Source: an uncultured Siphonobacter sp. (GTDB taxonomy: Bacteria; Bacteroidota; Bacteroidia; Cytophagales; Spirosomataceae). Taken from it: 64,000 nt of DNA. The notes below the pieces were generated by a model. The model searched no databases, was not told the origin of the DNA, and worked only from the letters and a program-made list of their open reading frames with translations. Made by a program: the position numbers and the translations under genes. The DNA is taken from contig CAJYHS010000065.1 in NCBI GenBank assembly GCA_913774715.1, forward strand, positions 1 to 64,000. The letters run 5' to 3'. Below, in pieces: positions 1 to 64,000 of the stretch (the first letter of the stretch is position 1; every line of letters starts with the position of its first letter).

Positions 1-90
1 AACTGAAAACTGAAAACTGAAAACTGAAAACTGAAAACTGAAAACTGAAAACTGAAAACTGAAAACTGAAAACTGAAAACTGAAAACGGA
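1..90. repeat. 7-bp tandem repeat (CTGAAAA)n, about 12 copies
   Basis: The heptamer CTGAAAA repeats head to tail from the window edge, with C at 3, 10, 17 and so on to 80, and ends in a degenerate CGGAAAAC unit. The array may continue to the left of the window. It sits 8 bases past the stop codon of the cytochrome gene, so it is 3' noncoding DNA on that transcript. The same word recurs in intergenic inverted repeats near 23.7 and 33.8 kb. Period 7 rules out a coding repeat in register and suggests a slippage-prone array. Confidence 0.9.
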
Positions 91-98
91 AAACTCCC

Positions 99-494
99 CT
101 ACAACTTGTACCAGCTTGGTTTTTCCAAGGGTTTTCTGCGTCCGTCGAAGGTTTGTTTGGAGGGCCCGTAGTACTTTTCCAGATAATCCAGTACCGTCAC
201 TTCCGATGGGCCTAAGTCCCATAGTTTGTGATATTTCTGCATCCAGCGAATTTTATCCACCCAGCCCGTTCGACTAAAATGATTTTGTGTAATTAACTTA
301 CTGGAATGGCAAGCCGTACAATGAGCCTTGATTAAAGGCAGATTAGTATCTAAGGCCAGGCCCGTTTCCGGGTCTTTTTTTACGGAATCAGCCCAGATTT
401 GTCCAGGTGTTTTCGCGGGCGTGTTATCGTACTGCGAAGTCCAGGCCACACTTCCCAGCAGCAGCAGGGCCGAACACATGAATAGGTATTTCAT
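99..494 (-). CDS. Exported monohaem c-type cytochrome, probable sulfite oxidase electron acceptor subunit
   Basis: This is a 131-residue protein with an N-terminal signal peptide (about residues 1-20) and one haem-binding CxxCH motif, C59-T-A-C62-H63. Downstream Met and His residues (M85, H89) are possible distal ligands. It lies 15 bases after the molybdopterin oxidoreductase gene on the same strand, the arrangement of SorA/SorB sulfite dehydrogenases, in which a periplasmic cytochrome takes electrons from the molybdenum subunit. That pairing is inference from order and family. The cytochrome call itself rests on the visible haem motif. The protein is longer than a minimal cytochrome c because of a roughly 35-residue linker after the signal peptide. 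Confidence 0.8.
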   Translation of the reverse strand: MKYLFMCSALLLLGSVAWTSQYDNTPAKTPGQIWADSVKKDPETGLALDTNLPLIKAHCTACHSSKLITQNHFSRTGWVDKIRWMQKYHKLWDLGPSEVTVLDYLEKYYGPSKQTFDGRRKPLEKPSWYKL

Positions 495-509
495 AAGAGC
501 TTTCCGTCC

Positions 510-1730
510 TTAAACTACCTTCACCGCAATGCGATGACAGGAATTGTTGATGTAACCTTCGGGATTCCATTGCGGCATAACCATTGGCTGACTAACGCCT
601 TGTGAATCCGTAGCCCGGGCCCACACTTCGTAATAGCCCTGCTTGGGAAATTTCACCTCTGCCGTCCAGTGTTGCCAGGCCAGGCGATTTTTGGGAGCCT
701 TCAGACTGGCTTTCTGCCAGGTAGCTCCAAAATCAATCGAGATTTCCAGCTGCTTTACTTCCAGATCTCCCGCCCAGGCATGCCCACGCAGATTCAGGGT
801 TTTCCCTAAGTCCAGCGTAGCTCCGGTTTGCGGATAAGTAATGAGCGATTTTACGGGCATCGACTCAATAATCCGAAACTGATCTTCCGGCGGATCCACA
901 CCCGGCTCTACGGGATGAATGGGCACTTTATAACTCTTACCCGTCATCTTAGGTCCATCATGAACCTTATTGCGAATGGAAATCGTGTGTAACCATTTGC
1001 CTGAAACCGAGGCAGGCCAACCACCCAGTACTAATCTTAAGGGATACCCGTGTACCACCGGAATATCTTTTCCATTCATCGCCCAGGCAATGAGCGATTC
1101 ATCCTCTAACGCTTTTTTAATGGGTACTCCACGTGAGATCACTACCTTACCCGGTTCGCGGCTGGGGTGAATATCTTTTCCGTAATACCCGATGTATACG
1201 GCATCGTCCTTGATTCCGGCGTCTTCTAAGATATCCCGCAAGCGTACACCCGTCCATTCTGCACAGCTTATTCCACCATTTGTCCACTGATTTCCAGCAG
1301 TGCTGGGGAAGTAGCCCGCCCGACCATTCCCACCGCATTCCAGCGTTAACTGATAGGTATAAGGTTTAAATTTTTTCTTCAAATCATCCAGCGTATATAC
1401 TTTTTTAGTTTCTGCCGACTCTCCATTAATCGTTAATGTCCAGCCTTTTACATCAATCGTTTCGGGAACGATTCCATTATTGCGAATGAACATTTTCTCG
1501 GCCGGGGTCACGGCATCATCCAGTAGATGAGCGGGAGCTTCTACATTCCAGGGCCGGTCGTTCAGCACCACCATCTCCGTACTTTTTCCCTTTAAAGCAT
1601 CCCGGTCGTTATCAAACAAAAGAGGCGTATATCCCTCTGGAATAGCAAATACTACTTCGGTACCAAGCAAAGTACCCAGTGTTCCTAAAACGGATTGTTT
1701 GATAAATCTCCGCCGATCGTTTTCACGCAT
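510..1730 (-). CDS. Sulfite oxidase-like molybdopterin oxidoreductase, Tat-exported
   Basis: A 406-residue protein beginning with a twin-arginine type signal (RRRFIKQS at residues 6-13, then a hydrophobic stretch). The oxidoreductase molybdopterin domain (about 60-260) contains the conserved segment LTLECGGNGR, whose Cys132 aligns with the molybdenum-ligating cysteine of sulfite oxidases. A C-terminal Mo-co oxidoreductase dimerisation domain follows (about 285-400). It probably works in the periplasm, oxidising sulfite or a related small substrate and passing electrons to the cytochrome encoded just downstream. The start is the first ATG and directly precedes the Tat motif. Substrate is not decidable from sequence: YedY-like sulfoxide reductases share the fold but usually pair with a membrane haem protein rather than a soluble cytochrome. 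Confidence 0.85.
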   Translation of the reverse strand: MRENDRRRFIKQSVLGTLGTLLGTEVVFAIPEGYTPLLFDNDRDALKGKSTEMVVLNDRPWNVEAPAHLLDDAVTPAEKMFIRNNGIVPETIDVKGWTLTINGESAETKKVYTLDDLKKKFKPYTYQLTLECGGNGRAGYFPSTAGNQWTNGGISCAEWTGVRLRDILEDAGIKDDAVYIGYYGKDIHPSREPGKVVISRGVPIKKALEDESLIAWAMNGKDIPVVHGYPLRLVLGGWPASVSGKWLHTISIRNKVHDGPKMTGKSYKVPIHPVEPGVDPPEDQFRIIESMPVKSLITYPQTGATLDLGKTLNLRGHAWAGDLEVKQLEISIDFGATWQKASLKAPKNRLAWQHWTAEVKFPKQGYYEVWARATDSQGVSQPMVMPQWNPEGYINNSCHRIAVKVV

Positions 1731-2024
1731 TGATTTAGAAGTTTTATAATGGCTTACTGATCTACTTTCCGAAAACGGCTGGACTGTTGTGCAGCCTCTC
1801 CCTGGTAGATGATCCTTTTCGATGGGTTTCCTCCCAAGAGCCTGCCATTTTTATCAGCCAAGCTCCTATCTTTGGTTGAAGAACACTCGTAGACCCTATC
1901 TCTGAGTAATTGAAACAGGTTTTCAAAAAAAGTACCTTTTACAGGAAGAAATAAATTTTTCCGATATAAATTTAATAGTAACGGCATTTCATTGGCTTGT
2001 TATTCCTAACACATACCTAATCAT

Positions 2025-2498
2025 ATGCGAGTTGAAGTTGATCGGATTACCTCCTTGCTAACGGCCATTTATGATGGAGAAGCCTGGCACGGCCCCAGTA
2101 CACAGGAAATCCTCACGGATATTACTCCCGAAATGGCGGTATTCCGTCCGTCACCAGCGGTTCATAACATCGCCGAACTTGCCGTTCACCTGACTAACTG
2201 GCGAATTTTTGTTCTGGAAAAACTAACCGACTCGGTCAGCTTCGATATTATTCTGAATTCTGAAGCTGACTGGTCCGTTATAAACGAAGTAACGAGTGAA
2301 AAATGGCAGGAAATCTTAGCGAATCTTCAGGAAACGCAGGATGAGTTGATCGAAACGCTGGGCCGGATCAGCAGCCATAAACTTAATGATCAGGTTCCGG
2401 GTCGGCGGTATAACTACTATACGCTTTTACACGGCATGCTTCATCACGAAGCTTATCACAGTGGACAGATGGCCCATCTGAAAAAAATGCTAGCCTAA
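2025..2498 (+). CDS. DinB-family (four-helix bundle) putative metal-dependent protein
   Basis: A 157-residue single-domain protein of the DinB/YfiT superfamily. The typical metal-binding histidines are visible: one in the second helix (H47 or H55 in AVHNIAELAVHLTNW) and a C-terminal HHEAYHSGQ motif. Members are cytosolic metal-binding proteins, some acting as thiol-dependent transferases; most Bacteroidota copies have no known reaction. It is monocistronic, transcribed opposite to both neighbours, and ends 3 bases before a strong hairpin terminator. It is unrelated to DNA polymerase IV despite the family name. Confidence 0.8.
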   Translation: MRVEVDRITSLLTAIYDGEAWHGPSTQEILTDITPEMAVFRPSPAVHNIAELAVHLTNWRIFVLEKLTDSVSFDIILNSEADWSVINEVTSEKWQEILANLQETQDELIETLGRISSHKLNDQVPGRRYNYYTLLHGMLHHEAYHSGQMAHLKKMLA

Positions 2499-2500
2499 TA

Positions 2501-2535
2501 AAAAGCCTTCTCAGAATAACTGAGAAGGCTTTTTT
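2501..2535. terminator. Bidirectional intrinsic terminator
   Basis: A 14-bp stem (AAAAGCCTTCTCAG, 2501-2514) with loop AATAA pairs with 2520-2533 and is followed by a T run. The A run on the other side lets it also end the minus-strand small ORF at 2537-2710. Confidence 0.85.
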
Positions 2536-2536
2536 A

Positions 2537-2710
2537 CTATAAATCAAAATACCAGGTACAGAAAATTATAGAAGATACACTCATTATGAATATAGTCCAA
2601 TAGTATCCCATCACGTATTTCCTGTTTGGGAACAATCGTTTTAAAAGAAAGTAAGTAAATACCCAAAAGAAGAGAGTGATCGGGAGGTATAATAAGTAAA
2701 TAACCATCAT
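2537..2710 (-). CDS. Small two-helix membrane protein, 57 aa, unknown
   Basis: I translated this short minus-strand frame by hand. It opens with two adjacent ATG codons (2708-2710 and 2705-2707) and closes with TAG at 2537. It gives 57 residues with two hydrophobic stretches (about residues 3-23 and 36-54) separated by a basic turn, KRLFPNRK. That follows the positive-inside pattern of a helical hairpin with the turn in the cytoplasm. It begins 57 bases past the histidine kinase stop and stops right at the shared terminator, so it could be the last gene of the kinase transcript. No family is recognised, there is no clear Shine-Dalgarno, and it could be chance, although composition and boundaries favour a real gene. 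Confidence 0.5.
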   Translation of the reverse strand: MMVIYLLYLPITLFFWVFTYFLLKRLFPNRKYVMGYYWTIFIMSVSSIIFCTWYFDL

Positions 2711-2766
2711 AGGCTTTTAAATAGATTGCTATCCAATTTACACCTACAGGTTTTTTTATGGTTCAT

Positions 2767-4140
2767 TTATTTTTTAGACGGCATGATAGGTAGCTTAATT
2801 AGTACCGTAGTACCCTTTCCTACTTCCGACTGAAAGTGGATCGTACCTCCGTGCAGACCGACAATCTTCTGAACAACCGCCAGCCCGATACCGAATCCGT
2901 TTACATTAGATACTTCATTACTTCTGAAAAATGGCTCCATTAAATGCGGTAAATCACTGGGATTAATTCCATTCCCATGATCTTTTATGGTCAGCGTAAT
3001 CATCTTTTCCTGACTTAAGACAATCTCGACCGAACCTTGTGAATACTTACAGGCATTATCAATGACATTTAAAATACAGGTAGTTAATAAAGAGCCGTTT
3101 CCCTGGGTTTCGAAAAATGTACCTGAGTCATCTTCGGGTAATAGTCCGAAATCGTAATGAATCTGCCGCTCAGGATACTTGTTATGAATGTGAGCGAGAG
3201 CATTCGTTACGCAATCATCCACAGAGATTACTTCCAGTCCAACCAGCCCTTCGCCCGTGCGAGCCAGTGACAGCAGACTATTGGTTAAGGAAATCAATTG
3301 TCGAATTTCTTCCATCGCCGAAAGGATGGACGTTCTGAGTTCTTCTGCGTCCTGATCATAATCATGGGAAATCTGAAGTGTCCCCAGCATATTGGTAAGG
3401 GGCGTTCGAAGCTCATGAGAAGCATGAGAAACAAAACTCCGCTGCGATTCGAAGGATTTTTGCAGACGGTTTAACATTTCGTTAAACGTCATGGACAGAC
3501 GGGCAATTTCATCCCTTCGGTTTCCTTCATCCAATCGCTTATCCAGATGCTGGGCTGTGATGGTATCCACCTCGTCCATGGCCCGGGAAATCGGTTTTAA
3601 CATCCGTTTCACAAAGAAGTAACCCACCGCAACCAGTAAGATTATACTGCCCAGGTTTCCCCAGATCATCAGGTGCTTCAGCATGATGAGCCGCGTGAAG
3701 CCCACCCGGTCATACCCCATGGCTATGACTCGAAAAGTCTGGGAAGAATCCTGATGAGCCATACCTACTGCTTCATTCTCGTCCAGCTGGGCAAAGATGG
3801 GCTTGGGCGTATTGAGCGTATGAATAAACTTGATCACATTCGGTGATGCCTCGCCCCGGCGGTTCGTATACACCAGCGTATCCCGCTCGTCAAAAATCAT
3901 GATGTGCTCGTCAACAATTGTCAACATATCACTTTCCATGAGTTGGTCGAAGAAATCATCAAACTGATGCCGTCGGTTGATTAATAACCCCGCGGCAGTC
4001 TGGGCTTTTTCCGTTAACCTGGTCCGAAAAATAACCTGACGGTACAGAGAAAACGTGGAGTAAAGAAACGTAGAGAATAGAATCAATACGCCCATTGTAA
4101 GAAGCGTAAAGAGTAAAATGAGTTTATTGCGTATAAGCAT
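2767..4140 (-). CDS. Membrane sensor histidine kinase (EnvZ/CusS type)
   Basis: A 457-residue sensor kinase. Residues 7-30 and about 153-177 are transmembrane helices bounding a periplasmic sensor domain of roughly 120 residues. A HAMP linker (about 178-230) is followed by a HisKA dimerisation domain with SHASHELRTP (phosphoacceptor His242). The ATPase domain shows the N box NVIDNACKYS (from 358), the G1 box DHGNGI and the G2 box GFGIGLAVV. All catalytic boxes are intact. The OmpR-type regulator gene lies upstream on the same strand and is the likely partner, although a terminator-like hairpin separates the two. Signal unknown; the layout matches metal or envelope-stress sensors. Confidence 0.9.
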   Translation of the reverse strand: MLIRNKLILLFTLLTMGVLILFSTFLYSTFSLYRQVIFRTRLTEKAQTAAGLLINRRHQFDDFFDQLMESDMLTIVDEHIMIFDERDTLVYTNRRGEASPNVIKFIHTLNTPKPIFAQLDENEAVGMAHQDSSQTFRVIAMGYDRVGFTRLIMLKHLMIWGNLGSIILLVAVGYFFVKRMLKPISRAMDEVDTITAQHLDKRLDEGNRRDEIARLSMTFNEMLNRLQKSFESQRSFVSHASHELRTPLTNMLGTLQISHDYDQDAEELRTSILSAMEEIRQLISLTNSLLSLARTGEGLVGLEVISVDDCVTNALAHIHNKYPERQIHYDFGLLPEDDSGTFFETQGNGSLLTTCILNVIDNACKYSQGSVEIVLSQEKMITLTIKDHGNGINPSDLPHLMEPFFRSNEVSNVNGFGIGLAVVQKIVGLHGGTIHFQSEVGKGTTVLIKLPIMPSKK

Positions 4141-4263
4141 GCCAGGTACGAGGTTAACCTAGGTTTGGGTAGTCGCCGCAAAGGCCCCAAGTCACGGAAT
4201 TTTACAAAGAAAAGAAAGTGATTTATTGGGTTCAATGAGAAAATCACTCCCTTTTGCAATAGC

Positions 4264-4291
4264 AAAAATGGCTGATGAAGACATCAGCCAT
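4264..4291 (-). terminator. Intrinsic terminator between response regulator and kinase genes
   Basis: ATGGCTGATG (4268-4277), loop AAGA, CATCAGCCAT (4282-4291). Read on the minus strand the stem is followed by TTTTTGC. It lies after the regulator stop and 125 bases before the kinase start. Confidence 0.7.
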
Positions 4292-4342
4292 AACGTTATT
4301 TCACCATCACTGAAAACAGTAAATGTTCAACAGACAACTAAC

Positions 4343-5023
4343 TCAATTTTCTTCCCGTAGCACATATCCCATTCCAATAACGGTATGAATAAGTTTCTTG
4401 GGAAAGTCTTTATCTACTTTCTTACGCAGGAAGTTAATGTATACTTCAATCGTGTTGGTACCGGTATCAAAGTGCAAATCCCAAACCTTTTCGGCAATAT
4501 CCACCCGAGAAACTACCCGTCCGCGATTTCTGAGGAGGTATTCCAATAAACTGAACTCCTTGGCCGTCAAATCAATTCGGCGGCCACCCCGCCGGGCTAC
4601 CTTTTCTTCAAGATCAAGTTCCAGATCGGCCACCTGCAAAATATGCTGACTTACGGGCCCCGACTGACTGCGGCGATATAAAGAACGCAGGCGAGCCAGT
4701 AATTCCCGGAACTCGAAAGGTTTGACCAGATAATCGTCCGCTCCGGAATCCAGCCCGGTGACTTTATCTTCCAGTTCCCCCAACGCTGTCAACATCAACA
4801 CAGGTGTATTGATGCCTTCGGCCCGAAGTTTCTTCACTAAATCAAAGCCATTAATATGCGGTAAGTTCACATCCAGAATAATCACATCAAAAGACTCACT
4901 CAGGGCCATTTTCTGACCAATCATTCCGTCATAGGCTACCTTTGCTTCAAATGCTTCCGCTTCCAGTCCACGCTTCACAAAAGCGGCCAGCTTCGGTTCA
5001 TCCTCTACAATTAATACTTTCAT
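4343..5023 (-). CDS. OmpR/PhoB-family response regulator
   Basis: From the ATG at 5023 the protein is 226 residues: a receiver domain beginning MKVLIVEDEP with phosphoacceptor Asp51 (IILDVNLP) and conserved Lys in LVKPF, then a winged-helix DNA-binding domain (DLTAKEFSLLEYLLRN through GMGYVLREEN). An upstream in-frame ATG at 5080 would add 19 residues unlike any receiver N-terminus, so I prefer 5023. It is expected to be phosphorylated by the kinase encoded downstream and to control promoters of envelope or metal-stress genes. A hairpin terminator in the 200-base gap suggests that kinase expression is partly uncoupled. Confidence 0.9.
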   Translation of the reverse strand: MKVLIVEDEPKLAAFVKRGLEAEAFEAKVAYDGMIGQKMALSESFDVIILDVNLPHINGFDLVKKLRAEGINTPVLMLTALGELEDKVTGLDSGADDYLVKPFEFRELLARLRSLYRRSQSGPVSQHILQVADLELDLEEKVARRGGRRIDLTAKEFSLLEYLLRNRGRVVSRVDIAEKVWDLHFDTGTNTIEVYINFLRKKVDKDFPKKLIHTVIGMGYVLREEN

Positions 5024-5127
5024 AGGAGTTGTCGGTACATTTTCTTCCCGGAAAGTAGCAATATTTTGATAGAGCATCATCTCTTTCGTCTTTAATATTG
5101 ATAATCGGTTGGTTTTGTTGCAATAAT

Positions 5128-5179
5128 CGGTGCCTGATTATCAGCATAAATCTGAATCAGGCACCGGTTTTATTTTTTT
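5128..5179. terminator. Stem-loop with plus-strand T run in the DUF4136/regulator gap
   Basis: CGGTGCCTGATT (5128-5139) pairs exactly with 5155-5166 around a 15-base loop. On the plus strand it is followed by GTTTTATTTTTTT (5167-5179). Both flanking genes run on the minus strand, so the T run points the wrong way for them. It may still stop minus-strand transcription weakly, or it may block antisense reading. Confidence 0.6.
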
Positions 5180-5185
5180 CAGGCA

Positions 5186-5743
5186 TTATGCTACCCCTAC
5201 AGGATAACGTTTCATCATTTTATGAATGCCTTTGGCTATTTCGCGTTCCAGTCCACGAGGACCGTTCAAAGCTCCCTGAGCGATTCCTCTCCAGACCAGA
5301 TGGTTCGTATGGGTATCTACCATATCTACGACCATTGTTCCTTCCGTATAATGATAGTTTTGGTAACCAGGGCCATAACTGTATATGAAAGGACTATAAA
5401 ACCGACGGCCAAAGCCGTAGGAAGGGTAGCCATAGCCTCCGTTCATTACTCGCTGCGTTTTATTTTCAGTATACGTATGAACGATGACCTTTAAATCAGG
5501 CTGGTCACTTTCTGACAGGCCTCTGGCATTGAGTTCAGTGCCTAGATTTTCCTCGATATTGCGTAGAATCAGATCACTCTGATACACTGGGTTAGCTCCT
5601 GTCCGCACATCGGCATTAGCCCAATTAAACGTATGGTACTGACCGAAATTGACATTTTTGTCTTGATCTATGGTCACCTGAGCGGAGCTATTGAGCGTTA
5701 CCAATCCCAGCAATAGTATTGTCAGAAGCAGGATTTTTTTCAT
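5186..5743 (-). CDS. Exported DUF4136-domain protein
   Basis: A 185-residue protein with a cleavable signal peptide (hydrophobic residues 3-20, ending NSSAQ). The rest is the DUF4136 fold typical of Bacteroidota envelope proteins: FGQYHTFNWANAD early, a central ILRNIEENLGTELNARGL helix, and a C-terminal LVWRGIAQGALNG strand followed by a conserved terminal helix. A Tyr/Gly-rich insertion (about 102-125) is typical of the family. Function is unknown; members are often induced in envelope stress. It stands 135 bases downstream of an ECF sigma gene on the same strand, so it may be a target of that sigma, which is inference. Confidence 0.8.
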   Translation of the reverse strand: MKKILLLTILLLGLVTLNSSAQVTIDQDKNVNFGQYHTFNWANADVRTGANPVYQSDLILRNIEENLGTELNARGLSESDQPDLKVIVHTYTENKTQRVMNGGYGYPSYGFGRRFYSPFIYSYGPGYQNYHYTEGTMVVDMVDTHTNHLVWRGIAQGALNGPRGLEREIAKGIHKMMKRYPVGVA

Positions 5744-5878
5744 GGCACTATGTCGTTTAAGTTTTACTCAACACCCTCTATTTTCATCGATTTCTGACCG
5801 ATTGCTTCAGCTTCGTTTGAGCATCCTAAACGTATAAACACGACCTAAAATCCGTATAAAATCAACATTATAGCCGAA

Positions 5879-6418
5879 TTAAAAATCATTCCGACGGCTC
5901 AGAATATACTTTTCAACTTTCTGTACTGCCAAGTGATAATTGGCTTTCAAAGCCCCTACTGAGGTACCGGTTTGAGTCGCAATTTCTTCGTAGGGTAATT
6001 CTTTGAAGTAACGCAGCCGAAATACCTGACGCTGTTTTTCAGGTAAGTGATCAATGGCCTGCGTCAACCAAACGGTTACTTCTTCGCCGTTCCAGGTAGT
6101 ATCCACATCCGCAAAAACGGGACGATTTTCCAGTGCTTCCGTATCCATCTGCGTGCCTACGTGGTGTTTCTGCTTACGGAGAAAATTCAGGGCTTCATGC
6201 GTAGCAATCCGGTACATCCAGCTGAACAACTGTGAATCTCCTCTGAAATTGGGAAGTCCCTGCCAGATCTTCAGCAAGGCATCCTGCGTGACATCCCGGG
6301 CATCTTCGGGATCACGTACGTAGCGACGAATGTGATAATTCAGTTTACGTTCGTACACTTTAACGATGGCATTAAACGTGCCGAAGCGATTTTCAGGTTG
6401 GAAAGTGACCGTTTGCAT
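5879..6418 (-). CDS. ECF-type RNA polymerase sigma factor
   Basis: From the ATG at 6418 the protein is 179 residues. Sigma-70 region 2 is visible (YIRRYVRDPEDARDVTQDAL-like core binding, then LFSWMYRIATHEALNFLRK). An acidic linker leads into region 4 (LPEKQRQVFRLRYFKELPYEEIATQTGTSVGALK), a helix-turn-helix for the -35 element. An in-frame ATG at 6469 would add 17 residues with no similarity to region 2, so I chose 6418. No anti-sigma gene with an obvious zinc-finger or FecR domain follows; the next gene on the strand is the DUF4136 protein. Regulation of this factor is therefore unclear from the window. Confidence 0.88.
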   Translation of the reverse strand: MQTVTFQPENRFGTFNAIVKVYERKLNYHIRRYVRDPEDARDVTQDALLKIWQGLPNFRGDSQLFSWMYRIATHEALNFLRKQKHHVGTQMDTEALENRPVFADVDTTWNGEEVTVWLTQAIDHLPEKQRQVFRLRYFKELPYEEIATQTGTSVGALKANYHLAVQKVEKYILSRRNDF

Positions 6419-6575
6419 GGCTTTAACAGGATTAAGACTGTGGCGATTTCTGACCCAAAAGTCCCGCAACTGAGTTAAGGTGAATTTAAAGCCACATTAA
6501 AACGCTATTAAAGTCCAGATGGAACGGCTTTAGTACAAGTTCAAGCTTTGATATAATTACTTAATAACCAACCTC

Positions 6576-7502
6576 ATGAAAGCAGCTGTGTTAGAATCAT
6601 ATGGCTCTGCGGAGCAATTTATTGTTAGAGAAACATCCACCCCAGAGATTAAAGAAGGCCAGATTCTAATTCGGAATGAGGCCTCATCGGTTAATCCCGT
6701 TGATACGATTGTTCGTTCTGGAGCCATGAAGCTTGCCTCCGGACTTTTTGGAGATCAGATCATTGGCAGCGATTTCAGTGGTACTGTCATCGCTACTAAA
6801 TCCGAGAAATTTAATATTGGGGATGAAGTGTTTGGACACGTTAGTCCGGTAAAAGGCGGAGCCTACGCCGAGTACCTGGCTGTTGACGAAGACGTGGCGG
6901 CCATCAAGCCTAAAAACATCAGTTTTGAAGAAGCAGGCAGTCTTTCGCTGGTAGCGACTACGGCTTGGCAAGGTCTGGTAGATCAGGGACAAATCGAAGC
7001 GGGCGATGAAGTATTAATCAACGGTTGCACGGGCGGCGTAGGAAGCATTGCCGTGCAGGTAGCCAAAAGCTGGGGAGCGATTGTGACGGGCTTGTGCAGT
7101 ACGGAAAACGTACAAACCGCCCGCGAACTGGGCTGCGATGAAGTCATCGACTATAAAACGCAATCCATTCCCGCCAATAAACGGTATGATCTGATTTTTG
7201 ATGCTTCGGGAAAATTCTCTTTCGATGACATCAAGGGCCATTTAACCGAAGAAGCTTATTACGTTACTACCCGCCCTGATATCAAGGATGTAGGTACGGC
7301 GATTGACGTTATTTTCCGTAAACAGGTTAGGCCTTTCATGGCAAAACCGAATGGGGAGGATCTGGAAAAGATCAAGATTCTGGTGGAAGATGGCCATTTA
7401 AAACCTTACGTAGCCGAAGCTTTTCCGCTTGAAAATATTACTCAGGCCCATCAAAAGCTCGAAGCCGGGCATTTTGTGGGCAAAGTAGCGGTGACGATTT
7501 AA
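6576..7502 (+). CDS. NAD(P)H-dependent quinone oxidoreductase (zinc-independent MDR family)
   Basis: A 308-residue medium-chain dehydrogenase/reductase. The GroES-like N-terminal domain (1-125) includes ASSVNPVDTIVRSG and GSDFSGTV. The Rossmann domain carries NGCTGGVGSIAVQVAKSWGA for nucleotide binding, and the tail AHQKLEAGHFVGKVAV is typical of quinone oxidoreductases. The cysteines and histidines of zinc-dependent alcohol dehydrogenases are missing, so it should reduce quinones or enones using NADPH. It is monocistronic, divergent from the sigma gene, and followed by palindromic repeats and a bidirectional terminator. Confidence 0.88.
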   Translation: MKAAVLESYGSAEQFIVRETSTPEIKEGQILIRNEASSVNPVDTIVRSGAMKLASGLFGDQIIGSDFSGTVIATKSEKFNIGDEVFGHVSPVKGGAYAEYLAVDEDVAAIKPKNISFEEAGSLSLVATTAWQGLVDQGQIEAGDEVLINGCTGGVGSIAVQVAKSWGAIVTGLCSTENVQTARELGCDEVIDYKTQSIPANKRYDLIFDASGKFSFDDIKGHLTEEAYYVTTRPDIKDVGTAIDVIFRKQVRPFMAKPNGEDLEKIKILVEDGHLKPYVAEAFPLENITQAHQKLEAGHFVGKVAVTI

Positions 7503-7516
7503 CTGTTCATTGAACC

Positions 7517-7662
7517 TAACTTCCCGAAAGTTAACAGGGACTATTGCTCTTCGGTCCTAATGAAACTTCACGAAAAGTCATTTCAAAAGTTGAGATTCGA
7601 AACCAGACGTGATAATTGATTTAACCAACAACTTTCGGGAAGTTTAAAACTTTCAGGAAGTT
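7517..7662. repeat. Three copies of a near-palindromic 15-mer (AACTTTCGGGAAGTT)
   Basis: AACTTCCCGAAAGTT occurs at 7518-7532 and its reverse complement at 7630-7644. A one-base variant, AACTTTCAGGAAGTT, lies 3 bases on at 7648-7662. Each copy has AACTT/AAGTT ends around a five-base core, so each copy can fold alone and the first can pair with either of the others over about 100 bases. The segment is noncoding, between convergent genes. Confidence 0.8.
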
Positions 7663-7695
7663 AATATAGGAGTTGTACGGAGAACAGTTCAAACT

Positions 7696-7732
7696 AAAAT
7701 GGCCCTGAATCCAAAGAATCAGGGCCATTTTT
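7696..7732. terminator. Bidirectional terminator between convergent genes
   Basis: AAAATGGCCCTGA (7696-7708) pairs with TCAGGGCCATTTT (7719-7731). There is a T run after it and an A run before it, so it serves both the quinone oxidoreductase and the amidohydrolase gene ending at 7750. Confidence 0.85.
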
Positions 7733-7749
7733 ATACCACTAGCAAGTAA

Positions 7750-9045
7750 TTACTTCGCGTACTTACTAGAAAACGTGCGATAGAGTTTCTTCTGCTTATC
7801 GTCCAGGTTCAGTGATTTTCCCTGAATATAAGCTTGTTCTACTTTCGCCGTCCGCATGTCCAGAATGTCTCCGGAGGATACGATTAAGGTGGCATGCTTC
7901 CCTTTTTCGAGCGATCCTACAACGTTGTCAATACCTAGAATTTTAGCATTGTTAAGCGTCACCAGCTTCAAAGCTTCTTCCGTCGTCATGCCATGACCTC
8001 CTACGGTTCCCGCTAAAAAAGGCAGGTTACGCGTCCGCCAGTTCAGACCCACATACCCTAAACCTACCGTCAGTCCTTTTTGGGAAAGCAGGTAAGGTAA
8101 CTTGTAAGGTAAATCCGTGTCATCGTCCGTGCGGTTTGGCAGCCGGTGCGTGGTATTCACAATGATTGAAACGTTATTTTCTTTCAGGAAATCCGCTGCC
8201 ATTAAGGACTCTTCCCCACCAATGATAACAACTTTCTTTACACCTTTGGCTTTCGCAAAACGTACCGCTTCAATGATTTCCTTGCCATAATCAGCCGCTA
8301 CGTACAGATTTTTCGTCCCATTGAACAATCCACGCATGGCTTCCAGCTTCATATTCACGGGAGAAGACGCTGGCGTTTGAGCGTAAGCAATCGCATCGCT
8401 AAACAGCTTGTCCAATTCGCGGAACTGTTCCTCTCGACGATCATTTTTGCCGACACTAAAGGATCCCGTTTCGAAATTATATCCCCGGCGGAAGTAACCC
8501 GGCCAGTTTACGTGTACGCCGTCGTCTTTCTTCAGAGCGGCATCTTCCCAGTTCCAGCCGTCCAGTTGCATGACGGATGACATCCCCGACACTACTCCAC
8601 CTACGGGCGTAGCTTGCGTCAATAAAATCCCGTTACCCCGCACGGTCGGAATTACTTCAGAATCTGTGTTATAAGCAATCAGTGCCCGCACGTTGGGGGT
8701 GTAATCGCCCACTTCTTCCTGATCATTCGTGGCCCGAACGGAGGCAATTTCTACGAGACCTAATTGATTGGAAGGAGAGATTAATCCCGGATAGACGTGC
8801 TTTCCAGTGACCGAAATGCTTTGCGTTCCGGCGGGTAAAGTTGGCGTTCCGCTGCCTACGTAGGTAATTTTTCCTTTATCAAAAACGACCGTTCCATTCT
8901 GAATGACTTCGCCCGTTCCCACGTGAATGGTGCCTCCCGTCAGGGCAATGGGAGCCGTTTGTGGCTGGGCCGCAGCTTCGTTCTGAGCCTGAGCCGTCTT
9001 CAGCATCGAGCTGAGTGCCAGTATGGTGAATAGTATTTTTTTCAT
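7750..9045 (-). CDS. Exported amidohydrolase-fold protein, metal ligands largely missing
   Basis: A 431-residue protein with a signal peptide (residues 1-20, ending AQAQ) and the composite beta-sandwich/TIM-barrel outline of imidazolonepropionase-like amidohydrolases: TIHVGTGEVIQNG start, AGTQSISVTGKHVYPGLI, and the terminal GSLEKGKHATLIVSSGD sandwich. The position where active members carry HxH after YPGL reads ISPSNQLG, with no histidine. The usual His-Gly-Asp tail of the barrel reads LGYVGLNWRTRNLP. I infer a non-catalytic partner or scaffold. It follows the 1029-residue amidohydrolase gene on the same strand, and the two probably act together in the periplasm. Confidence 0.8.
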   Translation of the reverse strand: MKKILFTILALSSMLKTAQAQNEAAAQPQTAPIALTGGTIHVGTGEVIQNGTVVFDKGKITYVGSGTPTLPAGTQSISVTGKHVYPGLISPSNQLGLVEIASVRATNDQEEVGDYTPNVRALIAYNTDSEVIPTVRGNGILLTQATPVGGVVSGMSSVMQLDGWNWEDAALKKDDGVHVNWPGYFRRGYNFETGSFSVGKNDRREEQFRELDKLFSDAIAYAQTPASSPVNMKLEAMRGLFNGTKNLYVAADYGKEIIEAVRFAKAKGVKKVVIIGGEESLMAADFLKENNVSIIVNTTHRLPNRTDDDTDLPYKLPYLLSQKGLTVGLGYVGLNWRTRNLPFLAGTVGGHGMTTEEALKLVTLNNAKILGIDNVVGSLEKGKHATLIVSSGDILDMRTAKVEQAYIQGKSLNLDDKQKKLYRTFSSKYAK

Positions 9046-9069
9046 TGAAATATCTTTAGGATCATTTAG

Positions 9070-9210
9070 TTTGAATGGGTTTGAAAAACAGGTTTGAGGA
9101 GTTTTGAAAGATTTTGAGAACGTTTGATGTAAATTCCTCGTACCTAATCAAACCATTTCAAACTTTCAAATCTTATCAAACTGTCTCAGACACTCTCAAA
9201 CTTCGTCAAA
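9070..9210. repeat. Helically phased TTTGA / TCAAA array
   Basis: TTTGA begins at 9070, 9080, 9093, 9103, 9113 and 9123. After a 20-base centre, TCAAA begins at 9148, 9158, 9166, 9176, 9196 and 9206, with TCAGA at 9186. Most steps are exactly 10 bases, one helical turn. The two halves are in opposite orientation, so they form an imperfect inverted repeat. The array fills the gap between the two amidohydrolase genes. Confidence 0.85.
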
Positions 9211-9214
9211 CCAG

Positions 9215-12200
9215 TTAAAATCCGCAGGAACCGTCGCAGTTGAACTGACCGAAGAAACGCATGTGGCCTTCTTCTTCCGACAAACCACCGAGGGTATTAC
9301 AGTGGAAGTGACGGGGACGCTGCATGGCTGGTCGTTGCGTCGTCGCACCGGAAGCTTTGGCCGTCAGTAACTTCTGAATCAGACGATTACGTTCGGTATC
9401 AATTTCCTTACGTAATACTTTGTCTTTTTCCAGATCGAAGTAAATCGCTCCTTCAATGATGGTTTTTTCAGGCTTGGCGTACACCGACAAGGGGTTATTA
9501 TTCCAAAGCACCACGTCGGCATCTTTCCCTACTTTGATACTTCCCATACGGTTATCCAGGTGCATCATTTTTGCGGGGTTCAGGGTTACCATTTTCCAGG
9601 CATCTTCTTCCGAAACACCCCCGTATAATACCGTCTTCGCCGCTTCCTGATTCAGACGACGAGCCATTTCCGCGTCATCGGAGTTAATAGCCGTGTTTAC
9701 GCCTACTTTCGATAACATCGCCGCATTGTAAGGGATCGCGTCTTTTACTTCCATTTTGTACGCCCACCAATCCGAGAACGTCGAGCCGTTGGCTCCGTGC
9801 TGTTTCATTTTGTCGGCTACTTTGTACCCCTCCAGAATGTGCGTAAAGGTGTTAATCGTGAAGCCTAAAGAATCCGCCACTTTCATTAACATATTGATCT
9901 CCGACTGCACGTAGGAGTGACAGGTAATGAAGCGTTTTTTGTTCAGGATTTCCACCAGAGCGTCCAGCTCCAGATCCCGGCGGGGAGCTACCATCGAAGC
10001 TTTCTTCGAAGAACCGTTATAGTCTTTCCACTCTTTCTCGTAAGCTTTCGCACGGATGAAGGCATCCATCATTACCTGCTCCACGCCCATCCGGGTTTGT
10101 GGAAAACGCACGCGGGCGATGTCCCCCCAGTTGGCCTGTTTTACGTTTTCGCCCAAAGCAAATTTGATAAACTGAGCCTCGGGAATCAGTAAGTTATCCG
10201 GCGTTTCCCCCCATTTGAGTTTAATAACCGCCGACTGACCACCGATACAGTTCGCCGAACCGTGTAACAATTGCGAAGAAGTAACCCCTCCCGCCAGCTG
10301 ACGGTAAATATTTACGTCTTCCGAATTCACTACATCACCCATCCGAACCTCGGAAGTAACCGATTGCGTACCTTCGTTTACCGAATATAAGCCAATATGC
10401 GAGTGCTCATCGAAGATGCCAGTAGTCAGGTGTTTGCCGGTTCCGTCGATCACTTTTGCCCCTGAAGGCGTGGAAAGGCTTTTACCTACTTTCGCGATTT
10501 TACCGTTTTGCAATAATACATCCGTGTTCGGTACGATCCCGTCTTTTTCGTTCGTCCAGACCGTCGCATTTTTAATCAGAATGGTTTCGGCTTTAGCTTT
10601 TTCTTCGGTGCCGTAACCAGCGAATGGGAAGATCAACTTACCCATTTCGTAAGGAGCCGCTTTTTTGCTAGAATCTGTCCGGGCACGACCCGCTTGTGGA
10701 GCCGATTTATACGTAGCCAGGAGTGTTAGTGGAGCTCCCGCCGCGTCAAAACCGTCGCCTTTGATGTTCTTTCCGTCGTAATAAGCCGAAATCCGGTTTT
10801 CGCCTTTATCCGCTTTATTCAGTTTGAATGAAAGCGTTAATAAATCGCCCTGACGGGTAACTTTCGGCGTGATTTTCATGGTATCCACCTGAATCTGATA
10901 CGTGGGTTTATCCGCCTTTCCGGTAATATCCAGTTTCAGATTAGAGCGAGAACCTACCGCCAGATCATACGAGCCCCGGAAATCACTGGCATTCATATCC
11001 GTCACGATGTAACGCGTTCCTTTGACCCAGTTTTCAAATAAGGTATTCGATTCGCTGAAAATACTTTCCGAAGAAATCAGGAAGTTGGCTAGCATGCCAG
11101 GCTTCAGACTTCCTACCATGTCTTCAATTTTCATCAACTGAGCCGGAACCGTCGTCAAAGCGGCCAGAGCTGCTTTTTCGTCCAGGCCTGCTGCGATGGC
11201 TTTACGAAGGTTCGCCATGAAATCGGCTTTGCTGCGAAGACCACTCGTGGTGAAGCTAAACGGAATGGATTGTTTCGCCAGTAACCCAGCATTGGCCGGA
11301 GCCATTTCCCAGTGTTTCATATCGGAAAGTGAAACTACGCTGGCATCGAAAGGATCTTCCACATCCAGAGCGGTGGGGTACGTTAAAGGCAGAATCAGGG
11401 ATAAACCCGTAGCCTTAATTTCAGGTAAACGCTGATACTCATCGCCGCTACCTTTGATGATATAGTTGACACCAAATTCCTTACCAATCTTAGCCGTACG
11501 TAATACGCCCAACTTGTCGGTTACTTCAAACACCTGAGGTAAGGACTGATTCTGATTGAAAGCTTCCAGCGAAAGGTTGGTTTCCGTGCGACCTTTCACG
11601 CCTTTATACCACTGAGCATCGTAATACGTCTGACGAACCAGAGCTACCGAACCCATGAGTGAATTAGGATAATCCTGAGTAGAGCTGCCTTTGGAATAGG
11701 AATAATGAGCCGAAACATTCGACTTCAGGAGAGCTTCCTGATCTTTCCCATCCAGAAGAGCTACCAGAGCCGAAGTTCCACGAACAATCCCATCCTGCGA
11801 GTGGGTTACCGCTGAGCCGAAGCCGATGTTCCGTAACTCCGCTGCTTCTTTCGCATTACCACTGAACATTTCAGCGGCTTTCACTTCGGGTAACACAGCC
11901 TGGTTCCAGCCGTAAGCCCCCTTTTTCTTGGATTCCATCTGCGGCGTTCCGCGACCCATGCGAGCTTCCCTCTTTACTTCGGGCATACCATAAGCGGCGT
12001 AAACTTCCACAAACGAAGGATAAATCCGCTTGCCTTTCAGGTCGATTACCTGCGTTCCCGCAGGAATTTTTACGCTTTTTCCAACCGCCTCAATCAGACC
12101 ACCCTGAATTAATAGCGTGGCTCCTTCGAGCATGGTTTGGGCGTCGGTAACAATAGTGGCATTAGTAAAAGCTACCCGACCGGGCCGCTCATCCTGCACG

Positions 12201-12286
12201 CCGTTCGTGGGGAACGTCGGCGTTTGGGCCATGGCCTGCATTCCTGATAGAACGAGGCACAGCCAGAAGAGTAATCGTTTCTTCAT
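9215..12286 (-). CDS. Exported double-barrel amidohydrolase (1023 aa)
   Basis: From the ATG at 12286 the protein starts with a clear signal peptide (MKKRLLFWLCLVLSG, cleavage near QAMAQ). The ATG at 12304 would only add six residues. Two amidohydrolase modules are in tandem. The N-terminal barrel (about 30-430) has YPSFVEVYAAYG where active enzymes have HxH, so it looks inactive. A linker beta domain follows. The C-terminal barrel (about 570-985) keeps DEHSHIG (HxH), CHSYVQSE, FTHILEGY and NSDDAEM, the expected binuclear metal ligands. A 40-residue tail is rich in His, Cys and Phe. It probably hydrolyses a cyclic amide or dipeptide bond in the periplasm. The downstream gene encodes a one-barrel relative. 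Confidence 0.85.
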   Translation of the reverse strand: MKKRLLFWLCLVLSGMQAMAQTPTFPTNGVQDERPGRVAFTNATIVTDAQTMLEGATLLIQGGLIEAVGKSVKIPAGTQVIDLKGKRIYPSFVEVYAAYGMPEVKREARMGRGTPQMESKKKGAYGWNQAVLPEVKAAEMFSGNAKEAAELRNIGFGSAVTHSQDGIVRGTSALVALLDGKDQEALLKSNVSAHYSYSKGSSTQDYPNSLMGSVALVRQTYYDAQWYKGVKGRTETNLSLEAFNQNQSLPQVFEVTDKLGVLRTAKIGKEFGVNYIIKGSGDEYQRLPEIKATGLSLILPLTYPTALDVEDPFDASVVSLSDMKHWEMAPANAGLLAKQSIPFSFTTSGLRSKADFMANLRKAIAAGLDEKAALAALTTVPAQLMKIEDMVGSLKPGMLANFLISSESIFSESNTLFENWVKGTRYIVTDMNASDFRGSYDLAVGSRSNLKLDITGKADKPTYQIQVDTMKITPKVTRQGDLLTLSFKLNKADKGENRISAYYDGKNIKGDGFDAAGAPLTLLATYKSAPQAGRARTDSSKKAAPYEMGKLIFPFAGYGTEEKAKAETILIKNATVWTNEKDGIVPNTDVLLQNGKIAKVGKSLSTPSGAKVIDGTGKHLTTGIFDEHSHIGLYSVNEGTQSVTSEVRMGDVVNSEDVNIYRQLAGGVTSSQLLHGSANCIGGQSAVIKLKWGETPDNLLIPEAQFIKFALGENVKQANWGDIARVRFPQTRMGVEQVMMDAFIRAKAYEKEWKDYNGSSKKASMVAPRRDLELDALVEILNKKRFITCHSYVQSEINMLMKVADSLGFTINTFTHILEGYKVADKMKQHGANGSTFSDWWAYKMEVKDAIPYNAAMLSKVGVNTAINSDDAEMARRLNQEAAKTVLYGGVSEEDAWKMVTLNPAKMMHLDNRMGSIKVGKDADVVLWNNNPLSVYAKPEKTIIEGAIYFDLEKDKVLRKEIDTERNRLIQKLLTAKASGATTQRPAMQRPRHFHCNTLGGLSEEEGHMRFFGQFNCDGSCGF

Positions 12287-12495
12287 GAAGAGATGAAGTA
12301 TCAATGTGGAAAATATAGGAAGTGAAAATCAAAGATAACCTTCCTATAGACAAGTCAGAAGAAACTTCAGTTAACCCAACGACGAGTAAAAGAAAAGTTG
12401 CGACGATGACCCATAGTCATTCTTTTTGTACTGTTTTCTCTGCGAAAAACAAAATCATTCTCTATTTAAGAGACAGACCTAGGGCACTGAAAAAT

Positions 12496-12611
12496 GTAGA
12501 GACGCGACTTCATTGCGTCTAGCCGGGGAATGCAACTCATTTGAAAGGTAACTTAGACCGTGGCGAACGGGAAACCGCCTCTACCCAGACGCGATAAAAT
12601 CGCGTCTCTAC
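12496..12611. repeat. 116-bp noncoding repeat element with 12-bp terminal inverted repeats
   Basis: The ends GTAGAGACGCGA (12496-12507) and TCGCGTCTCTAC (12600-12611) are perfect inverted repeats. The right part also contains a hairpin, AGACGCGAT-AAA-ATCGCGTCT (12587-12607). Related GACGCGAT palindromes lie at 31527-31560 and 44752-44786. The element has no ORF and looks like a small MITE- or REP-type repeat. It occupies most of the 339-base gap 12287-12625; the rest of the gap shows nothing recognisable. Confidence 0.75.
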
Positions 12612-12625
12612 GGAAGAAGGATTTA

Positions 12626-13411
12626 TTAATTCTTAGTCATTTCCCGGATGTATTCCTGGCAGGTCAGGAACGTTGCTTGCTGTTTTTGAAGCGAGACAAT
12701 CAACTTTTCAAGCCTTTTCAGTAACTTTTCCCCATCCACTTTTTTGACATAAGAGGGTAAGTTATAGGACTGAATACCAGTAAACTCCCAAGGATGAAAA
12801 TACAGCATTAAAACCTGCCGTTTTTTCAGCGTTCGAGCCGCCCAGTAGCGGAATAAAGCCGCAGGCAGATTCTTGAACGACAACCAGAATAAGGGTAATC
12901 GAAGGAAAGGGGTTGTTGAGCTGGGTAACTCAATCAGACCCTTGCGAAGGTGTGGCTGCGGATTTTCGTGCAGTAAGTTATAACGTCCGGGCAGGTAAGC
13001 CGGATTAATGGAAGCGTCATACGTAATACCGTAGTCCAGTAGCTTTTCCATGGCAAAAGGCTTCAGTCGAGGCATTCGAAATCCCGTTACCTCCTGCCCG
13101 GTTAAGGCTTCCAGAATTTGTTTGGATTCCCGAACATCTTCGATCTGAAACTCATGCCTTGGCGAATGATACAGAGCGTGCGAGGCTATTTCGTGGCGTT
13201 CGGCTACGGCTTTGATCAGGTCGGGATTCATCCGGGCGTAATGACCTGTAGTAAAAAACGTCGCCCGGATGTTGTATCGATCCAGCAGGGTTACTAATGC
13301 TTCCGTACCCCGCCGCGTAACTTCCATTTGTTCACGCTCGGACACCCGTTGGCCGTATTCCTCGGGAATATCGAATTCTTCCAGATCAAAAGTCAGCGTA
13401 ACCGCCTGCAT
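12626..13411 (-). CDS. Polysaccharide deacetylase family protein (NodB domain)
   Basis: A 261-residue NodB-homology protein. LTFDLEEFDI carries the catalytic-base and metal Asp of motif 1. TFFTTGHYARMNPDLIKAVAERHEIASHALYHS contains the H(S/A)xxH-type motif 2. GFRMPRLKPFA replaces the RxPY/RPP motif 3, and LYFHPWEF ends the barrel. It should remove acetyl groups from an N-acetylated sugar in a glycolipid or polysaccharide. It overlaps the preceding GT2 gene by 26 bases, so the two are translationally coupled and probably act on the same glycan. There is no signal peptide, so a cytoplasmic or membrane-face role is likely. Confidence 0.85.
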   Translation of the reverse strand: MQAVTLTFDLEEFDIPEEYGQRVSEREQMEVTRRGTEALVTLLDRYNIRATFFTTGHYARMNPDLIKAVAERHEIASHALYHSPRHEFQIEDVRESKQILEALTGQEVTGFRMPRLKPFAMEKLLDYGITYDASINPAYLPGRYNLLHENPQPHLRKGLIELPSSTTPFLRLPLFWLSFKNLPAALFRYWAARTLKKRQVLMLYFHPWEFTGIQSYNLPSYVKKVDGEKLLKRLEKLIVSLQKQQATFLTCQEYIREMTKN

Positions 13412-14192
13412 AAGGTTCGGGTTGGAGTTCTAAAAGGGGCATTTCTACGGTCGCCGGAATGGGAGCTTTTCTGGTAAAAATTCGAACCAGATTGATCAGT
13501 TCCCGCCAAAGGGTCTGCGTGCCAAAGTTACTAAACACCAGACTGGGCTCGGGATTAACCAGCACGGAGCGAATCTCCGCCTTTCGTTGCATCAGTTTAC
13601 GAATAAACTCAATTTCAAAGACAAAAGAATTGGTTTGCGTGGCCAGCATTTCACTCAATACCTCACGCCTTAAGGCTTTAATACCCGCCTGCGTATCTTT
13701 GATTTTGGGTGAAAGTAAGATGATATTCATCAGTTTCAGACACTGCGAAATCACCTTCCGTTTGAAGGGTAACTGCCGGAAATACATCCTACTACGGGCA
13801 CCGTATACAAACTGACATTGAGGGTTGGTATGCAGTAACTCAATCATTTCCACCACGGGTTCAATCCCAAAGGGAAAATCAATGTCCGTATACACAATGA
13901 ACTCGCCGTGTGAAGAGGCGGCTCCTTTGCGAATGGAAGCTCCTTTACCCTGATTTTCAGAGTGATTTAAAAAAATAACACCCGTCTCCCGACTCAGTCG
14001 TTCGACTTCTTCCATTTGCAAACGCGTAGAACCGTCGTTTGAAATGATGCATTCCAGTTCGCATGCGGGCAAAACTGCCTTGAGTTCCTGCATACGTTTC
14101 AGAATCAGACTACTCCAGCCTTCCGAAGGATTATAACACGGAATAACCAGGCTGATTCTCAGGGGTTCGGTACTTGCGTTGGTGAAGCCCAC
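13386..14192 (-). CDS. Family 2 glycosyltransferase, dolichyl/polyprenyl-phosphate sugar synthase-like
   Basis: A 268-residue GT-A fold enzyme. ISLVIPCYNPSEGW starts the Rossmann strand, SNDGST carries the nucleotide-sugar Asp, and NQGKGASIRKGAASS with YTDIDFPF is the metal-binding acidic cluster of polyprenyl-phosphate mannosyl/glucosyl transferases. DTQAGIKALRREVL is also typical of that branch. There is no C-terminal membrane domain. It likely charges a polyprenyl phosphate with a sugar for use by the GT87-like membrane protein encoded just upstream. Its start overlaps that gene by 62 bases; no later ATG precedes the conserved core, so a non-ATG start inside the overlap is possible. Confidence 0.87.
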   Translation of the reverse strand: MGFTNASTEPLRISLVIPCYNPSEGWSSLILKRMQELKAVLPACELECIISNDGSTRLQMEEVERLSRETGVIFLNHSENQGKGASIRKGAASSHGEFIVYTDIDFPFGIEPVVEMIELLHTNPQCQFVYGARSRMYFRQLPFKRKVISQCLKLMNIILLSPKIKDTQAGIKALRREVLSEMLATQTNSFVFEIEFIRKLMQRKAEIRSVLVNPEPSLVFSNFGTQTLWRELINLVRIFTRKAPIPATVEMPLLELQPEPYAGGYADF

Positions 14193-15324
14193 GATTAATC
14201 AATTCAAATTGTAAAACAAACCAAACCAGGGTGCAGGGGATGACTTTCATGAGGTAAGGATAGAAAAACTCCCTACGCCAGAGGGGCGGACATAGGTCCG
14301 TAGCGGGTAAAATAGTGAAGACCAATACCAGTAACGCACAGGTATACGCCCAGTGAGGTCGCCATTCTTTTTCAGGTAAAATATAAAAAGCAGCTCCTTG
14401 AACGGCTATTATATACGTTTGAGATTCTGCCGCGTGATTAAACAGAATTACCCACAGGAATAAGTAAGCCAGTAAGCTCAGCTTCGTTACCAGACTTAGG
14501 GGTTTATACAGCGATTTCAAAAAGTAGATACTCCAGGTTAACGCCAGTAGCAATAACCCGACCCCCTGTACTTTACTAACTGAATCGAACGCAGGCCATA
14601 CCAGTTTGATTAAACCCATGATCGAGAAGCCATAATTGACTTTGTAATCGGCTTGTAAACAGGCGGCCCACTGCTGATAGACCTCTACAAAACGACTCCA
14701 GCCCAGCAAGGGTAAGGGCAGAAATGTCAGGATCATTAGCCATCCCAGTGAACTGAAGATATACCGCCAAGGCCGGGGATAAAACAGAAACATGGCGGCG
14801 AAAATCAGTCCGTAACCCTTGATACAGAAGGCTAAAAGTGGAAATAGTGCCGCCCAGCCAATTTTTCCTTTTTCAAGAAAAGTGAAGGTTAGTATACCTA
14901 ATGCAGCAATGAGTGGATTGGTTTGCTGGTAATGCAACGCGAATAATACTTCCAGAAAAACAAACCACCAGCAAAATAGCTTTTGCGAATACGTTACAGG
15001 TAATTGTCGAATGGCGTAGAAAAGAACCAGAGCACTACCGGCCGTCCAAAGGGGCAAGCCTAACCAGTCAGGCAGGTAAGAAAAGACACTAAAGAATAGG
15101 CAAAAGCTGGGGTGATATAGAAAAATGTCAAAGTACTCGGCCGGATATTCTACATAGGGATTGGTACCCGCCAGCAAGTGAATAAATGACTGCCGGAAGA
15201 TGACATAATTATTATAATGCATTGGCCCCATGAAATAATGCTGGATGCCAACAATCAGTCCCATCAGCAGAAAACTGACGAGTACCGTTCCTTCTTTTGC
15301 GAAGAAGGTTTTACTATTTTTCAT
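14131..15324 (-). CDS. Polytopic GT87/DUF2029-like membrane glycosyltransferase
   Basis: A 397-residue integral membrane protein with about 10 hydrophobic helices. The first periplasmic loop contains TNPYVEYPAEYFDIFLYHPSF, resembling the acidic loop 1 of GT-C transferases such as PimE-like mannosyltransferases. GT-C enzymes use polyprenyl-phosphate sugars as donors, which fits the GT2 gene downstream. It is the first gene of a three-gene operon (membrane transferase, GT2, deacetylase) with overlapping ends. A TAnnTTTG promoter box lies 26 bases upstream. The sugar and acceptor cannot be read from the sequence. Family assignment is by architecture and loop motif. Confidence 0.75.
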   Translation of the reverse strand: MKNSKTFFAKEGTVLVSFLLMGLIVGIQHYFMGPMHYNNYVIFRQSFIHLLAGTNPYVEYPAEYFDIFLYHPSFCLFFSVFSYLPDWLGLPLWTAGSALVLFYAIRQLPVTYSQKLFCWWFVFLEVLFALHYQQTNPLIAALGILTFTFLEKGKIGWAALFPLLAFCIKGYGLIFAAMFLFYPRPWRYIFSSLGWLMILTFLPLPLLGWSRFVEVYQQWAACLQADYKVNYGFSIMGLIKLVWPAFDSVSKVQGVGLLLLALTWSIYFLKSLYKPLSLVTKLSLLAYLFLWVILFNHAAESQTYIIAVQGAAFYILPEKEWRPHWAYTCALLVLVFTILPATDLCPPLWRREFFYPYLMKVIPCTLVWFVLQFELINRGLHQRKYRTPENQPGYSVL

Positions 15325-15349
15325 GCAATGGGGTGAGTAACTATTGAAA

Positions 15350-15357
15350 CAAAAGTA
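15350..15357 (-). promoter_or_regulatory. Bacteroidota -7 box (TACTTTTG) for the glycosyltransferase operon
   Basis: CAAAAGTA on the plus strand reads TACTTTTG on the minus strand, matching TAnnTTTG. It lies 26 bases upstream of the start at 15324. I saw no well-spaced -33 TTG. Confidence 0.5.
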
Positions 15358-15559
15358 TACGGTTTTTCAACTGATTATTCTGTACGTATGCATTAATAAG
15401 AATTAAATTATTTTAATATCAATTTTAATTTATCTGATTTTTTAGTTGTTCCTTTTTTTTGTATTGATGTCGTACGTAATGCTACTTTGGTAGAATCAAT
15501 CCACTTAATCATCTTATTTGTAAGCCTATTTGTAGCATCTATTCCAACTCATTAATGGC

Positions 15560-16489
15560 ATGTATACCAAGCATTTACTTGTTGCACTATTCCTAGTTTC
15601 AGGCTGTTTGCTTTCGGGCTGTACCCGACTCCACTCTTCGGTACGAACCAGTTACTGTCAGCCTGCTTTTCACATTGAAGATCCTTACATTCCTCTGACC
15701 AGCACTGACTCCCTGCTGAATCATTCCGCTGAGTTACGTCCTTATTTTTCTAACCATGATATTCTCATGGCTAATGCCACAGGAACCTTGTCTTTTCTTA
15801 AAAATCTAATTCGTAATCAGGCGGATTCTTCACTGCTGGGAAAAGTAAATCGGCTTCATCTGAAGAATGAGCTTCAGAATCGCCTTTTACTTGTGAGTAC
15901 GGAACTTAATTCTTTCTCAGCAGAGCTCGACTGCGAAGGGGAACGAGCCGACCAGCTGGCGTCGTATCTGGATGAAAGAGCCGATAATCGAAACGATCTG
16001 TTGACGGTAGCTTCCATCACGGTTGGAGCCCTGACGACGATTTTAAGTGTAGCCATTCCTTCTGACGCAACGCAGAAAACGGTAGGGTTAGTAGGGGGAT
16101 TATTGAGTGGGGGTTTAGGTGGAAGTAGTTTACTGAAAGGTAGAAAAGTTCATTTTGATCATCCCAGAAACGTGCTGACCGACGTGTGGCACATGCCTCA
16201 GAAGTCTGACATTTATACTCCTTTTATCTGGTATATGCTCAACGAGAAAAGTTTTAGTAATGAGCACAAGCAGGGTATTATCCACTCGATCCACGACCGC
16301 TGGTTAACCCTGGAATTTGATGGAGAGGAAAAGGGTAACAAACAAGAATTACTCTTTGGTAAAGGAGGAAAATATAAAGCCAATGATCTGCACTCCCGGG
16401 CTGATTTACTCAATCAGCTACAATCCAGCATTCGTTCGCTCAATCAGGATTTGCAAAGCTTCGTGCTGGCGGTGAATCGCTTGCCGTAA
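15560..16489 (+). CDS. Orphan lipoprotein with a glycine-rich hydrophobic hairpin
   Basis: A 309-residue protein whose signal peptide ends in two possible lipoboxes (VSGC, Cys16; LSGC, Cys21). A helical, charged region (about 75-145) leads into a hydrophobic pair: residues 147-166, and a Gly-rich 174-193 (VGLVGGLLSGGLGGSSLLKG) joined by a short polar turn. The C-terminal part (200-309) is mixed alpha/beta and ends in a Leu/Gln helix (ADLLNQLQSS onward). I recognise no family. Helices flanking a membrane hairpin recall alpha-helical pore formers, but that is only a shape resemblance. It stands alone upstream of two other small lipoprotein genes. Confidence 0.75.
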   Translation: MYTKHLLVALFLVSGCLLSGCTRLHSSVRTSYCQPAFHIEDPYIPLTSTDSLLNHSAELRPYFSNHDILMANATGTLSFLKNLIRNQADSSLLGKVNRLHLKNELQNRLLLVSTELNSFSAELDCEGERADQLASYLDERADNRNDLLTVASITVGALTTILSVAIPSDATQKTVGLVGGLLSGGLGGSSLLKGRKVHFDHPRNVLTDVWHMPQKSDIYTPFIWYMLNEKSFSNEHKQGIIHSIHDRWLTLEFDGEEKGNKQELLFGKGGKYKANDLHSRADLLNQLQSSIRSLNQDLQSFVLAVNRLP

Positions 16490-16639
16490 GGTTTGAGAGC
16501 TAGTAACAATGGCTCAGGTGTTCTTTGATGACTACGAAACTGATAGCGACTAACTTCTTGAGTTAAAAAAAGTTAACAGCACTTAGACATCCAACCTTCG
16601 GGTTCATTTTTGGGTCTGACCTCTAAAACCTCGCCTTTT

Positions 16640-17002
16640 ATGCGTTATCTATCTCTGATTATTTTACTCTGTGTTGTTCTTGGTTGTAACCGAAAAGACG
16701 TTGTTCCTAATACTTGTGGCGTTAAACGACCCCTTAAAGATTTGGAATGGCTAAAGAGTAAAACAAAAGACTCTTTTATTGAGACGATCAGTCAAGCCCG
16801 TTATCAGGATCAAACGGTTTACATAACCACAGCCTCTAGCCGGGGCTTCGCCGGGGCATCCGTAATGATTTATAGCTGTGACGGTAGCAAACTTTGCAGT
16901 TTCCCTTTACTACAAATTGAGCAAAAGCCTGATCTGTGCGAAATCTATTCGCAGTTGACAGATGAGAAAGTACTTTTTGAACACAATCCCTATAACTGGT
17001 AG
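16640..17002 (+). CDS. Small lipoprotein, first copy of a tandem paralogous pair
   Basis: From ATG 16640 the protein has 120 residues: a signal peptide with lipobox VLGC (lipid Cys16), then about 104 exported residues. Shared with its neighbour are the segments VVPNTCGVKRPL, LEWLK, ARYQDQTVY, YSCDG and LTDEKVLF. Three cysteines outside the lipobox (TCGV, SCDG, LCS) are conserved and could form disulfides in the periplasm. An earlier in-frame start at 16610 would place ten residues before the signal peptide, so it is less likely. Function unknown. Confidence 0.75.
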   Translation: MRYLSLIILLCVVLGCNRKDVVPNTCGVKRPLKDLEWLKSKTKDSFIETISQARYQDQTVYITTASSRGFAGASVMIYSCDGSKLCSFPLLQIEQKPDLCEIYSQLTDEKVLFEHNPYNW

Positions 17003-17099
17003 TTGACGGTGCGATGACTGCTATAAAAAGTTACGATCCTTTGCTTTCAACCTTTGGCTAAAACCCAGTATTCTGCCTATTAAAAACCTCTCCTGTTTT

Positions 17100-17447
17100 A
17101 TGCGTTACCTCTACCTTATTACCTTATGCTTTTGGGCACTTAGCTGCAACCAGAACGACGTAGTCCCCAACACCTGTGGTGTTAAACGTCCACTTCAGGA
17201 TCTTGAATGGCTGAAAACCAAAATGCAGACTACAACCATTGAACAGGTAGTTCAGGCCCGTTACCAGGATCAGACGGTGTACATGACGGCCAGTTGCAGC
17301 CGATGTACAACCATAGGAACTATTCACCTCTACAGCTGCGATGGCGACCTGCTCTGTCAGTTTCCAGCGGGGCTTACCGACTCCTGCAAAGTCTATCAGC
17401 AATTGACAGATGAAAAAGTACTGTTTGACAGTAACTCTTATAACTGA
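17100..17447 (+). CDS. Small lipoprotein, second copy of the tandem pair
   Basis: A 115-residue paralog of the preceding gene, 97 bases downstream. Its signal peptide is MRYLYLITLCFWALSC, with lipobox ALSC. The mature part repeats the same segments but has extra cysteines (CSRCTT) where the first copy has SSRGFA. The sequence just before both ATG codons is also alike (cct-c-ctttt-ATGCG), so the duplication included the leader. Divergence is greatest in the middle, consistent with an old duplication followed by specialisation. Function unknown. Confidence 0.75.
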   Translation: MRYLYLITLCFWALSCNQNDVVPNTCGVKRPLQDLEWLKTKMQTTTIEQVVQARYQDQTVYMTASCSRCTTIGTIHLYSCDGDLLCQFPAGLTDSCKVYQQLTDEKVLFDSNSYN

Positions 17448-17479
17448 TAGTTGTGGATAGCCTTTATCCCCAATCCTGA

Positions 17480-17758
17480 AAAGACGGTGGCTGGTACAGC
17501 ATTTTGCAACAGGTAATCCTGAACAAACGCTATCAAGCCATGCGTACCAACGTTAACCCTGAAGAAGGCGAGCGGATCTACAGAGACGTGGCCTTTTCCG
17601 ATACAACTACTAATAATTACCTTGACAAGCCCAAGCTTACTCGGGCAGCCTGGTGTTCTATCCATCACCGGGAGAATGCCTATTCATTCATGTCAGAAGA
17701 TCTGGAAGTAGTGAAAACAGAATCAGCCAGCCAGCTGACAAACCTAGTATTAACATAA
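17480..17758 (+). pseudogene. Probable C-terminal gene remnant, unknown
   Basis: A frame open from 17480 to TAA at 17758 has no ATG at its head; the first candidate start is TTG at 17504. It reads KDGGWYSILQQ then VILNKRYQAM, NPEEGERIYRDVAF and CSIHHRENAY. The shifted frame just upstream gives FIPNPEK, which would join it naturally after one missing base near 17480. I infer the 3' end of a decayed gene. It could instead be a short TTG-initiated gene of 84 residues. No family is recognised. Confidence 0.35.
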
Positions 17759-17799
17759 AAAAATGAGTACTAATGCTTTATATTAGTACTCATTTTTTT
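17757..17799. terminator. Bidirectional hairpin terminator
   Basis: AAAATGAGTACTAAT (17760-17774) pairs with ATTAGTACTCATTTT (17782-17796), with A and T runs on either side. It closes the small-lipoprotein region. Confidence 0.85.
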
Positions 17800-17840
17800 A
17801 TGTTTAAGTAAGTATTTTTTCAACCTTAATTATTTCACTC

Positions 17841-18245
17841 ATGAATCTAATTCTTCATTTGTTAGTAGACGCAGCAGTTATTTTTGGTCTGGCCTATGTC
17901 ATGCCTCAGGTGGACGTCAAAAGTTTTGGAAAAGCCCTTCTGGTAGCCATTTTTCTGGGCCTGTTAAATGCCACCCTGGGCTGGATTTTAAGAGGCATTG
18001 GCAATTTGGTTACCTTTTTCGCCCTTTCATTCGTCATTCGACTGGTCGTAACGGCTCTGTTATTGAAACTCGTCGATTCATTCATGAGTAGTCTCACCAT
18101 TCAGGGATTCTGGCCGGCACTGGTTATTGCTCTGGGTGTAGCGGTAGCGGGAGCCATTCTGGACCAGGCTCTGGCTCCTGCTCAGGTTCCGATAGACGAT
18201 AGTGTCACACTACTGACTCCGGTTTCATTAATCCGACTGGGTTAG
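17841..18245 (+). CDS. Phage-holin-like four-helix membrane protein (YvlD family)
   Basis: A 134-residue protein with four hydrophobic helices (about 1-19, 28-48, 54-78, 88-110) and the conserved ILRGIGNLVTFFALSFVIRLVV segment of the mycobacterial four-TM holin superfamily. These proteins are common chromosomal genes, often linked to envelope stress; the holin label is historical and there are no phage genes around it. The C-terminal tail is short and polar. It converges with the broken M61 peptidase gene, leaving only one base between the two stops. Confidence 0.8.
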   Translation: MNLILHLLVDAAVIFGLAYVMPQVDVKSFGKALLVAIFLGLLNATLGWILRGIGNLVTFFALSFVIRLVVTALLLKLVDSFMSSLTIQGFWPALVIALGVAVAGAILDQALAPAQVPIDDSVTLLTPVSLIRLG

Positions 18246-18246
18246 G

Positions 18247-19428
18247 CTAATGGCCCAGCCAGCTCGCTAGTATTTCTTTTTGTAACGGTGATGCCTGCGG
18301 CAAACGGGAAATGGTAAAATCCTTCGTCCCTTTCTGTCCGAGCGTCACCGTTAGTTCTTTAGACTGCCCTGCCTGAATCACTTGCAACGTTACCGTCTCT
18401 CCTGCTTTTCGTTCTTTTAAAATGGCCGTCAATGTTGCTGGTCGCTGCCCCTCCACACTCATTATGGCAGCTTTACTTCGTAAGCCTGCTTTCCAGGCAG
18501 GGGATTCGTATTCCACATTGGAAATAAGCAAGGAATCTCCTTTCGTTGAAGTATTAATGCCCAACCAGCCCCCAGGAATGGCTTTGGTAATGGTATCAAT
18601 CGCTAAGCCCGCATAGCCAAAGTATTTCGGATAATTGATTTGCCTGGTAGTTGAAGCGTAATCGAAAATCTCTTTTAAAGAAGTACCTGCCATCTTTTCG
18701 CAGGTTTTTCTGAATTCATCTTCGGTAAAACCTCGTTGCTTTTTCTGATAATATTCCTGATAAAGAAAACGCATGACATCATCCAGCGATTTTTTATTTT
18801 GGGTGACGTGACGGATGTTGAAGTCAAGCATGGCACCCAGCACGGGACCTTTATTGTAATACGAAATGGTCTTGTTGACTTCGTCGCCCGTCCGACCAAA
18901 CGGCCCATCTGACCAGGTTTCATAACTCGATTGCGTAGCCGACTGAAACAAATGTCCGGGCTTATTCTCGTAAGTCTGAATTTCTTTCTGGAAGGCATTG
19001 ATTAATTCCTCATCCGTCATTAAGCCCGCCCGCTTTACTGCCAGGTATTCGTAATAGACGGTAAATCCTTCTGATACCCAGAGCATCTTAGTTTTATTTT
19101 CCCGATCGTAGTTAAACGGCCCCAGCTCAATGGGGCGAATACGTTTGACGTTATAATGGTGAAAATATTCGTGAGCCAGGAAGTTGTACATTTTCAGTTT
19201 TCCGGCTCGCGTGTCCATTTGCTTTCCACTGAAACTGATGGATGTCGAGTTCAGATGCTCAATACCGCCCCCTCCGGGACCAATGGCAATGAAGGTATAA
19301 TGCTGGTAAGGAATGTCTCCAATGATTCGAGAAGCTTCTTCCACAATTTTTTTCAGGTCATTCATGAAGGTGACCCGATCAAATTCACCCATGCGATACC
19401 CCACAAAATAATGCGGAATCCCCTTCAC
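18247..19428 (-). pseudogene. M61 glycyl aminopeptidase, catalytic and PDZ part after a frameshift
   Basis: This frame encodes the peptidase domain: LAHEYFHHYNV (HExxH zinc motif) and LWVSEGFTVYYE (third ligand Glu), followed by a PDZ domain (GGWLGINTSTKGDSLLISN, then SPAWKAGLRSKAAI). The ATG at 19428 falls inside the conserved core, and the frame stays open upstream to about 19457, reading KTEELNPFEVKGIPHYF. The N-terminal domain is in another frame of the neighbouring fragment. Full-length M61 enzymes are about 600 residues, as the two pieces together would be. Without the N-terminal domain and its signal peptide this piece should not be exported, so the gene is probably inactive unless the break is a sequencing error. 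Confidence 0.8.
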
Positions 19429-19439
19429 CTCGAAGGGAT

Positions 19440-20033
19440 TTAACTCCTCTGTCTTCCCATCAAAACAGGACTGTCGTATAACACATCAAAGTCAGGAGCT
19501 ATATAGGTTTTCGGTGAACCTGCTACAGAGTCCAGCCCCGTCGCAATGCGTGGATTCCAGGAGGGATCAGGTACAAACGTAACTTTGACAGGTTGCTTCA
19601 ACTGACCTTTCGGGTGAAGGAATAAACCCGCCGGAGAGATATACGCCCGGTTTTCATCCAGGTAATTACTGGCCACAAAAGACATCCCCGTTCGCACCTG
19701 ATAATTCACTGTCAGAGCCTTACTCCCACCCGTCTGAATTCGCCACGTGCTCGGCGTAATTTTCTCGAAAGCTAAGACCTTTCCCGATTCATCCGTGGCC
19801 TGAAAACCTTCCACCGATTTCGCATAATTCATCAGCTGGTAATATCCCGGCGTCCAGACCGGCATTTTCAACTCCAGCATGGGTAATTTTAAACCGGTAT
19901 ATTGAAGACTTACCTGATACGTATGGTTCTGAGGGTTATCCATCCGAACCGTATAAGCGAGTTGCTGAGCTTGAATGGAAGAATAAATAAAGAAGAGCGT
20001 AAGGATTACAAAAATTTTACAGAAGCGGTGCAT
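19440..20033 (-). pseudogene. M61 glycyl aminopeptidase, signal peptide and N-terminal domain
   Basis: A 197-residue frame: signal peptide (cleavage near SIQAQ) and the M61 N-terminal beta domain (YTVRMDNPQNHTYQVSLQY, MPVWTPGYYQLMNYAK, ISPAGLFLHPKGQ, FDVLYDSPVLMG). After LMG it runs into RQRS and a stop. Adding one base in the GGGAA run at 19455-19457 would continue as LMG-KTEEL into the catalytic frame. This is the 5' part of a single gene spanning 18247-20033. Confidence 0.8.
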
Positions 20034-20141
20034 ATTTTCATAACAATGAAGTACTAACCTACAATTCCCATCAATACTACCGCCTATGTTTATTTTTTCA
20101 AAATAATACTTTACTTAGTTCATTCACTACCTATATATATC

Positions 20142-20177
20142 AAAAAATGCCCGACGAATACACATCGGGCATTTTTT
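20142..20177. terminator. Bidirectional terminator after the S9 peptidase gene
   Basis: AAAAAATGCCCGA (20142-20154) pairs with TCGGGCATTTTTT (20165-20177) around a 10-base loop. Confidence 0.88.
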
Positions 20178-20195
20178 AATCAAATTTAGTATTTA

Positions 20196-22676
20196 CTACT
20201 TCTCACCTTTACCACCTACCGAACCCGAAGTTCCCGTAGTTTTTCCGGCATTTTTAACGTACTTATCCAGCCAGTTATTCATTTCACTCAGCATATGCAT
20301 GAGGGACTCTTGTGAATCATAATGATGGCTTTCGTAGGGAAGGAACACCAATTTCGCGGTAGCTCCCATTCCTTTCAATGCATTATAATACCGCTCTGAT
20401 TGTACAGGAAAAGTACCCGTATTATTGTCCGCTTCACCGTGGATTAATAATAAAGGCGTTTTCATTTTATCAGCGTTCATAAACGGAGACATTGTATTAT
20501 AGACATCTGGTGCCTGCCAGTACGTACGCTGTTCATTCTGAAAACCAAACGGAGTTAACGTCCGGTTATACGCTCCACTCCGGGCAATACCTGCTTTAAA
20601 CAGCTTACTGTGCGTTAATAAATTAGCGGTCATAAAAGCACCGTACGAGTGACCTCCTACGCCTACGCGGCTGGAATCTACCACACCCATTTTTACGCCT
20701 GTTTCAATGGCTGCTTTCGCCGAAGCTACTAACTGCTCTACGTACGTATCATTTGGCTCTTTGTCGCCTTCCCCGATGATGGGAATAGAAGCGTTATCGA
20801 GAACGGCATAACCCATCGTTACGAAAGCCGCTGCTCCCCAGAAGCTAATCGCGTTGAATTTGTAAGGCGAACCACTCACTTGGCCAGCGGCATCTTTACT
20901 CTTGAATTCAGCTGGATACGCCCATAAAAATGTAGGTAGCGGACCGTCTTCTTTCTTATAACCCGCAGGCAGATATAAGGTAGCCGTCAGGTCTACACCG
21001 TCGTTACGTTTATAGCGAAGTACCTGCTTCTGAATGCCTTTCAGTTGGGGATAAGGATCGGGGAAGAAGCTTACCTGGGTTACCGCCGTTTCGTTTTTCT
21101 TCTTCTTTTTCGCGTTGAAATTCAGGTTACGAACGAAGTAATTCGGGTTTTGGTCAATCGCCTCGCGACGGGTTAATATTTCTCCCTTTTCAGCATTAAG
21201 AATGCTTAAGGGCACCTCAAAATAAGGAGCTTCTGAACGCCAGATGATTTTATTCTCCTTCGTTTTCAGGTTCATTACGCTTACAAACGGACGGTCACCT
21301 TCGGGAGAAGCTCCAGTGGCGTTCAGGTAATAGATTTCGTCTTTCGAGTTGATATCCAATACCTGACGGCCAAATTGATTTTTCTTCGTTTCGGGCTGAC
21401 CCGGATCGGAATATTTGTCTTCGAATGAACGTTCTACCAGCACAACGGGATTAGCAGGATTGGAAGGATTCAGGATCTTTGTCACCAGCTTCCGGTTTTG
21501 CCACCAGCGTTCGGATACCAGGGCCGTTGTTGCATTACCCCAGATTACACCACCGAAGCGAAGAGCACTGGAATACAGATCTTTTGCTTCGCCAGAGAAG
21601 GGAGCTTCCAGAGCTTTCAGTACATCCCGAATAGCTACTTTTTTACGCGAATCGCCGCCGTCTTTAGGCTCTACCCAAGTTACTGTTGCGGGCACATCAG
21701 CACGCCAGTTGTAGTTACGAGGAAACGGAATCGTTGCATCCGAACCCCAGGGAGCATTTTCAACCAATGGATTATCCGTCAGCATTTTAACTGCCGATCC
21801 ATTAACGTCAAAAATTTCGACTTTTGAAGGGAAATACCGCAACGGAACGATGTAAGAGAAAGGGCGGTGTACGCTTTCTACCAACACGTATTTACCATCG
21901 GGCGAAGGCGTCGCATCGCGTACCAGCATGGGCTGTCCGATGTTCTTTACCGAACCATCCAATCCTAATTTCACGACCTGAGCGGTAGCATAATACTCAA
22001 ACTGCTTTTCGTCCGATGGATTTTTCAGTAAATCCTGATACGTGGGAGCCTGGCCTTTTTTACCCAGATTTTCCTGAATCGTTGGACCTACGGGTACGCG
22101 ACTTATTTCAGGAGCCGCTCCTCGAGAAGCAGGTACAGTAGTAACAATCAGAGACTGTGCATCAGAAACCCAGCTCACGGGAGAACCCAAAGCGGCATTC
22201 AGAGCCAGATCGGTAACTTTACGAGCCGTAGCCGTAGCCACATCGATTACATATAACTCGATTTTCGTATCCGTCGAGTTCGTGAAGGCAATTTTTGCGT
22301 CGTCGGGTGACCAGCTCAGGTTGGAAATCGCGGCTTTGGCGGGTAAGCCTTTCACTTGAATTTCTTCCTTGCTGTTCAGCTTACGCAACTTCAGATTGAT
22401 GAGTGGGAAGCCACGGCTAGGTCCAGTATTGGCGGGGTTAATCCGCAGACCAGCGATGCGTAACTCTGGTTGTGATAATTCGGCGATGGAAGGGTTCGCA
22501 GCCCGTTCGGTAATGATAACCCACTGCCCTTTCGAGTCTACACTGAAACCGGGCGTTGGCGGCGTGTTCACTAAATCGGCCAGAGCCTTCGGCGGTGTCT
22601 GATACGTGGCGTCCTGAGCCTGTACAAACGAAGCCATACCCAGGGCCAGAACCAGCACAAGGAGTTGTTTTTTCAT
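20196..22676 (-). CDS. Exported S9 family serine peptidase (prolyl oligopeptidase type)
   Basis: From ATG 22676 the protein is 826 residues with signal peptide MKKQLLVLVLALGMASFVQA. The start at 22742 would put 22 odd residues ahead of the signal. A beta-propeller occupies the first two thirds (repeats such as LSWSPDDAKIAFT). The alpha/beta hydrolase domain carries GGHSYGAF (nucleophile Ser near residue 677), an Asp in LLIHGEADNNTG and a His in YESHHYD, so the triad is complete. It cleaves peptides in the periplasm; the branch resembles plant-type glutamyl endopeptidases. An EamA transporter gene lies upstream on the same strand 68 bases away. Confidence 0.9.
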   Translation of the reverse strand: MKKQLLVLVLALGMASFVQAQDATYQTPPKALADLVNTPPTPGFSVDSKGQWVIITERAANPSIAELSQPELRIAGLRINPANTGPSRGFPLINLKLRKLNSKEEIQVKGLPAKAAISNLSWSPDDAKIAFTNSTDTKIELYVIDVATATARKVTDLALNAALGSPVSWVSDAQSLIVTTVPASRGAAPEISRVPVGPTIQENLGKKGQAPTYQDLLKNPSDEKQFEYYATAQVVKLGLDGSVKNIGQPMLVRDATPSPDGKYVLVESVHRPFSYIVPLRYFPSKVEIFDVNGSAVKMLTDNPLVENAPWGSDATIPFPRNYNWRADVPATVTWVEPKDGGDSRKKVAIRDVLKALEAPFSGEAKDLYSSALRFGGVIWGNATTALVSERWWQNRKLVTKILNPSNPANPVVLVERSFEDKYSDPGQPETKKNQFGRQVLDINSKDEIYYLNATGASPEGDRPFVSVMNLKTKENKIIWRSEAPYFEVPLSILNAEKGEILTRREAIDQNPNYFVRNLNFNAKKKKKNETAVTQVSFFPDPYPQLKGIQKQVLRYKRNDGVDLTATLYLPAGYKKEDGPLPTFLWAYPAEFKSKDAAGQVSGSPYKFNAISFWGAAAFVTMGYAVLDNASIPIIGEGDKEPNDTYVEQLVASAKAAIETGVKMGVVDSSRVGVGGHSYGAFMTANLLTHSKLFKAGIARSGAYNRTLTPFGFQNEQRTYWQAPDVYNTMSPFMNADKMKTPLLLIHGEADNNTGTFPVQSERYYNALKGMGATAKLVFLPYESHHYDSQESLMHMLSEMNNWLDKYVKNAGKTTGTSGSVGGKGEK

Positions 22677-22743
22677 GCAAGAATTTGTTAGGAGATGAAG
22701 TCCAATACTTCGGTAATCCAATGCTCTAATTTGGATGAACAAG

Positions 22744-23655
22744 TTAAGAGATTACCGAAGCCTTTGCCTGTCGATTCGACCAACGGTTTAAAATCGGATA
22801 CAACAGCACCGCTCCCAAGATCAAAGAAGCTCCCGCGTAGAAGCCCGTCGTCATTTTTTCAGCACTTCCAAAAATGAAAAAGGCAAGGATAATCCCGTAA
22901 ATCGGCTCCAGATTAATCGTTAGATTCATCACAAAAGCCGAAAACGTTTGGAATAATCGTACAAACGCTGAATAAGCATACACCGTACAAACGCCCGCCA
23001 GCACTAACACCCACAGCCAGTCCCAGCCCTGCGGAATCAGATTCATTTTTTCCTCTGGAGCAATTAAAAAGTAATAGATGGGCAGGAAAATCGTCGTGCT
23101 GATCCAGGCTCCCGTCATTTCGTACGCAGTAATACGACGAGGTTCCAGCGTTCGGGCGAAGAGGGAATTGAAGATGGAAAATAAAGCCGATAATAAGGCC
23201 GCCGTGATGGACATCGTCAATCCCAGAGCATGATTGAATTCAAAAAGGAAAATCAGATATAAGCCTGCAATTACTAATAGGCCAAGGAAAATTTCAACGA
23301 TACTCAATCGGCGACGCATAAAGAGCGGTTCGAGCAAAGCCGTCCACAAGGAGCCCGTAGATAAGCCTGCCAGACAAACGGAAACGTTAGAAACTCGGGC
23401 CGATCCGAAGAACAATATCCAGTGCAGAGCAACCAGGCCACCCGTTAGCAACAAACGAATGATTAAGCCAGTCGGAGCTTTATCGCTGCTTTTCTGGGTT
23501 TTCAAAAAAGCCCACATACCGACACTTGCCAAACCGGTTCGCCAGAATACCAACGCCAGCGGCGGGATACTTATCAATTGACCTAAAATGGCCGTAAAGC
23601 CAAAAATCAGCACCACAAAGTGTAGCTGTACATACGATTGTAACGATGGTTTCAT
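22744..23655 (-). CDS. EamA/DMT-family permease
   Basis: A 303-residue protein with ten predicted helices in two EamA repeats. Family signatures are PPLALVFWRTGLASVGMWAF in helix 2, LTGGLVALHWILFFGSARVSNVSV in helices 3-4, and LEPIYGIILAFFIFGSAE near the end. These are drug/metabolite transporter superfamily exporters of amino acids or other small metabolites; substrate unknown. It precedes the S9 peptidase gene on the same strand, but the two probably form no functional unit. The upstream gap holds the CAG/TTTTC-word inverted repeat. Confidence 0.87.
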   Translation of the reverse strand: MKPSLQSYVQLHFVVLIFGFTAILGQLISIPPLALVFWRTGLASVGMWAFLKTQKSSDKAPTGLIIRLLLTGGLVALHWILFFGSARVSNVSVCLAGLSTGSLWTALLEPLFMRRRLSIVEIFLGLLVIAGLYLIFLFEFNHALGLTMSITAALLSALFSIFNSLFARTLEPRRITAYEMTGAWISTTIFLPIYYFLIAPEEKMNLIPQGWDWLWVLVLAGVCTVYAYSAFVRLFQTFSAFVMNLTINLEPIYGIILAFFIFGSAEKMTTGFYAGASLILGAVLLYPILNRWSNRQAKASVIS

Positions 23656-23661
23656 GGGATT

Positions 23662-23783
23662 CAGTTTGCCGTTTTCGGTTGACAGTTTTCAGTGAATTTT
23701 GAATGATCGAATTTTGATTCATTGTCCTGACCATAACTCAGGCCACGTTGAGCAACCCACTGAAAACGGTAAACCGACAACTG
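23662..23783. repeat. Intergenic inverted repeat built of TTTTCAGT words
   Basis: The left arm (23662-23694) ends GACAGTTTTCAGTG. The right arm starts CACTGAAAACGG (23758) and runs to 23783. The outer ends also match as CAGTT/AACTG. The centre is unrelated sequence. It fills the gap between the LptF/LptG-like and EamA genes and shares its words with 1-90 and 33764-33915. Confidence 0.7.
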
Positions 23784-23787
23784 ACCA

Positions 23788-24867
23788 CTATTTAGGGACG
23801 GTTCGGTATAAGACCAGACCAATGAAAGAGAATATAATATTGGGCAGCCAGACGGCCAGAAAAGGATCGAAAGCTCCTTTCTTGGCAATCCCGCTACTCA
23901 TCATGAAGAAGAGGATATAAATAAAGGCCAGACCGAAACCAAGGGCAATCTGAAAACCTACGCCCCCGCGTGATTTTCGGGCCGAAACAATAACGCCAAT
24001 GGCGGTCAGAATGATAATTCCAAAAGGATTCGCAATACGGGTATAGCGTTCGATCTGGTAGAGTACTACGCCCTCCGCTCCGCGACTTTGTAATTTTGCA
24101 ATGTGCTCGTTCAGTTCGGAAAGAGTAAAGGTTTTTTCCAAATCGTGGGTACTTTCGAAATCCTTGGGTTCCAGGGCCAGCGTGGTGTCCATTAGTTTTC
24201 CATAGGTCATGCTTTCCCCCGTTTCCGTAATAGTTCGAATGGTATAATCTACTGCTGACCACTTTTTGATATCCGGTTTCCAGACGATATAAGCCGCTGA
24301 AAGTTTCTGTACCAGCTTGTTCCCGTCGAACTTTTCAAGCGTGAATTTGTCGCCCTGTTGCGTCGTATTGTTATAACTGGAAAGATAAGCGTAGACACTA
24401 GGCCCAACCTGAATGTGCACGTCGCGTTTGTCGAAGTAATACGTACCGCCTTCGACGTATTTCTGTTCAAAGGCCAGCCGCTTTTTATCCGCAGCGGGAA
24501 TCACGTAGGCTACCAGACAGAAAATAATTCCGGCAATCAGCGAAGAGGCCAGCATATAGGGCCGCATGAAGCGAATGAAGCTAACGCCGGTACTGAAAAT
24601 GGCAATGATCTCGGTCTTGGCCGCGAGATTGGCCGTAAAGAAAACCACTGTAATAAATACCATCAACGGACTTACATAATTCGCCCAGAAAATGGCCAGG
24701 TTCATGTAATAGGTAACCAGCAGTTCGTACGTAGAAGGTTTGTAACGAATAAAGTTTTCGACTTTTTCGGTATAGTCGATTACTAAAATAATCAGGGTTA
24801 CGAGCGAAACGACGAAGACATACGTCGTCAGAAATCGTTTAAAAATATACCAGTCGAGTATTTTCAC
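23788..24867 (-). CDS. LptF/LptG family permease (lipopolysaccharide export)
   Basis: A 359-residue membrane protein of the YjgP/YjgQ family. MKILDWYIFKRFLTTYVFV is the classic N-terminus, LAAKTEIIAIFSTGVSFIRFMRPY is the coupling region that contacts the LptB ATPase, and a periplasmic jellyroll-like domain (about 130-260) separates helices 1-3 from 4-6. It would extract LPS from the inner membrane together with LptB and a second permease. Those partners are not in the window, as is usual in Bacteroidota. The C-terminal FDPFLAVWLPNIIFSFIGLVLYR matches LptG slightly better than LptF, but I do not claim which. Confidence 0.88.
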   Translation of the reverse strand: MKILDWYIFKRFLTTYVFVVSLVTLIILVIDYTEKVENFIRYKPSTYELLVTYYMNLAIFWANYVSPLMVFITVVFFTANLAAKTEIIAIFSTGVSFIRFMRPYMLASSLIAGIIFCLVAYVIPAADKKRLAFEQKYVEGGTYYFDKRDVHIQVGPSVYAYLSSYNNTTQQGDKFTLEKFDGNKLVQKLSAAYIVWKPDIKKWSAVDYTIRTITETGESMTYGKLMDTTLALEPKDFESTHDLEKTFTLSELNEHIAKLQSRGAEGVVLYQIERYTRIANPFGIIILTAIGVIVSARKSRGGVGFQIALGFGLAFIYILFFMMSSGIAKKGAFDPFLAVWLPNIIFSFIGLVLYRTVPK

Positions 24868-25008
24868 TGCCTATGAGTTGTCTGTTGCCAGTTTGTGGTT
24901 TTCAGGGATGACTTGTAAAAAATGGAATCCTTCAGCCCTGATTTATCAATGTCAACCCAGCCTTCTGAACATTCCTAATTCTATCCTTCACTCATTCCCT
25001 CATTGAAC

Positions 25009-25671
25009 TTAAACTGAAAACTTAATCAAAATATTTCTGGCCACTTCGTAGCTGACAAAAGAAGGGGCGGATTCGTTTATTTTTAAAATCATGGATCGGT
25101 CAAAATCGTTGATTTCCAGTACCGAAACTACACTTCCGGGAATTAACCCTGCTTTACTTAAAAATTGTAAAAAAGAGGCAGCGTGCTCCAGAACTCCCAT
25201 CATCGTTACCTGCTGACCGGCGGTTACCTCGCAAAGTTTCTCGTATTCAGCGGAAGGCATAGCCCCCGCCGCCGTTGGAATAGGATCACCATGTGGGTCA
25301 GAAACGGGGAAACCCAGAAACGCATCCAAGCGATTAATAAGTTCTTCCGAAGCAATATGTTCGAGTTCTTCCGCAATAGGATGTACCTCGTCCCAGCGAA
25401 AACCCAGTTTTTCCACCATGAATACTTCCCAAAGCCGGTGCCGACGAATCACCTGTAAAGCTACCTCCTGTCCATCCTGGGTTAATCGAACTCCCTGATA
25501 CTTTTTGTAGTGGACTAGATTTTTATCAGCCAGCTTACGTAACATATCCGTCACCGAAGCCGCCCGCGTCTGCGTTTGTTCCGCCAGGGCGTTGGTACTC
25601 ACCTCCTCTGCACCGGAGCCAGACAGGTGATAGATCAGTTTCAGATAGTTTTCTTCTGCTAATGAAGCCAT
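25009..25671 (-). CDS. DtxR/MntR-family metal-dependent transcriptional repressor
   Basis: A 220-residue regulator: an N-terminal winged helix (MASLAEENYLKLIYHLS, then TRAASVTDMLRKLADKNLV), a metal-binding dimerisation domain (RRHRLWEVFMVE, HPIAEELEHIASEELINRLD, DPHGDPIP) and a C-terminal FeoA/SH3-like domain (about 150-220). The His and Glu residues in those motifs are the usual metal ligands. It is divergent from an NRAMP transporter gene with a large palindrome between them. The straightforward reading is that metal-loaded protein (Mn or Fe) represses the transporter and itself. Confidence 0.92.
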   Translation of the reverse strand: MASLAEENYLKLIYHLSGSGAEEVSTNALAEQTQTRAASVTDMLRKLADKNLVHYKKYQGVRLTQDGQEVALQVIRRHRLWEVFMVEKLGFRWDEVHPIAEELEHIASEELINRLDAFLGFPVSDPHGDPIPTAAGAMPSAEYEKLCEVTAGQQVTMMGVLEHAASFLQFLSKAGLIPGSVVSVLEINDFDRSMILKINESAPSFVSYEVARNILIKFSV

Positions 25672-25693
25672 TCAAATTTTTAGAAGTTGGCTG

Positions 25694-25701
25694 CAAAGGT
25701 A
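25694..25701 (-). promoter_or_regulatory. -7 box (TACCTTTG) of the DtxR-type regulator gene
   Basis: CAAAGGTA on the plus strand gives TACCTTTG on the minus strand, 22 bases upstream of the start at 25671. The operator lies immediately upstream of it. Confidence 0.6.
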
Positions 25702-25714
25702 GATTCTCACCGGG

Positions 25715-25752
25715 CAAAATAAAAATTTAGGCGAGCCTAAATTTTTATTTTG
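25715..25752. promoter_or_regulatory. 38-bp palindromic operator between regulator and NRAMP genes
   Basis: Two perfect 18-base arms flank a GA spacer: 25715-25732 and 25735-25752. The core TTTAGGC-GA-GCCTAAA matches the TTAGG...CCTAA half-sites of DtxR-type repressors; the outer part is A/T. It lies between the two divergent -7 boxes, and its right edge contains the TTTG of the transporter promoter, so bound repressor would block RNA polymerase on both sides. The operator role is inferred from position, symmetry and core. Confidence 0.8.
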
Positions 25753-25778
25753 ATTTAACAAAACCTTCCTTACATTTG
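25749..25778 (+). promoter_or_regulatory. Promoter of the NRAMP transporter gene
   Basis: TTTG at 25749-25752 and TACATTTG at 25771-25778 are 18 bases apart, fitting the Bacteroidota TTTG...TAnnTTTG pattern. The -33 element lies in the operator's right arm. Confidence 0.7.
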
Positions 25779-25829
25779 CTTTACTAATAAAGGCATTACG
25801 CACACAATCAGATAAGTAGAGGAATACCC

Positions 25830-27158
25830 ATGAATACGCCTATATCAAACCCTACTCATAAATATAATTTACAGGAACAGTCCTTACCCGAGGCTCACGC
25901 TTCCATCCAGATTCCACAAAATGCCAGTAACTGGAAAAAGTTTATGGCTTTTGTAGGACCCGGACTGATGGTAGCGGTAGGCTATATGGACCCGGGTAAC
26001 TGGGCTACGGATATTGAAGGCGGGTCGCGGTTTGGATATACGCTCCTTTCCGTAGTGCTTATCTCCAATCTTTTCGCGATGGTTCTCCAGCATTTGGCCC
26101 TAAAGCTGGGCATTGCCACCGGACGCGATCTGGCTCAGGCTTGTCGCGATCATTTTTCAAGACCCGTGGGCTTCGTTCTTTGGGTATTAGCCGAAATCGC
26201 CATCGCGGCTACCGACGTAGCTGAAGTATTAGGTTCCGCGATTGCCTTAAATCTGCTTTTCGGCTTGCCCCTAACCGTTGGCGTAATCATTACCATTCTG
26301 GACGTTCTGGTCATTCTCTATTTTCAGAATCGGGGCTTCCGGGCATTGGAAAGTATTGTGGGCGGATTAATCTTCGTCATTCTCTGCTGCTTTGTGTATC
26401 AGATGATTGCCTCAAATCCAAGCCTTCCAGCCATTGTCCAGAATCTGATTCCTAAGCCTGAAATCATTACCAATGGTCCTATGCTATACGTGGCCATCGG
26501 GATTTTAGGGGCTACGGTAATGCCACATAACTTATACCTGCACAGCAGTATTGTTCAGACTCGTAACTTCAATCGCGACGATACGGGGAAACGCGAAGCC
26601 ATTAAGTTTGCCACGCTCGATTCTACCATCTCGCTGTTTCTGGCTTTCTTTATCAATGCGGCTATTCTGATCGTAGCAGCGGCGGCTTTCCACTCTACCG
26701 GTAATCAGAATGTGGCTGATATTACCGATGCCCATCGCCTACTTGATCCTGTGCTGGGTGTAAAACTGGCAAGCATTTCATTTGCAGTAGCTCTATTAGC
26801 CGCCGGACAAAACTCTACCGTTACTGGTACGCTAGCGGGGCAAATCGTCATGGAAGGTTTTTTAAACCTGCGACTGAAGCCTTGGGTGCGTCGCCTGTTA
26901 ACCCGTTCGATTGCCATTATCCCCGCTTTCGTGGCTACAGCCTGGTACGGCGAAAAAGGCACTTCCGAGCTACTGGTTTTCAGTCAGGTTGTTCTTTCCA
27001 TACAACTGAGCTTTGCGGTGATTCCTCTGGTAATGTTCACTTCGAACTCGAAACTAATGGGAGCATTCGTGAACTCCTCAGTATTAAAAATCGTAAGCTG
27101 GGTTATTGCAGGTATTATCCTGTTACTGAATTCCTACCTGCTGATTCAAACGATTTAG
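25830..27158 (+). CDS. mntH: NRAMP family divalent metal/proton symporter
   Basis: A 442-residue, 11-helix transporter. The helix 1 metal motif is VGYMDPGNW (DPGN), and the helix 6 motif is ATVMPHNLYLHSS (MPH), both as in manganese/iron NRAMP proteins. Helix 8-11 regions are complete. It should import Mn(II) or Fe(II) by proton symport. The gene is preceded by a matched promoter and an operator likely bound by the divergent DtxR-type repressor. Its stop codon directly abuts the stop of the convergent amidohydrolase gene, with no spacer. Confidence 0.92.
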   Translation: MNTPISNPTHKYNLQEQSLPEAHASIQIPQNASNWKKFMAFVGPGLMVAVGYMDPGNWATDIEGGSRFGYTLLSVVLISNLFAMVLQHLALKLGIATGRDLAQACRDHFSRPVGFVLWVLAEIAIAATDVAEVLGSAIALNLLFGLPLTVGVIITILDVLVILYFQNRGFRALESIVGGLIFVILCCFVYQMIASNPSLPAIVQNLIPKPEIITNGPMLYVAIGILGATVMPHNLYLHSSIVQTRNFNRDDTGKREAIKFATLDSTISLFLAFFINAAILIVAAAAFHSTGNQNVADITDAHRLLDPVLGVKLASISFAVALLAAGQNSTVTGTLAGQIVMEGFLNLRLKPWVRRLLTRSIAIIPAFVATAWYGEKGTSELLVFSQVVLSIQLSFAVIPLVMFTSNSKLMGAFVNSSVLKIVSWVIAGIILLLNSYLLIQTI

Positions 27159-28412
27159 TTAGGGTTTCTTATACCATTGGCCATTTTTCATCACCATCGT
27201 TACCTTTCTTAAGGCAGAAATAGTTTCAGTCGGGTTACCTTCTACGGCAATCAAGTCGGCGAGGTAACCCGATTTTATTTCCCCCAACTGCTTCATTTCA
27301 AATATTTTCGCGGGAACGGAAGTCGCCGAGCGTAACACGTCCAGTGGTTTCATGCCATAGGTGTTCATTAATTCCATTTCCCGAACATTATCACCGTGGG
27401 TAAAGACACCCACATCGCCCCCCATCACAATCGCCACGCCCGATTCCAGAGCGGCTTTGAAGCTTTTCCGTTTTTGCTGAACCCGTTCGGGTTCTGCTTC
27501 CTGCCCTTTTTTCCAGCCGCGATACTGCGAAATGGCATCACTGGCCGCTAAGGTTGGGCAATAGGCGACGCCTTTAGCTTTCATTAACTGAAATAATTCT
27601 GCGGTAGCGGCATCACCGTGCTCAATGGTTTTGCATCCGCCCAAAATCGCTCGGCGAATGCCCTCTTCGGTGGAAGCATGGGCTACTACCGAACGTCCCG
27701 ACGAGGCGGCCACTTTTACCATTAACTCAATTTCTTCCTGAAGAAACGTCGCCTTCGCTTCGCCCATTAAGCCCCAACGGTAGTCGGCATAAATTTTCAC
27801 GACGTCAATACCACGCCCAATTTGTCCACGAACAGCCTGTATTAACCGGTCGTTACCATCGGCCTCCTCGGCTCCCTGCGGCACATTCGAGCGGGTATTA
27901 TATCCTTTCGGGCCGTAACTTCCCGTAGCAATCAAGGCCCGTCCGACTGTAATCATCCGGGGGCCGGGAATGATGCCTTTTTCAATGGCCTGTTTCAGAC
28001 CGACATCGTCGAAATCGGCTCCTTCCGTTCCCAAATCCCGAACGGTGGTAAACCCAGCTAATAAGGTCTTTTCCGCGTGGACAATCGCCCGGGCGGCCCG
28101 TTCCATCGGTGATTCCTTCAAGACCTGATCGTCCCAGGACGTTTCGTTATACGGATGTAAAAACAGGTGGGAATGCCCTTCTACTAAACCGGGTAACAAA
28201 GTCTGATTCCTGAGAATGATTTCCTCCGTTCCTTCCGGCTTTTTGAGGTTAGCCCCGACGGCTTCGATTTTAGTATTAATGACTAATACCTGCCAGTTCG
28301 TATGCACCTCTTTCCCATCAAAAACCCGATCAGGAATCAGTAAGTACGGTTTTGAAGATTGAGCATTTACTAGCGTGCTTAGGAAAACCAGGCCTACTAA
28401 AAGTCGTTTCAT
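27159..28412 (-). CDS. Exported amidohydrolase (imidazolonepropionase-like)
   Basis: A 417-residue protein with signal peptide (1-17, cleavage near VNAQS). Unlike the pair at 7.7-12.3 kb it keeps the whole metal site: GHSHLFLH (HxH), VDVVKIYADYR-type Lys, VVAHASTEEG, TIEHGD and VMGGDVGVFTHG (Asp). It belongs with exported Xaa-Pro dipeptidase or carboxypeptidase-like amidohydrolases. It likely hydrolyses an amide in the periplasm; substrate unknown. It appears monocistronic. Confidence 0.88.
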   Translation of the reverse strand: MKRLLVGLVFLSTLVNAQSSKPYLLIPDRVFDGKEVHTNWQVLVINTKIEAVGANLKKPEGTEEIILRNQTLLPGLVEGHSHLFLHPYNETSWDDQVLKESPMERAARAIVHAEKTLLAGFTTVRDLGTEGADFDDVGLKQAIEKGIIPGPRMITVGRALIATGSYGPKGYNTRSNVPQGAEEADGNDRLIQAVRGQIGRGIDVVKIYADYRWGLMGEAKATFLQEEIELMVKVAASSGRSVVAHASTEEGIRRAILGGCKTIEHGDAATAELFQLMKAKGVAYCPTLAASDAISQYRGWKKGQEAEPERVQQKRKSFKAALESGVAIVMGGDVGVFTHGDNVREMELMNTYGMKPLDVLRSATSVPAKIFEMKQLGEIKSGYLADLIAVEGNPTETISALRKVTMVMKNGQWYKKP

Positions 28413-28620
28413 CAGGATGGGAAATGAGGAGTTATGGTTAAGTCGGATTCTGCCCGAGTGGTATAATCCGGGCTATTGTAAATTTAATCCCGCTGAAGTA
28501 ATTATCAAGTAGTTGGCAGCTCTATTTGGTAATTGATTATTTACCATAACCTGGCAGGATTTAATATAAATAATCTAAAGACGAGAGGGGCTACCAACAG
28601 AAAAGCTGGTAGCCTTTTGA

Positions 28621-28665
28621 AAAGTAATAAGCCCGAAATCGGTATGATTTCGGGCTTATTACTTT
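28621..28665 (-). terminator. Long hairpin terminator after kduI
   Basis: Perfect 20-base arms (28621-28640 and 28646-28665) with loop GGTAT. Read on the minus strand it is followed by TTTTC. A second hairpin, GGCTACCA/TGGTAGCC (28589-28614, TTTT after it on the plus strand), lies next to it. Confidence 0.75.
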
Positions 28666-28679
28666 CCAAACAATCTGTA

Positions 28680-29510
28680 TTACTTTAATTCTTTCAGATC
28701 CACCAGATCCATGTCGGTATACGTATAATTTTCACCAGCCATCGCCCAGATGAAAGAATAGGCAGCGGTTCCGGCACCCGAGTGAATGGACCAAGGTGGC
28801 GACAGAATCGCCTGATAGTTATTTACCAGCAAGTGACGGGTTTGCTGAGGCTCGCCCATGAAGTGGAATACCCGCTGATTTTCAGGAACGTCAAAATAGA
28901 AATAAGCTTCCATCCGACGATCATGTACGTGAGCTGGAATCGTATTCCAGATACTACCCGTACTCAAAATAGTCAGACCCATTACCAGTTGGCAGGACTC
29001 CAGCCCTTCGGCGTGAATGTATTTATAAATGGTACGTTCGTTAGCCGTTTCTTTGGCACCAGCCTGAACGGGAGAAGCTCCTTCTTTCGTCAGTTTGGCG
29101 TTCGGGCATACCCGGTGAGCGGGCGTAGAAGCCAGGTAAAATACCGCCGGACTGGCCGCATCGGCACTGGCAAAAGTTACTTCAACCGTACCTTTACCCA
29201 GGTAAAGGGCTTCCAGTTTACTTAATTCGTAGGTCTCGCCATCGGCAGTTACCACACCGGGGCCGCCTACATTAATGATCCCTAGCTCGCGGCGTTCAAG
29301 AAAGAACCCGGAACGTAACTCGTCATACGTGGGTAAGCTTAATACTTCGTTAACGGGTTTTACACCGCCCACAATGAAACGGTCGTAATGGGAATAGGTA
29401 AATTGAAACTGATCGTCGGCAATAACGTCTTCAATCAGAAACTGATCCCGTAAACGGTCGGTGTCATAGTGCCGAACGTCGTCGGGATGATGTGCATAAC
29501 GAGTCTGCAT
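28680..29510 (-). CDS. kduI: 5-dehydro-4-deoxy-D-glucuronate isomerase
   Basis: A 276-residue cupin enzyme of normal KduI length. It starts MQTRYAHHPDDVRHYDT, a strongly conserved opening, and carries the zinc ligands in IPAHVHDRRMEAYFYFD (two His and Glu) and the later SPPWSIHSGAGT (His). It converts 5-keto-4-deoxyuronate, released from pectin or glycosaminoglycan oligomers, to 3-deoxy-D-glycero-2,5-hexodiulosonate. The next enzyme, KduD, is absent from the window, but KDG kinase and KDPG aldolase genes lie 4-6 kb away on the same strand, so a uronate catabolic route is plainly encoded. Confidence 0.95.
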   Translation of the reverse strand: MQTRYAHHPDDVRHYDTDRLRDQFLIEDVIADDQFQFTYSHYDRFIVGGVKPVNEVLSLPTYDELRSGFFLERRELGIINVGGPGVVTADGETYELSKLEALYLGKGTVEVTFASADAASPAVFYLASTPAHRVCPNAKLTKEGASPVQAGAKETANERTIYKYIHAEGLESCQLVMGLTILSTGSIWNTIPAHVHDRRMEAYFYFDVPENQRVFHFMGEPQQTRHLLVNNYQAILSPPWSIHSGAGTAAYSFIWAMAGENYTYTDMDLVDLKELK

Positions 29511-29598
29511 AGGAGTGTGAATAGTTGCTACAGCTAAGAAATAGACGACTTCCGTGCCGAATACCCTTCAATTACAAAAGAAGCGAACCATTCCGATG

Positions 29599-29606
29599 TA
29601 TCTTTG
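29599..29606 (+). promoter_or_regulatory. -7 box (TATCTTTG) for the ABC transporter gene
   Basis: TATCTTTG matches TAnnTTTG and lies upstream of the ABC transporter on the same strand, in the divergent gap with kduI. Confidence 0.5.
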
Positions 29607-29702
29607 TTTTCAGTCTACAGTCTTTCATTTTTACGGTAATTGACTGAAAGGCTAGCCTTACGACGAGCTCTGATTGCATCCATACATCGAACATTTATAC
29701 TC

Positions 29703-31484
29703 TTGAAATCCCTCGCTTATCTTAACAAATACTTGTGGAAGTATAAAGGCACCCTCTTGCTGGGTACTTTATTCACCATCGTTTCCAATCTTTTCGGGAT
29801 TATTCCGGCTCAGATTGTCCGGCATGCACTGGATCTGGTCAAAGAAACACTTGATCTTTATTTTCTTTTTAACGGCTCAAAAGTTCAGGCTACCATTTAC
29901 GAAGATTTTGCCTATAACATTCTGATTTATGGCGTATTAATCCTCGCCATGGCCTTGCTGAAAGGGGTGTTTCTGTTTCTCGTCCGCCAGACGCTTATTG
30001 TCATGTCAAGACACATTGAGTATGATCTGAAAAACGAAATTTACCAGCATTATCAGACCTTACCGCTGAGTTTTTATCGTCGACATAACACGGGAGACTT
30101 AATGGCTCGTATCTCCGAAGACGTTTCGAAAGTTCGGATGTACGTAGGGCCGAGCATTATGTACGGGCTCAACCTGATTACCCTTTTCATCATGGTAATC
30201 AGTTATATGCTTTCGGTAAGTCCGCACCTGACTTTTTATGTCCTATTACCACTTCCGATTCTTTCGGTAAGTATTTTCTTCGTTTCGAATATCATCAATA
30301 AGCGTTCGGAAGAGATTCAGCGGAACCTTTCTATGCTTTCCACGAATGCTCAGGAAGCTTTTTCTGGTATTCGGGTGTTAAAAGCTTACGTTCAGGAATC
30401 TTTTTCAACGAAACAGTTTGAGAACCAGTCGGAAAACTATCGAAATAAATCATTGAATCTGATCAAGGTCGATTCATTATTTACGCCGTTGATTTTTCTG
30501 CTGGTGGGACTTTCTAACATCCTTTGCGTGTACATTGGTGGTCAGGAAGTAATGGCCGGGCGATTAACGCCTGGTAACATCGCCGAATTTCTCATTTATG
30601 TAAACATGCTAACCTGGCCCGTCACGGCTCTGGGCTGGACGACTTCGCAAATCCAGCGGGCAGCGGCCTCACAAACCCGGATTAATGAATTTCTGGAACA
30701 GAAAACGGATATCGTTTCTACCGAAAACCTGCAAAAAGATATTTCCGGTGATGTAGAGTTCAAGCACGTTACCTTCATTTACCCCGACTCCGGTATTATT
30801 GCTCTGAAGAATTTCAACCTGCGAATCAAAGCTGGAGAAACCGTGGCGATTCTCGGAGGAACGGGGTCAGGTAAGAGTACGCTGGCGAACCTGCTGATTC
30901 GGATGTACGATGCGACTTCGGGTGAAATTCTGATTGATCAGGAAGCTATTCAGGCCTATGACATCCCAAGCCTGCGTCGTCAGATGGGATATGTTCCGCA
31001 GGATGTATTCCTGTTCTCGGATAATATTTCGAATAACGTGCGATTTGGATTACCTGAATTATCTCAGGACAAGGTAATTCAGGCCACCAAAGACGCGGAT
31101 TTATATAATAACATTGTTGACTTTCCGGAAGGTTATGAAACTAAAATTGGGGAACGTGGCATTACCCTTTCCGGCGGTCAGAAGCAACGCCTGAGTATTG
31201 CCCGAGCCATTGCTCGTGAACCTAAAATTCTGATTCTGGACGACTGTTTATCGGCGGTTGATACCAAAACAGAATCGACGATTCTTACGAACCTGAAAGG
31301 CATTATGCAGAACCGTACTTCTCTGATTATCAGTCACCGGGTATCCTCTGCTAAACTGGCCGATCAGATTGTATTACTTGATGAGGGTGAAATTGTGGAG
31401 CAGGGCACGCACGAAGAGTTGATGAAGAAACATGGAGCTTATCGGGAATTATACGAAAAGCAGTTGCAGGGCGAGGAAGCGTAG
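29703..31484 (+). CDS. ABC exporter, fused membrane and ATPase domains (MsbA/MDR-like)
   Basis: A one-chain half-transporter. Six helices occupy residues 1-310. The ATPase domain is complete: Walker A GGTGSGKST, Q-loop VPQDVFLFS, signature LSGGQKQRLSIARAIA, Walker B ILILDDCLSAVD and H-loop ISHR. It probably works as a homodimer exporting lipids or drugs. No ATG precedes the conserved KSLAYLNKYLWKYKG; TTG at 29703 starts exactly there, while TTG at 29640 would add 21 residues. I chose 29703. A -7 box at 29599 supports either. Confidence 0.9.
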   Translation: MKSLAYLNKYLWKYKGTLLLGTLFTIVSNLFGIIPAQIVRHALDLVKETLDLYFLFNGSKVQATIYEDFAYNILIYGVLILAMALLKGVFLFLVRQTLIVMSRHIEYDLKNEIYQHYQTLPLSFYRRHNTGDLMARISEDVSKVRMYVGPSIMYGLNLITLFIMVISYMLSVSPHLTFYVLLPLPILSVSIFFVSNIINKRSEEIQRNLSMLSTNAQEAFSGIRVLKAYVQESFSTKQFENQSENYRNKSLNLIKVDSLFTPLIFLLVGLSNILCVYIGGQEVMAGRLTPGNIAEFLIYVNMLTWPVTALGWTTSQIQRAAASQTRINEFLEQKTDIVSTENLQKDISGDVEFKHVTFIYPDSGIIALKNFNLRIKAGETVAILGGTGSGKSTLANLLIRMYDATSGEILIDQEAIQAYDIPSLRRQMGYVPQDVFLFSDNISNNVRFGLPELSQDKVIQATKDADLYNNIVDFPEGYETKIGERGITLSGGQKQRLSIARAIAREPKILILDDCLSAVDTKTESTILTNLKGIMQNRTSLIISHRVSSAKLADQIVLLDEGEIVEQGTHEELMKKHGAYRELYEKQLQGEEA

Positions 31485-31526
31485 TTTCTTTCGGTTGCTG
31501 GTTGTTCGTTACTAGTTGATGATTAA

Positions 31527-31560
31527 AACGTAAAGACGCGATTAATCGCGTCTTTACGTT
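31527..31560. repeat. 34-bp perfect palindrome of the GACGCGAT family
   Basis: AACGTAAAGACGCGATT (31527-31543) is followed directly by its reverse complement (31544-31560). It shares AGACGCGAT/ATCGCGTCT with 12587-12607. It sits 42 bases after the ABC transporter stop and has no T run, so it is better read as a repeat than a terminator. Confidence 0.8.
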
Positions 31561-31654
31561 AATGAGTGGATATTTTACGATTCCACTGGAAGGGGACATT
31601 TTATATAAACCCTATACTATAATTCCCTCCTTCTATACTTCTATTATTCTATCA

Positions 31655-32305
31655 TTAATTAAACGCCTGAACGGCTTGCCATAAGCCTAGTAAAATGAAA
31701 CCCCAGCCCGTTACTAAGCGAATGGTTTGGGGTTTTATTTTTTCCAGAATACGTTCACGGTTAATAAACGTGAGTTTCGCGTAGAGGTAATTCATAGCGA
31801 ACGATCCCGCCGTAGCTCCGAGGGTAAACGCTGCTTCGTCAAAAAAGGAATCGATGGAAAGCTCAGCGTTTCGATTAAACCAGACCGCCGCTACCAGCCA
31901 GAAGGGAATTAACTGCGGATTACAGATATTTAATACCATTGCCTTTACAAAGGCTTTTCGACTGGCGGGCTGATCGTCGGTTTTTGCAGTTGCAGTATCT
32001 ACCTCTGGCGAATCCGGAGCTTTTTTATTACGTAAAGTAAAGAAACCAACCAGTAGTAAAATAGGGATAATGGACCATTGAAACCAGATTAATACGTCGG
32101 GCACTTCTTCTAGCCAACGCATACTCCGAATTGCTAAAATACTGCCGATGACTTCCGGTAATGAAGCTCCTACCGAAGCCCAGAATCCGACGCGAAGATT
32201 TTTCTGAATGACGGATTGAACAACGCTTAACTTCACCGGACCGGGATAAGCTGAACCCAAAAATCCAACGGTCAAGGCAACAATAAAAATGGATAAAACT
32301 TTCAT
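31655..32305 (-). CDS. LysE/RhtB-family amino acid exporter, second copy
   Basis: From ATG 32305 the protein is 216 residues with six hydrophobic helices and the LysE N-terminal motif SAYPGPVKLSVVQSVIQKNLRVGFWASVGASLPEV. The frame is open upstream to 32518, but those 71 residues are hydrophilic and overlap the neighbouring gene in another frame, so the later start is right. It is a diverged tandem duplicate of the adjacent gene (HPGPVNLSVIQSVLRKN there). A polar, acidic loop (about 125-150) separates helices 3 and 4. Export substrate unknown. Confidence 0.82.
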   Translation of the reverse strand: MKVLSIFIVALTVGFLGSAYPGPVKLSVVQSVIQKNLRVGFWASVGASLPEVIGSILAIRSMRWLEEVPDVLIWFQWSIIPILLLVGFFTLRNKKAPDSPEVDTATAKTDDQPASRKAFVKAMVLNICNPQLIPFWLVAAVWFNRNAELSIDSFFDEAAFTLGATAGSFAMNYLYAKLTFINRERILEKIKPQTIRLVTGWGFILLGLWQAVQAFN

Positions 32306-32376
32306 GAAGGACCGACTCGTGCGTGGGTAAAATCGCCAGTCTGGTTCACTCCTACTTGAAAAAGCTATTCCATCTT

Positions 32377-33009
32377 TCAGCTCTTGTAGAAGAAAAGAAT
32401 AGCCTGCCAAATCCCAACGGCAATGAACAATAGCCCTATCATTCGCTCCATCCATTCGATTTTTAAATACTTCATCAGCCGGTCCTGATACTTGCGGGCT
32501 AATGTTGCGTACGTACATTGCAGGGCAAAGGACCCCATACTCGCTCCCATGACAAATCCTGCCTGATGCCAGCCGTTCTCTACCCGCAACCAGTTATAGC
32601 CCTGATAATTGAGCAGAATAGCGAACCAGTAAATAGGCAACTGTCCGTTAATCAGGGAAAGAAAAACGCCCTTTAAGAAAGAGAGATGAGAGGTATTTGT
32701 TTGCGGGATTTCGGGATTTACCTGAGGTTTGCGAAGAAAGGCTAGTACACCCAATAAAATAAGAATGGGGATAACGATTAACTGTAACAGTTTTAATCCG
32801 GCAGGATACCGCTCCACAAAGTGAATTCCCTGCAAAGCCAGATAGCCATAGGGAATTTCTACCAAAGCCCCGCCCAGACCAATCCACAGAGCTGCGGGAA
32901 AATTTTTCCTCAGTACGGATTGAATTACGGATAGGTTAACCGGACCGGGGTGAACGGAACCCGCAAAGCTGATAAAAAAGGTTACTGAAAAAATGAAAAT
33001 CGTTTTCAA
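32377..33009 (-). CDS. LysE/RhtB-family amino acid exporter, first copy
   Basis: A 210-residue, six-helix protein starting MKTIFIFSVTFFISFAGSV then HPGPVNLSVIQSVLRKNFP, the family signature. It lies 71 bases upstream of its paralog on the same strand, so the two may be co-transcribed and might form a heteromer; that is inference. The shared motif but low overall similarity indicates an old duplication. The gene starts just inside a 52-bp perfect palindrome shared with the KDPG aldolase gene upstream. Confidence 0.82.
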   Translation of the reverse strand: MKTIFIFSVTFFISFAGSVHPGPVNLSVIQSVLRKNFPAALWIGLGGALVEIPYGYLALQGIHFVERYPAGLKLLQLIVIPILILLGVLAFLRKPQVNPEIPQTNTSHLSFLKGVFLSLINGQLPIYWFAILLNYQGYNWLRVENGWHQAGFVMGASMGSFALQCTYATLARKYQDRLMKYLKIEWMERMIGLLFIAVGIWQAILFFYKS

Positions 33010-33024
33010 GGCATCGATAGATCA

Positions 33025-33076
33025 GCCACAAAAATAAAAAGATCGCTTTCGAAAGCGATCTTTTTATTTTTGTGGC
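33025..33076. terminator. 52-bp perfect palindrome, bidirectional terminator
   Basis: 26-base arms (33025-33050 and 33051-33076) are fully complementary with no spacer; the tip is CTTTCGAAAG. The stem includes A5 and T5 runs, so it would end transcription in either direction. It lies 9 bases after the KDPG aldolase stop and 15 bases before the LysE start. Confidence 0.8.
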
Positions 33077-33085
33077 CAGAAGCCT

Positions 33086-33757
33086 TTATTGTTCTTTCAC
33101 CCATTTGGCTACTCGAACGGCTTCCGTAATTTTTTCGGCAATCGTCTGCCAGTCGTTAGCTTCCACCAAATTTTTCGGGAATAACTGAGAGCCGATTCCT
33201 ACCCCGCGAACCCCGGCATCAAACCAGGTTTTCAGACTTGCCTGTGTAGGTTCTACCCCACCCGTTACGACAATGTCGGTCCAGGGCATGGGACCTTTAA
33301 TAGCTTTTACAAATTCAGGCGAAGAAGCCTGACCGGGGAATAACTTTACGATTTCCGCTCCCCATTCTTCCGCTTTGGAGATTTCGGAGAGGGTAAAGCA
33401 GCCCGGCATCCAGCCAATTTTACGGCGGTTACAGGTAATAGCTACGTCCTGATGTAACACAGGAGCTACAATAAAATCGGCTCCTAACTGAATGTATAGC
33501 GTTGCTGAAGCAGCATCTACAATCGTTCCGGCTCCTATAACTAGATCAGGAAAGTTTTTCTTACCAAATTTCCGTAACTCTGAATAGGTTTCGTGAGCAT
33601 AATCGCCCCGGTTCGTAAACTCACAAATCCGGATACCGCCTTCGTAACAGGCCGTCAGGATTTTTTTAGCAACTTCTAAATCATTATGGTGGAAAATCGG
33701 CATGATCGGATTTTCCAGTAAGGTTTGATAAACCTGCAATCGCGTGAAACTAGCCAT
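33086..33757 (-). CDS. eda: 2-keto-3-deoxy-6-phosphogluconate aldolase
   Basis: A 223-residue class I aldolase (KDPG/KHG family). CEFTNRGDYAHE holds the catalytic Glu region, ADFIVAPVLHQDVAITCNRRKIGWMPGCFTLSEI is the central barrel, and GAEIVKLFPG holds the Schiff-base Lys. TGGVEPT is the phosphate site. It splits KDPG, made by the KDG kinase encoded upstream, into pyruvate and glyceraldehyde-3-phosphate. The two genes are 168 bases apart with an inverted repeat between them. A near relative acting on 4-hydroxy-2-oxoglutarate cannot be excluded, but context supports KDPG. Confidence 0.92.
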   Translation of the reverse strand: MASFTRLQVYQTLLENPIMPIFHHNDLEVAKKILTACYEGGIRICEFTNRGDYAHETYSELRKFGKKNFPDLVIGAGTIVDAASATLYIQLGADFIVAPVLHQDVAITCNRRKIGWMPGCFTLSEISKAEEWGAEIVKLFPGQASSPEFVKAIKGPMPWTDIVVTGGVEPTQASLKTWFDAGVRGVGIGSQLFPKNLVEANDWQTIAEKITEAVRVAKWVKEQ

Positions 33758-33763
33758 TTTATT

Positions 33764-33915
33764 AGTTTTCTGTTGGCAGTTTTCTGTTTTCAGTTGGTCT
33801 ACGCAACTTGATCAGGAAACTGATAACTAATTCTCAATTATAGACTCTGACAGTTTCTGTTTGTGGAACACTAGCTTCCCTTTCAGCCCAAACTGAAAAC
33901 TGCAAACAGAAAACT
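33764..33915. repeat. Intergenic inverted repeat of CAGTTTTC/CTGTT words
   Basis: The 21-mer at 33764-33784 (AGTTTTCTGTTGGCAGTTTT plus C) and the reverse complement of 33895-33915 differ at one base. Additional TTTTCAGTT words lie inside each arm. About 110 bases of unrelated sequence separate the arms. The repeat fills the eda-kdgK gap. Confidence 0.75.
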
Positions 33916-33925
33916 GACTACTAAC

Positions 33926-34930
33926 CTACCTACTCAACCGTCCGCTGGTGTCTCCGCTCATTACTGTTTCGATTTCGGCTACGGAGGCGAGATTGAAATC
34001 CCCTTCGATGCTGTGCTTGAGAGCGGAAGCTGCGGTAGCAAAATCAATGGACTTCTGATCGCTATAGTTCTTGATCTGACCGTAAATAAAACCCGCCAGG
34101 AACGCGTCACCGCCGCCAATCCGATCTACCATCGGCACCATTTCGTGCGTAATCGTCTCTAATAACTCTCCATTCCAGCAACGACCGGATAAGGTGTTGT
34201 GAGAAGCGGAGACGGAACCGCGTTTGGTATTAATAATCTTTTTCACGCGGGGGAATTTTGCCTGAAGCTGCTGAGCAACCGAAATAAATCGATCTCCTTC
34301 GCCCTGTGGCTTAATATCGAATAACTCTTCGGCATCTCCTTCTGCACAAACAATAACGTCACAGCCCGCGGTAAGTTCCGTCATTACCTCCCCAGCCGGG
34401 CGACCCCATTTCCAGAGATTTTTCCGGGAGTTTACATCCGCTGAAACTTTGATCCCTAGATGATTAGCGGTCTCTACGGCTGCTTTACAAGCCAGATAAG
34501 CTCCTTCCGAAATAGCGGGAGAAATACCCGTAAAGTGAAACCACTGAGCATCCGCCAGAATTTCCTCCCAATTGAATTCACTGGGATCCATCTGAGCGAA
34601 AGAAGAATTGGTACGGTCATAAATGATTCGACTGGCCCGCATCATGGCTCCCGTTTCCAGGAAATACGTTCCAATCCGATCACCACCTCGAACAATATCT
34701 TCAGTCTGCACGCCGTACCGACGTAACATCGCCGTAGCAGCATATCCCCAGTCATTATCAGGAAACCGGGTTACGTGACTCGCGGGAATATCGAGATAGG
34801 CCAGAGCTGCGGCTACGTTTGCCTCACCGCCACCAAAGTTTACATTAAGACTCGTCGTTTGAACAAATCGGGCGAAGCCGGGCGTACTCAGCCGCAACAT
34901 AATCTCGCCAAAGGTGACAACTTTTTTCAT
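33926..34930 (-). CDS. kdgK: 2-dehydro-3-deoxygluconokinase (PfkB family)
   Basis: A 334-residue ribokinase-fold sugar kinase. MKKVVTFGEIMLRLSTPGFARF and NFGGGEANVAAALAYL are the substrate-side N-terminal motifs (PfkB signature 1), and VDRIGGGDAFLAGFIYG contains the catalytic Asp (signature 2). It phosphorylates 2-keto-3-deoxygluconate at C6 using ATP. The aldolase gene downstream cleaves the product and kduI works upstream in the path, which fixes the substrate assignment. Confidence 0.92.
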   Translation of the reverse strand: MKKVVTFGEIMLRLSTPGFARFVQTTSLNVNFGGGEANVAAALAYLDIPASHVTRFPDNDWGYAATAMLRRYGVQTEDIVRGGDRIGTYFLETGAMMRASRIIYDRTNSSFAQMDPSEFNWEEILADAQWFHFTGISPAISEGAYLACKAAVETANHLGIKVSADVNSRKNLWKWGRPAGEVMTELTAGCDVIVCAEGDAEELFDIKPQGEGDRFISVAQQLQAKFPRVKKIINTKRGSVSASHNTLSGRCWNGELLETITHEMVPMVDRIGGGDAFLAGFIYGQIKNYSDQKSIDFATAASALKHSIEGDFNLASVAEIETVMSGDTSGRLSR

Positions 34931-34965
34931 GCAGGGTAGTAATCCTTCTGAGGTAGTGTAGAAGT

Positions 34966-35001
34966 GGTCTGGCGTTCAGCAATTTACTCAAACGCCAGAC
35001 C
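34966..35001. promoter_or_regulatory. Stem-loop or operator in the kdgK leader
   Basis: GGTCTGGCGTT (34966-34976) and AACGCCAGACC (34991-35001) are perfect 11-base inverted repeats with a 14-base centre, 36 bases upstream of the kdgK start. No T run follows on the minus strand, so a regulator site or leader structure is as likely as a terminator for the gene ending at 35064. Confidence 0.5.
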
Positions 35002-35063
35002 GGTACATAGTAAAGAGACGCAAATAAGAAATAAATACCCGTACAAGCCTCCGGGTAATCGCT

Positions 35064-36035
35064 CTATTGGCTCCATTCGGTTGGGGTACGGTCCCAACGA
35101 TGATTTTTCAAATCTTGTAATAAAGCTGGAGTTAAGCCTTCTCCGTCGGAAGTGGCCATATTAGCCTCCACATTTTTGATTTTCCGCATACCCGGAATAA
35201 TCGTTCCGACGTCAGGGTTACTCAAGATGAAACGAAGAGCCATTTCAGGCATCGTCATTCCCGCCGGAATCATCGGGCGTAAGGCTTCGGCGTGATGAAC
35301 GCTATCTTTCAGATTTTCGGGAACGAAATAAGTAGATCGCCAGTCGTCAGCGGGGAAAGTGGTTTCTTCGGTTAGGGTTCCGGTCAACGTTCCTTCATCG
35401 AAAGGCACACGGGCAATGACTGCCACATCCAGTTCCTTACATAAGGGGAATAAATGATCTTCCGGAGCCTGATCAAAAATATTGTAGATGACTTGTACCG
35501 ATGAAATCAGGCCGGTACGAAGCGTTTCGAGGACGTTCTCGGGTTCCCAGCGATTTACCGAAATGCCCCAGTGAGCTACCTTTCCTTCCTGAGTTAACTT
35601 CTGAACGGCTTCTTTCCACTCATCGTTAGTAGCCCAGGCGTCTTCCCAAACGTGAAATTGTTGCAGGTCAATTTGCTCGACTTTCAGGTTTTTCAGGCTT
35701 TTCTCCGTGTATTCAATGATGTGTGAAGCTGGGAAACATTCTTCCAGAGTATAGTCTGGCTTAGAAGGCCATTTGAAGTTTTGGGGCGGAATTTTGGTAG
35801 CGGAGTATAACCGGTGTTCCGAATGGCGTTTGAGCAAATCGCCTAAAATTTCTTCACTTTTGCCAGCACCATATCCCCAGGCGGTATCAAAGAAATTACA
35901 GCCTAACTCTACCGAGCGATCCAGTGATTTATTGATTTCTTCAATATCGGAGCCAGTCCAGCCAGCCAGTCCCCACATGCCGTATCCCATTTCGGAAACT
36001 TTCCAGTCGGTTCGGCCAAATCTACGATAGTTCAT
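35064..36035 (-). CDS. Aldo/keto reductase
   Basis: A 323-residue (alpha/beta)8 NADPH-dependent reductase. MNYRRFGRTDWKVSEMGYGMWGLAGW is the typical opening, NFFDTAWGYGAGKSEEILG carries the catalytic Asp and Tyr, LYSATKIPP the Lys, and QFHVWED replaces the usual catalytic His motif. IIPGMRKIKNVEANM binds the cofactor phosphate. It is the branch common beside sugar catabolic genes in Bacteroidota, and it lies upstream of kdgK on the same strand. A role in sugar or uronate reduction is inference. A -7 box lies 57 bases before the start. Confidence 0.88.
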   Translation of the reverse strand: MNYRRFGRTDWKVSEMGYGMWGLAGWTGSDIEEINKSLDRSVELGCNFFDTAWGYGAGKSEEILGDLLKRHSEHRLYSATKIPPQNFKWPSKPDYTLEECFPASHIIEYTEKSLKNLKVEQIDLQQFHVWEDAWATNDEWKEAVQKLTQEGKVAHWGISVNRWEPENVLETLRTGLISSVQVIYNIFDQAPEDHLFPLCKELDVAVIARVPFDEGTLTGTLTEETTFPADDWRSTYFVPENLKDSVHHAEALRPMIPAGMTMPEMALRFILSNPDVGTIIPGMRKIKNVEANMATSDGEGLTPALLQDLKNHRWDRTPTEWSQ

Positions 36036-36091
36036 AATTGTCGAGAGGTATTAATAGTCCGTCAGCCGTTTGAACGGCCTTTTACTTTTTT

Positions 36092-36099
36092 CAAAGGTA
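36092..36099 (-). promoter_or_regulatory. -7 box (TACCTTTG) for the aldo/keto reductase gene
   Basis: CAAAGGTA on the plus strand gives TACCTTTG on the minus strand, 57 bases upstream of the start at 36035. Confidence 0.5.
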
Positions 36100-36210
36100 T
36101 ACAGGATTTTCAGGTATTACCCGCTTTCTCCAAATTTCAGATTCCTGTACTAAATCTATACTAGCGACATACCTACACGATCTGATTACTCAGGAGTAGA
36201 ACTCTGTATT

Positions 36211-37485
36211 TTATGAATTCTGACTATACATATCCTTTACTGAACCAAAGCCGATGACATCCTTTACCGGCGGATCGTCGCTCACTTCCGCCGCCCGCAT
36301 GATTCTTCGGCTACCGTGTTTATCCCGTAATTCGTAATATACTTTCCGTAGCTTGTCCTTTCTGACATTATCTTCAAAAATCTGATACTGCACCAGTTGA
36401 TCAGGAATAAAATGCCGAATTCCTACGCCTAACAAGATCAGGCCCGGATTGAGCAAAGATTCGGACGAATGCTGCCACTGTACTTTGGCAGCAGCTCGTT
36501 TTAAAATCAGATTGAATAAAGCCACTCCATCCTGAACGGGCGTTTGAAACTGCATTTCGTCACTATACGTCCTTCCCTCTTCGTATTTCGCCCAGAAAAA
36601 AGCTGTTTTACAAAACACACTCTGTTGTACCATGCGTCGTTCCAGGGTCTGGCAGAGCATGAACAGAATTTCTTCCAATACTTCCGGTGATTGCCGCTGA
36701 CTTCGCGACAGATGCCGCATGGCCTGCATACTCTTATAAGCAGGCGTATATTCCGTATCTATTTCGTAAAAGTTGAGTCGCAAATGCCAATGCCAGCCGA
36801 TAATGCTGCGACAGGCTGCCCGCAAAAATTCAGGATCAGCATAACGCAATTTCAGCGGCGAATCTATACCCGAATGATGCAGCCGACGAGCCATACCGGA
36901 GGCAATGCCGGGCAAATCCACTAACTCTAACTGGCTCAGGATCAGGTCAATATTATCGGGGGTAATGACCGTCAATCCGTTGGGTTTGATGAGATCAGAA
37001 CCGAGCTTAGCCAGAAAAGCGTTTGGGGCAATTCCAATTGAACATTGCAGGTAATCGCCCACTTCCTGCTTAATAGCTTTTTTGATTTCAGCCGCTACTT
37101 TTTCAAGATCATGATAAATCAGCCGATGATTGGTAAGAACAACGACGGCTTCATCAATGCTTCGTGGAATGACCTGATCCGAAAATCGCTTGAGGATTCC
37201 CATAATCTTGGTATGATACTCCCGGTATTTTTCCGGATTAGTCGGAAGCGGAACCAGATCCGGACATAATCGCATGGCTTCATTCAGACGCATTCCGAGT
37301 TTAATACCTTTCTTTTTCGCTTCAATCGACGGAGCAATGACACAGCCAAACTGACTTGGATACACACATACCGCTACGGGTCGGCCGCGTAAGTAATAGT
37401 TATCCTGCTGCTCGCAACTGGCAAAGAAGCTGTTCATGTCCACGAAAAGTACTGCGGCTCCCGGAGGAACTCTGAATTCTTTCAT
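36211..37485 (-). CDS. Y-family DNA polymerase (UmuC/Pol IV-like)
   Basis: A 424-residue translesion polymerase. The catalytic site is intact: VDMNSFFASCEQ (first Asp and the steric-gate Phe region) and IPRSIDEAVV (Asp-Glu pair). YLQCSIGIAPNAFLAKLGSDLIKPNGL is the palm, LVDLPGIASGMARRLHHSGI the helix-hairpin-helix, and the C-terminal third is the little-finger domain. There is no clear clamp-binding QxxLF at the very end. No umuD-like gene is adjacent. It probably copies past damaged bases. Upstream is A/T-rich with a possible TAAATTTG box at 37544-37551. Confidence 0.88.
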   Translation of the reverse strand: MKEFRVPPGAAVLFVDMNSFFASCEQQDNYYLRGRPVAVCVYPSQFGCVIAPSIEAKKKGIKLGMRLNEAMRLCPDLVPLPTNPEKYREYHTKIMGILKRFSDQVIPRSIDEAVVVLTNHRLIYHDLEKVAAEIKKAIKQEVGDYLQCSIGIAPNAFLAKLGSDLIKPNGLTVITPDNIDLILSQLELVDLPGIASGMARRLHHSGIDSPLKLRYADPEFLRAACRSIIGWHWHLRLNFYEIDTEYTPAYKSMQAMRHLSRSQRQSPEVLEEILFMLCQTLERRMVQQSVFCKTAFFWAKYEEGRTYSDEMQFQTPVQDGVALFNLILKRAAAKVQWQHSSESLLNPGLILLGVGIRHFIPDQLVQYQIFEDNVRKDKLRKVYYELRDKHGSRRIMRAAEVSDDPPVKDVIGFGSVKDMYSQNS

Positions 37486-37838
37486 GATTCAAAAACACTA
37501 CTTTCCGGGCAAAAAAACAAATCTTTTGACTACATTTTAAAGACAAATTTACCGATTTAAATATCTTTTGGATAAAATTTATATTCATTTTGTATGTTTT
37601 GTCTTGTTTTATTGAACGATTTCTACTAAATCTCTTTCGCTGGTCCGCATGTCTGTTGATGAGTTAAGCTACCAGTGAAAAAGCTGGTAGCTGCAATAGA
37701 ATTGGCCTGGACCATAATCCGAGTAATGGATTTTCAGTTGATACCTAGGTCTGCCCACTTTTTCATTGGTAACAGATTATAAAACAAAAAGACGTTGCCC
37801 AACGGCAACGTCTTTTCTTCAATAAATAACTTCTTTAT
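37486..37838. other. 353-base gene-free region
   Basis: Upstream of the polymerase the DNA is A/T-rich, with CAAATTTA at 37544-37551 (TAAATTTG on the minus strand, a possible -7 box). A hairpin, AGCTACCAG (37667-37675)/CTGGTAGCT (37684-37692) with a TGAAAAAG loop, resembles the GGCTACCA hairpin at 28589-28614. A terminator follows at 37787. I see no ORF worth calling. Confidence 0.6.
37787..37816. terminator. Terminator after the TIM-barrel isomerase gene
   Basis: AAAAGACGTTGCC (37787-37799), loop CAAC, GGCAACGTCTTTT (37804-37816). A run on one side and T run on the other allow both directions. Confidence 0.85.
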
Positions 37839-38759
37839 CTATACCTGAAAGTTATCGGCTTGTTTGTAGGCCTCGATCAACTTTCTTTCACCTTCTGCTC
37901 CGGGAATGGAGATGCCGTGTTCCATTCCAAAAATGAAATCGCGGTTGGTTTCTTTCATTTTCTTATAAATGTGCTTAAAGACATTCTGGTAGTTGATCTC
38001 TCCCGTACCGGGTTCGTTCCGACCGGGATTATCACCCATCTGGAAATACGCAATTTCGTTCCAGGTCCAGTCGATGTGCGGGATGATATGCCCTTCCGTT
38101 TTCTGCATGTGATAGACATCAAACAGAATTTTGCAGGAGGGACTATTCACCGCCCGACAGATTTCATATGTCTGATCGGACGTTTGCAGGTATAAATCAG
38201 GCGAATCGCTTAGAGGCTCCAGCACCATGATCAGACCGTGCGGTTCCAGCATTTCGGCTCCGCGACGCAAGGCATCAATGACGTTACCCGTCTGAACGCC
38301 AATGGGTAAGTTCCGCTGAAAGTTACCAGGAACAACCGTTGTATACTTGGTTTTGCAACGCTTGGAAACTTCAATGGCGTTCTGACAGCCTTTCAGAAAA
38401 ATGTCCAGATGTTCTTTTTTTCCAGCAGCCAGCGTATTAGCTCCATTACCGCCTTTGTGCAGTACAAACACGCCCATTTCCATGCCCAGCTTTGTTAACA
38501 TATCACCGATTTTGGTTTGCTCGGCTTCAGGGCGGCCCGTCATTCCGTTATCTTCCAGAGCTCTGAAGCCCTGATCGGCCATAAACTGCAGTTGCTTGAA
38601 AATGTCTTTGCCAGCCAGGTTCTCAAACATACCAAAGTGCGGGGCATATTTAAGCTTAAATGTATGAGCAGGAGGCGTTGCAGCAGAAGCCTGTAAGCCC
38701 CCAAGCATGGCGACGCCAGCGGCCGCAGAAAGATTTTTAACGAACGTACGACGTAACAT
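37839..38759 (-). CDS. Tat-exported sugar isomerase/epimerase-like TIM-barrel (hydroxypyruvate isomerase family)
   Basis: A 306-residue protein: Tat-like signal (LRRTFVKNLSAAAGVAMLGG) then a xylose-isomerase-like TIM barrel. LMVLEPLSDSPDLYLQT (metal Glu), CKILFDVYHMQKTEGHII (Asp and His) and FGMEHGISIPG (final Glu) mark the metal site of the AP-endonuclease-2/Hyi superfamily. It would isomerise or epimerise a sugar or keto acid in the periplasm. Bacteroidota carry many exported members near sugar oxidoreductases. Exact substrate unknown. It appears monocistronic, closed by its own terminator. Confidence 0.85.
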   Translation of the reverse strand: MLRRTFVKNLSAAAGVAMLGGLQASAATPPAHTFKLKYAPHFGMFENLAGKDIFKQLQFMADQGFRALEDNGMTGRPEAEQTKIGDMLTKLGMEMGVFVLHKGGNGANTLAAGKKEHLDIFLKGCQNAIEVSKRCKTKYTTVVPGNFQRNLPIGVQTGNVIDALRRGAEMLEPHGLIMVLEPLSDSPDLYLQTSDQTYEICRAVNSPSCKILFDVYHMQKTEGHIIPHIDWTWNEIAYFQMGDNPGRNEPGTGEINYQNVFKHIYKKMKETNRDFIFGMEHGISIPGAEGERKLIEAYKQADNFQV

Positions 38760-38974
38760 GTGCTGAATTTAGAGGTATTGAAAGGTAATCACCGTTATAA
38801 GGTAATAGTAAATTTCTGTTCGGTTATACTCCGAATGATTCTCAAAAACTTCGTTAGTGAGTACTGAGTTAATTATTTCATGAAATTCTTACCCTCAACA
38901 TACGCCACCTGTAAGCCTGAAAGATGAAAATATTTCCAAGTTTGTACAAACTAATTTGATCAGTGACATCGTAT

Positions 38975-39103
38975 ATGAAGGACCTTTTATCTGATCAGGA
39001 TATACTTCAATTCAACGAGATCGAAAGTCTGTTAGACATGGATATTTGTAGACTGATTAATGAGTCCGGCCCCATTGAAACAATCCATTATCGGGGAACT
39101 TAA
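38975..39103 (+). CDS. Possible 42-aa small ORF upstream of the L,D-transpeptidase
   Basis: ATG at 38975 opens a 42-residue acidic frame (MKDLLSDQDILQFNEIESLL onward) ending TAA at 39103. It has amphipathic helical character, but no family and no clear Shine-Dalgarno. It lies 107 bases before the YkuD_2 gene on the same strand in a 451-base gap otherwise without genes. TGATCAG (38958-38964) and CTGATCA (38991-38997) form an inverted repeat around its start. It may be a real microprotein or chance. Confidence 0.3.
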   Translation: MKDLLSDQDILQFNEIESLLDMDICRLINESGPIETIHYRGT

Positions 39104-39210
39104 GCAAAAGATTTGCCGTTTTTAAGTAATGTCAGTATTTTTCGACTGCCTTCGCCCATAGAGCTTTTATTCGATTAGTCCGTTTTTTCACTAACCCAAA
39201 CGAACACTAA

Positions 39211-39993
39211 ATGAACAAGTCACTAGCGATTCTGGTCGCCTCGACCCTGGTTTTTGTCTTCTCACTTGGATTTATAAATCGATTCGCTTTTAACGAGAAA
39301 AAGGAAATTCCCCTCTCAAAAACCATCGTCGTCAGCCCGGATCAGGAATGGGTGAGTTTGTACGATAGTTTGCAATTAGAAACTCTTGGATTGTCACCTG
39401 AAGCTTTTCATTATGCCTGGTATGGTTTCCAGCGAATGAAACTACAACAGCCCATTATTGCCATTGCTGATTTCAGTCAATCATCGCGTAACAAACGCTT
39501 GTATGTGATTGACTTATTGAAGAAACAAGTTGTTTATAATACTTACGTAGCCCACGGAAGAAATTCAGGTCAGGAATTTGCAACTCATTTTTCCAATGCC
39601 AATTCTTCCTATCAATCCAGTCTTGGTTTTTACCGGACTTTAGGTACCTATCAGGGAAAGCACGGCCTTTCGCTAAAACTGGAAGGACTGGAGAAAGGTA
39701 TCAATGATCAGGTTTACAACCGGGCCATTGTCATGCATGGAGCGGATTACGTGAGTGAATCGTTTATCAAACAAACGGGTCGTTTAGGACGTAGCCAGGG
39801 TTGCCCGGCCGTTTCTTATGCCGATCACAAAATCCTGATTAATCTTCTGAAAGGCGGTTCAGGCATGTTTTTGTACTCACCTGACGAAACGTATCTAAAA
39901 AAATCGGGCTTGTTAGCCGGGGTTTCGGATAATCCCGCTCACAAGCCCGATCAGTTAGCAAATCAGGCATCCCAGCCGTATACATCTTTATAG
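39211..39993 (+). CDS. Exported YkuD_2-type L,D-transpeptidase-like protein
   Basis: A 260-residue protein with an N-terminal hydrophobic anchor (1-25). The conserved murein L,D-transpeptidase catalytic region reads IVMHGADYVSESF, then GRLGRSQGCPAVS, giving the His and the S-x-GC nucleophile Cys. The N-terminal half (FHYAWYGFQRMKLQ, IADFSQSSRNKRLYVIDL, YVAHGRNSG) matches the YkuD_2 family rather than the classical YkuD. It probably remodels peptidoglycan cross-links or anchors proteins. Its 3' end overlaps the convergent lipoprotein transpeptidase by 31 bases. Confidence 0.85.
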   Translation: MNKSLAILVASTLVFVFSLGFINRFAFNEKKEIPLSKTIVVSPDQEWVSLYDSLQLETLGLSPEAFHYAWYGFQRMKLQQPIIAIADFSQSSRNKRLYVIDLLKKQVVYNTYVAHGRNSGQEFATHFSNANSSYQSSLGFYRTLGTYQGKHGLSLKLEGLEKGINDQVYNRAIVMHGADYVSESFIKQTGRLGRSQGCPAVSYADHKILINLLKGGSGMFLYSPDETYLKKSGLLAGVSDNPAHKPDQLANQASQPYTSL

Positions 39994-41138
39994 TAGACCA
40001 GCTTGCCATTCTCGTCAATATCTGCTCCTAAATACAGCAGAAATACGGGTACTTTTTTAGGCAAAGCATGCGACTCTGGTGGGAGAGAATAGGCTCCATT
40101 TTCTTCCAGAGAATCATTTTCGAGCAGTTTCTCTCCTGCCATGAAGTTCGCTAAATCCGTAGGTCGCTGTACCCGTACGCAACCGTGACTCCGCCAACGT
40201 TCATCTTTTGCAAACAGGTAGCGGGCATTGGTATCATGCAAGTAAATAGCCAGCGGATTTTTAAGTTCTACTTTTAATAAACCCAGCGAGTTATCGGCAC
40301 CCGTATCCTGTCTCAATCGATACGGAAATTTGTTCACTGAGAGAGCCGACCAATCTACGTCTTCAGGGTCAACCCGATTCCCTTTCGAATCAATTACTTC
40401 AATATTGTTTGCTTCCAGAAAACCGGTATTATTCTGAATTTTAGGTAACATTTCCTTTACCGCAATGCTACGTGGAACGTTCCAGTAGGGATGGGTAATG
40501 ATTTGAGTGGCGTAAGTATCCATGCCGGGCGTTGCCTTATCCTTTTTCCCTGCTACGACTCTCATTTTGATTCCTTCTTTCCCGGAAGAATCCATACCAA
40601 CAAGGTAGGCTCCCCGAATATTAACCAAAACGAAGCGAGGCGATTGTTGTGCCTGCCGATGTACCCAGCGATACGCGTTCAGCGATTCTGCTACCAGTTG
40701 AGCACTATCCGCTTTATTCTCAGTCATCAGACGGGCATATTCCTGCTTCAAACGACCGTAAGTTGGATACTGAGGTTCTAATTGTTTAATCGCATCTTCT
40801 ACAGCAACCCCCTGCACAATGCTCCAACCTACCATCCGTATGGCAGCTGAGTCGATGGGCTGTACCTTCTCGACGTATTTCATATACTTAGGCTTATGCC
40901 CAAATCCGATTTCGGAAAGTAAAGCAAAGCCAGAAGTTTCGGGATCCGTGAAGTTTTCAGTATTGACGCCGTTTTTTTGAGCGTACTGCATCAGTTTGGT
41001 ATGAACTTCTTCTTCGTTCAATTCCTGTTTCAAAGCTTCATCGGTTCGCTCCGAAGCCTGTTCGTATTTCTTTTTACAGGAAGTAACTACGCTAATGCAG
41101 AGAAGTATAGGAATCAGGTATTTCAATGGTGTCTTCAT
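39963..41138 (-). CDS. Lipoprotein L,D-transpeptidase (YcbB/LdtD-like, compact)
   Basis: A 391-residue protein with a lipobox VVTSC (lipid Cys21). The YkuD domain runs from about 170 to 360: FVLVNIRGAYLVGMDS, VVAGKKDKATPGMD, IYLHDTNARYLF (His) and RWRSHGCVRVQRPTDLA (His and catalytic Cys). The N-terminal part is helical and resembles the YcbB scaffold. I see no peptidoglycan-binding domain, and it is shorter than typical YcbB (about 550-600). It makes 3-3 cross-links in the periplasm. It ends inside the neighbouring YkuD_2 gene. Confidence 0.87.
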   Translation of the reverse strand: MKTPLKYLIPILLCISVVTSCKKKYEQASERTDEALKQELNEEEVHTKLMQYAQKNGVNTENFTDPETSGFALLSEIGFGHKPKYMKYVEKVQPIDSAAIRMVGWSIVQGVAVEDAIKQLEPQYPTYGRLKQEYARLMTENKADSAQLVAESLNAYRWVHRQAQQSPRFVLVNIRGAYLVGMDSSGKEGIKMRVVAGKKDKATPGMDTYATQIITHPYWNVPRSIAVKEMLPKIQNNTGFLEANNIEVIDSKGNRVDPEDVDWSALSVNKFPYRLRQDTGADNSLGLLKVELKNPLAIYLHDTNARYLFAKDERWRSHGCVRVQRPTDLANFMAGEKLLENDSLEENGAYSLPPESHALPKKVPVFLLYLGADIDENGKLVYYKDVYGWDA

Positions 41139-41279
41139 GGCTCTTCAACAAAGGTTATAACACTTTCTTATGAAATAGTTATGCTAAAATTAAAGCAACC
41201 AACGATAATTGATTATCAGACCCTTACATAACACGATTCTTTAAAATATGTGTATAATATTACCCAAAACTGTTTACAG

Positions 41280-42245
41280 TTAAGCGGGAACCGGCGAAAC
41301 TACGCTTTGATACAAACGCATAATTTTATCCCGGAACTCGTCAACCAACGTTTCAGGACTGATGATCCGTCCGTGTTCAGCATAGAGTAAAAACCAGCGT
41401 AAGATCGCATCAGGCCAGGAAGTGAAGAACGTCATTTCCACGTACTTTCCCAGATCAGTTTGCTCCACGAAACCGTGTTCGTATTTCTGCATTTCCAGGT
41501 AACTCATCATCTTCTTTTCTACCTGAATAACGACGGTCTGAAGCTTCCGGCTGGGGGCATTTTGCTGAAGATATTCTTTCAGTAAAGGATGTTCCCTACT
41601 AAAGGGAATAGAGGTATGATGCAGATTACGGATGCGATCAACCCGAAAATCGCGGTATTCCAAACGCAAATGACAGTAGGCCACTACGTGCCAGCAATCA
41701 TACGCATAGAAAATGCCAATGGGTTCAATGAGACGTTCCGTAGACTGCTCTCTATTAAAAGCTTTATATTGAATCTGAAGACTTTGCTTGTCTGAAATAC
41801 TCTGGAGAATGGGATGCAGAAACGCATGTTTTGCATCAGCCAGACCGGGTGGTAAGGGTTTCTGCCGGATTTCGATGTGATTCTCAATGTGTTCCAGGAG
41901 ATTCTTCTCTGAACTTCGCAGTACCGACCGCACCTTGAACATCGCCGACTGGTAGCTTTCCCGAATGGATGTATCCGTTAGCTTTTCAATTAGTTTTTCA
42001 GCCGTCAAAAATGCTGTTGCTTCCTCGCGGGTAAACATAACTGGCGGCAATCGATACCCATCCATAATGGAATATCCTACTCCCGCCTCGCCAATGATTG
42101 GCACACCCGCTTCGCAAAGCGTATTCATATCCCGATAAACCGTTCGCAGGCTAATCTCAAAACGATCTGCAATGTCCTGAGCTTTTACTACTCTGCGGGA
42201 TTGCAATTGTATCAAAATAGCAGTGACTCGGTCAATACGGTTCAT
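41280..42245 (-). CDS. YafY-type helix-turn-helix/WYL-domain regulator
   Basis: A 321-residue regulator. An HTH_11 winged helix (residues 1-60, MNRIDRVTAILIQLQS then AQDIADRFEISLRTVYRDMNTLCEAGVPI) is followed by a WYL domain (ESYQSAMFKVRSVLRSSE through GIFYAYDCWHVVAYCHLRLEYRDFRVDRI) and the WCX extension. WYL domains sense nucleic acid or nucleotide ligands. Two small genes encoding a DUF1697 protein and a monooxygenase lie upstream on the same strand, and this regulator class often controls such neighbours. A hairpin at 42294-42323 separates it from them. Confidence 0.88.
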   Translation of the reverse strand: MNRIDRVTAILIQLQSRRVVKAQDIADRFEISLRTVYRDMNTLCEAGVPIIGEAGVGYSIMDGYRLPPVMFTREEATAFLTAEKLIEKLTDTSIRESYQSAMFKVRSVLRSSEKNLLEHIENHIEIRQKPLPPGLADAKHAFLHPILQSISDKQSLQIQYKAFNREQSTERLIEPIGIFYAYDCWHVVAYCHLRLEYRDFRVDRIRNLHHTSIPFSREHPLLKEYLQQNAPSRKLQTVVIQVEKKMMSYLEMQKYEHGFVEQTDLGKYVEMTFFTSWPDAILRWFLLYAEHGRIISPETLVDEFRDKIMRLYQSVVSPVPA

Positions 42246-42293
42246 GGCAGGCAGATGATTTAAGGGTACATATTTATCCCTACCCCTAAACTA

Positions 42294-42323
42294 ATAATGG
42301 CTGGCGAGGATGCCAGCCATTAT
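42294..42323 (-). terminator. Stem-loop after the DUF1697 gene
   Basis: ATAATGGCTGGC (42294-42305) pairs exactly with GCCAGCCATTAT (42312-42323), loop GAGGAT. The T run on the minus strand is poor, so termination strength is uncertain. Confidence 0.6.
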
Positions 42324-42337
42324 CGAATGTTTATGCT

Positions 42338-42859
42338 CTATAACAGGCGTAAAATTTCATTAATCGTTCGCCAGTTTCGGGTAGTGCCTCTTACTTTGAG
42401 CTTACTTTCTACGAAAGGATTACTCAGTTTAGCTTTGCCATAGCCGTCGGGAAACTGAAGATATAGTTCTTTATTCTTCAACTCCATGCGTTCCGTTCCT
42501 GGGTCCAATGATTTCAGATTAGCCCATTTTTCGGGAGACGGTTCTTCCGCCAAAAATGTAACGTATACATCTTCGATTGTTTCAAACGGATTAGTACTTG
42601 CGACTTGCCGCAGCTCATCAGCCGTTCGAATCAAAACGGTTACATCAAAACCATAGGTAGCTTCAATTTTACTTTCAATCAGTTGTCGAATAAGCGACAC
42701 ATCCTGCTGGTCAGTTTCGAAGACTACATTCCCACTCTGAATGTATGTTTTTACCTTCGTGAAGCCTAATTCTTCATACAAGGTCTTCAAACCAGCCATT
42801 GGGATTTTCTTATGCCCACTGACATTAATTCCCCGAAGTAAAGAAGCAAATGACGGCAT
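42338..42859 (-). CDS. DUF1697 domain protein
   Basis: A 173-residue DUF1697 protein with the family hallmark opening FASLLRGINVSGHKKIPMAGLKTLYEELGFTKVKTYIQSGNVVFE, followed by FDVTVLIRTADEL, NPFE and the terminal GTTRNWRTINEILRL. These are cytosolic proteins of unknown function, often near general stress or monooxygenase genes. It begins 7 bases after the small monooxygenase gene, so the two are likely co-transcribed. Confidence 0.9.
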   Translation of the reverse strand: MPSFASLLRGINVSGHKKIPMAGLKTLYEELGFTKVKTYIQSGNVVFETDQQDVSLIRQLIESKIEATYGFDVTVLIRTADELRQVASTNPFETIEDVYVTFLAEEPSPEKWANLKSLDPGTERMELKNKELYLQFPDGYGKAKLSNPFVESKLKVRGTTRNWRTINEILRLL

Positions 42860-42866
42860 TGAGTCC

Positions 42867-43172
42867 TTAGGCGTGAGGCATTTTCGATGCTAAAACATTT
42901 ACCTGCTCAATAATCGGAGGACCCGCCAGTAAATGAGGAGCATTCGCTAAAAGAGCTTCAGCAATTTCACCCGAAAGGTGTGCCTGACGGCCTTTTTCGT
43001 GCGGAAACGTGTCAAAAATACCAAACGTCGTTGGAGAAATCTGAATGGCGTACCAGCTGATGGTTTCGGTTTCTTCTTCGGCTAAGTGTAAGGCGGCCTG
43101 AATGAAATCTGCTACTTCCTGCTCTTTTCCTGGTTTCGCTTCCAGGCGAACCAATAATGCTACGTTTACCAT
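42867..43172 (-). CDS. Small quinol/antibiotic-biosynthesis-type monooxygenase (ABM fold)
   Basis: A 101-residue dimeric alpha+beta barrel protein. MVNVALLVRLEAKPGKEQEVADFIQAAL and TISWYAIQISPTTFGIFDTFPHEKGRQAHLSGEIAEAL are typical of the YgiN/ABM family. These small cofactor-free enzymes oxidise quinols or other phenols. It is the first gene of a two-gene unit with the DUF1697 gene. Substrate unknown. Confidence 0.88.
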   Translation of the reverse strand: MVNVALLVRLEAKPGKEQEVADFIQAALHLAEEETETISWYAIQISPTTFGIFDTFPHEKGRQAHLSGEIAEALLANAPHLLAGPPIIEQVNVLASKMPHA

Positions 43173-43420
43173 GATAAGTTTTTTAAACGGTGGTGAATTG
43201 TGCGTTGCAAAGAACTAAGAAATAAGCGAAAATAAATATTCTATGCCAGATTTTAAATTCTATCTGGTTCGCAGGATTTTAAAAGTTTCCATTTCATTCC
43301 CCAGGCCAGAAATACGCTTTTCATTTCAAGATTTAAAGCTGTTTTTATGGTTTCCTTTTCGTGTTCTTTGAATAGAAATCAGTTTATTTAAGTATCGTTT
43401 TACTAATCCTGACTTTTCTC

Positions 43421-44707
43421 TTGGAATCAACCTCTATTTCGACCAAAAGGCTTAAAGCTATCATCGGGGGATCTGTTGGAAATTTGGTGGAATGGTACGA
43501 CTGGTATACCTACTCGGCTTTTGCTTTATACTTTTCTTCAGCCTTTTTTCCCTCCGACGATCCCACTGCTCAGTTACTCAACACCGCCGGAATTTTCGCC
43601 ATCGGCTTTCTCATGAGACCCCTCGGCGGCTGGCTTTTTGGCACCATTGCGGATAAAATAGGTCGGAAAAAATCCATGACGTTTTCAGTATTACTCATGT
43701 CACTGGGTTCCTTACTCATTGCCGCTACGCCTACCTATCGATCCATCGGGTTAGCAGCTCCCGCAATTTTACTGATGGCCCGCTTATTACAGGGCCTTAG
43801 TGTAGGGGGCGAATACGGTGTTTCAGCTACTTACCTCAGCGAAATGGCTACTGCTGATCGACGGGGGTTCTACTCCAGCTTTCAGTATGTCACGCTCATT
43901 GGAGGGCAGTTGCTAGCTCTGGGCATTCAGCTGATTTTACAGAAACTAATATTAACCGAAGAGCAACTGCACGACTGGGGCTGGCGAATTCCCTTTGTGA
44001 TTGGGGCTCTTCTTTCCCTAGTAGCCTTATACCTGCGACAGCACTTGAACGAAACACAAGCGTTCGAAAAAACGGCAATGAAGAAAGAAAAAGGTAGTAT
44101 GAAGGAATTAATGCGGCATCCGAAAGCCGTTTTTACCGTGGTCGGCTTAACCATGGGTGGCACGCTGGCTTTCTATACTTATACAACTTATATGCAGAAG
44201 TTTCTGGTGAATACCGTTCACCTCACCAAGGGCCAGTCTACCCTGATTTCCTTTTTGTCCTTACTGCTTTTCGCTCTGTTGCAACCGCTATTCGGGCTAT
44301 TATCCGACCGCATTGGCAGACGGCCTTTATTACTCGGTTTCGGGATATCAGGCACGCTGGCGACGGTTCCCTTACTAACGGCCCTGAGTAAAGCCAACAA
44401 TCAATGGGAAGCGTTTTTTCTCTTACTTATTGCTTTACTCATTGTGAGCGGTTATACCAGTATTAATGCCGTTGTGAAAGCCGAGTTGTTTCCCGCTGAA
44501 GTCCGTGCGTTGGGTGTGGGCTTACCGTATGCCTTAGCCGTTGCCATTTTTGGCGGCACGGCGGAGTACATTGCTCTGGACCTGAAAAAAGCAGGACATG
44601 AGCCTTATTTTTACTGGTATGTTACCGGAGCCATTTTCATTTCGTTGCTGGTGTATGTATTCATGAAAGATACTCGGGATACTTCGAAACTGAAGGAAGA
44701 TTCCTAG
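43421..44707 (+). CDS. MFS metabolite:proton symporter (MHS family)
   Basis: A 428-residue, 12-helix transporter. GGSVGNLVEWYDWYTYSAFALYFSSAFFP, GFLMRPLGGWLFGTIADKIGRKKSM and ARLLQGLSVGGEYGVSATYLSE are the hallmarks of the MHS branch (alpha-ketoglutarate, proline/betaine, shikimate symporters). The start must be TTG at 43421, because no ATG precedes the conserved helix 1. Substrate unknown. It is monocistronic; its downstream gap contains a decayed GACGCGAT repeat. Confidence 0.9.
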   Translation: MESTSISTKRLKAIIGGSVGNLVEWYDWYTYSAFALYFSSAFFPSDDPTAQLLNTAGIFAIGFLMRPLGGWLFGTIADKIGRKKSMTFSVLLMSLGSLLIAATPTYRSIGLAAPAILLMARLLQGLSVGGEYGVSATYLSEMATADRRGFYSSFQYVTLIGGQLLALGIQLILQKLILTEEQLHDWGWRIPFVIGALLSLVALYLRQHLNETQAFEKTAMKKEKGSMKELMRHPKAVFTVVGLTMGGTLAFYTYTTYMQKFLVNTVHLTKGQSTLISFLSLLLFALLQPLFGLLSDRIGRRPLLLGFGISGTLATVPLLTALSKANNQWEAFFLLLIALLIVSGYTSINAVVKAELFPAEVRALGVGLPYALAVAIFGGTAEYIALDLKKAGHEPYFYWYVTGAIFISLLVYVFMKDTRDTSKLKEDS

Positions 44708-44751
44708 CCATTGGTTTTCAAATGAACATCCGTTGACTAAACTCCCAAACA

Positions 44752-44786
44752 CCTCTACCCATACGCAATGAATCACGTCTCTATAG
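44752..44786. repeat. Degenerate copy of the GACGCGAT repeat
   Basis: CCTCTACCCATACGCAATGA and the following bases to 44786 align with the right end of the 12496-12611 element (CCTCTACCCAGACGCGATAA onward) with several substitutions. The palindrome is decayed. Confidence 0.6.
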
Positions 44787-44876
44787 TAACCCTATCCTTG
44801 TGTCGGATCTGTTATTCCTGACAGAAACCTGATCAACTAAAAACCCTTAACTACTACCCTTTTCTTCCTACCACTC

Positions 44877-46229
44877 ATGATTAAAACGCTATTCTCTATC
44901 CTTTTTTTCTTCGGGGGATTTGTTACTGTTTGTGCTCAAATGCTTCCTGTTGTCCTTAATGAACGAGCACGAGCGGCTACCGTTGATGAAATTCTGGAAG
45001 ACCGTTTCGAAAATCTGTTACCGCGACTCATGCGGGAAGAAGGCGTGGATATGTGGGTGATTATCTCGCGGGAATACAACGAAGATCCCGTCATGCGAAC
45101 GATGTTACCCAGCACCTGGATTGCCGCCCGTCGCCGCACCATCATGGTTTTCTACGATCCGGGAAAAGACAAAACACTCGATAAGCTCGCCATTGCCCGT
45201 TACGACGTTGGAACTTTACTCAAAGGTGAATGGGATCTCAGTGCGAACCCTGACCAGTGGGAAGCGTTGGTCAAGGTTATTCAGGAAAAGAATCCGAAGA
45301 AAATAGCCCTGAACTATTCGACCACTTACGGTCACGCCGACGGACTGACCTATACCGAACAGGGGGAGTTTATGAAGAAGTTACCCAAACCGTTTCACTC
45401 CCGCATCCAGTCCGCTGAGCGGCTGGCGGTTCGCTGGCTGGAAACGCGTTCTGAAAAGGAAATGGTGATGTATCCCATGATTTGCCGTCTCTCCCATCAG
45501 ATTATTGACGAGGCTTTTTCAGAAAAAGTGATTCAACCCGGCGTCACGACGACTGAAGACGTAGTCTGGTATTTACGTCAGCGAGTGACCGATCTGGGAC
45601 TTGATACCTGGTTCCACCCCACCGTAGACATCCAGCGGGCTGATAACGCGAAATTTGATCACCTCCGCACCTTCTCTAAACGGCCAGGTACGCAGATAAT
45701 CCTGCCCGGCGATTTACTTCATGTCGATTTTGGCATTACTTATTTACGCCTCAATACCGACCAGCAACAGCACGCGTATATTCTTAAACCCGGTGAAAGG
45801 GAAGTGCCGGACTACCTCAAAAAAGCCTTTCAGCAAGGAAACCGTTTGCAGGATATTTTAACGGAGCGGTTTAAAACGGGCAAAACCGGGAACGAAATTT
45901 TGGCAGAAGCTCTGCAACAGGCCACTCAGGAAGGTATAACCGCCAGTATTTATTCCCACCCCATCGGTTTTCACGGCCATGCGGCGGGTCCTGCGATCGG
46001 TATGTGGGATAACCAGAAGGCAGTAAAAGGTACGGGTGATTACCCACTTTTTAAACAAACCGCCTATTCCATCGAGTTAAATGTATCAGTACCCGTGCAG
46101 GAATGGAATAAATCCGTTCGGATTATGCTGGAAGAAGACGGATATTATAACGAGGACGGGTTCCGGTATATCGATGGTCGCCAGCGAGAAATTTTTACGA
46201 TCCCCCGAAAATCAGAATCGGTAAGGTAA
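44877..46229 (+). CDS. Exported M24 family metallopeptidase (Xaa-Pro aminopeptidase-like)
   Basis: A 450-residue protein with a signal peptide (1-21, ending TVCAQ). An N-terminal creatinase-like domain (about 25-185) precedes the pita-bread peptidase domain. Metal ligands are recognisable: Asp in LLHVDFGITY and the following TDQQQH, His in SHPIGFHGHAAGP, Glu in YSIELNVSVP and Glu in IMLEEDGYYNEDG. It should remove N-terminal residues before proline from peptides in the periplasm. It is the third class of exported peptidase in the window besides S9 and S41. It is followed 52 bases later by an MscS gene on the same strand. Confidence 0.9.
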   Translation: MIKTLFSILFFFGGFVTVCAQMLPVVLNERARAATVDEILEDRFENLLPRLMREEGVDMWVIISREYNEDPVMRTMLPSTWIAARRRTIMVFYDPGKDKTLDKLAIARYDVGTLLKGEWDLSANPDQWEALVKVIQEKNPKKIALNYSTTYGHADGLTYTEQGEFMKKLPKPFHSRIQSAERLAVRWLETRSEKEMVMYPMICRLSHQIIDEAFSEKVIQPGVTTTEDVVWYLRQRVTDLGLDTWFHPTVDIQRADNAKFDHLRTFSKRPGTQIILPGDLLHVDFGITYLRLNTDQQQHAYILKPGEREVPDYLKKAFQQGNRLQDILTERFKTGKTGNEILAEALQQATQEGITASIYSHPIGFHGHAAGPAIGMWDNQKAVKGTGDYPLFKQTAYSIELNVSVPVQEWNKSVRIMLEEDGYYNEDGFRYIDGRQREIFTIPRKSESVR

Positions 46230-46281
46230 GCCAGGTTTAGTATTCCCATTCCCTGAAAATCTTTTACTTAAAGATCTATTC

Positions 46282-47370
46282 ATGAATAGCTTCTTACAGA
46301 ATTTATCCCATCAAATGCCCGATTATGCCTGGAACTTATGCGTGATTGCATTTTCCATTTTAATCGGCGTTGTGGTAAAGTATTTAGTCGTTCCCGTTAT
46401 TAAAAAGCTAACGGCGAAGGAGTTACCCTATTCGGTCTTTCGCTCTTCAATCCGGCACTTTAAATCCATCCTGATTTTCTTTATTCCCATTCTGGTTTTC
46501 AATACCCTATTTCCATTAATGCACCTGGAAAAAGGAACCCGATTCGTCATTAATCGAATATTGGAAATCAGTATCATTGTGTGCTTTACCATTATATTAA
46601 TCAAGGTAGTTCGGGTCGTTGAAGATTATTTATACCATTTATTCGACTACAACAAAATTGACAATTTAAAGGAGCGAAAACTCCGGACGCAGATACAGTT
46701 TATCCGAAAATTCGTCATTTCTCTAATCATCATTCTGGCCGGATCAGCCATTTTGCTCAACTTCGAAAGTATGCGTAAAATCGGAGCCGGATTACTCACG
46801 GGCGTTGGGATTGGGGGTATTATTATCGGCTTTGCGGCCCAGAAATCACTGGGGAATTTACTGGCCGGTTTTCAGATTGCCTTTACCCAACCCATTCGGA
46901 TTGACGACGTAGTTATTGTAGAAGGGGAATGGGGAAAAGTGGAGGATATTACCCTGACTTACGTGGTGGTTAACATCTGGGATAAACGTCGATTGATCCT
47001 GCCGATTACTTACTTTATTGAAAAACCTTTTCAAAACTGGACCCGTACCACCGCTGAAATTTTGGGTACTGTTTTCATTTATACGGATTATACGCTGCCC
47101 GTAGCCGAAGTTCGGAAAGAGCACAGCCGTTTGTTACGCACCAATGCCCTCTGGGATGGGAAAGTCGACGTAGTTCAGGTAACTGATTTTACTGAACACA
47201 GCATGCAGATTCGCTGCCTGATGAGTTGCCGTAATTCGGGGGATGCCTTTGATCTACGCTGTTACATTCGGGAACACCTGATCACTTTTATTCAGAATAA
47301 TTATCCTGAGAGTTTATCCAGAACCCGGATTATGCTGGAGACGAATAAGCCCGAAGGTTTACTTCCTTAA
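46282..47370 (+). CDS. MscS family mechanosensitive channel
   Basis: A 362-residue protein: four hydrophobic helices, then the pore-lining TM3 ILTGVGIGGIIIGFAAQKSLGNLLAGFQIAF, which is the strongest MscS signature, and the beta domain QPIRIDDVVIVEGEWGKVEDITLTYVVV followed by a cytoplasmic alpha/beta cage. It releases osmolytes on hypo-osmotic shock. It lies between the M24 peptidase and an EamA gene, all on the same strand with short gaps, but function suggests no shared pathway. Confidence 0.92.
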   Translation: MNSFLQNLSHQMPDYAWNLCVIAFSILIGVVVKYLVVPVIKKLTAKELPYSVFRSSIRHFKSILIFFIPILVFNTLFPLMHLEKGTRFVINRILEISIIVCFTIILIKVVRVVEDYLYHLFDYNKIDNLKERKLRTQIQFIRKFVISLIIILAGSAILLNFESMRKIGAGLLTGVGIGGIIIGFAAQKSLGNLLAGFQIAFTQPIRIDDVVIVEGEWGKVEDITLTYVVVNIWDKRRLILPITYFIEKPFQNWTRTTAEILGTVFIYTDYTLPVAEVRKEHSRLLRTNALWDGKVDVVQVTDFTEHSMQIRCLMSCRNSGDAFDLRCYIREHLITFIQNNYPESLSRTRIMLETNKPEGLLP

Positions 47371-47424
47371 GTTTGATTGGAACACCGTTTTAGAGAAAAG
47401 CCTCATTAGCTTTTCTCTAAATCT

Positions 47425-47850
47425 ATGTGGATCATTTTTGCCCTTCTGGCTGCATTATCAGCGGCTTGCGTTGTCGTTCTCTCTAAAGCTGGCATTAAAA
47501 ATGTTGACTCCAGCGTGGCTTTTGCCATTCAGTCCGTCCTGATCATTACGGTGTCCTGGAGCGTGGTCGCCTGGCAGGGGAATCTTATTGAAGTAACTCG
47601 AATTGAGCGTAAGAGCTGGCTGTTCCTCATTGCAGCAGGAATTCTTACCTGTTTTTCTTCCTTATTTAGCTTTCGAGCCTTGAAATTAGGAGATGCGGGT
47701 CAGGTTTCTCCGATTACTAATTTGTCCTTTCTCCTGGCCTTGATTTTCGGAATCATTTTTCTGAAAGAAAAAATCAACTGGGTAGTCATTGTCGGGGCTG
47801 TGCTGATGACTATTGGAGGGATCATGATCGCTACCGCCAGACCTTCTTAA
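47425..47850 (+). CDS. Single-repeat EamA-family transporter
   Basis: A 141-residue protein with five hydrophobic helices and one EamA repeat: MWIIFALLAALSAACVVVLSKAG, then GILTCFSSLFSFRALKLGDAGQVSPITNLSFLLALIFG. Half-size EamA proteins work as dimers, as in the EmrE-like lineage. It follows MscS by 54 bases. A hairpin (47927-47961) lies between it and the convergent LURP-one gene. Confidence 0.85.
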   Translation: MWIIFALLAALSAACVVVLSKAGIKNVDSSVAFAIQSVLIITVSWSVVAWQGNLIEVTRIERKSWLFLIAAGILTCFSSLFSFRALKLGDAGQVSPITNLSFLLALIFGIIFLKEKINWVVIVGAVLMTIGGIMIATARPS

Positions 47851-47926
47851 ATTCAATCTCTATTAGATGGTAAGATGTCTCGACTTTCATACAAGCCTAT
47901 TTATCATTGGGTAAGCGTATATAATA

Positions 47927-47961
47927 AGATCCATTCACCGCTTCTACGCATGAATGGATCT
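47927..47961. terminator. Stem-loop between convergent genes
   Basis: AGATCCATTCA (47927-47937) and TGAATGGATCT (47951-47961) flank a 13-base loop. There is no long T run. Confidence 0.55.
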
Positions 47962-47983
47962 GGTCTGATCACTAACTTATCCT

Positions 47984-48586
47984 TTAACGTTCTTTCAAAA
48001 CCATATCAATAGTAATGGCGGTAGAAACAATCGCCATTTTGCGGGTATCTTCAGCAACGGCCTCTGCGATAGAAACTACGTACTTATCCGCCGAAGTAAA
48101 GATCTCTTTCATGGCTCCGTTCCATTTTTTGGAGATCGTACCAATTGACATTGCATTTGGGTCAGTAATGGTAAAATCCCAGGCTTTCCAGTCGCCGTTG
48201 ATTTCGGCAATGGTCTGCTCATATTGGTCCATAATAATAAATCGGGGCTTGAATAGTTTGAATTTCTGCTGAATCTTACCGATCTCTACTCCATTGGAAT
48301 CCGTGATTATAATCTTTGACATAAACATGGTCCAGCCTCGATTAATGGTGGCCTGAACTACGCCGTTATTATCCAGAATTTCAAGCGTAAAAGGCATCAT
48401 CTTTTTTATGTCTCCGATGACTCTTAATACTTTATGGAACGTAGAAACTTTCTGCTGAATTAAACCGATTTCTTCACCCTGGCTATTGAAGACTTTATAG
48501 GCATTTGAGAACTTAAAAAGACCTACTTTTTCATCGATAAAGAATTCGTTGTAATTAAAAAAAGAAGAGTATTTAGCAGTATTCAT
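47984..48586 (-). CDS. LURP-one/phospholipid scramblase-like protein
   Basis: A 200-residue protein with the twelve-strand barrel pattern of the Tubby-like LURP-one/scramblase superfamily: FFIDEKVGLFKFSNAYKVFNSQGEEIGLIQQ, FTLEILDNNGVVQATINRGW, IIITDSNGVEIGKIQQKF and IGTISKKWNG. No transmembrane segment or signal peptide is visible. Function in bacteria is unknown; the fold binds lipids in other organisms. It is monocistronic. Confidence 0.85.
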   Translation of the reverse strand: MNTAKYSSFFNYNEFFIDEKVGLFKFSNAYKVFNSQGEEIGLIQQKVSTFHKVLRVIGDIKKMMPFTLEILDNNGVVQATINRGWTMFMSKIIITDSNGVEIGKIQQKFKLFKPRFIIMDQYEQTIAEINGDWKAWDFTITDPNAMSIGTISKKWNGAMKEIFTSADKYVVSIAEAVAEDTRKMAIVSTAITIDMVLKER

Positions 48587-48664
48587 ACAAGGAGGTTTTA
48601 AAGGTATTTACGGCTACATGATACGAAACAGATTGCACTTCCAATTCATCCTTTTAAAAAATCA

Positions 48665-48700
48665 ATAAAAAAGACCTGTAAGGTTTCCCCTACAGGTCTG
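48665..48700 (-). terminator. Terminator after the aminotransferase gene
   Basis: AGACCTGTA (48672-48680) pairs with TACAGGTCT (48691-48699). On the minus strand it is followed by TTTTTTATTG. Confidence 0.85.
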
Positions 48701-48728
48701 AACAAACAGGCAATAAAATCCAAAAGTC

Positions 48729-49985
48729 TTAGCTCAGTGTGGCTACGGCTGCCTTGATACGCTCGCAGGCTTCAGCCAGTTGCTCATCAGCGGCGGCAGT
48801 AGAAATCCGCATACAGTTGGGAGCTCCAAAACCAGACCCCGCTACTGTAGCTACGTGAGCCTGATCAAGTAACCAGTTGCAGAAATCGTCTGAGTTATGG
48901 ATCGTCGTAGTCCCGTCAGACTTGCCGAAAAGGGCACTGATGTCCGGGAACGCATAGAATGCTCCGTCGGGTACGTTTACTTTAAAACCAGGAATTTCTT
49001 TCAGTTTACCTACCACCAGTTCACGGCGACGCTGGTAAGCTTCTTTCATTTTCTTGGCATCATCCAGAGGACCATTGAAAGCCGCGACGGCTGCCTTCTG
49101 GGCGATAGAATTCGTACCCGAAGTAACCTGACCCTGTAATTTCTCAACCCCATCCGCAATCCATTTAGCGGCTCCGATGAAGCCAATCCGCCAGCCAGTC
49201 ATGGCGTGACCTTTGGCCACCCCATTTACGGTAATCACGCGATCTTTAATTTCAGGAATCGAACCGATACTGAAGTGACCTTCAGCCGTAAAGTTGATGT
49301 ATTCGTAGATTTCATCCGCTACTACGAACACGTTTTCGTGGCGAGCCACTACGTCGCCAATTGCCCGTAATTCCGCTTCTGAATACACAGAACCCGTAGG
49401 GTTATTGGGAGAGGCAAACATTACTACCTTGGTTTTAGGAGTAATTGCCGCTTCGAATTGTTCTGCCGTAACTTTAAAGTTATTATCAAAAGCACCATCA
49501 AGGATTACGGATGTTCCTTCGGCGAGCTTCACCATTTCAGAGTAACTAACCCAGTAAGGAGCGAAAATCACTACTTCGTCACCGGGATTTACCAGTACCT
49601 GTAATACGTTTGCCAGCGAGTGTTTAGCCCCCGTTGAAACGACGATATTTTCAGGTTTCCAATCAATATTATTATCACGTTTCAACTTATCGGCAATGGC
49701 CTTCCGTAAGTCGGGATAGCCAGCAACGGGTGAATAACCGTGGAAACCATCGTCGATGGCTTTCTTGGCGGCTTCGCAAATGTGTTGCGGGGTTTTAAAA
49801 TCGGGCTCCCCAACGGAAAGGCTAATCACCTTATGTCCTTGGGCGGCCAGTTCGCGGGCTTTTTTCGTCATGCCCAACGTCGACGACTCTTCCAACGCGT
49901 TGATACGGTCGGCTAGTCTCACTTCCTGTTCTGCCACTGCCATTTGAATAATTGAATTTGTGATTAATTGATCGATACTTGCCAT
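48729..49985 (-). CDS. PLP-dependent aspartate-type aminotransferase (class I/II)
   Basis: A 418-residue fold-type I aminotransferase. VISLSVGEPDFKTPQHI, HGYSPVAGYPDLRKAIA, SPNNPTGSVYSE, DEIYEYI and VNGVAKGHAMTGWRIGF (PLP Lys) are all present. It transfers amino groups between aspartate or a related amino acid and 2-oxoglutarate. ATG 49943 (MAVAEQEVRLADRINALE) matches usual family starts better than 49985; I give the longer form because the -7 box at 50002 fits either. Monocistronic. Confidence 0.92.
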   Translation of the reverse strand: MASIDQLITNSIIQMAVAEQEVRLADRINALEESSTLGMTKKARELAAQGHKVISLSVGEPDFKTPQHICEAAKKAIDDGFHGYSPVAGYPDLRKAIADKLKRDNNIDWKPENIVVSTGAKHSLANVLQVLVNPGDEVVIFAPYWVSYSEMVKLAEGTSVILDGAFDNNFKVTAEQFEAAITPKTKVVMFASPNNPTGSVYSEAELRAIGDVVARHENVFVVADEIYEYINFTAEGHFSIGSIPEIKDRVITVNGVAKGHAMTGWRIGFIGAAKWIADGVEKLQGQVTSGTNSIAQKAAVAAFNGPLDDAKKMKEAYQRRRELVVGKLKEIPGFKVNVPDGAFYAFPDISALFGKSDGTTTIHNSDDFCNWLLDQAHVATVAGSGFGAPNCMRISTAAADEQLAEACERIKAAVATLS

Positions 49986-50001
49986 CAGGCTAAATCGGCG
50001 G

Positions 50002-50009
50002 CAAAGGTA
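50002..50009 (-). promoter_or_regulatory. -7 box (TACCTTTG) of the aminotransferase gene
   Basis: CAAAGGTA on the plus strand gives TACCTTTG on the minus strand. It lies 16 bases before the ATG at 49985 and 58 bases before the ATG at 49943; the short leader of the former favours 49943. Confidence 0.55.
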
Positions 50010-50111
50010 CGTGTTTTCAAAACAAGATTAAACCAGGGACTAGCTGATTTTTAATAAAGAAATCAATTATTTATCAAAGCGATAATAAAAGGTTGGCTTT
50101 CTTGAAGATAT

Positions 50112-50144
50112 GGAAAAAATCAGAGCCTTTTAAAGCTCTGATTT
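50112..50144 (-). terminator. Terminator after the bestrophin gene
   Basis: AAATCAGAGC (50117-50126) pairs with GCTCTGATTT (50135-50144). On the minus strand it is followed by a T run. Confidence 0.85.
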
Positions 50145-50156
50145 ATGGTAACTGCT

Positions 50157-51035
50157 TTATAATAATTCTTCGACGGCTTTCCGAATGCCCGTTGAAATAG
50201 TGTCGGTTGGTAAATCATTATAATCATTACCAAAAGGGTCTTCGATCTCCTCCGCAATTTCTTCCAGACTGGCCAGTACATAAAAAATGAACAGTACCAT
50301 CGGAATAACTGAATAATGCAGGGCCATTACGTAACCAAAGGGTAAGGAAAGACAGTAAATCGAAATAAATTTCTTGAGAAACAGGCTGTACGAAAAAGGA
50401 ATCGGGGTTTTCTTGATTCGCTCGCAGGCTCCGCAAATGTCGGTAAAGGATTGAAATTCGGGATTTAATACCAGCAAGTGTTCGGGCCGAATGATTCCTT
50501 TCTGGTAGAGTTCATCCATTTTACCGAAAATCCGCATGGCCATCTGGTTAGGCACATGGTTTTCCAGCTTAAGGTCTTTTATCTGAAAGCCAGGTGTTTC
50601 TCTCAGGTCGTTCGGTACAAAATCACCTTTCAAATGATTCTTCAGAGTAAAGGCATAATTAGGAATCATATATCGGAAAAAAGCCCGGTCTTCTTCATCG
50701 ACAACGGGAATAATATGAGCCAGTTTGATCGCCAGATTTCGGGAGTTATTAACCAGCGAACCCCAGAGTTTCCGTCCCTCCCACCATCGGTCATAAGCCG
50801 AGTTGGTTCGAAAAACGAGTAATAAAGACATCACAAAACCCAGTAAAGACTGCACGGTGGCGATGCTTTGCAGGTGATAATTAGGGCCGGGTTTCCAGAA
50901 CTCCAGGACGACGACCGCCACAATCGTGGTATATACTGCCATGCCGCATAACAGCGGAGCGAGCCGGTTAATCGTTTCGGCTTTATGAATCCGGAAAACG
51001 GCTTTAAACCAGTCTTTTGAATTATACTCAACCAT
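50157..51035 (-). CDS. Bestrophin-family anion channel
   Basis: A 292-residue RFP-TM protein. SLLGFVMSLLLVFRTNSAYDRWWEGRKLWGSLVNNSRNLA is the family's conserved helix 2 region (the R-T-N-x-AYDRWWEGR motif), and EIAEEIEDPFGNDYNDLPTD is the acidic C-terminal belt. Prokaryotic members form pentameric channels. It is monocistronic, bounded by a terminator, with no partner nearby. Confidence 0.92.
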   Translation of the reverse strand: MVEYNSKDWFKAVFRIHKAETINRLAPLLCGMAVYTTIVAVVVLEFWKPGPNYHLQSIATVQSLLGFVMSLLLVFRTNSAYDRWWEGRKLWGSLVNNSRNLAIKLAHIIPVVDEEDRAFFRYMIPNYAFTLKNHLKGDFVPNDLRETPGFQIKDLKLENHVPNQMAMRIFGKMDELYQKGIIRPEHLLVLNPEFQSFTDICGACERIKKTPIPFSYSLFLKKFISIYCLSLPFGYVMALHYSVIPMVLFIFYVLASLEEIAEEIEDPFGNDYNDLPTDTISTGIRKAVEELL

Positions 51036-51263
51036 GATTTTCGTTTGGGTAGTTGGTTGTTAGTTATTGTTTGTAAAAGGGGATAGGGTAATCGCTATAA
51101 AAAATCATTCAAGTATAAAAAATGCTTGGAATGATTAGCCTATTCCTTTTGCAAACCGTTCATAAAGTGCTGCAACCAAAAAGGCATAAGCCATCACCAA
51201 ATCCAGGCTTTCGGCTATAACTTGCATCTTCCTTATTATATTACGACATCAACTCCTCTATAC

Positions 51264-54200
51264 ATGCGGCATTTATTACTGACTGCTCTGGGAGCTTTGC
51301 TGCTGGCTCAAAGCCCGGCCCTGCTTGCTCAGACTCCCCCTGAAACCTTACTGGTGCGGCAGCCCACTTTATCGAAAACGCACATTGCCTTTACGTACGG
51401 CGGTGACCTTTGGGTGGCCAATCGGGATGGATCACAACCCCGCCGATTAACCATTGCTCCCGGAACAGAAACCGGACCGCTGTTTTCACCTGACGGACAG
51501 ACTATTGCTTTTACGGCGAATTACGATGGTAACGTCGACGTATATACCATTTCGATTAACGGGGGTGAACCCAAACGCATGACCTGGCACCCCAGTGCGG
51601 ACATCGTTCGGGGCTGGTCTCCCGATGGAAAGCGGCTGTTATTCACCTCTACGGGCGAATCCATGACCCCGCGTTATGCCAAGTTATTTACGGTTTCTCT
51701 GAACGGCGAGTTACCTCAGGAGTTACCTTTCATCATGACGGGTAACTGGGGAAGTTATTCGCCTGATGGCAAAACGTTGGCGTATACCACCATTTCCGAT
51801 GCGTTTAATACCTGGAAGCGGTATCGCGGTGGGATGACAACACCCATTCGGCTGGTGGATCTGAAAACGCTGGAATCGGAAGTGATTCCTCACGTAAATG
51901 CTTCGGATGTACAGCCCGTCTGGATTGGTTCGAAAATCTATTTCCTCTCGGACCGGAACCGGATCATGAACGTCTTTGAATTTGACCGTTCTACCAAACA
52001 GGTTCGGCAGGTTACCAAGTATACCGATTACGACGTAAAAACGCTCACGGGCAATGGTTCGGAGTTAGTTTTTGAATACGCAGGCCGCATTCATACGCTG
52101 GACCCTGCTTCGGGTAAAGCGACGGCTGTTCCGGTGAGCATTTCTCCCGAAATTCTGGCTTTACGCCCTACCTGGAAGAACGTTTCCAATATGATTCGCA
52201 GTGCCAGCCTGTCGCCCAGCGGCGTGCGGGTTGCCCTGGAAGCTCGCGGTGATATCTATACCGTTCCCGCCAAAAAAGGCGACTGGCGTAACCTGACGCA
52301 GACGGACGGGTCGCACGACCGTAATCCAGTCTGGTCTCCTAAGGGCGATAAAATTGCTTACGTTTCTGACGCTTCCGGCGAATATCAATTGTATCTGATC
52401 GATCAGAAGGGGGAGAAAGAACCCGAAGCTATTTCGCTCGGTGATCCTTCCTTTTACCGGCTTGATGAATTCTCACCCGATGGTAAAAAGATTCTGTATC
52501 AGGATAAAAAACTGAACCTCTGGTACATGGATTTGTCGGCTAAGAAACCCGTGAAGATTGCAACGGACACGTACGGCCCAAGTACGAATCTGGAAGGTCA
52601 TTTCTCGCCCGATAGTAAGTGGATTGTATTTTCCGAAAAACAGAAAAATTACCTCAATACCATCTTCCTCTACGAAGTGGCAACGGGTAAACGGACTGCC
52701 GTTACCGACGGAAAAAGTGACGCGAACAATCCTGCCTTTAGCCGCGATGGCAAGTACCTGTTCTTCACGGCCAGCACCAACACAGCTACGACCGTCAGCG
52801 GCCTCGATATGAGTGCGTACGACCGTCGGGTAACAAATAGCATATACGTAGCAGTACTGAATGCGAAGGATCCTTCCCCATTCGCTCCGGAGTCGGACGA
52901 AGAGAAGGTTTCTGACTCGGAGAAAGCGAATGATGAGAAGAAAGCAGACGAGAAAAAGTCCGATAAGAAAGACGACAAAAAAGACAGCAAGAAGTCCGAA
53001 GACAAGAAAGACGAGCCCAAAAAGGATGACACGACGCCGAAGGTCATCGTGGATCTGGAGGGCCTTAGCCAACGCATTCTGGCACTCCCTGTTCCGTCGG
53101 CTGCTCTCGGTAATCTGGCCGTAGCCGATGGTGGAAAGTTATTCTACGTCAATTATGGTGATGCCATTACTCGTCCGGCTCTGCATCGCTTTGACCTGAA
53201 GGAACGTAAAACGGAACCTTTCTTACCCGGTATCGGCAGTTATACCCTCAGTGCGGATGGCAAAAAGCTGTTATACTTTGGCGGCAGTTCAAACATCGGT
53301 ATTGTTGACGTCGGAGGGAAAGTAAATCCCGGCGATGGTAAAATTGAAGTAAGTAACCTCCAGGCTCAGATTGATCCCAAGCACGAGTGGAAGCAGATGA
53401 TCGATGAATTCTGGCGGATTGAGCGGGATTACTTCTACGTGCCCAATATGCACGGAGCCGACTGGAAAGGTGTCAAAGAAAAGTACGCCAGATTCCTGCC
53501 TCACGTTTCACATCGATCTGATCTGAATTACGTCATTGCAGAAATGATGGGTGAAATGGTAGTTGGTCACAACTACGTTTCCGGAGGAGATTTTCCAGAA
53601 GTAAAACCCATTCAGGTAGGCTTGTTAGGAGCTGACTACGAAATCGACAATGGCTATTACCGCTTCAAAAAGGTATACAACGGCGAAAACTGGAATCCGA
53701 ATCTGAAAGCACCTCTAACTCAGCCGGGTGTAAACGTTAAGACAGGAGAATACTTAATTGCCGTTAATGGTCGTCCAGTAAAAGCGACGGATAACGTGTA
53801 CAGTTTCTTCGAAAATCTGGTGGGCAAACAGGTTACCTTAACGGTTAATAGCAAACCTTCTGAATCTGGTGCCCGCAAGGTAACTGTCGTTCCCATTGCT
53901 AGCGAAACGGGTCTTCGTCAGATGAACTGGGTAGAAGAGAATCGTAAGAAAGTAGACGCAGCCACGAACGGAAAGGTAGCTTACGTATACCTACCTAATA
54001 CGGGCGGAGACGGTTACGAATTTTTCAATCGGTATTACTACAGCCAGCTTGACAAAGAAGCCGTAATCATTGACGAACGTTTCAACGGTGGTGGATTTGT
54101 AGCTGACTATATCATTGACATGCTTAACCGTCCGTTGTTGAGCTACTGGGGGAGTCGTGAAGGTCGTCCGTTCTCCTCTCCTGCGGCTTCTATTTACGGG

Positions 54201-54581
54201 CCTAAGGTAATGCTGGTGAATGAATACGCCGGTTCGGGTGGCGATGCTCTGCCAAACTTCTTCCGTCGCCGGAATTTAGGGACCATCATCGGTAAGCGAA
54301 CCTGGGGCGGATTAGTGGGAATCTCTGGTTATCCTTCGCTGATTGACGGAGGATCCGTTACTTCTCCTAGCTTCGGTATCTTTACGCCTGATGGCAAATG
54401 GGAAGTAGAGAACATTGGTGTGGCTCCTGATATTGAAGTAGAAATGGCCCCCAAGGATACTCAAAATGGAAAAGACCCCCAGTTAGATAAGGCTATTGAA
54501 ACCATTCTGGATCAGCTGAAGAAGAACCCTGTAAAGCGTTTGGAAACAGCTCCTCAACCCGATACGCGAGCGAATAATTAA
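51264..54581 (+). CDS. Exported tricorn-like S41 protease with PD40 propeller
   Basis: From ATG 51264 the protein is 1105 residues. A signal peptide (MRHLLLTALGALLLAQSPALLAQ) is followed by a propeller of PD40/WD40-like repeats (FSPDGQTIAFT, WSPDGKRLLFT, FSPDGKKILYQ). A highly charged Lys/Asp/Glu linker spans about residues 543-592. A second small beta domain follows, then a PDZ domain (about 845-880) and the S41 catalytic domain with VNEYAGSGGDALPNFFRR (nucleophile Ser) and TIIGKRTWGG. TTG at 51222 would put 14 extra residues before the signal. It degrades peptides in the periplasm. Confidence 0.9.
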   Translation: MRHLLLTALGALLLAQSPALLAQTPPETLLVRQPTLSKTHIAFTYGGDLWVANRDGSQPRRLTIAPGTETGPLFSPDGQTIAFTANYDGNVDVYTISINGGEPKRMTWHPSADIVRGWSPDGKRLLFTSTGESMTPRYAKLFTVSLNGELPQELPFIMTGNWGSYSPDGKTLAYTTISDAFNTWKRYRGGMTTPIRLVDLKTLESEVIPHVNASDVQPVWIGSKIYFLSDRNRIMNVFEFDRSTKQVRQVTKYTDYDVKTLTGNGSELVFEYAGRIHTLDPASGKATAVPVSISPEILALRPTWKNVSNMIRSASLSPSGVRVALEARGDIYTVPAKKGDWRNLTQTDGSHDRNPVWSPKGDKIAYVSDASGEYQLYLIDQKGEKEPEAISLGDPSFYRLDEFSPDGKKILYQDKKLNLWYMDLSAKKPVKIATDTYGPSTNLEGHFSPDSKWIVFSEKQKNYLNTIFLYEVATGKRTAVTDGKSDANNPAFSRDGKYLFFTASTNTATTVSGLDMSAYDRRVTNSIYVAVLNAKDPSPFAPESDEEKVSDSEKANDEKKADEKKSDKKDDKKDSKKSEDKKDEPKKDDTTPKVIVDLEGLSQRILALPVPSAALGNLAVADGGKLFYVNYGDAITRPALHRFDLKERKTEPFLPGIGSYTLSADGKKLLYFGGSSNIGIVDVGGKVNPGDGKIEVSNLQAQIDPKHEWKQMIDEFWRIERDYFYVPNMHGADWKGVKEKYARFLPHVSHRSDLNYVIAEMMGEMVVGHNYVSGGDFPEVKPIQVGLLGADYEIDNGYYRFKKVYNGENWNPNLKAPLTQPGVNVKTGEYLIAVNGRPVKATDNVYSFFENLVGKQVTLTVNSKPSESGARKVTVVPIASETGLRQMNWVEENRKKVDAATNGKVAYVYLPNTGGDGYEFFNRYYYSQLDKEAVIIDERFNGGGFVADYIIDMLNRPLLSYWGSREGRPFSSPAASIYGPKVMLVNEYAGSGGDALPNFFRRRNLGTIIGKRTWGGLVGISGYPSLIDGGSVTSPSFGIFTPDGKWEVENIGVAPDIEVEMAPKDTQNGKDPQLDKAIETILDQLKKNPVKRLETAPQPDTRANN

Positions 54582-54591
54582 TTAATTTTCC

Positions 54592-54660
54592 TAATAAAAA
54601 GTCGAGACTCCTGTATTACTTAATGCTATTAATTAATACAGGAGTCTCGACTTTTTATTA
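54592..54660. terminator. Very long hairpin terminator, 27-bp perfect arms
   Basis: 54592-54618 and 54634-54660 are exact reverse complements around a 15-base A/T loop. Arm ends contain A5 and T5 runs, so it should act in both directions. It starts 10 bases after the S41 protease stop. Confidence 0.85.
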
Positions 54661-55335
54661 AAACCTTTTTAAGGTAATTACAGCCTGATTACTTATCATT
54701 TTCAATTATTAAAAAACCTGATTTATACTTGATATTATCTAAAGATAATAACCAGATTTCTGTAAATTTTTAAGTTCAAAATGTACCAGATAGTCAGCAA
54801 ATAGAATCAAAAAAACACTTGTCAAAACCTTGTTAATCAGAGTACTTTAGTCTTTCTTTTTTTATACAATTAGCCTTTCTGTTAGCTACGTTACTGGTTT
54901 CAGAAGTTTCCATTAAGAAAAACCGGTTGTAACTAACACATACTTAAATTTAATTTATGATCTTTGCGGCCTCATACCAAGCTCACCTATTACTAAAGCT
55001 CTCTGAGCTTTCATATATAGTAAAACGTCTTAACATCGTTTCTTCCAACCCTATCTGTAACGATGCGTCGTGCAGGTAAAACGATGTTCATTACTGGCGG
55101 TTATCTGACAAACCATTATTCATATGAGTAATGGTTTTCTCCTGTATTAGTGAATTCCAGAAACTATCCATTCTTCATTTTTTTATCGTTTAATAAAAAG
55201 TTTACGGTTTTTCCTGAGCATTCTACGTTCTGCTACCGAACGGATATAATTTTATCTTTACAAATTATAACTCTAGTAATTTTCACTCATTCCTAGTACC
55301 TTGCTTTCTACCTCTACCATTAATCTATTTTACCA
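54661..55335. other. 675-base A/T-rich gene-free region
   Basis: No convincing protein gene on either strand; a 40-codon frame (54957-55079) is noted as weak. Structure present: AACATCGTTT (55032-55041) with AAACGATGTT (55079-55088), and AAACCATTA (55110-55118) with TAATGGTTT (55129-55137). TATCTTTA near 55252 resembles a -7 box for the following gene. The region could hold a small RNA, but nothing proves it. Confidence 0.5.
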
Positions 55336-56520
55336 GTGCGAACTACTGCTGATTTTCAGTCGCAGCGACTGATTTCTATGGACGTGTATCGGGGCTTCGT
55401 GATGTTCCTGATGATGGCCGAAGTATTACAGTTTTTCCAGATTCATGAAGCCTTTCCTCAAAGTACGTTCTGGGCTTTTTTAGCTCATCACCAAAGTCAC
55501 GCTGACTGGCTGGGATGTACCCTACACGATCTGATCCAGCCTTCTTTTTCGTTTCTGGTAGGTGTAGCTCTACCTTATTCGCTGGCCAGTCGGCAAGCAA
55601 AAGAGCAACCCTATCGGGTTCAGCTTCGACACACGCTTCAACGTTCGTTAATTCTGGTTTTACTGGGTATCTTTCTACGCTCGGTTGGGCACCATCAGAC
55701 GAATTTTACTTTTGAAGATACGCTCACTCAAATCGGGTTAGGTTACCCTTTCCTTTTCATCTTAGCCCACCAAACCAAGCGACGAGCCTGGAGAGCTCTG
55801 TTCCTAATCCCTTTTTTGTATTGGCTGGCTTTCATGCTCTATCCCGTTCCGGCTATTGATCCCCAAACCGTAGGCGTTCCGACAGACTGGCCTTACCATT
55901 TTACAGGTTGGGCCGCTCATTTCAATAAAAACACTAATCTGGCCTGGGCTTTCGACACCTGGTTTTTGAACCTGTTCCCGCGTGAAAAGCCCTTTCTGTT
56001 TAACGGAGGCGGCTATGCTACTCTGAGCTTCATACCTACTTTAGCTACTATGATCCTGGGCTTACAGGCGGGAAAATGGCTAAAAGCGGGCTTACCGGGA
56101 GAGTTACTGATGCGGCGGTTTATCTTCATGGGCATTGCGGGATTAGGGCTGGGATGGCTGTTTACCATTACTGGTATTTGCCCCTCCGTCAAACGCATCT
56201 GGACCCCCTCCTGGGTTTTATTCAGTGGAGGCTGGTGTTTCCTATTACTGGCTGGATTCTATTATGTGGTAGATATACTGAAGTTTCGAAGCTGGGCTAC
56301 GTTTTTCATCGTCATTGGCATGAATTCCATTGCCGCTTATGTGATAGCTCACCTGTTTGAACCCTTCATTGCCGAAACCTTCCAGACGCATTTGGGTCCG
56401 TCAATCTTTTTGATTTTTGGCGAGGCCTATGAGCCTTTAACGAAGGGAGTTTTTGTTCTAGCGGGTTACTGGCTCATCTTATATGCCATGTATCGCAAAA
56501 AGATCTTCGTGCGGATTTAA
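55336..56520 (+). CDS. HGSNAT/DUF5009-like membrane acyltransferase
   Basis: A 394-residue polytopic protein with about 10 helices. [17 protein letters not shown] and [36 protein letters not shown] match the heparan-alpha-glucosaminide N-acetyltransferase-like family (His in HADW as catalytic candidate). It may acetylate a sugar at the membrane. The start is GTG at 55336; the ATG at 55378 would cut into the conserved RLISMD motif. Its TAA stop shares the TTAA tetramer with the stop of the convergent pirin gene. Confidence 0.82.
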
Positions 56521-57221
56521 TCTGCTATCTCTAGAACCAATAAAAGAGCATTATTGGAAAGGGCTTCAAACTCTATTTTCCCGCAGTTTTTTAACGACAA
56601 ACCATCCCGGCTTTCGAGCAGACGATCCTGCACTTCGAAAGCTCCTTCGATAACGAAGATATAAACGCCATGCTCGGGTTTAGAAACCTGATACTCGGAT
56701 TGCGTACGTCCGTCGTATTTTCCGATGAAGGCCCGAACTCTACTAGTAATCTCTGGTTTTTGCAGAGCCAAAAACGTATTCATTTCCGTCAGATCAATAT
56801 CCTGAATCGACATCTGCTCTTCAGCTCCTGGATTAGTTACCCAGATTTGCAGGAAGTTAATTAAGGTATCCGGGTAAGGATTAGTAAGTTCATAACCTCC
56901 CGTCTGAGCAGACAGGTGTAAAATTTCTCCCGGCGAGACGAATCCTGTCTTCCCTTTGGTCAAACGATATTGTAACCCGCCGGAAAGGGGTATGATCATT
57001 ACTTCCGTTCCCTGTTCAATACTCATGCCGAGGCTTGCTTCCGCCGCCAGAGTATCATCATTCAGCACCTGCAAGGCTCCAAATGGCGTACGCCCTTCGG
57101 CCTGATAGGCACCGAAATTGAAAGTATGCAGACTTCTGAACCACTCCAGTCCGGTATATCCCCGCTGACTGGATAAGTAAATTCTAGCCTCAGCTGAATC
57201 AGTCATTACTTTAGCACTCAT
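56517..57221 (-). CDS. Pirin-family bicupin
   Basis: A 234-residue two-cupin protein. [58 protein letters not shown] is the pirin N-terminal cupin, although the usual HPH metal cluster reads SLGMS here. The C-terminal cupin ([18 protein letters not shown]) is typical. Loss of the metal histidines suggests it lacks quercetinase activity. Its start overlaps the 175-residue gene upstream by 11 bases, so the two are coupled. Confidence 0.8.
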
Positions 57222-57738
57222 GAGCCTGAATCGAATGAATGTTTAAAAAGGGTTGTAGTGGAATCAGATCTGTTTCGACTTCCTTACCGTCTTGTATTTC
57301 TTTCCGCTGATCCCCGTAGGCAATCAGCAGGTTAGGTCCAACGGTATCAATCCACGTCAATGGTTCGGTATAAAAGTAAATCGCAACGGCGTGCTCTTCT
57401 TTCCGCTCCATGTGCGAGTGAATGATTTCAAAACGGAAATTTTTAAAAGGCAGACACCGCTTTCCATAGGCATTACTCACGTCCGGAATCAGATCGTTCA
57501 ATTGTCGAATATAGCCGATTGCCGCTGTGCTCACCAGGTAATGCAAACGGTCCGCCTGCGGCACATGAGTCAGTAACTCTGCGAAGGTCTGATACCGGCC
57601 TTCCTGATCGTAAAACTGAGCCTGCATGAAGAATTCCCGCTGGGTATCTTCAAAAACCTGCCGATCCCAGGCCTGAGCCGAAGCCGCATTAATTACTTTC
57701 CGGTACCCCAATCGAATCATACGCTTTACCATCACCAT
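57211..57738 (-). CDS. Conserved-looking protein of unknown function
   Basis: A 175-residue soluble protein with no signal peptide or membrane segment. The middle (RFEIIHSHMERKEEHAVAIYFYTEPLTWIDTVGPNLLIAYGDQ) looks like a beta-rich domain, and the N-terminal half is helical with several aromatic residues. I recognise no family. Its 3' end overlaps the start of the pirin gene by 11 bases, so the two products are probably made together. A terminator-like hairpin lies just upstream. Confidence 0.7.
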   Translation of the reverse strand: MVMVKRMIRLGYRKVINAASAQAWDRQVFEDTQREFFMQAQFYDQEGRYQTFAELLTHVPQADRLHYLVSTAAIGYIRQLNDLIPDVSNAYGKRCLPFKNFRFEIIHSHMERKEEHAVAIYFYTEPLTWIDTVGPNLLIAYGDQRKEIQDGKEVETDLIPLQPFLNIHSIQAHEC

Positions 57739-57753
57739 AAAGAGAAAGAGAAA

Positions 57754-57776
57754 GTCTGGATATGAATGATCCAGAC
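57754..57776 (-). terminator. Stem-loop after the intradiol dioxygenase gene
   Basis: GTCTGGAT (57754-57761) pairs with ATCCAGAC (57769-57776). A pyrimidine-rich TTTCTCTTTC tract follows on the minus strand. Confidence 0.55.
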
Positions 57777-57789
57777 CTTCAATAATAAT

Positions 57790-58518
57790 TTAAGCACTGA
57801 CGACAATCGTATGGGTGATAACGTAACCCGCAGAAATACTACCCGTTAAAGTGCCCATTTCCAGCGAAACCGAATCAGAGAATATGTTATCCTTTGCATT
57901 GGTTGTATCTTGTTTCCCTTTTTTATAGTAATTGGTGGCAGTAGTGTAAATCGTGTTGGTAACGTCTTCAGGAAAGGCTATCTGGGTTACTAATAATGAC
58001 TTCCCGCTGGAATTATAAATGTGTACGTGAATGTGGGTGGCCCGACCGGAATACCATCCCGGAAAGATGGATGTGAAGGTTACTAAACCCGCCGAGTCCG
58101 TCGTCTGGCGACCACGTAAGAAGTGTACCGACGAATAATTGGTGGACTGCATTTGCGTTCCGCCGTATTCGGAATAGTTACCGTCGGCATCGCAGTGCCA
58201 GATGTCTACCAAAGCTCCAGCCAGAGCGGCACAACTGTTATTTTTATCTTGAATAGTGATCTTAATCGTAAAATCCAAACCCGTCCGATCTGAACGAATG
58301 TCATTCGTAACCAATGAACTGGGAGATTTCGTGGGGAAAGGTCCTTCCGTTTCCGAAGGGGTAGAAGTACAGCTCCCTGTAGTCGTTTCAGTTCCTGAGC
58401 CAGAATCGGTCTCAGGCGTCGTGCTTTCAGTGTCTTTCTTACAGGAGCCTGCCAGGGGAGCAACGGCCATCAGGCCCAAAGCGGTAAAACCTCTCTTTAA
58501 AAAATCTTTACGTTCCAT
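57790..58518 (-). CDS. Exported intradiol ring-cleavage dioxygenase-like protein
   Basis: A 242-residue protein. RKDFLKRGFTALGLMAVAPLAGSCKKD is a signal with a possible lipobox (LAGSC) and a twin-charged Tat-like start. A Ser/Thr-rich spacer is followed by the intradiol core: ALVDIWHCDADGNYSEYGG (first Tyr ligand), IFPGWYSGRATHIHVHIYN (second Tyr and two His ligands). All four non-haem Fe(III) ligands of catechol/protocatechuate dioxygenases are present. An exported single-gene form without catechol pathway neighbours is common in Bacteroidota, and its substrate is unknown. Confidence 0.85.
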   Translation of the reverse strand: MERKDFLKRGFTALGLMAVAPLAGSCKKDTESTTPETDSGSGTETTTGSCTSTPSETEGPFPTKSPSSLVTNDIRSDRTGLDFTIKITIQDKNNSCAALAGALVDIWHCDADGNYSEYGGTQMQSTNYSSVHFLRGRQTTDSAGLVTFTSIFPGWYSGRATHIHVHIYNSSGKSLLVTQIAFPEDVTNTIYTTATNYYKKGKQDTTNAKDNIFSDSVSLEMGTLTGSISAGYVITHTIVVSA

Positions 58519-58624
58519 CGTTTTACGTATTGTGGTAGTTCTGTAAACAATACGTTGAACTCCCCCTTAACGTTGCAGCCTTTCAAAGCTTTGAGGTAAA
58601 CGCCCGAAATGTCTCGGTAAATGA

Positions 58625-59308
58625 TCAGTTGCGGAAGCGTTTCTGAAAGTCAGCTTCATAACTTGCCCCAATTGGAATCTCCTCATCAGCCAGCTGAATG
58701 ATCTTATTGCGTACGGATTCAATTCTGGAAAAGGGTACAATGAAGGAACGATGGACCCGAATAAAATCCTCAGCTGGTAACTGCTGCATGAGACTTTTCA
58801 TCGTCAGCCGGGCGACGATGGGCTTACTTTGGTGCAAGTGAATTTTCAGATAATCGTCGAGTCCTTCAACAAACATAATATCGGCTACATCAATTTTATA
58901 CACGCTGTAATCCGCCCGAATGTAAATGTAACGTGAAGGTTCCGACTGATTCAGAAACCGATGATACTCGCGGGCTTTGGTAACCGCCTGTTGAAACCGT
59001 TCGAAGGTAAAGGGCTTTAGCAGGTAATCAACGGCCTGAAGATTGAAACCTTCCACAGCGTATTCCGCGTAAGCCGTTGTGAAAATAACCATACATTTCT
59101 CGGGTAAGGATCGGTAGAAATCAATTCCGGAAATGGCGGGCATATTAATGTCCAGAAAGAGTAAATCAACCGGATTTTCCTGTAAGAACCTCGAAGCTTC
59201 GACGGTGCTGGTAAAGGTTTTCAAAAGCTCCACTCCTTCCCCTTTACTACAAAAATGAGTAATGATGCGAAGAGCGGGCGGTTCGTCGTCGATGGCAATG
59301 GCTTTCAT
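58625..59308 (-). CDS. LytTR-family response regulator
   Basis: A 227-residue regulator: a receiver with MKAIAIDDEPPALRII, phosphoacceptor Asp in LLFLDINMPAISGIDF, and Lys in LLKPF, then a LytTR DNA-binding domain (YIYIRADYSVYKIDVADIMFVEGLDDYLKIHLHQSKPI, VHRSFIVPFSRIESV). Its start overlaps the stop of the LytS-type kinase gene by 4 bases (ATGA), so the two are translationally coupled. Confidence 0.93.
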   Translation of the reverse strand: MKAIAIDDEPPALRIITHFCSKGEGVELLKTFTSTVEASRFLQENPVDLLFLDINMPAISGIDFYRSLPEKCMVIFTTAYAEYAVEGFNLQAVDYLLKPFTFERFQQAVTKAREYHRFLNQSEPSRYIYIRADYSVYKIDVADIMFVEGLDDYLKIHLHQSKPIVARLTMKSLMQQLPAEDFIRVHRSFIVPFSRIESVRNKIIQLADEEIPIGASYEADFQKRFRN

Positions 59309-60375
59309 AGCATTAAGGTCAGGTTAATGGTAAAGGTATCTTCTGAATCCTGAATATCTAGTTTATACCGATTCGGATAGAGTAACTCCAGTCGGGCTTT
59401 CGTATTTCGTAAACCGATACCGCCTGCGTTTTCGTCGGACGGGGACGTTCGTACTTTCTGGTTATAGACGAATAACTGTAATTGGTTTCCCTTCACCGTT
59501 ACCCGAATGACTATTGTGGATTGTCCTTCCGGGTTCACTCCGTATTTAAACGCATTTTCAATGAATGAAATCAGCAATAGCGGGGCAATCGTTTGCTGGG
59601 AAGCTAAGCTTGAACTTTGATACTGCACCCGCACGGTATCATCCAGTCGTATTTTCTGAAGAGCTACATACTGCCCGATGTAATCCAACTCTTTGTTCAG
59701 CGGAACCAGATCGTTCTGAGCATCGCGGATCACGTATCGCATAAAAGACGATAACTGGACAATAGCATCGGCGGTAGCATCGGATTTCTCAATGGCCAGT
59801 GAATAGATACTGTTAAGCGTATTGAAAAGAAAATGAGGGTTGATCTGAGCTTTCAGGTAGGATAACTCCGTCTGCAAACGATCCTGCTCGGATTGCTGCC
59901 AGCGATCATTGATCCGAAGCGACAGAGACAGAAATAAAGCCAGCAGGAATATGAATAACTTCTGGCTCAGAGCAAAATCCACGGGCGGTTTTTCATGAAA
60001 TTCCTGCCGGCGGGATGAAAAATCTTCCGTTTCAGGCGGCCTCATCTGAGGGCGAAAACTACCCTGTCCGCGGGGCGGCATTCGCCTAAAATCTTCATTC
60101 GGAAAAGCCGCGACGATGCATACAAAGGCGAGTAATGAAATCACTGCAAACGCAATGTATTTTTGGGGAAAGAAAAAACGGGGAATCAGTATGAAATAAC
60201 TCAGGTAAAAAAAAGCAACGATTAATGCCGTTGAAATCAGATTACTCCGCTCGTGTGGATTGGTTTTCAACTGTAACAAGTCAGGAAATCCATAGGGCGA
60301 AAAAACGTAAGGCAAAATGAAAAATGCCACGCCCGCAACCACCAGTCCTATCGTCCGATAGCTATTTTTTCTCAT
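59305..60375 (-). CDS. LytS-type sensor histidine kinase (His_kinase family)
   Basis: A 356-residue membrane kinase with four hydrophobic helices in the N-terminal 170 residues, interrupted by a Pro/Arg/Gln-rich loop. The cytoplasmic part contains LKAQINPHFLFNTLNSIYSLAIEKS (phosphoacceptor His in the PHFLFN motif), LLLISFIENAFKYGVNPEG (N box) and NAGGIGLRNTKARLELLYP (G box). It phosphorylates the LytTR regulator encoded immediately downstream with a 4-base overlap. Signal unknown. Confidence 0.92.
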   Translation of the reverse strand: MRKNSYRTIGLVVAGVAFFILPYVFSPYGFPDLLQLKTNPHERSNLISTALIVAFFYLSYFILIPRFFFPQKYIAFAVISLLAFVCIVAAFPNEDFRRMPPRGQGSFRPQMRPPETEDFSSRRQEFHEKPPVDFALSQKLFIFLLALFLSLSLRINDRWQQSEQDRLQTELSYLKAQINPHFLFNTLNSIYSLAIEKSDATADAIVQLSSFMRYVIRDAQNDLVPLNKELDYIGQYVALQKIRLDDTVRVQYQSSSLASQQTIAPLLLISFIENAFKYGVNPEGQSTIVIRVTVKGNQLQLFVYNQKVRTSPSDENAGGIGLRNTKARLELLYPNRYKLDIQDSEDTFTINLTLML

Positions 60376-60462
60376 GCCTTTCTTTTGGATCGTATTTCTG
60401 CTGCTGAAACTACAAAAGCTAATTCCAAAGCAAAAATCTGTACGGTAAACGACCGGAATCCG

Positions 60463-60470
60463 TAGGTTTG
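60463..60470 (+). promoter_or_regulatory. -7 box (TAGGTTTG) for the methyltransferase gene
   Basis: TAGGTTTG matches TAnnTTTG 28 bases upstream of the ATG at 60499. No well-spaced TTG seen. Confidence 0.45.
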
Positions 60471-60498
60471 TAGCTTTCTGATCTTATACTCTATTCCT

Positions 60499-61542
60499 AT
60501 GTCTATTGACCTGGCTCCCATTACCCGACACCTCCGGGCCATGTACGGCTCCCGGCTGCTGGTAGCGGCGGTTAACCATTTTCAGGTTTTCGAATTATTT
60601 AAAAATGGGCCGCTTTCCTTTACCGAATTACAGCGGAAATTAAAGCTCAAAGATCGTCCAGCCTATGTGCTTATTCCCAGTTTATGTGCCATGGAGTTAC
60701 TGGGTTACACGCCCGAAGGTAAGCTGGATCTCACAGAGCTAGGCACCTACCTGAGCGAATCTAATTCCGATAATCTCATGGGTTACATCGGACTTGAAAA
60801 AGACGATTCCGGCGTTTTGGAAATGGTAACCCGTCTGAAAAATGACGGCCCTCTGGATACATCCGAAGGTTTCTCTTACGTAAAAGAAGGCGAAAGCCCC
60901 TCACCCATGGATGATGCCGAAGCAGCTCGTTTTTTTACCCTGGGACTGGCCGGAAGAGCCCGAAAGCTTTCGCCTTTAGTAGCGGCCAGCCTGCCTCAAA
61001 GTCAGGGGCATCTGCTCGATGTAGCAGGTGGCTCGGGTTATTACACTTTTGAATGGTTACGCCTGAATCCGGGGGCAACGGCTACTTTGTTTGACCGCCC
61101 GCAGGTGCTGGAAGTGGCGAAAGAGTTACTCAAAGAATTCAGTAAAAATGGAAAAGAAGGAGCCGATTCGGTGAAAGAACGCGTTAGCTTCTACCCCGGA
61201 GACATGTTAACGGATGATTTACCCGAAACGGATTTATTACTGGCTGCCAGCCTTTTCCACGACTGGCCTACGGAAACCTGTGTAAAGCTGGCGGAACGTT
61301 TTGCAGCAGCCCTGAGACCCAATGGCGAAATCTGGGTCCATGACACTTTTCTGTATGATACCCTCGACGGTCCCAAACCGGCAACCGACTACTCGGCGGC
61401 TTTATTCTGGGCCACCAAAGGCCGGATTTATAGTCGGCAGGAACACTGGGACTGGTTTAAATCTGTCGGACTGACTTCCTTATCCGATACCATTCCTACT
61501 CAGTTGGAATATGGATTAATCGCTGCTAGAAAGGAGTCATGA
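60499..61542 (+). CDS. SAM-dependent O-methyltransferase-like protein
   Basis: A 347-residue protein with an N-terminal dimerisation winged helix (ALYFELF-like VFELFKNGPLSFTELQRKLKLKDRPAYVLIPSL) and a Rossmann methyltransferase domain: LLDVAGGSGYYTFEWLRLNPGATATLFDRP (SAM site) and ASLFHDWPTETCVKLAERFAAALRPNGEIWVHD. This is the plant-type O-methyltransferase/hydroxyindole family. Substrate unknown. It stands alone, divergent from the LytS kinase gene and convergent with the luciferase-like gene. Confidence 0.87.
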   Translation: MSIDLAPITRHLRAMYGSRLLVAAVNHFQVFELFKNGPLSFTELQRKLKLKDRPAYVLIPSLCAMELLGYTPEGKLDLTELGTYLSESNSDNLMGYIGLEKDDSGVLEMVTRLKNDGPLDTSEGFSYVKEGESPSPMDDAEAARFFTLGLAGRARKLSPLVAASLPQSQGHLLDVAGGSGYYTFEWLRLNPGATATLFDRPQVLEVAKELLKEFSKNGKEGADSVKERVSFYPGDMLTDDLPETDLLLAASLFHDWPTETCVKLAERFAAALRPNGEIWVHDTFLYDTLDGPKPATDYSAALFWATKGRIYSRQEHWDWFKSVGLTSLSDTIPTQLEYGLIAARKES

Positions 61543-61551
61543 AAGACTGAA

Positions 61552-61596
61552 AAAACCGGGGCTATTTCTTTTTAGCAAAAAAATAACTCCGGTTTT
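61552..61596. terminator. Terminator between convergent genes
   Basis: An interrupted stem anchored by AAAACCGG (61552-61559) and CCGGTTTT (61589-61596). A and T runs lie on both sides. Confidence 0.7.
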
Positions 61597-61603
61597 ACGT
61601 TAA

Positions 61604-62626
61604 TTAATTGTGAATTGGAACCGCTGTTCCGAAGGTTTCCGCTAACAATTCGAAGGTTCGCAAACGGTCTTCAAAGTGATAGGTCATGGTCGAAGCCATG
61701 ATTTCATCAACGTCATATTCATTGGCCAGACGCGTTAATTCTTCCTTAACCTGATCCGGCGTACCCGATACCACCCGGTCGGCGTGAAAGAACCGAAGGC
61801 GATCTTCTTCGGCCATTGTAAACTCGTAATCCCGGATGGTTTCGTAATCATCGACGCCTTCGAAACGTCCCTTATCCATCTGCACTAACCTATAGTCCAG
61901 AACCTTACGCAACTGCTGAGCCTTTTCTTCCGTATCAGCACAGATTACAAACAGAGCCAGTAGAACCGAAGGTTCAGGCATGGTTTCGGAAGGTCGGAAG
62001 GAGCGTTTATACTGCTCAACAATTCGCGGCGAAACCTGCCCGTTAATGAAACGGGCCACGGCCAGCCCCATGCCATACTCCGCCGCTAACTGACTACTGC
62101 CGCCACTCGAACTCAAAATCCACTGAGCCGGAATGGTGTCCGCCTGCGGCACGGCCAGGACGGGACCGTATTGAGTACCGGCGGAATCTGTGAAGAAAGT
62201 TTGCAGATAATCGAGCTGTTGACGGTAACTTTGCTCACTGAAGTCGTTGGAAGGATTAAGTAAAGCCGACGAAATGCGGTCTCCACCGGGAGCACGCCCC
62301 ATCCCGAGGTCAATGCGACCGGGAAAAAGTGATTCGAGTAACCGGAAGTTTTCCGCCACTTTCAAAGCACTATGATTGGGTAACATGATCCCACCGGAAC
62401 CCACCCGAATACGTTCGGTCTCGTCAGCCAGCTTCACCATTAACACTTCAGGAGCAGAACCGGCAATAGCCGCGGCATTATGGTGTTCAGAAACCCAGAA
62501 ACGGGTGTATCCCCACTGATCCGCATTTTTGGCTACGGTTATGGTTTGCTGCAATGCGTCGCGGGCGGAACCACCTTTGCGAACAGGGGATTGATCCAAT
62601 ATGCTCAGTCGAAGAGGCTTGCTCAT
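61604..62626 (-). CDS. Luciferase-like flavin-dependent oxidoreductase (LLM class)
   Basis: A 340-residue TIM-barrel enzyme: LSILDQSPVRKGGSARDALQQTI, YTRFWVSEHHNAAAIAGSAPEVL, and IRVGSGGIMLPNHSALKVAENFRLLESLFPGRIDLGMGRAPGGD are standard for the alkanal-monooxygenase-like LLM group. It would use reduced flavin and oxygen on an unknown substrate. No flavin reductase is adjacent. Monocistronic. Confidence 0.9.
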   Translation of the reverse strand: MSKPLRLSILDQSPVRKGGSARDALQQTITVAKNADQWGYTRFWVSEHHNAAAIAGSAPEVLMVKLADETERIRVGSGGIMLPNHSALKVAENFRLLESLFPGRIDLGMGRAPGGDRISSALLNPSNDFSEQSYRQQLDYLQTFFTDSAGTQYGPVLAVPQADTIPAQWILSSSGGSSQLAAEYGMGLAVARFINGQVSPRIVEQYKRSFRPSETMPEPSVLLALFVICADTEEKAQQLRKVLDYRLVQMDKGRFEGVDDYETIRDYEFTMAEEDRLRFFHADRVVSGTPDQVKEELTRLANEYDVDEIMASTMTYHFEDRLRTFELLAETFGTAVPIHN

Positions 62627-62952
62627 ACAATTTGTATTAATCGGTGTTTTAAGTACATATTTTCAATACCTTAAACACAAATAATGAATATAAATGAGGC
62701 TGATTATGAACAGAGTATAAAAAATTTTGTTCTTTAGAAAAGAGAAGTTGATTTTTGTACAAAAATTCGATTCGCCCGTTTTGATATTTACAATGAGTAG
62801 AAATACGAAATCAAGCATGTAAGTGCTCTTTTTCCCATTTTTAAACAATTAACCATTAAACGTTTTCGAAAGCCATTCGTTCCTCTTCGGAGTTTTTCCG
62901 AAGGAAGTGGTTCAGTTTTTTAGGCTTCGAGCGTTGTCCATCGCTTTGTCAA
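62627..62952. other. 326-base gap upstream of the NADH dehydrogenase gene
   Basis: A/T-rich. It contains the perfect 16-base palindrome ATTTTTGTACAAAAAT (62751-62766), a possible regulator site, and a hairpin CTTCGG/CCGAAG (62885-62903) 50 bases before the ATG at 62953. A 61-codon minus-strand frame here is not convincing. Confidence 0.5.
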
Positions 62953-64000
62953 ATGCTTGATTTAAATGATCTTTCGCTAAATATTCCTGAAACCACCAAG
63001 CCGCGTGTTGTCATCATTGGAGGTGGATTTGGAGGAATTAACCTGGCTCAAAAACTTCCCGGGAAGTCTTTTCAGGTAGTTATGCTCGATAAACAGAACT
63101 ATCATGGGTTCTGGCCTCTCCTCTATCAGGTTGCCACGGCAGGTTTGGAAGCCGACGCGATTGCAGAGCCTCTTCGGAAAATGTTTGATGAAGAGTACGA
63201 GGACTTTCACTTCCGTCCGGTTCGCGTAACGAGCATTAGCCCCGAAACAAAAACCATTACGACCTTAATTGGTGATTTGAAATACGATTATCTGGTTATC
63301 GCCACTGGTACGAAGTCTAACTTCTTCGGTAATGATCAGATCAAGCAGAATTCTTTCCCGCTGAAGAAAATTACGGATGCTCTGAACCTGCGTAGCCAGA
63401 TTCTGCAAAGCTTTGAGAAAGCAAACATGACGACTAACGCCGAGTTACGTCAGAGCTTGCTGAACATCGTGATTGTAGGCGGTGGCCCAACGGGCGTTGA
63501 AACGGCAGGTGCCTTAGCCGAAATGCGTAAACACGTATTACCCGGCGATTATCCCGGCATGGATTTCACTAAAATGAACATTTATCTGGTAGAAGGACTC
63601 GATCGGGTATTACCTCCGATGTCGCCAGAAGCCAGCAAAAAGACCCAGACTTATCTGGAGAAAATGGGCGTTGTCGTGAAGACGAAAACGCTGGTGGAAT
63701 CTTACGACGGCGAAACCGTAACCTTCAAAGGTGGCGAGCAAATCAAAACCCAGACGCTAGTTTGGGCAGCGGGTGTTTCTGGAGCTACCATCAAAGGTAT
63801 TCCCGAAAATATCATCCAACGCGGTGGTCGTTACCCAGTAAACCTGTTTAATCAGATCGAAGGATATACGGACATTTTCGCCATTGGCGACATCGCCATG
63901 ATGAAATCGGAGAAATATCCCAACGGTCACCCCGGCGTAGCTCAGCCTGCGATGCAACAAGGCGTACACTTAGCGAAAAACCTGAAGCGTATGCTGGCCG
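62953..64000 (+). CDS. ndh: Type II NADH dehydrogenase, 5' part (cut by window end)
   Basis: The frame from ATG 62953 is open to the window edge, giving 349 residues of an expected 420-450. PRVVIIGGGFGGINLAQKL is the FAD-binding motif, DKQNYHGFWPLLYQVATAGLE the NDH-2 signature, NIVIVGGGPTGVETAGALAEM the NADH-binding motif, and YTDIFAIGDIAMM the second FAD site. The enzyme oxidises NADH and reduces menaquinone at the inner membrane face without pumping protons. The C-terminal membrane-anchoring part lies beyond the window. Confidence 0.93.
   Translation, partial: MLDLNDLSLNIPETTKPRVVIIGGGFGGINLAQKLPGKSFQVVMLDKQNYHGFWPLLYQVATAGLEADAIAEPLRKMFDEEYEDFHFRPVRVTSISPETKTITTLIGDLKYDYLVIATGTKSNFFGNDQIKQNSFPLKKITDALNLRSQILQSFEKANMTTNAELRQSLLNIVIVGGGPTGVETAGALAEMRKHVLPGDYPGMDFTKMNIYLVEGLDRVLPPMSPEASKKTQTYLEKMGVVVKTKTLVESYDGETVTFKGGEQIKTQTLVWAAGVSGATIKGIPENIIQRGGRYPVNLFNQIEGYTDIFAIGDIAMMKSEKYPNGHPGVAQPAMQQGVHLAKNLKRMLA

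What the first reader, a model, noticed from the sequence alone, without database searches (positions are those of the whole stretch)
9070..9210. Helically phased TTTGA array converging on a TCAAA array
Thirteen five-base words occur at almost exact 10-base steps: six TTTGA, then six TCAAA and one TCAGA in the reverse sense. The sequence between the words is not conserved, so this is neither an ordinary tandem repeat nor a simple hairpin. One turn per step puts every word on the same face of the helix, as expected for a multimeric DNA-binding protein or a bending element. Alternatively the RNA could fold into a long bulged stem between the two amidohydrolase genes. TTTG is also the core of Bacteroidota promoter elements.
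Basis: seen in the sequence. Interest (0 to 1): 0.62.

Follow-up and report, generated by a model that had tools for sequence, protein, structure and literature searches.

The report
Word-built hairpins between bacterial genes
A short stretch between two bacterial genes is one of a scattered family of elements in which the word GTTTGA is repeated about every ten bases and then mirrored, so that the RNA copied from it could fold into a long hairpin just after the end of a gene; I found no description of this family, and its job is not yet known.

Summary
At 9070-9210, six TTTGA words are mirrored by six TCAAA and one TCAGA, mostly at 10-base steps, far beyond chance. It is one of a dispersed family in Siphonobacter. 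Arrays found by one arm alone have the mirror words almost only on the inner side (86 against 2), so the element is an inverted array.

Two-armed elements sit next to stop codons, mostly between tandem genes and rarely between divergent ones. Spacers tend to pair as well, but in the window's own element the words carry the pairing. Against the nearest relative the gap shows 12 substitutions, none in a word. S. aquaeclarae lacks the element here; its two genes are 24 bases apart.

Helical phasing is weakened: steps are 10.0, not 10.5, and coherence fades after about three steps. The same arrays occur in one unrelated genus of the order, where most are one-armed.

Best reading: an intercistronic or 3'-end mRNA hairpin built from interchangeable words, acting like REP elements (mRNA protection or insulation) but not a REP; the genome has no RAYT match. 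Function is inferred, not shown.

The parts
9070..9127 (+). left arm: six TTTGA words (9070, 9080, 9093, 9103, 9113, 9123); in the mRNA (minus strand) this is the 3' arm
   Evidence: mirrored words and folding
9128..9147 (.). centre (loop) between the two arms, 20 bases
9148..9210 (-). right arm: six TCAAA words and one TCAGA (9186), i.e. TTTGA on the minus strand; 5' arm in the mRNA
   Evidence: words unchanged in G003
9211..9214 (-). four bases between the stop codon (9215-9217) of the upstream gene and the first word
9046..9069 (-). 24-base leader between the element and the start codon (9045) of the downstream gene; S. aquaeclarae has only 24 bases between the same two genes
9215..12304 (-). 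upstream gene of the pair, 1029-aa two-part amidohydrolase
   Evidence: ORF; Pfam Amidohydro_1, two stretches
7750..9045 (-). downstream gene of the pair, 431-aa amidohydrolase with a signal-peptide-like start (by eye)
   Evidence: ORF; Pfam; nearest relatives match from residue 1

Best explanation
A dispersed intergenic inverted array. Each arm is a chain of GTTTGA words (unit GTTTGA-N4, about 10 bases, poor in C), and the two arms face each other. Shown: the convergent layout, the position next to stop codons, the words kept while spacers change, the potential to fold, and the absence from S. aquaeclarae and from nearly all other genera sampled. Inferred: the working form is the mRNA, which folds after the stop codon into a long hairpin of short helices (GUUUGA with UCAAAC) separated by internal loops. 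Because all words are alike, the arms can pair in several registers and the fold survives small insertions and deletions. The hairpin then works like a REP element: it shields the 3' end of the upstream message from 3' exonucleases and insulates the two cistrons of an operon.
For: Convergent layout: from arrays chosen by one arm only, TCAAAC words downstream against upstream are 86: 2 in the own genome (33 arrays) and 17: 0 in the second genus (26 arrays). Arm pairing: 35 elements fold better than copies with only the spacers shuffled (words and arm composition kept), mean z -2.7 and -3.2 on the two strands, 30 of 35 with z < -1 on the + strand. The 23 two-armed own arrays pair with what follows (mean z -3.48, 18 of 23 below -2) but not with what precedes (-0.24, 4 of 23). 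Position: of 35 elements, 25 tandem, 6 convergent, 0 divergent, 4 inside a gene or unknown; own gaps of 80 bases or more are 140 / 30 / 57. Of 39 flanking gene 3' ends 29 lie within 15 bases, median 6; flanking 5' ends lie further off (median 50 by a start caller that sets starts too far in). Word constraint: own against G003 at this locus, 12 substitutions, none in an exact word; at the three own-G003 loci, words 281 of 286 and spacers 427 of 532 identical, counted in both directions. The fold persists while the sequence turns over: -41.2, -42.7 and -68.3 kcal/mol in own, G002 and G001, for stretches of 172, 163 and 209 bases.
Against: For the window's own element the arms pair no better with each other than with arms of other elements (rank 19 of 43; the comparison arms include its own G003 orthologue), and the gain over spacer shuffling is small (z -1.03 and -0.26), so its fold rests on the words. 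Over all tested elements only 9 of 31 are in the best 5%, mean z -0.92 (4 of 35 elements were dropped for short arms). One-armed arrays exist (10 of 33 in the own genome; 20 of 26 in the second genus), and those tested (9 and 19) show on average no pairing with the next 200 bases. Word conservation is not seen everywhere: at the G003-G002 locus L276 words and spacers are equally conserved (0.73 and 0.72). No asymmetry between 5' and 3' arms that would show G-U pairs in RNA was found (20 against 17 variant words, underpowered). Of 12 changes between own and G003, 3 break a pair, 2 keep one, 7 are unpaired in the own fold, and none is compensated. No RNA data were available.
Confidence: 0.5

Rival explanations
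1. The words are DNA sites: a protein binds GTTTGA units head to tail, ten bases apart, and the mirrored arms make a two-sided block at gene ends (nucleoid organisation, roadblock to polymerase, or relief of supercoils).
For: Words are kept and spacers are free. One-armed arrays without a pairing partner exist. The same word and step recur in an unrelated genus, which a shared binding protein would explain.
Against: Spacers of most two-armed elements are complementary beyond the words, which double-stranded sites do not need. The step is 10.0, not 10.5, and phase is lost after about three steps. No candidate protein was identified.
Confidence: 0.25
2. A mutational product with little function: repeats grow by slippage, and template switching inside quasi-palindromes copies one arm into the other, so that mirrored arrays appear and decay in gaps that tolerate them.
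For: Arrays change fast in length and spacers between species. Near-perfect hairpins and pure tandem runs occur beside irregular ones. At one place G003 carries a GTTTTGA hairpin where own and G002 carry a GTTTTCA one.
Against: Words are conserved while spacers change at most loci compared. Adjacent spacers are hardly more alike than random ones (37.5% against 32.4%, 22 pairs), so there is no clear sign of unit duplication. It does not predict the rarity in divergent gaps.
Confidence: 0.15
3. A transcription terminator, either intrinsic or two-way Rho-dependent (the arm transcribed last is poor in G and carries UC steps about every ten bases; Rho preferences recalled, not from a call).
For: Position after stop codons, and a C-poor arm followed by a G-poor arm on either strand.
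Against: No terminator-like stem with a T run lies inside 9070-9210; the two matches in 8900-9400 lie outside it. Only 24 bases separate the element from the next start codon, which leaves little room for a new promoter. A fold would hide the Rho site.
Confidence: 0.1

Closest known systems
REP / BIME / REPIN elements
   Same: Dispersed, intergenic, palindromic, close to gene 3' ends or between cistrons. REP hairpins in RNA are reported to act as barriers to degradation (PMC12306157, passages read).
   Different: REPs are described as conserved sequences (REPINs carry invariant 16-mers, PMC3116915, passages read). Here only a 6-base word is conserved, repeated several times per arm with free spacers. 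The own genome has no Y1 transposase match, whereas REPINs are tied to RAYTs.
TAACTGA and other heptamer arrays (Beggiatoaceae, Cyanobacteria, some Bacteroidetes)
   Same: Short words repeated in intergenic regions, patchy across distant lineages, function unknown (PMC4679880, abstract and section 10 read).
   Different: Those are direct repeats of a whole 7-base unit, in the Maribeggiatoa genome mostly just upstream of start codons, with one indirect repeat reported. The present arrays are inverted, have a 10-base step with free spacers, and follow stop codons.
Period-7 GTT(T/G)NNN arrays of the same genome
   Same: GTT-led units, intergenic (27 of 27), and where a mirrored run was found it was convergent (10 of 27 convergent, 0 divergent).
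   Different: Step 7 with units such as GTTTTCA and GTTGTCA; also found between divergent genes (7 of 24 with known context); the CAGTTTN form is present in 54 of 390 genomes of the order.
Head-to-tail operators of OmpR/PhoB-type regulators (recalled, not from a call)
   Same: Six-base direct repeats about one turn apart.
   Different: Those are promoter sites of a few units; these are mirrored arrays after stop codons at many places.

Membership tests
REP / REPIN | conserved palindromic core sequence shared by the copies | tested here: not met
   Copies share only GTTTGA; other arm positions are variable apart from being C-poor.
REP / REPIN | partner RAYT (Y1 transposase) in the genome | tested here: not met
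   PF01797: 0 matches in G000 and in G001; 3, 5 and 3 in G002, G003 and G004; 1 in S. aquaeclarae G005, which has almost no arrays; 2, 8 and 3 in G076, G156 and G186.
REP / REPIN | extragenic, near gene 3' ends, able to form a hairpin | tested here: met
   (two-armed elements; one-armed arrays do not meet it)
REP / REPIN | GTAG/CGTC-type tag at the foot of the hairpin | not tested
   Known from the listing of PMC3733652 only.
Intrinsic (Rho-independent) terminator | GC-rich stem followed by a T run | tested here: not met
   No match inside 9070-9210; the two matches in 8900-9400 lie outside it.
Known Rfam RNA family | match above the gathering score | tested here: not met
   0 matches in the whole window.
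TAACTGA-type heptamer arrays | direct repeats of a complete heptamer | tested here: not met
   Step 10 and unlike spacers.
Helically phased operator array | phase kept at about 10.5 bases over many words | tested here: not met
   Peaks at 10, 20, 30 with side peaks at 18, 28, 38; no clear order beyond about 45.

The most novel reading that the evidence does not exclude
GTTTGA decamer arrays are the recognition code of an unknown trans-acting factor (RNA- or DNA-binding, or an enzyme that writes or corrects the arrays) that was acquired separately by one Siphonobacter clade and by one unrelated genus of the order. It seeds and maintains mirrored word arrays at gene ends without any fixed repeat sequence.
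Probability: 0.15. Interest if true: 0.78.

Novelty: new variant of a known kind. Interest (0 to 1): 0.5.

Why it matters
An element defined only by a 6-base word, a step and a mirror is easily missed by tools that look for conserved repeats: the repeat finder used here reported nothing at this place. If the reading holds, bacteria can build long, mutation-tolerant hairpins at gene ends from interchangeable words, and can do so anew in a single clade within a genus. The clean comparison (five Siphonobacter genomes with the element at this locus, S. aquaeclarae with a 24-base gap between the same two genes) makes the old question of what intercistronic hairpins do for an operon directly testable.

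Tried and rejected
RAYT-driven REP spread: rejected for the own genome, which has no Y1 transposase match. Rfam families: none. Unit duplication as the source of arrays: adjacent spacers are not clearly more alike. Strand asymmetry of word variants as a test of RNA against DNA: too few cases. Own-against-cross arm pairing as proof of a selected fold: only partly positive. A general excess of TTTGA in all gaps of the sampled contigs: not seen. Literature: six searches showed no description of these arrays among the papers listed from the held open-access library; 'Siphonobacter' with 'repeat' and 'intergenic' gave 0 papers. Papers: PMC4679880, abstract and section 10 read; PMC12306157 and PMC3116915, passages only; PMC3733652, listing only.

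Limits of the counts: the 456,623-base sample of the own genome (plus the window) was drawn partly from contigs that already had hits, so no copy number is extrapolated. Genes were called by home-made scripts; the codon-score one often sets starts too far in (for this locus 63 instead of 24 bases to the downstream gene), so 5' distances are overestimates. The 35 elements include orthologues from four genomes (own 13, G003 10, G002 9, G001 3) and many loci picked with a two-arm pattern; the unbiased orientation test is that. Two of the 35 lie inside genes and are probably chance. One search counts several loci more than once; only the three own-G003 loci and one contrary locus are quoted. Searches count arms, so one element can count twice. 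In some searches one locus of another genome (L375, G769) was wrongly put among the own loci; one search repeats the own-genome counts without it, and its numbers are the ones used (33 arrays instead of 34; 86: 2 unchanged).

Full report
What is there. The gap 9046-9214 lies between two amidohydrolase genes on the minus strand. From the stop codon of the upstream gene (9215-9217) there are four bases, then the array (9210 down to 9070), then 24 bases, then the start codon of the downstream gene at 9045. Chance is excluded by Markov copies, shuffles and a scan of all pentamers.

It is a family. The window is part of a Siphonobacter genome (named relatives; same-genus handles G001-G005; that G005 is S. 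aquaeclarae is inferred from matching coordinates and an identical gap in L030 and L058). A pattern of four TTTGA words at 10-base steps with up to two mismatches gives 20 matches in the own genome against 2 for the reversed pattern; 4 of the 20 are in this gap and 16 are at 13 other places. A two-arm pattern gives 44 against 4 in the own genome, 43 against 4 in G003 and 58 against 4 in G002 (several matches can come from one element, and some matches are probably chance). With a looser one-arm pattern S. aquaeclarae (G005) has 5 matches and the other five genomes 64 to 234; the reversed control of that pattern is as high or higher (50 to 347; 162 in G005), at least partly because tandem heptamer runs match it, so this pattern alone proves little.

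Layout. Arrays selected by one arm alone have TCAAAC words downstream and not upstream: 86 against 2 in 33 own arrays. Over 35 elements the unit is G-TTTGA-N4, G in 83% just before the word, and C is rare in the arm (2-17% per spacer position). Pair distances peak at exactly 10, 20 and 30 with side peaks at 18, 28 and 38, and the order is gone by about 45, which speaks against one face of the DNA helix over a whole arm.

Folding. The window array folds on either strand. In 35 elements the fold is better than after shuffling only the spacers inside each arm (mean z -2.7 and -3.2), so spacers tend to pair too. The window element is one of the weaker cases (z -1.03 and -0.26), and its arms pair no better with each other than with arms of other elements (rank 19 of 43). 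In its mRNA fold 30 of 53 pairs are word with word and 23 spacer with spacer. My reading is that elements start as near-perfect mirrored repeats (examples) and drift, while the words keep the arms able to pair; the order of events is inference.

Place. Of 35 elements 25 lie between tandem genes, 6 between convergent genes, none between divergent genes, and 4 are inside genes or unclear; own gaps of at least 80 bases are 140, 30 and 57. By arms in the own genome, of 23 two-armed arrays 16 are tandem, 4 convergent, 1 divergent and 2 unknown, while the 10 one-armed ones are 3 tandem, 1 convergent, 4 divergent, 1 inside a gene and 1 unknown. Of 39 flanking gene 3' ends, 29 lie within 15 bases of the element.

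Evolution. At this locus the array is present in own, G003, G002, G001 and G004 and absent from S. aquaeclarae, where the two genes are 24 bases apart, the same length as the leader that follows the element here. This suggests an insertion after the split from S. aquaeclarae; a loss there is not excluded. Own against G003: 12 substitutions in the gap, none in an exact word. At the three own-G003 loci words are 281 of 286 and spacers 427 of 532 identical, counted in both directions; at one G003-G002 locus (L276) there is no difference (0.73 and 0.72). With G002 and G001 length and spacers differ widely, but words and a strong fold remain. Aligners may favour words, so the nearly gap-free own-G003 alignment is the one to trust.

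Spread. With GTTTGA-N4 three times and one mismatch, 21 of 390 genomes of the order match. Only the two Siphonobacter genomes in that sample (own 31 against 4 controls, G001 14 against 0) and genus g67 of another family (G076 15 against 1, G156 16 against 1, G186 17 against 0) have more than three matches. Among 395 genomes of the phylum, 11 match and only the own genome has more than two (g67 was not in that sample). In g67 the step is again 10, and mirrored words, where present, are convergent (17 against 0), but most arrays there are one-armed (20 of 26) and the 19 tested show on average no pairing with the next 200 bases. This patchiness fits separate acquisition of something that uses the word, or separate evolution; it cannot be decided here.

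What it does. The place next to stop codons and between genes that look like operon partners points to the transcript. REP hairpins in RNA are reported to act as a barrier to degradation (PMC12306157, passages). I therefore favour an mRNA barrier and insulator built from interchangeable words (0.5), ahead of a DNA-binding array (0.25), a mutational product (0.15) and a terminator (0.1). It works like a REP but is not one: no fixed core sequence, no RAYT match in the genome. No RNA, binding or genetic data were available, so function is inference throughout.

Noticed in passing
window about 23656-23787 and 33758-33925: Mirrored period-7 arrays of GTTTNNN-like units (GTTTTCA, GTTTTCT, GTTGACA and the like) between tandem genes; 27 arrays of four or more GTT(T/G)NNN units in the 456-kb own sample, none inside a called gene; CAGTTTN arrays in 54 of 390 genomes of the order.
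   Followed up: partly
window about 12496-12611: Inverted repeat GTAGAGACGCGACTTCATTGCGTCT ... AGACGCGATAAAATCGCGTCTCTAC; similar ones at C65 about 71.4 kb and C86 about 51.2 kb of the same genome: a separate dispersed hairpin family.
   Followed up: no
L206 (G002:C10 about 31388), L223 (G002:C6 about 28544 and 33410): Runs of GTTTTGA heptamers preceded by the same GC-rich piece GCGGCCGCCGCTGCGG at three places.
   Followed up: no
L217 (G001:C1:1887965-1888026): Eight copies of TCAAACAT in tandem facing a TTTGA array about 160 bases away: looks like a recent expansion inside one arm.
   Followed up: no
G003:C2 about 537330 (locus set): At one gene end G003 has a near-perfect GTTTTGA/GTTTAGG hairpin where own and G002 have a different hairpin of GTTTTCA-like units: one word type in place of another at the same site.
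   Followed up: partly
L059, L063, L064 upstream of the match: In other Cytophagales genera the gap between the same two genes holds other repeat-like or mirrored sequences (GGGACGAATAGCATTCGTCC-like; CTCTGCG-like) (by eye).
   Followed up: no
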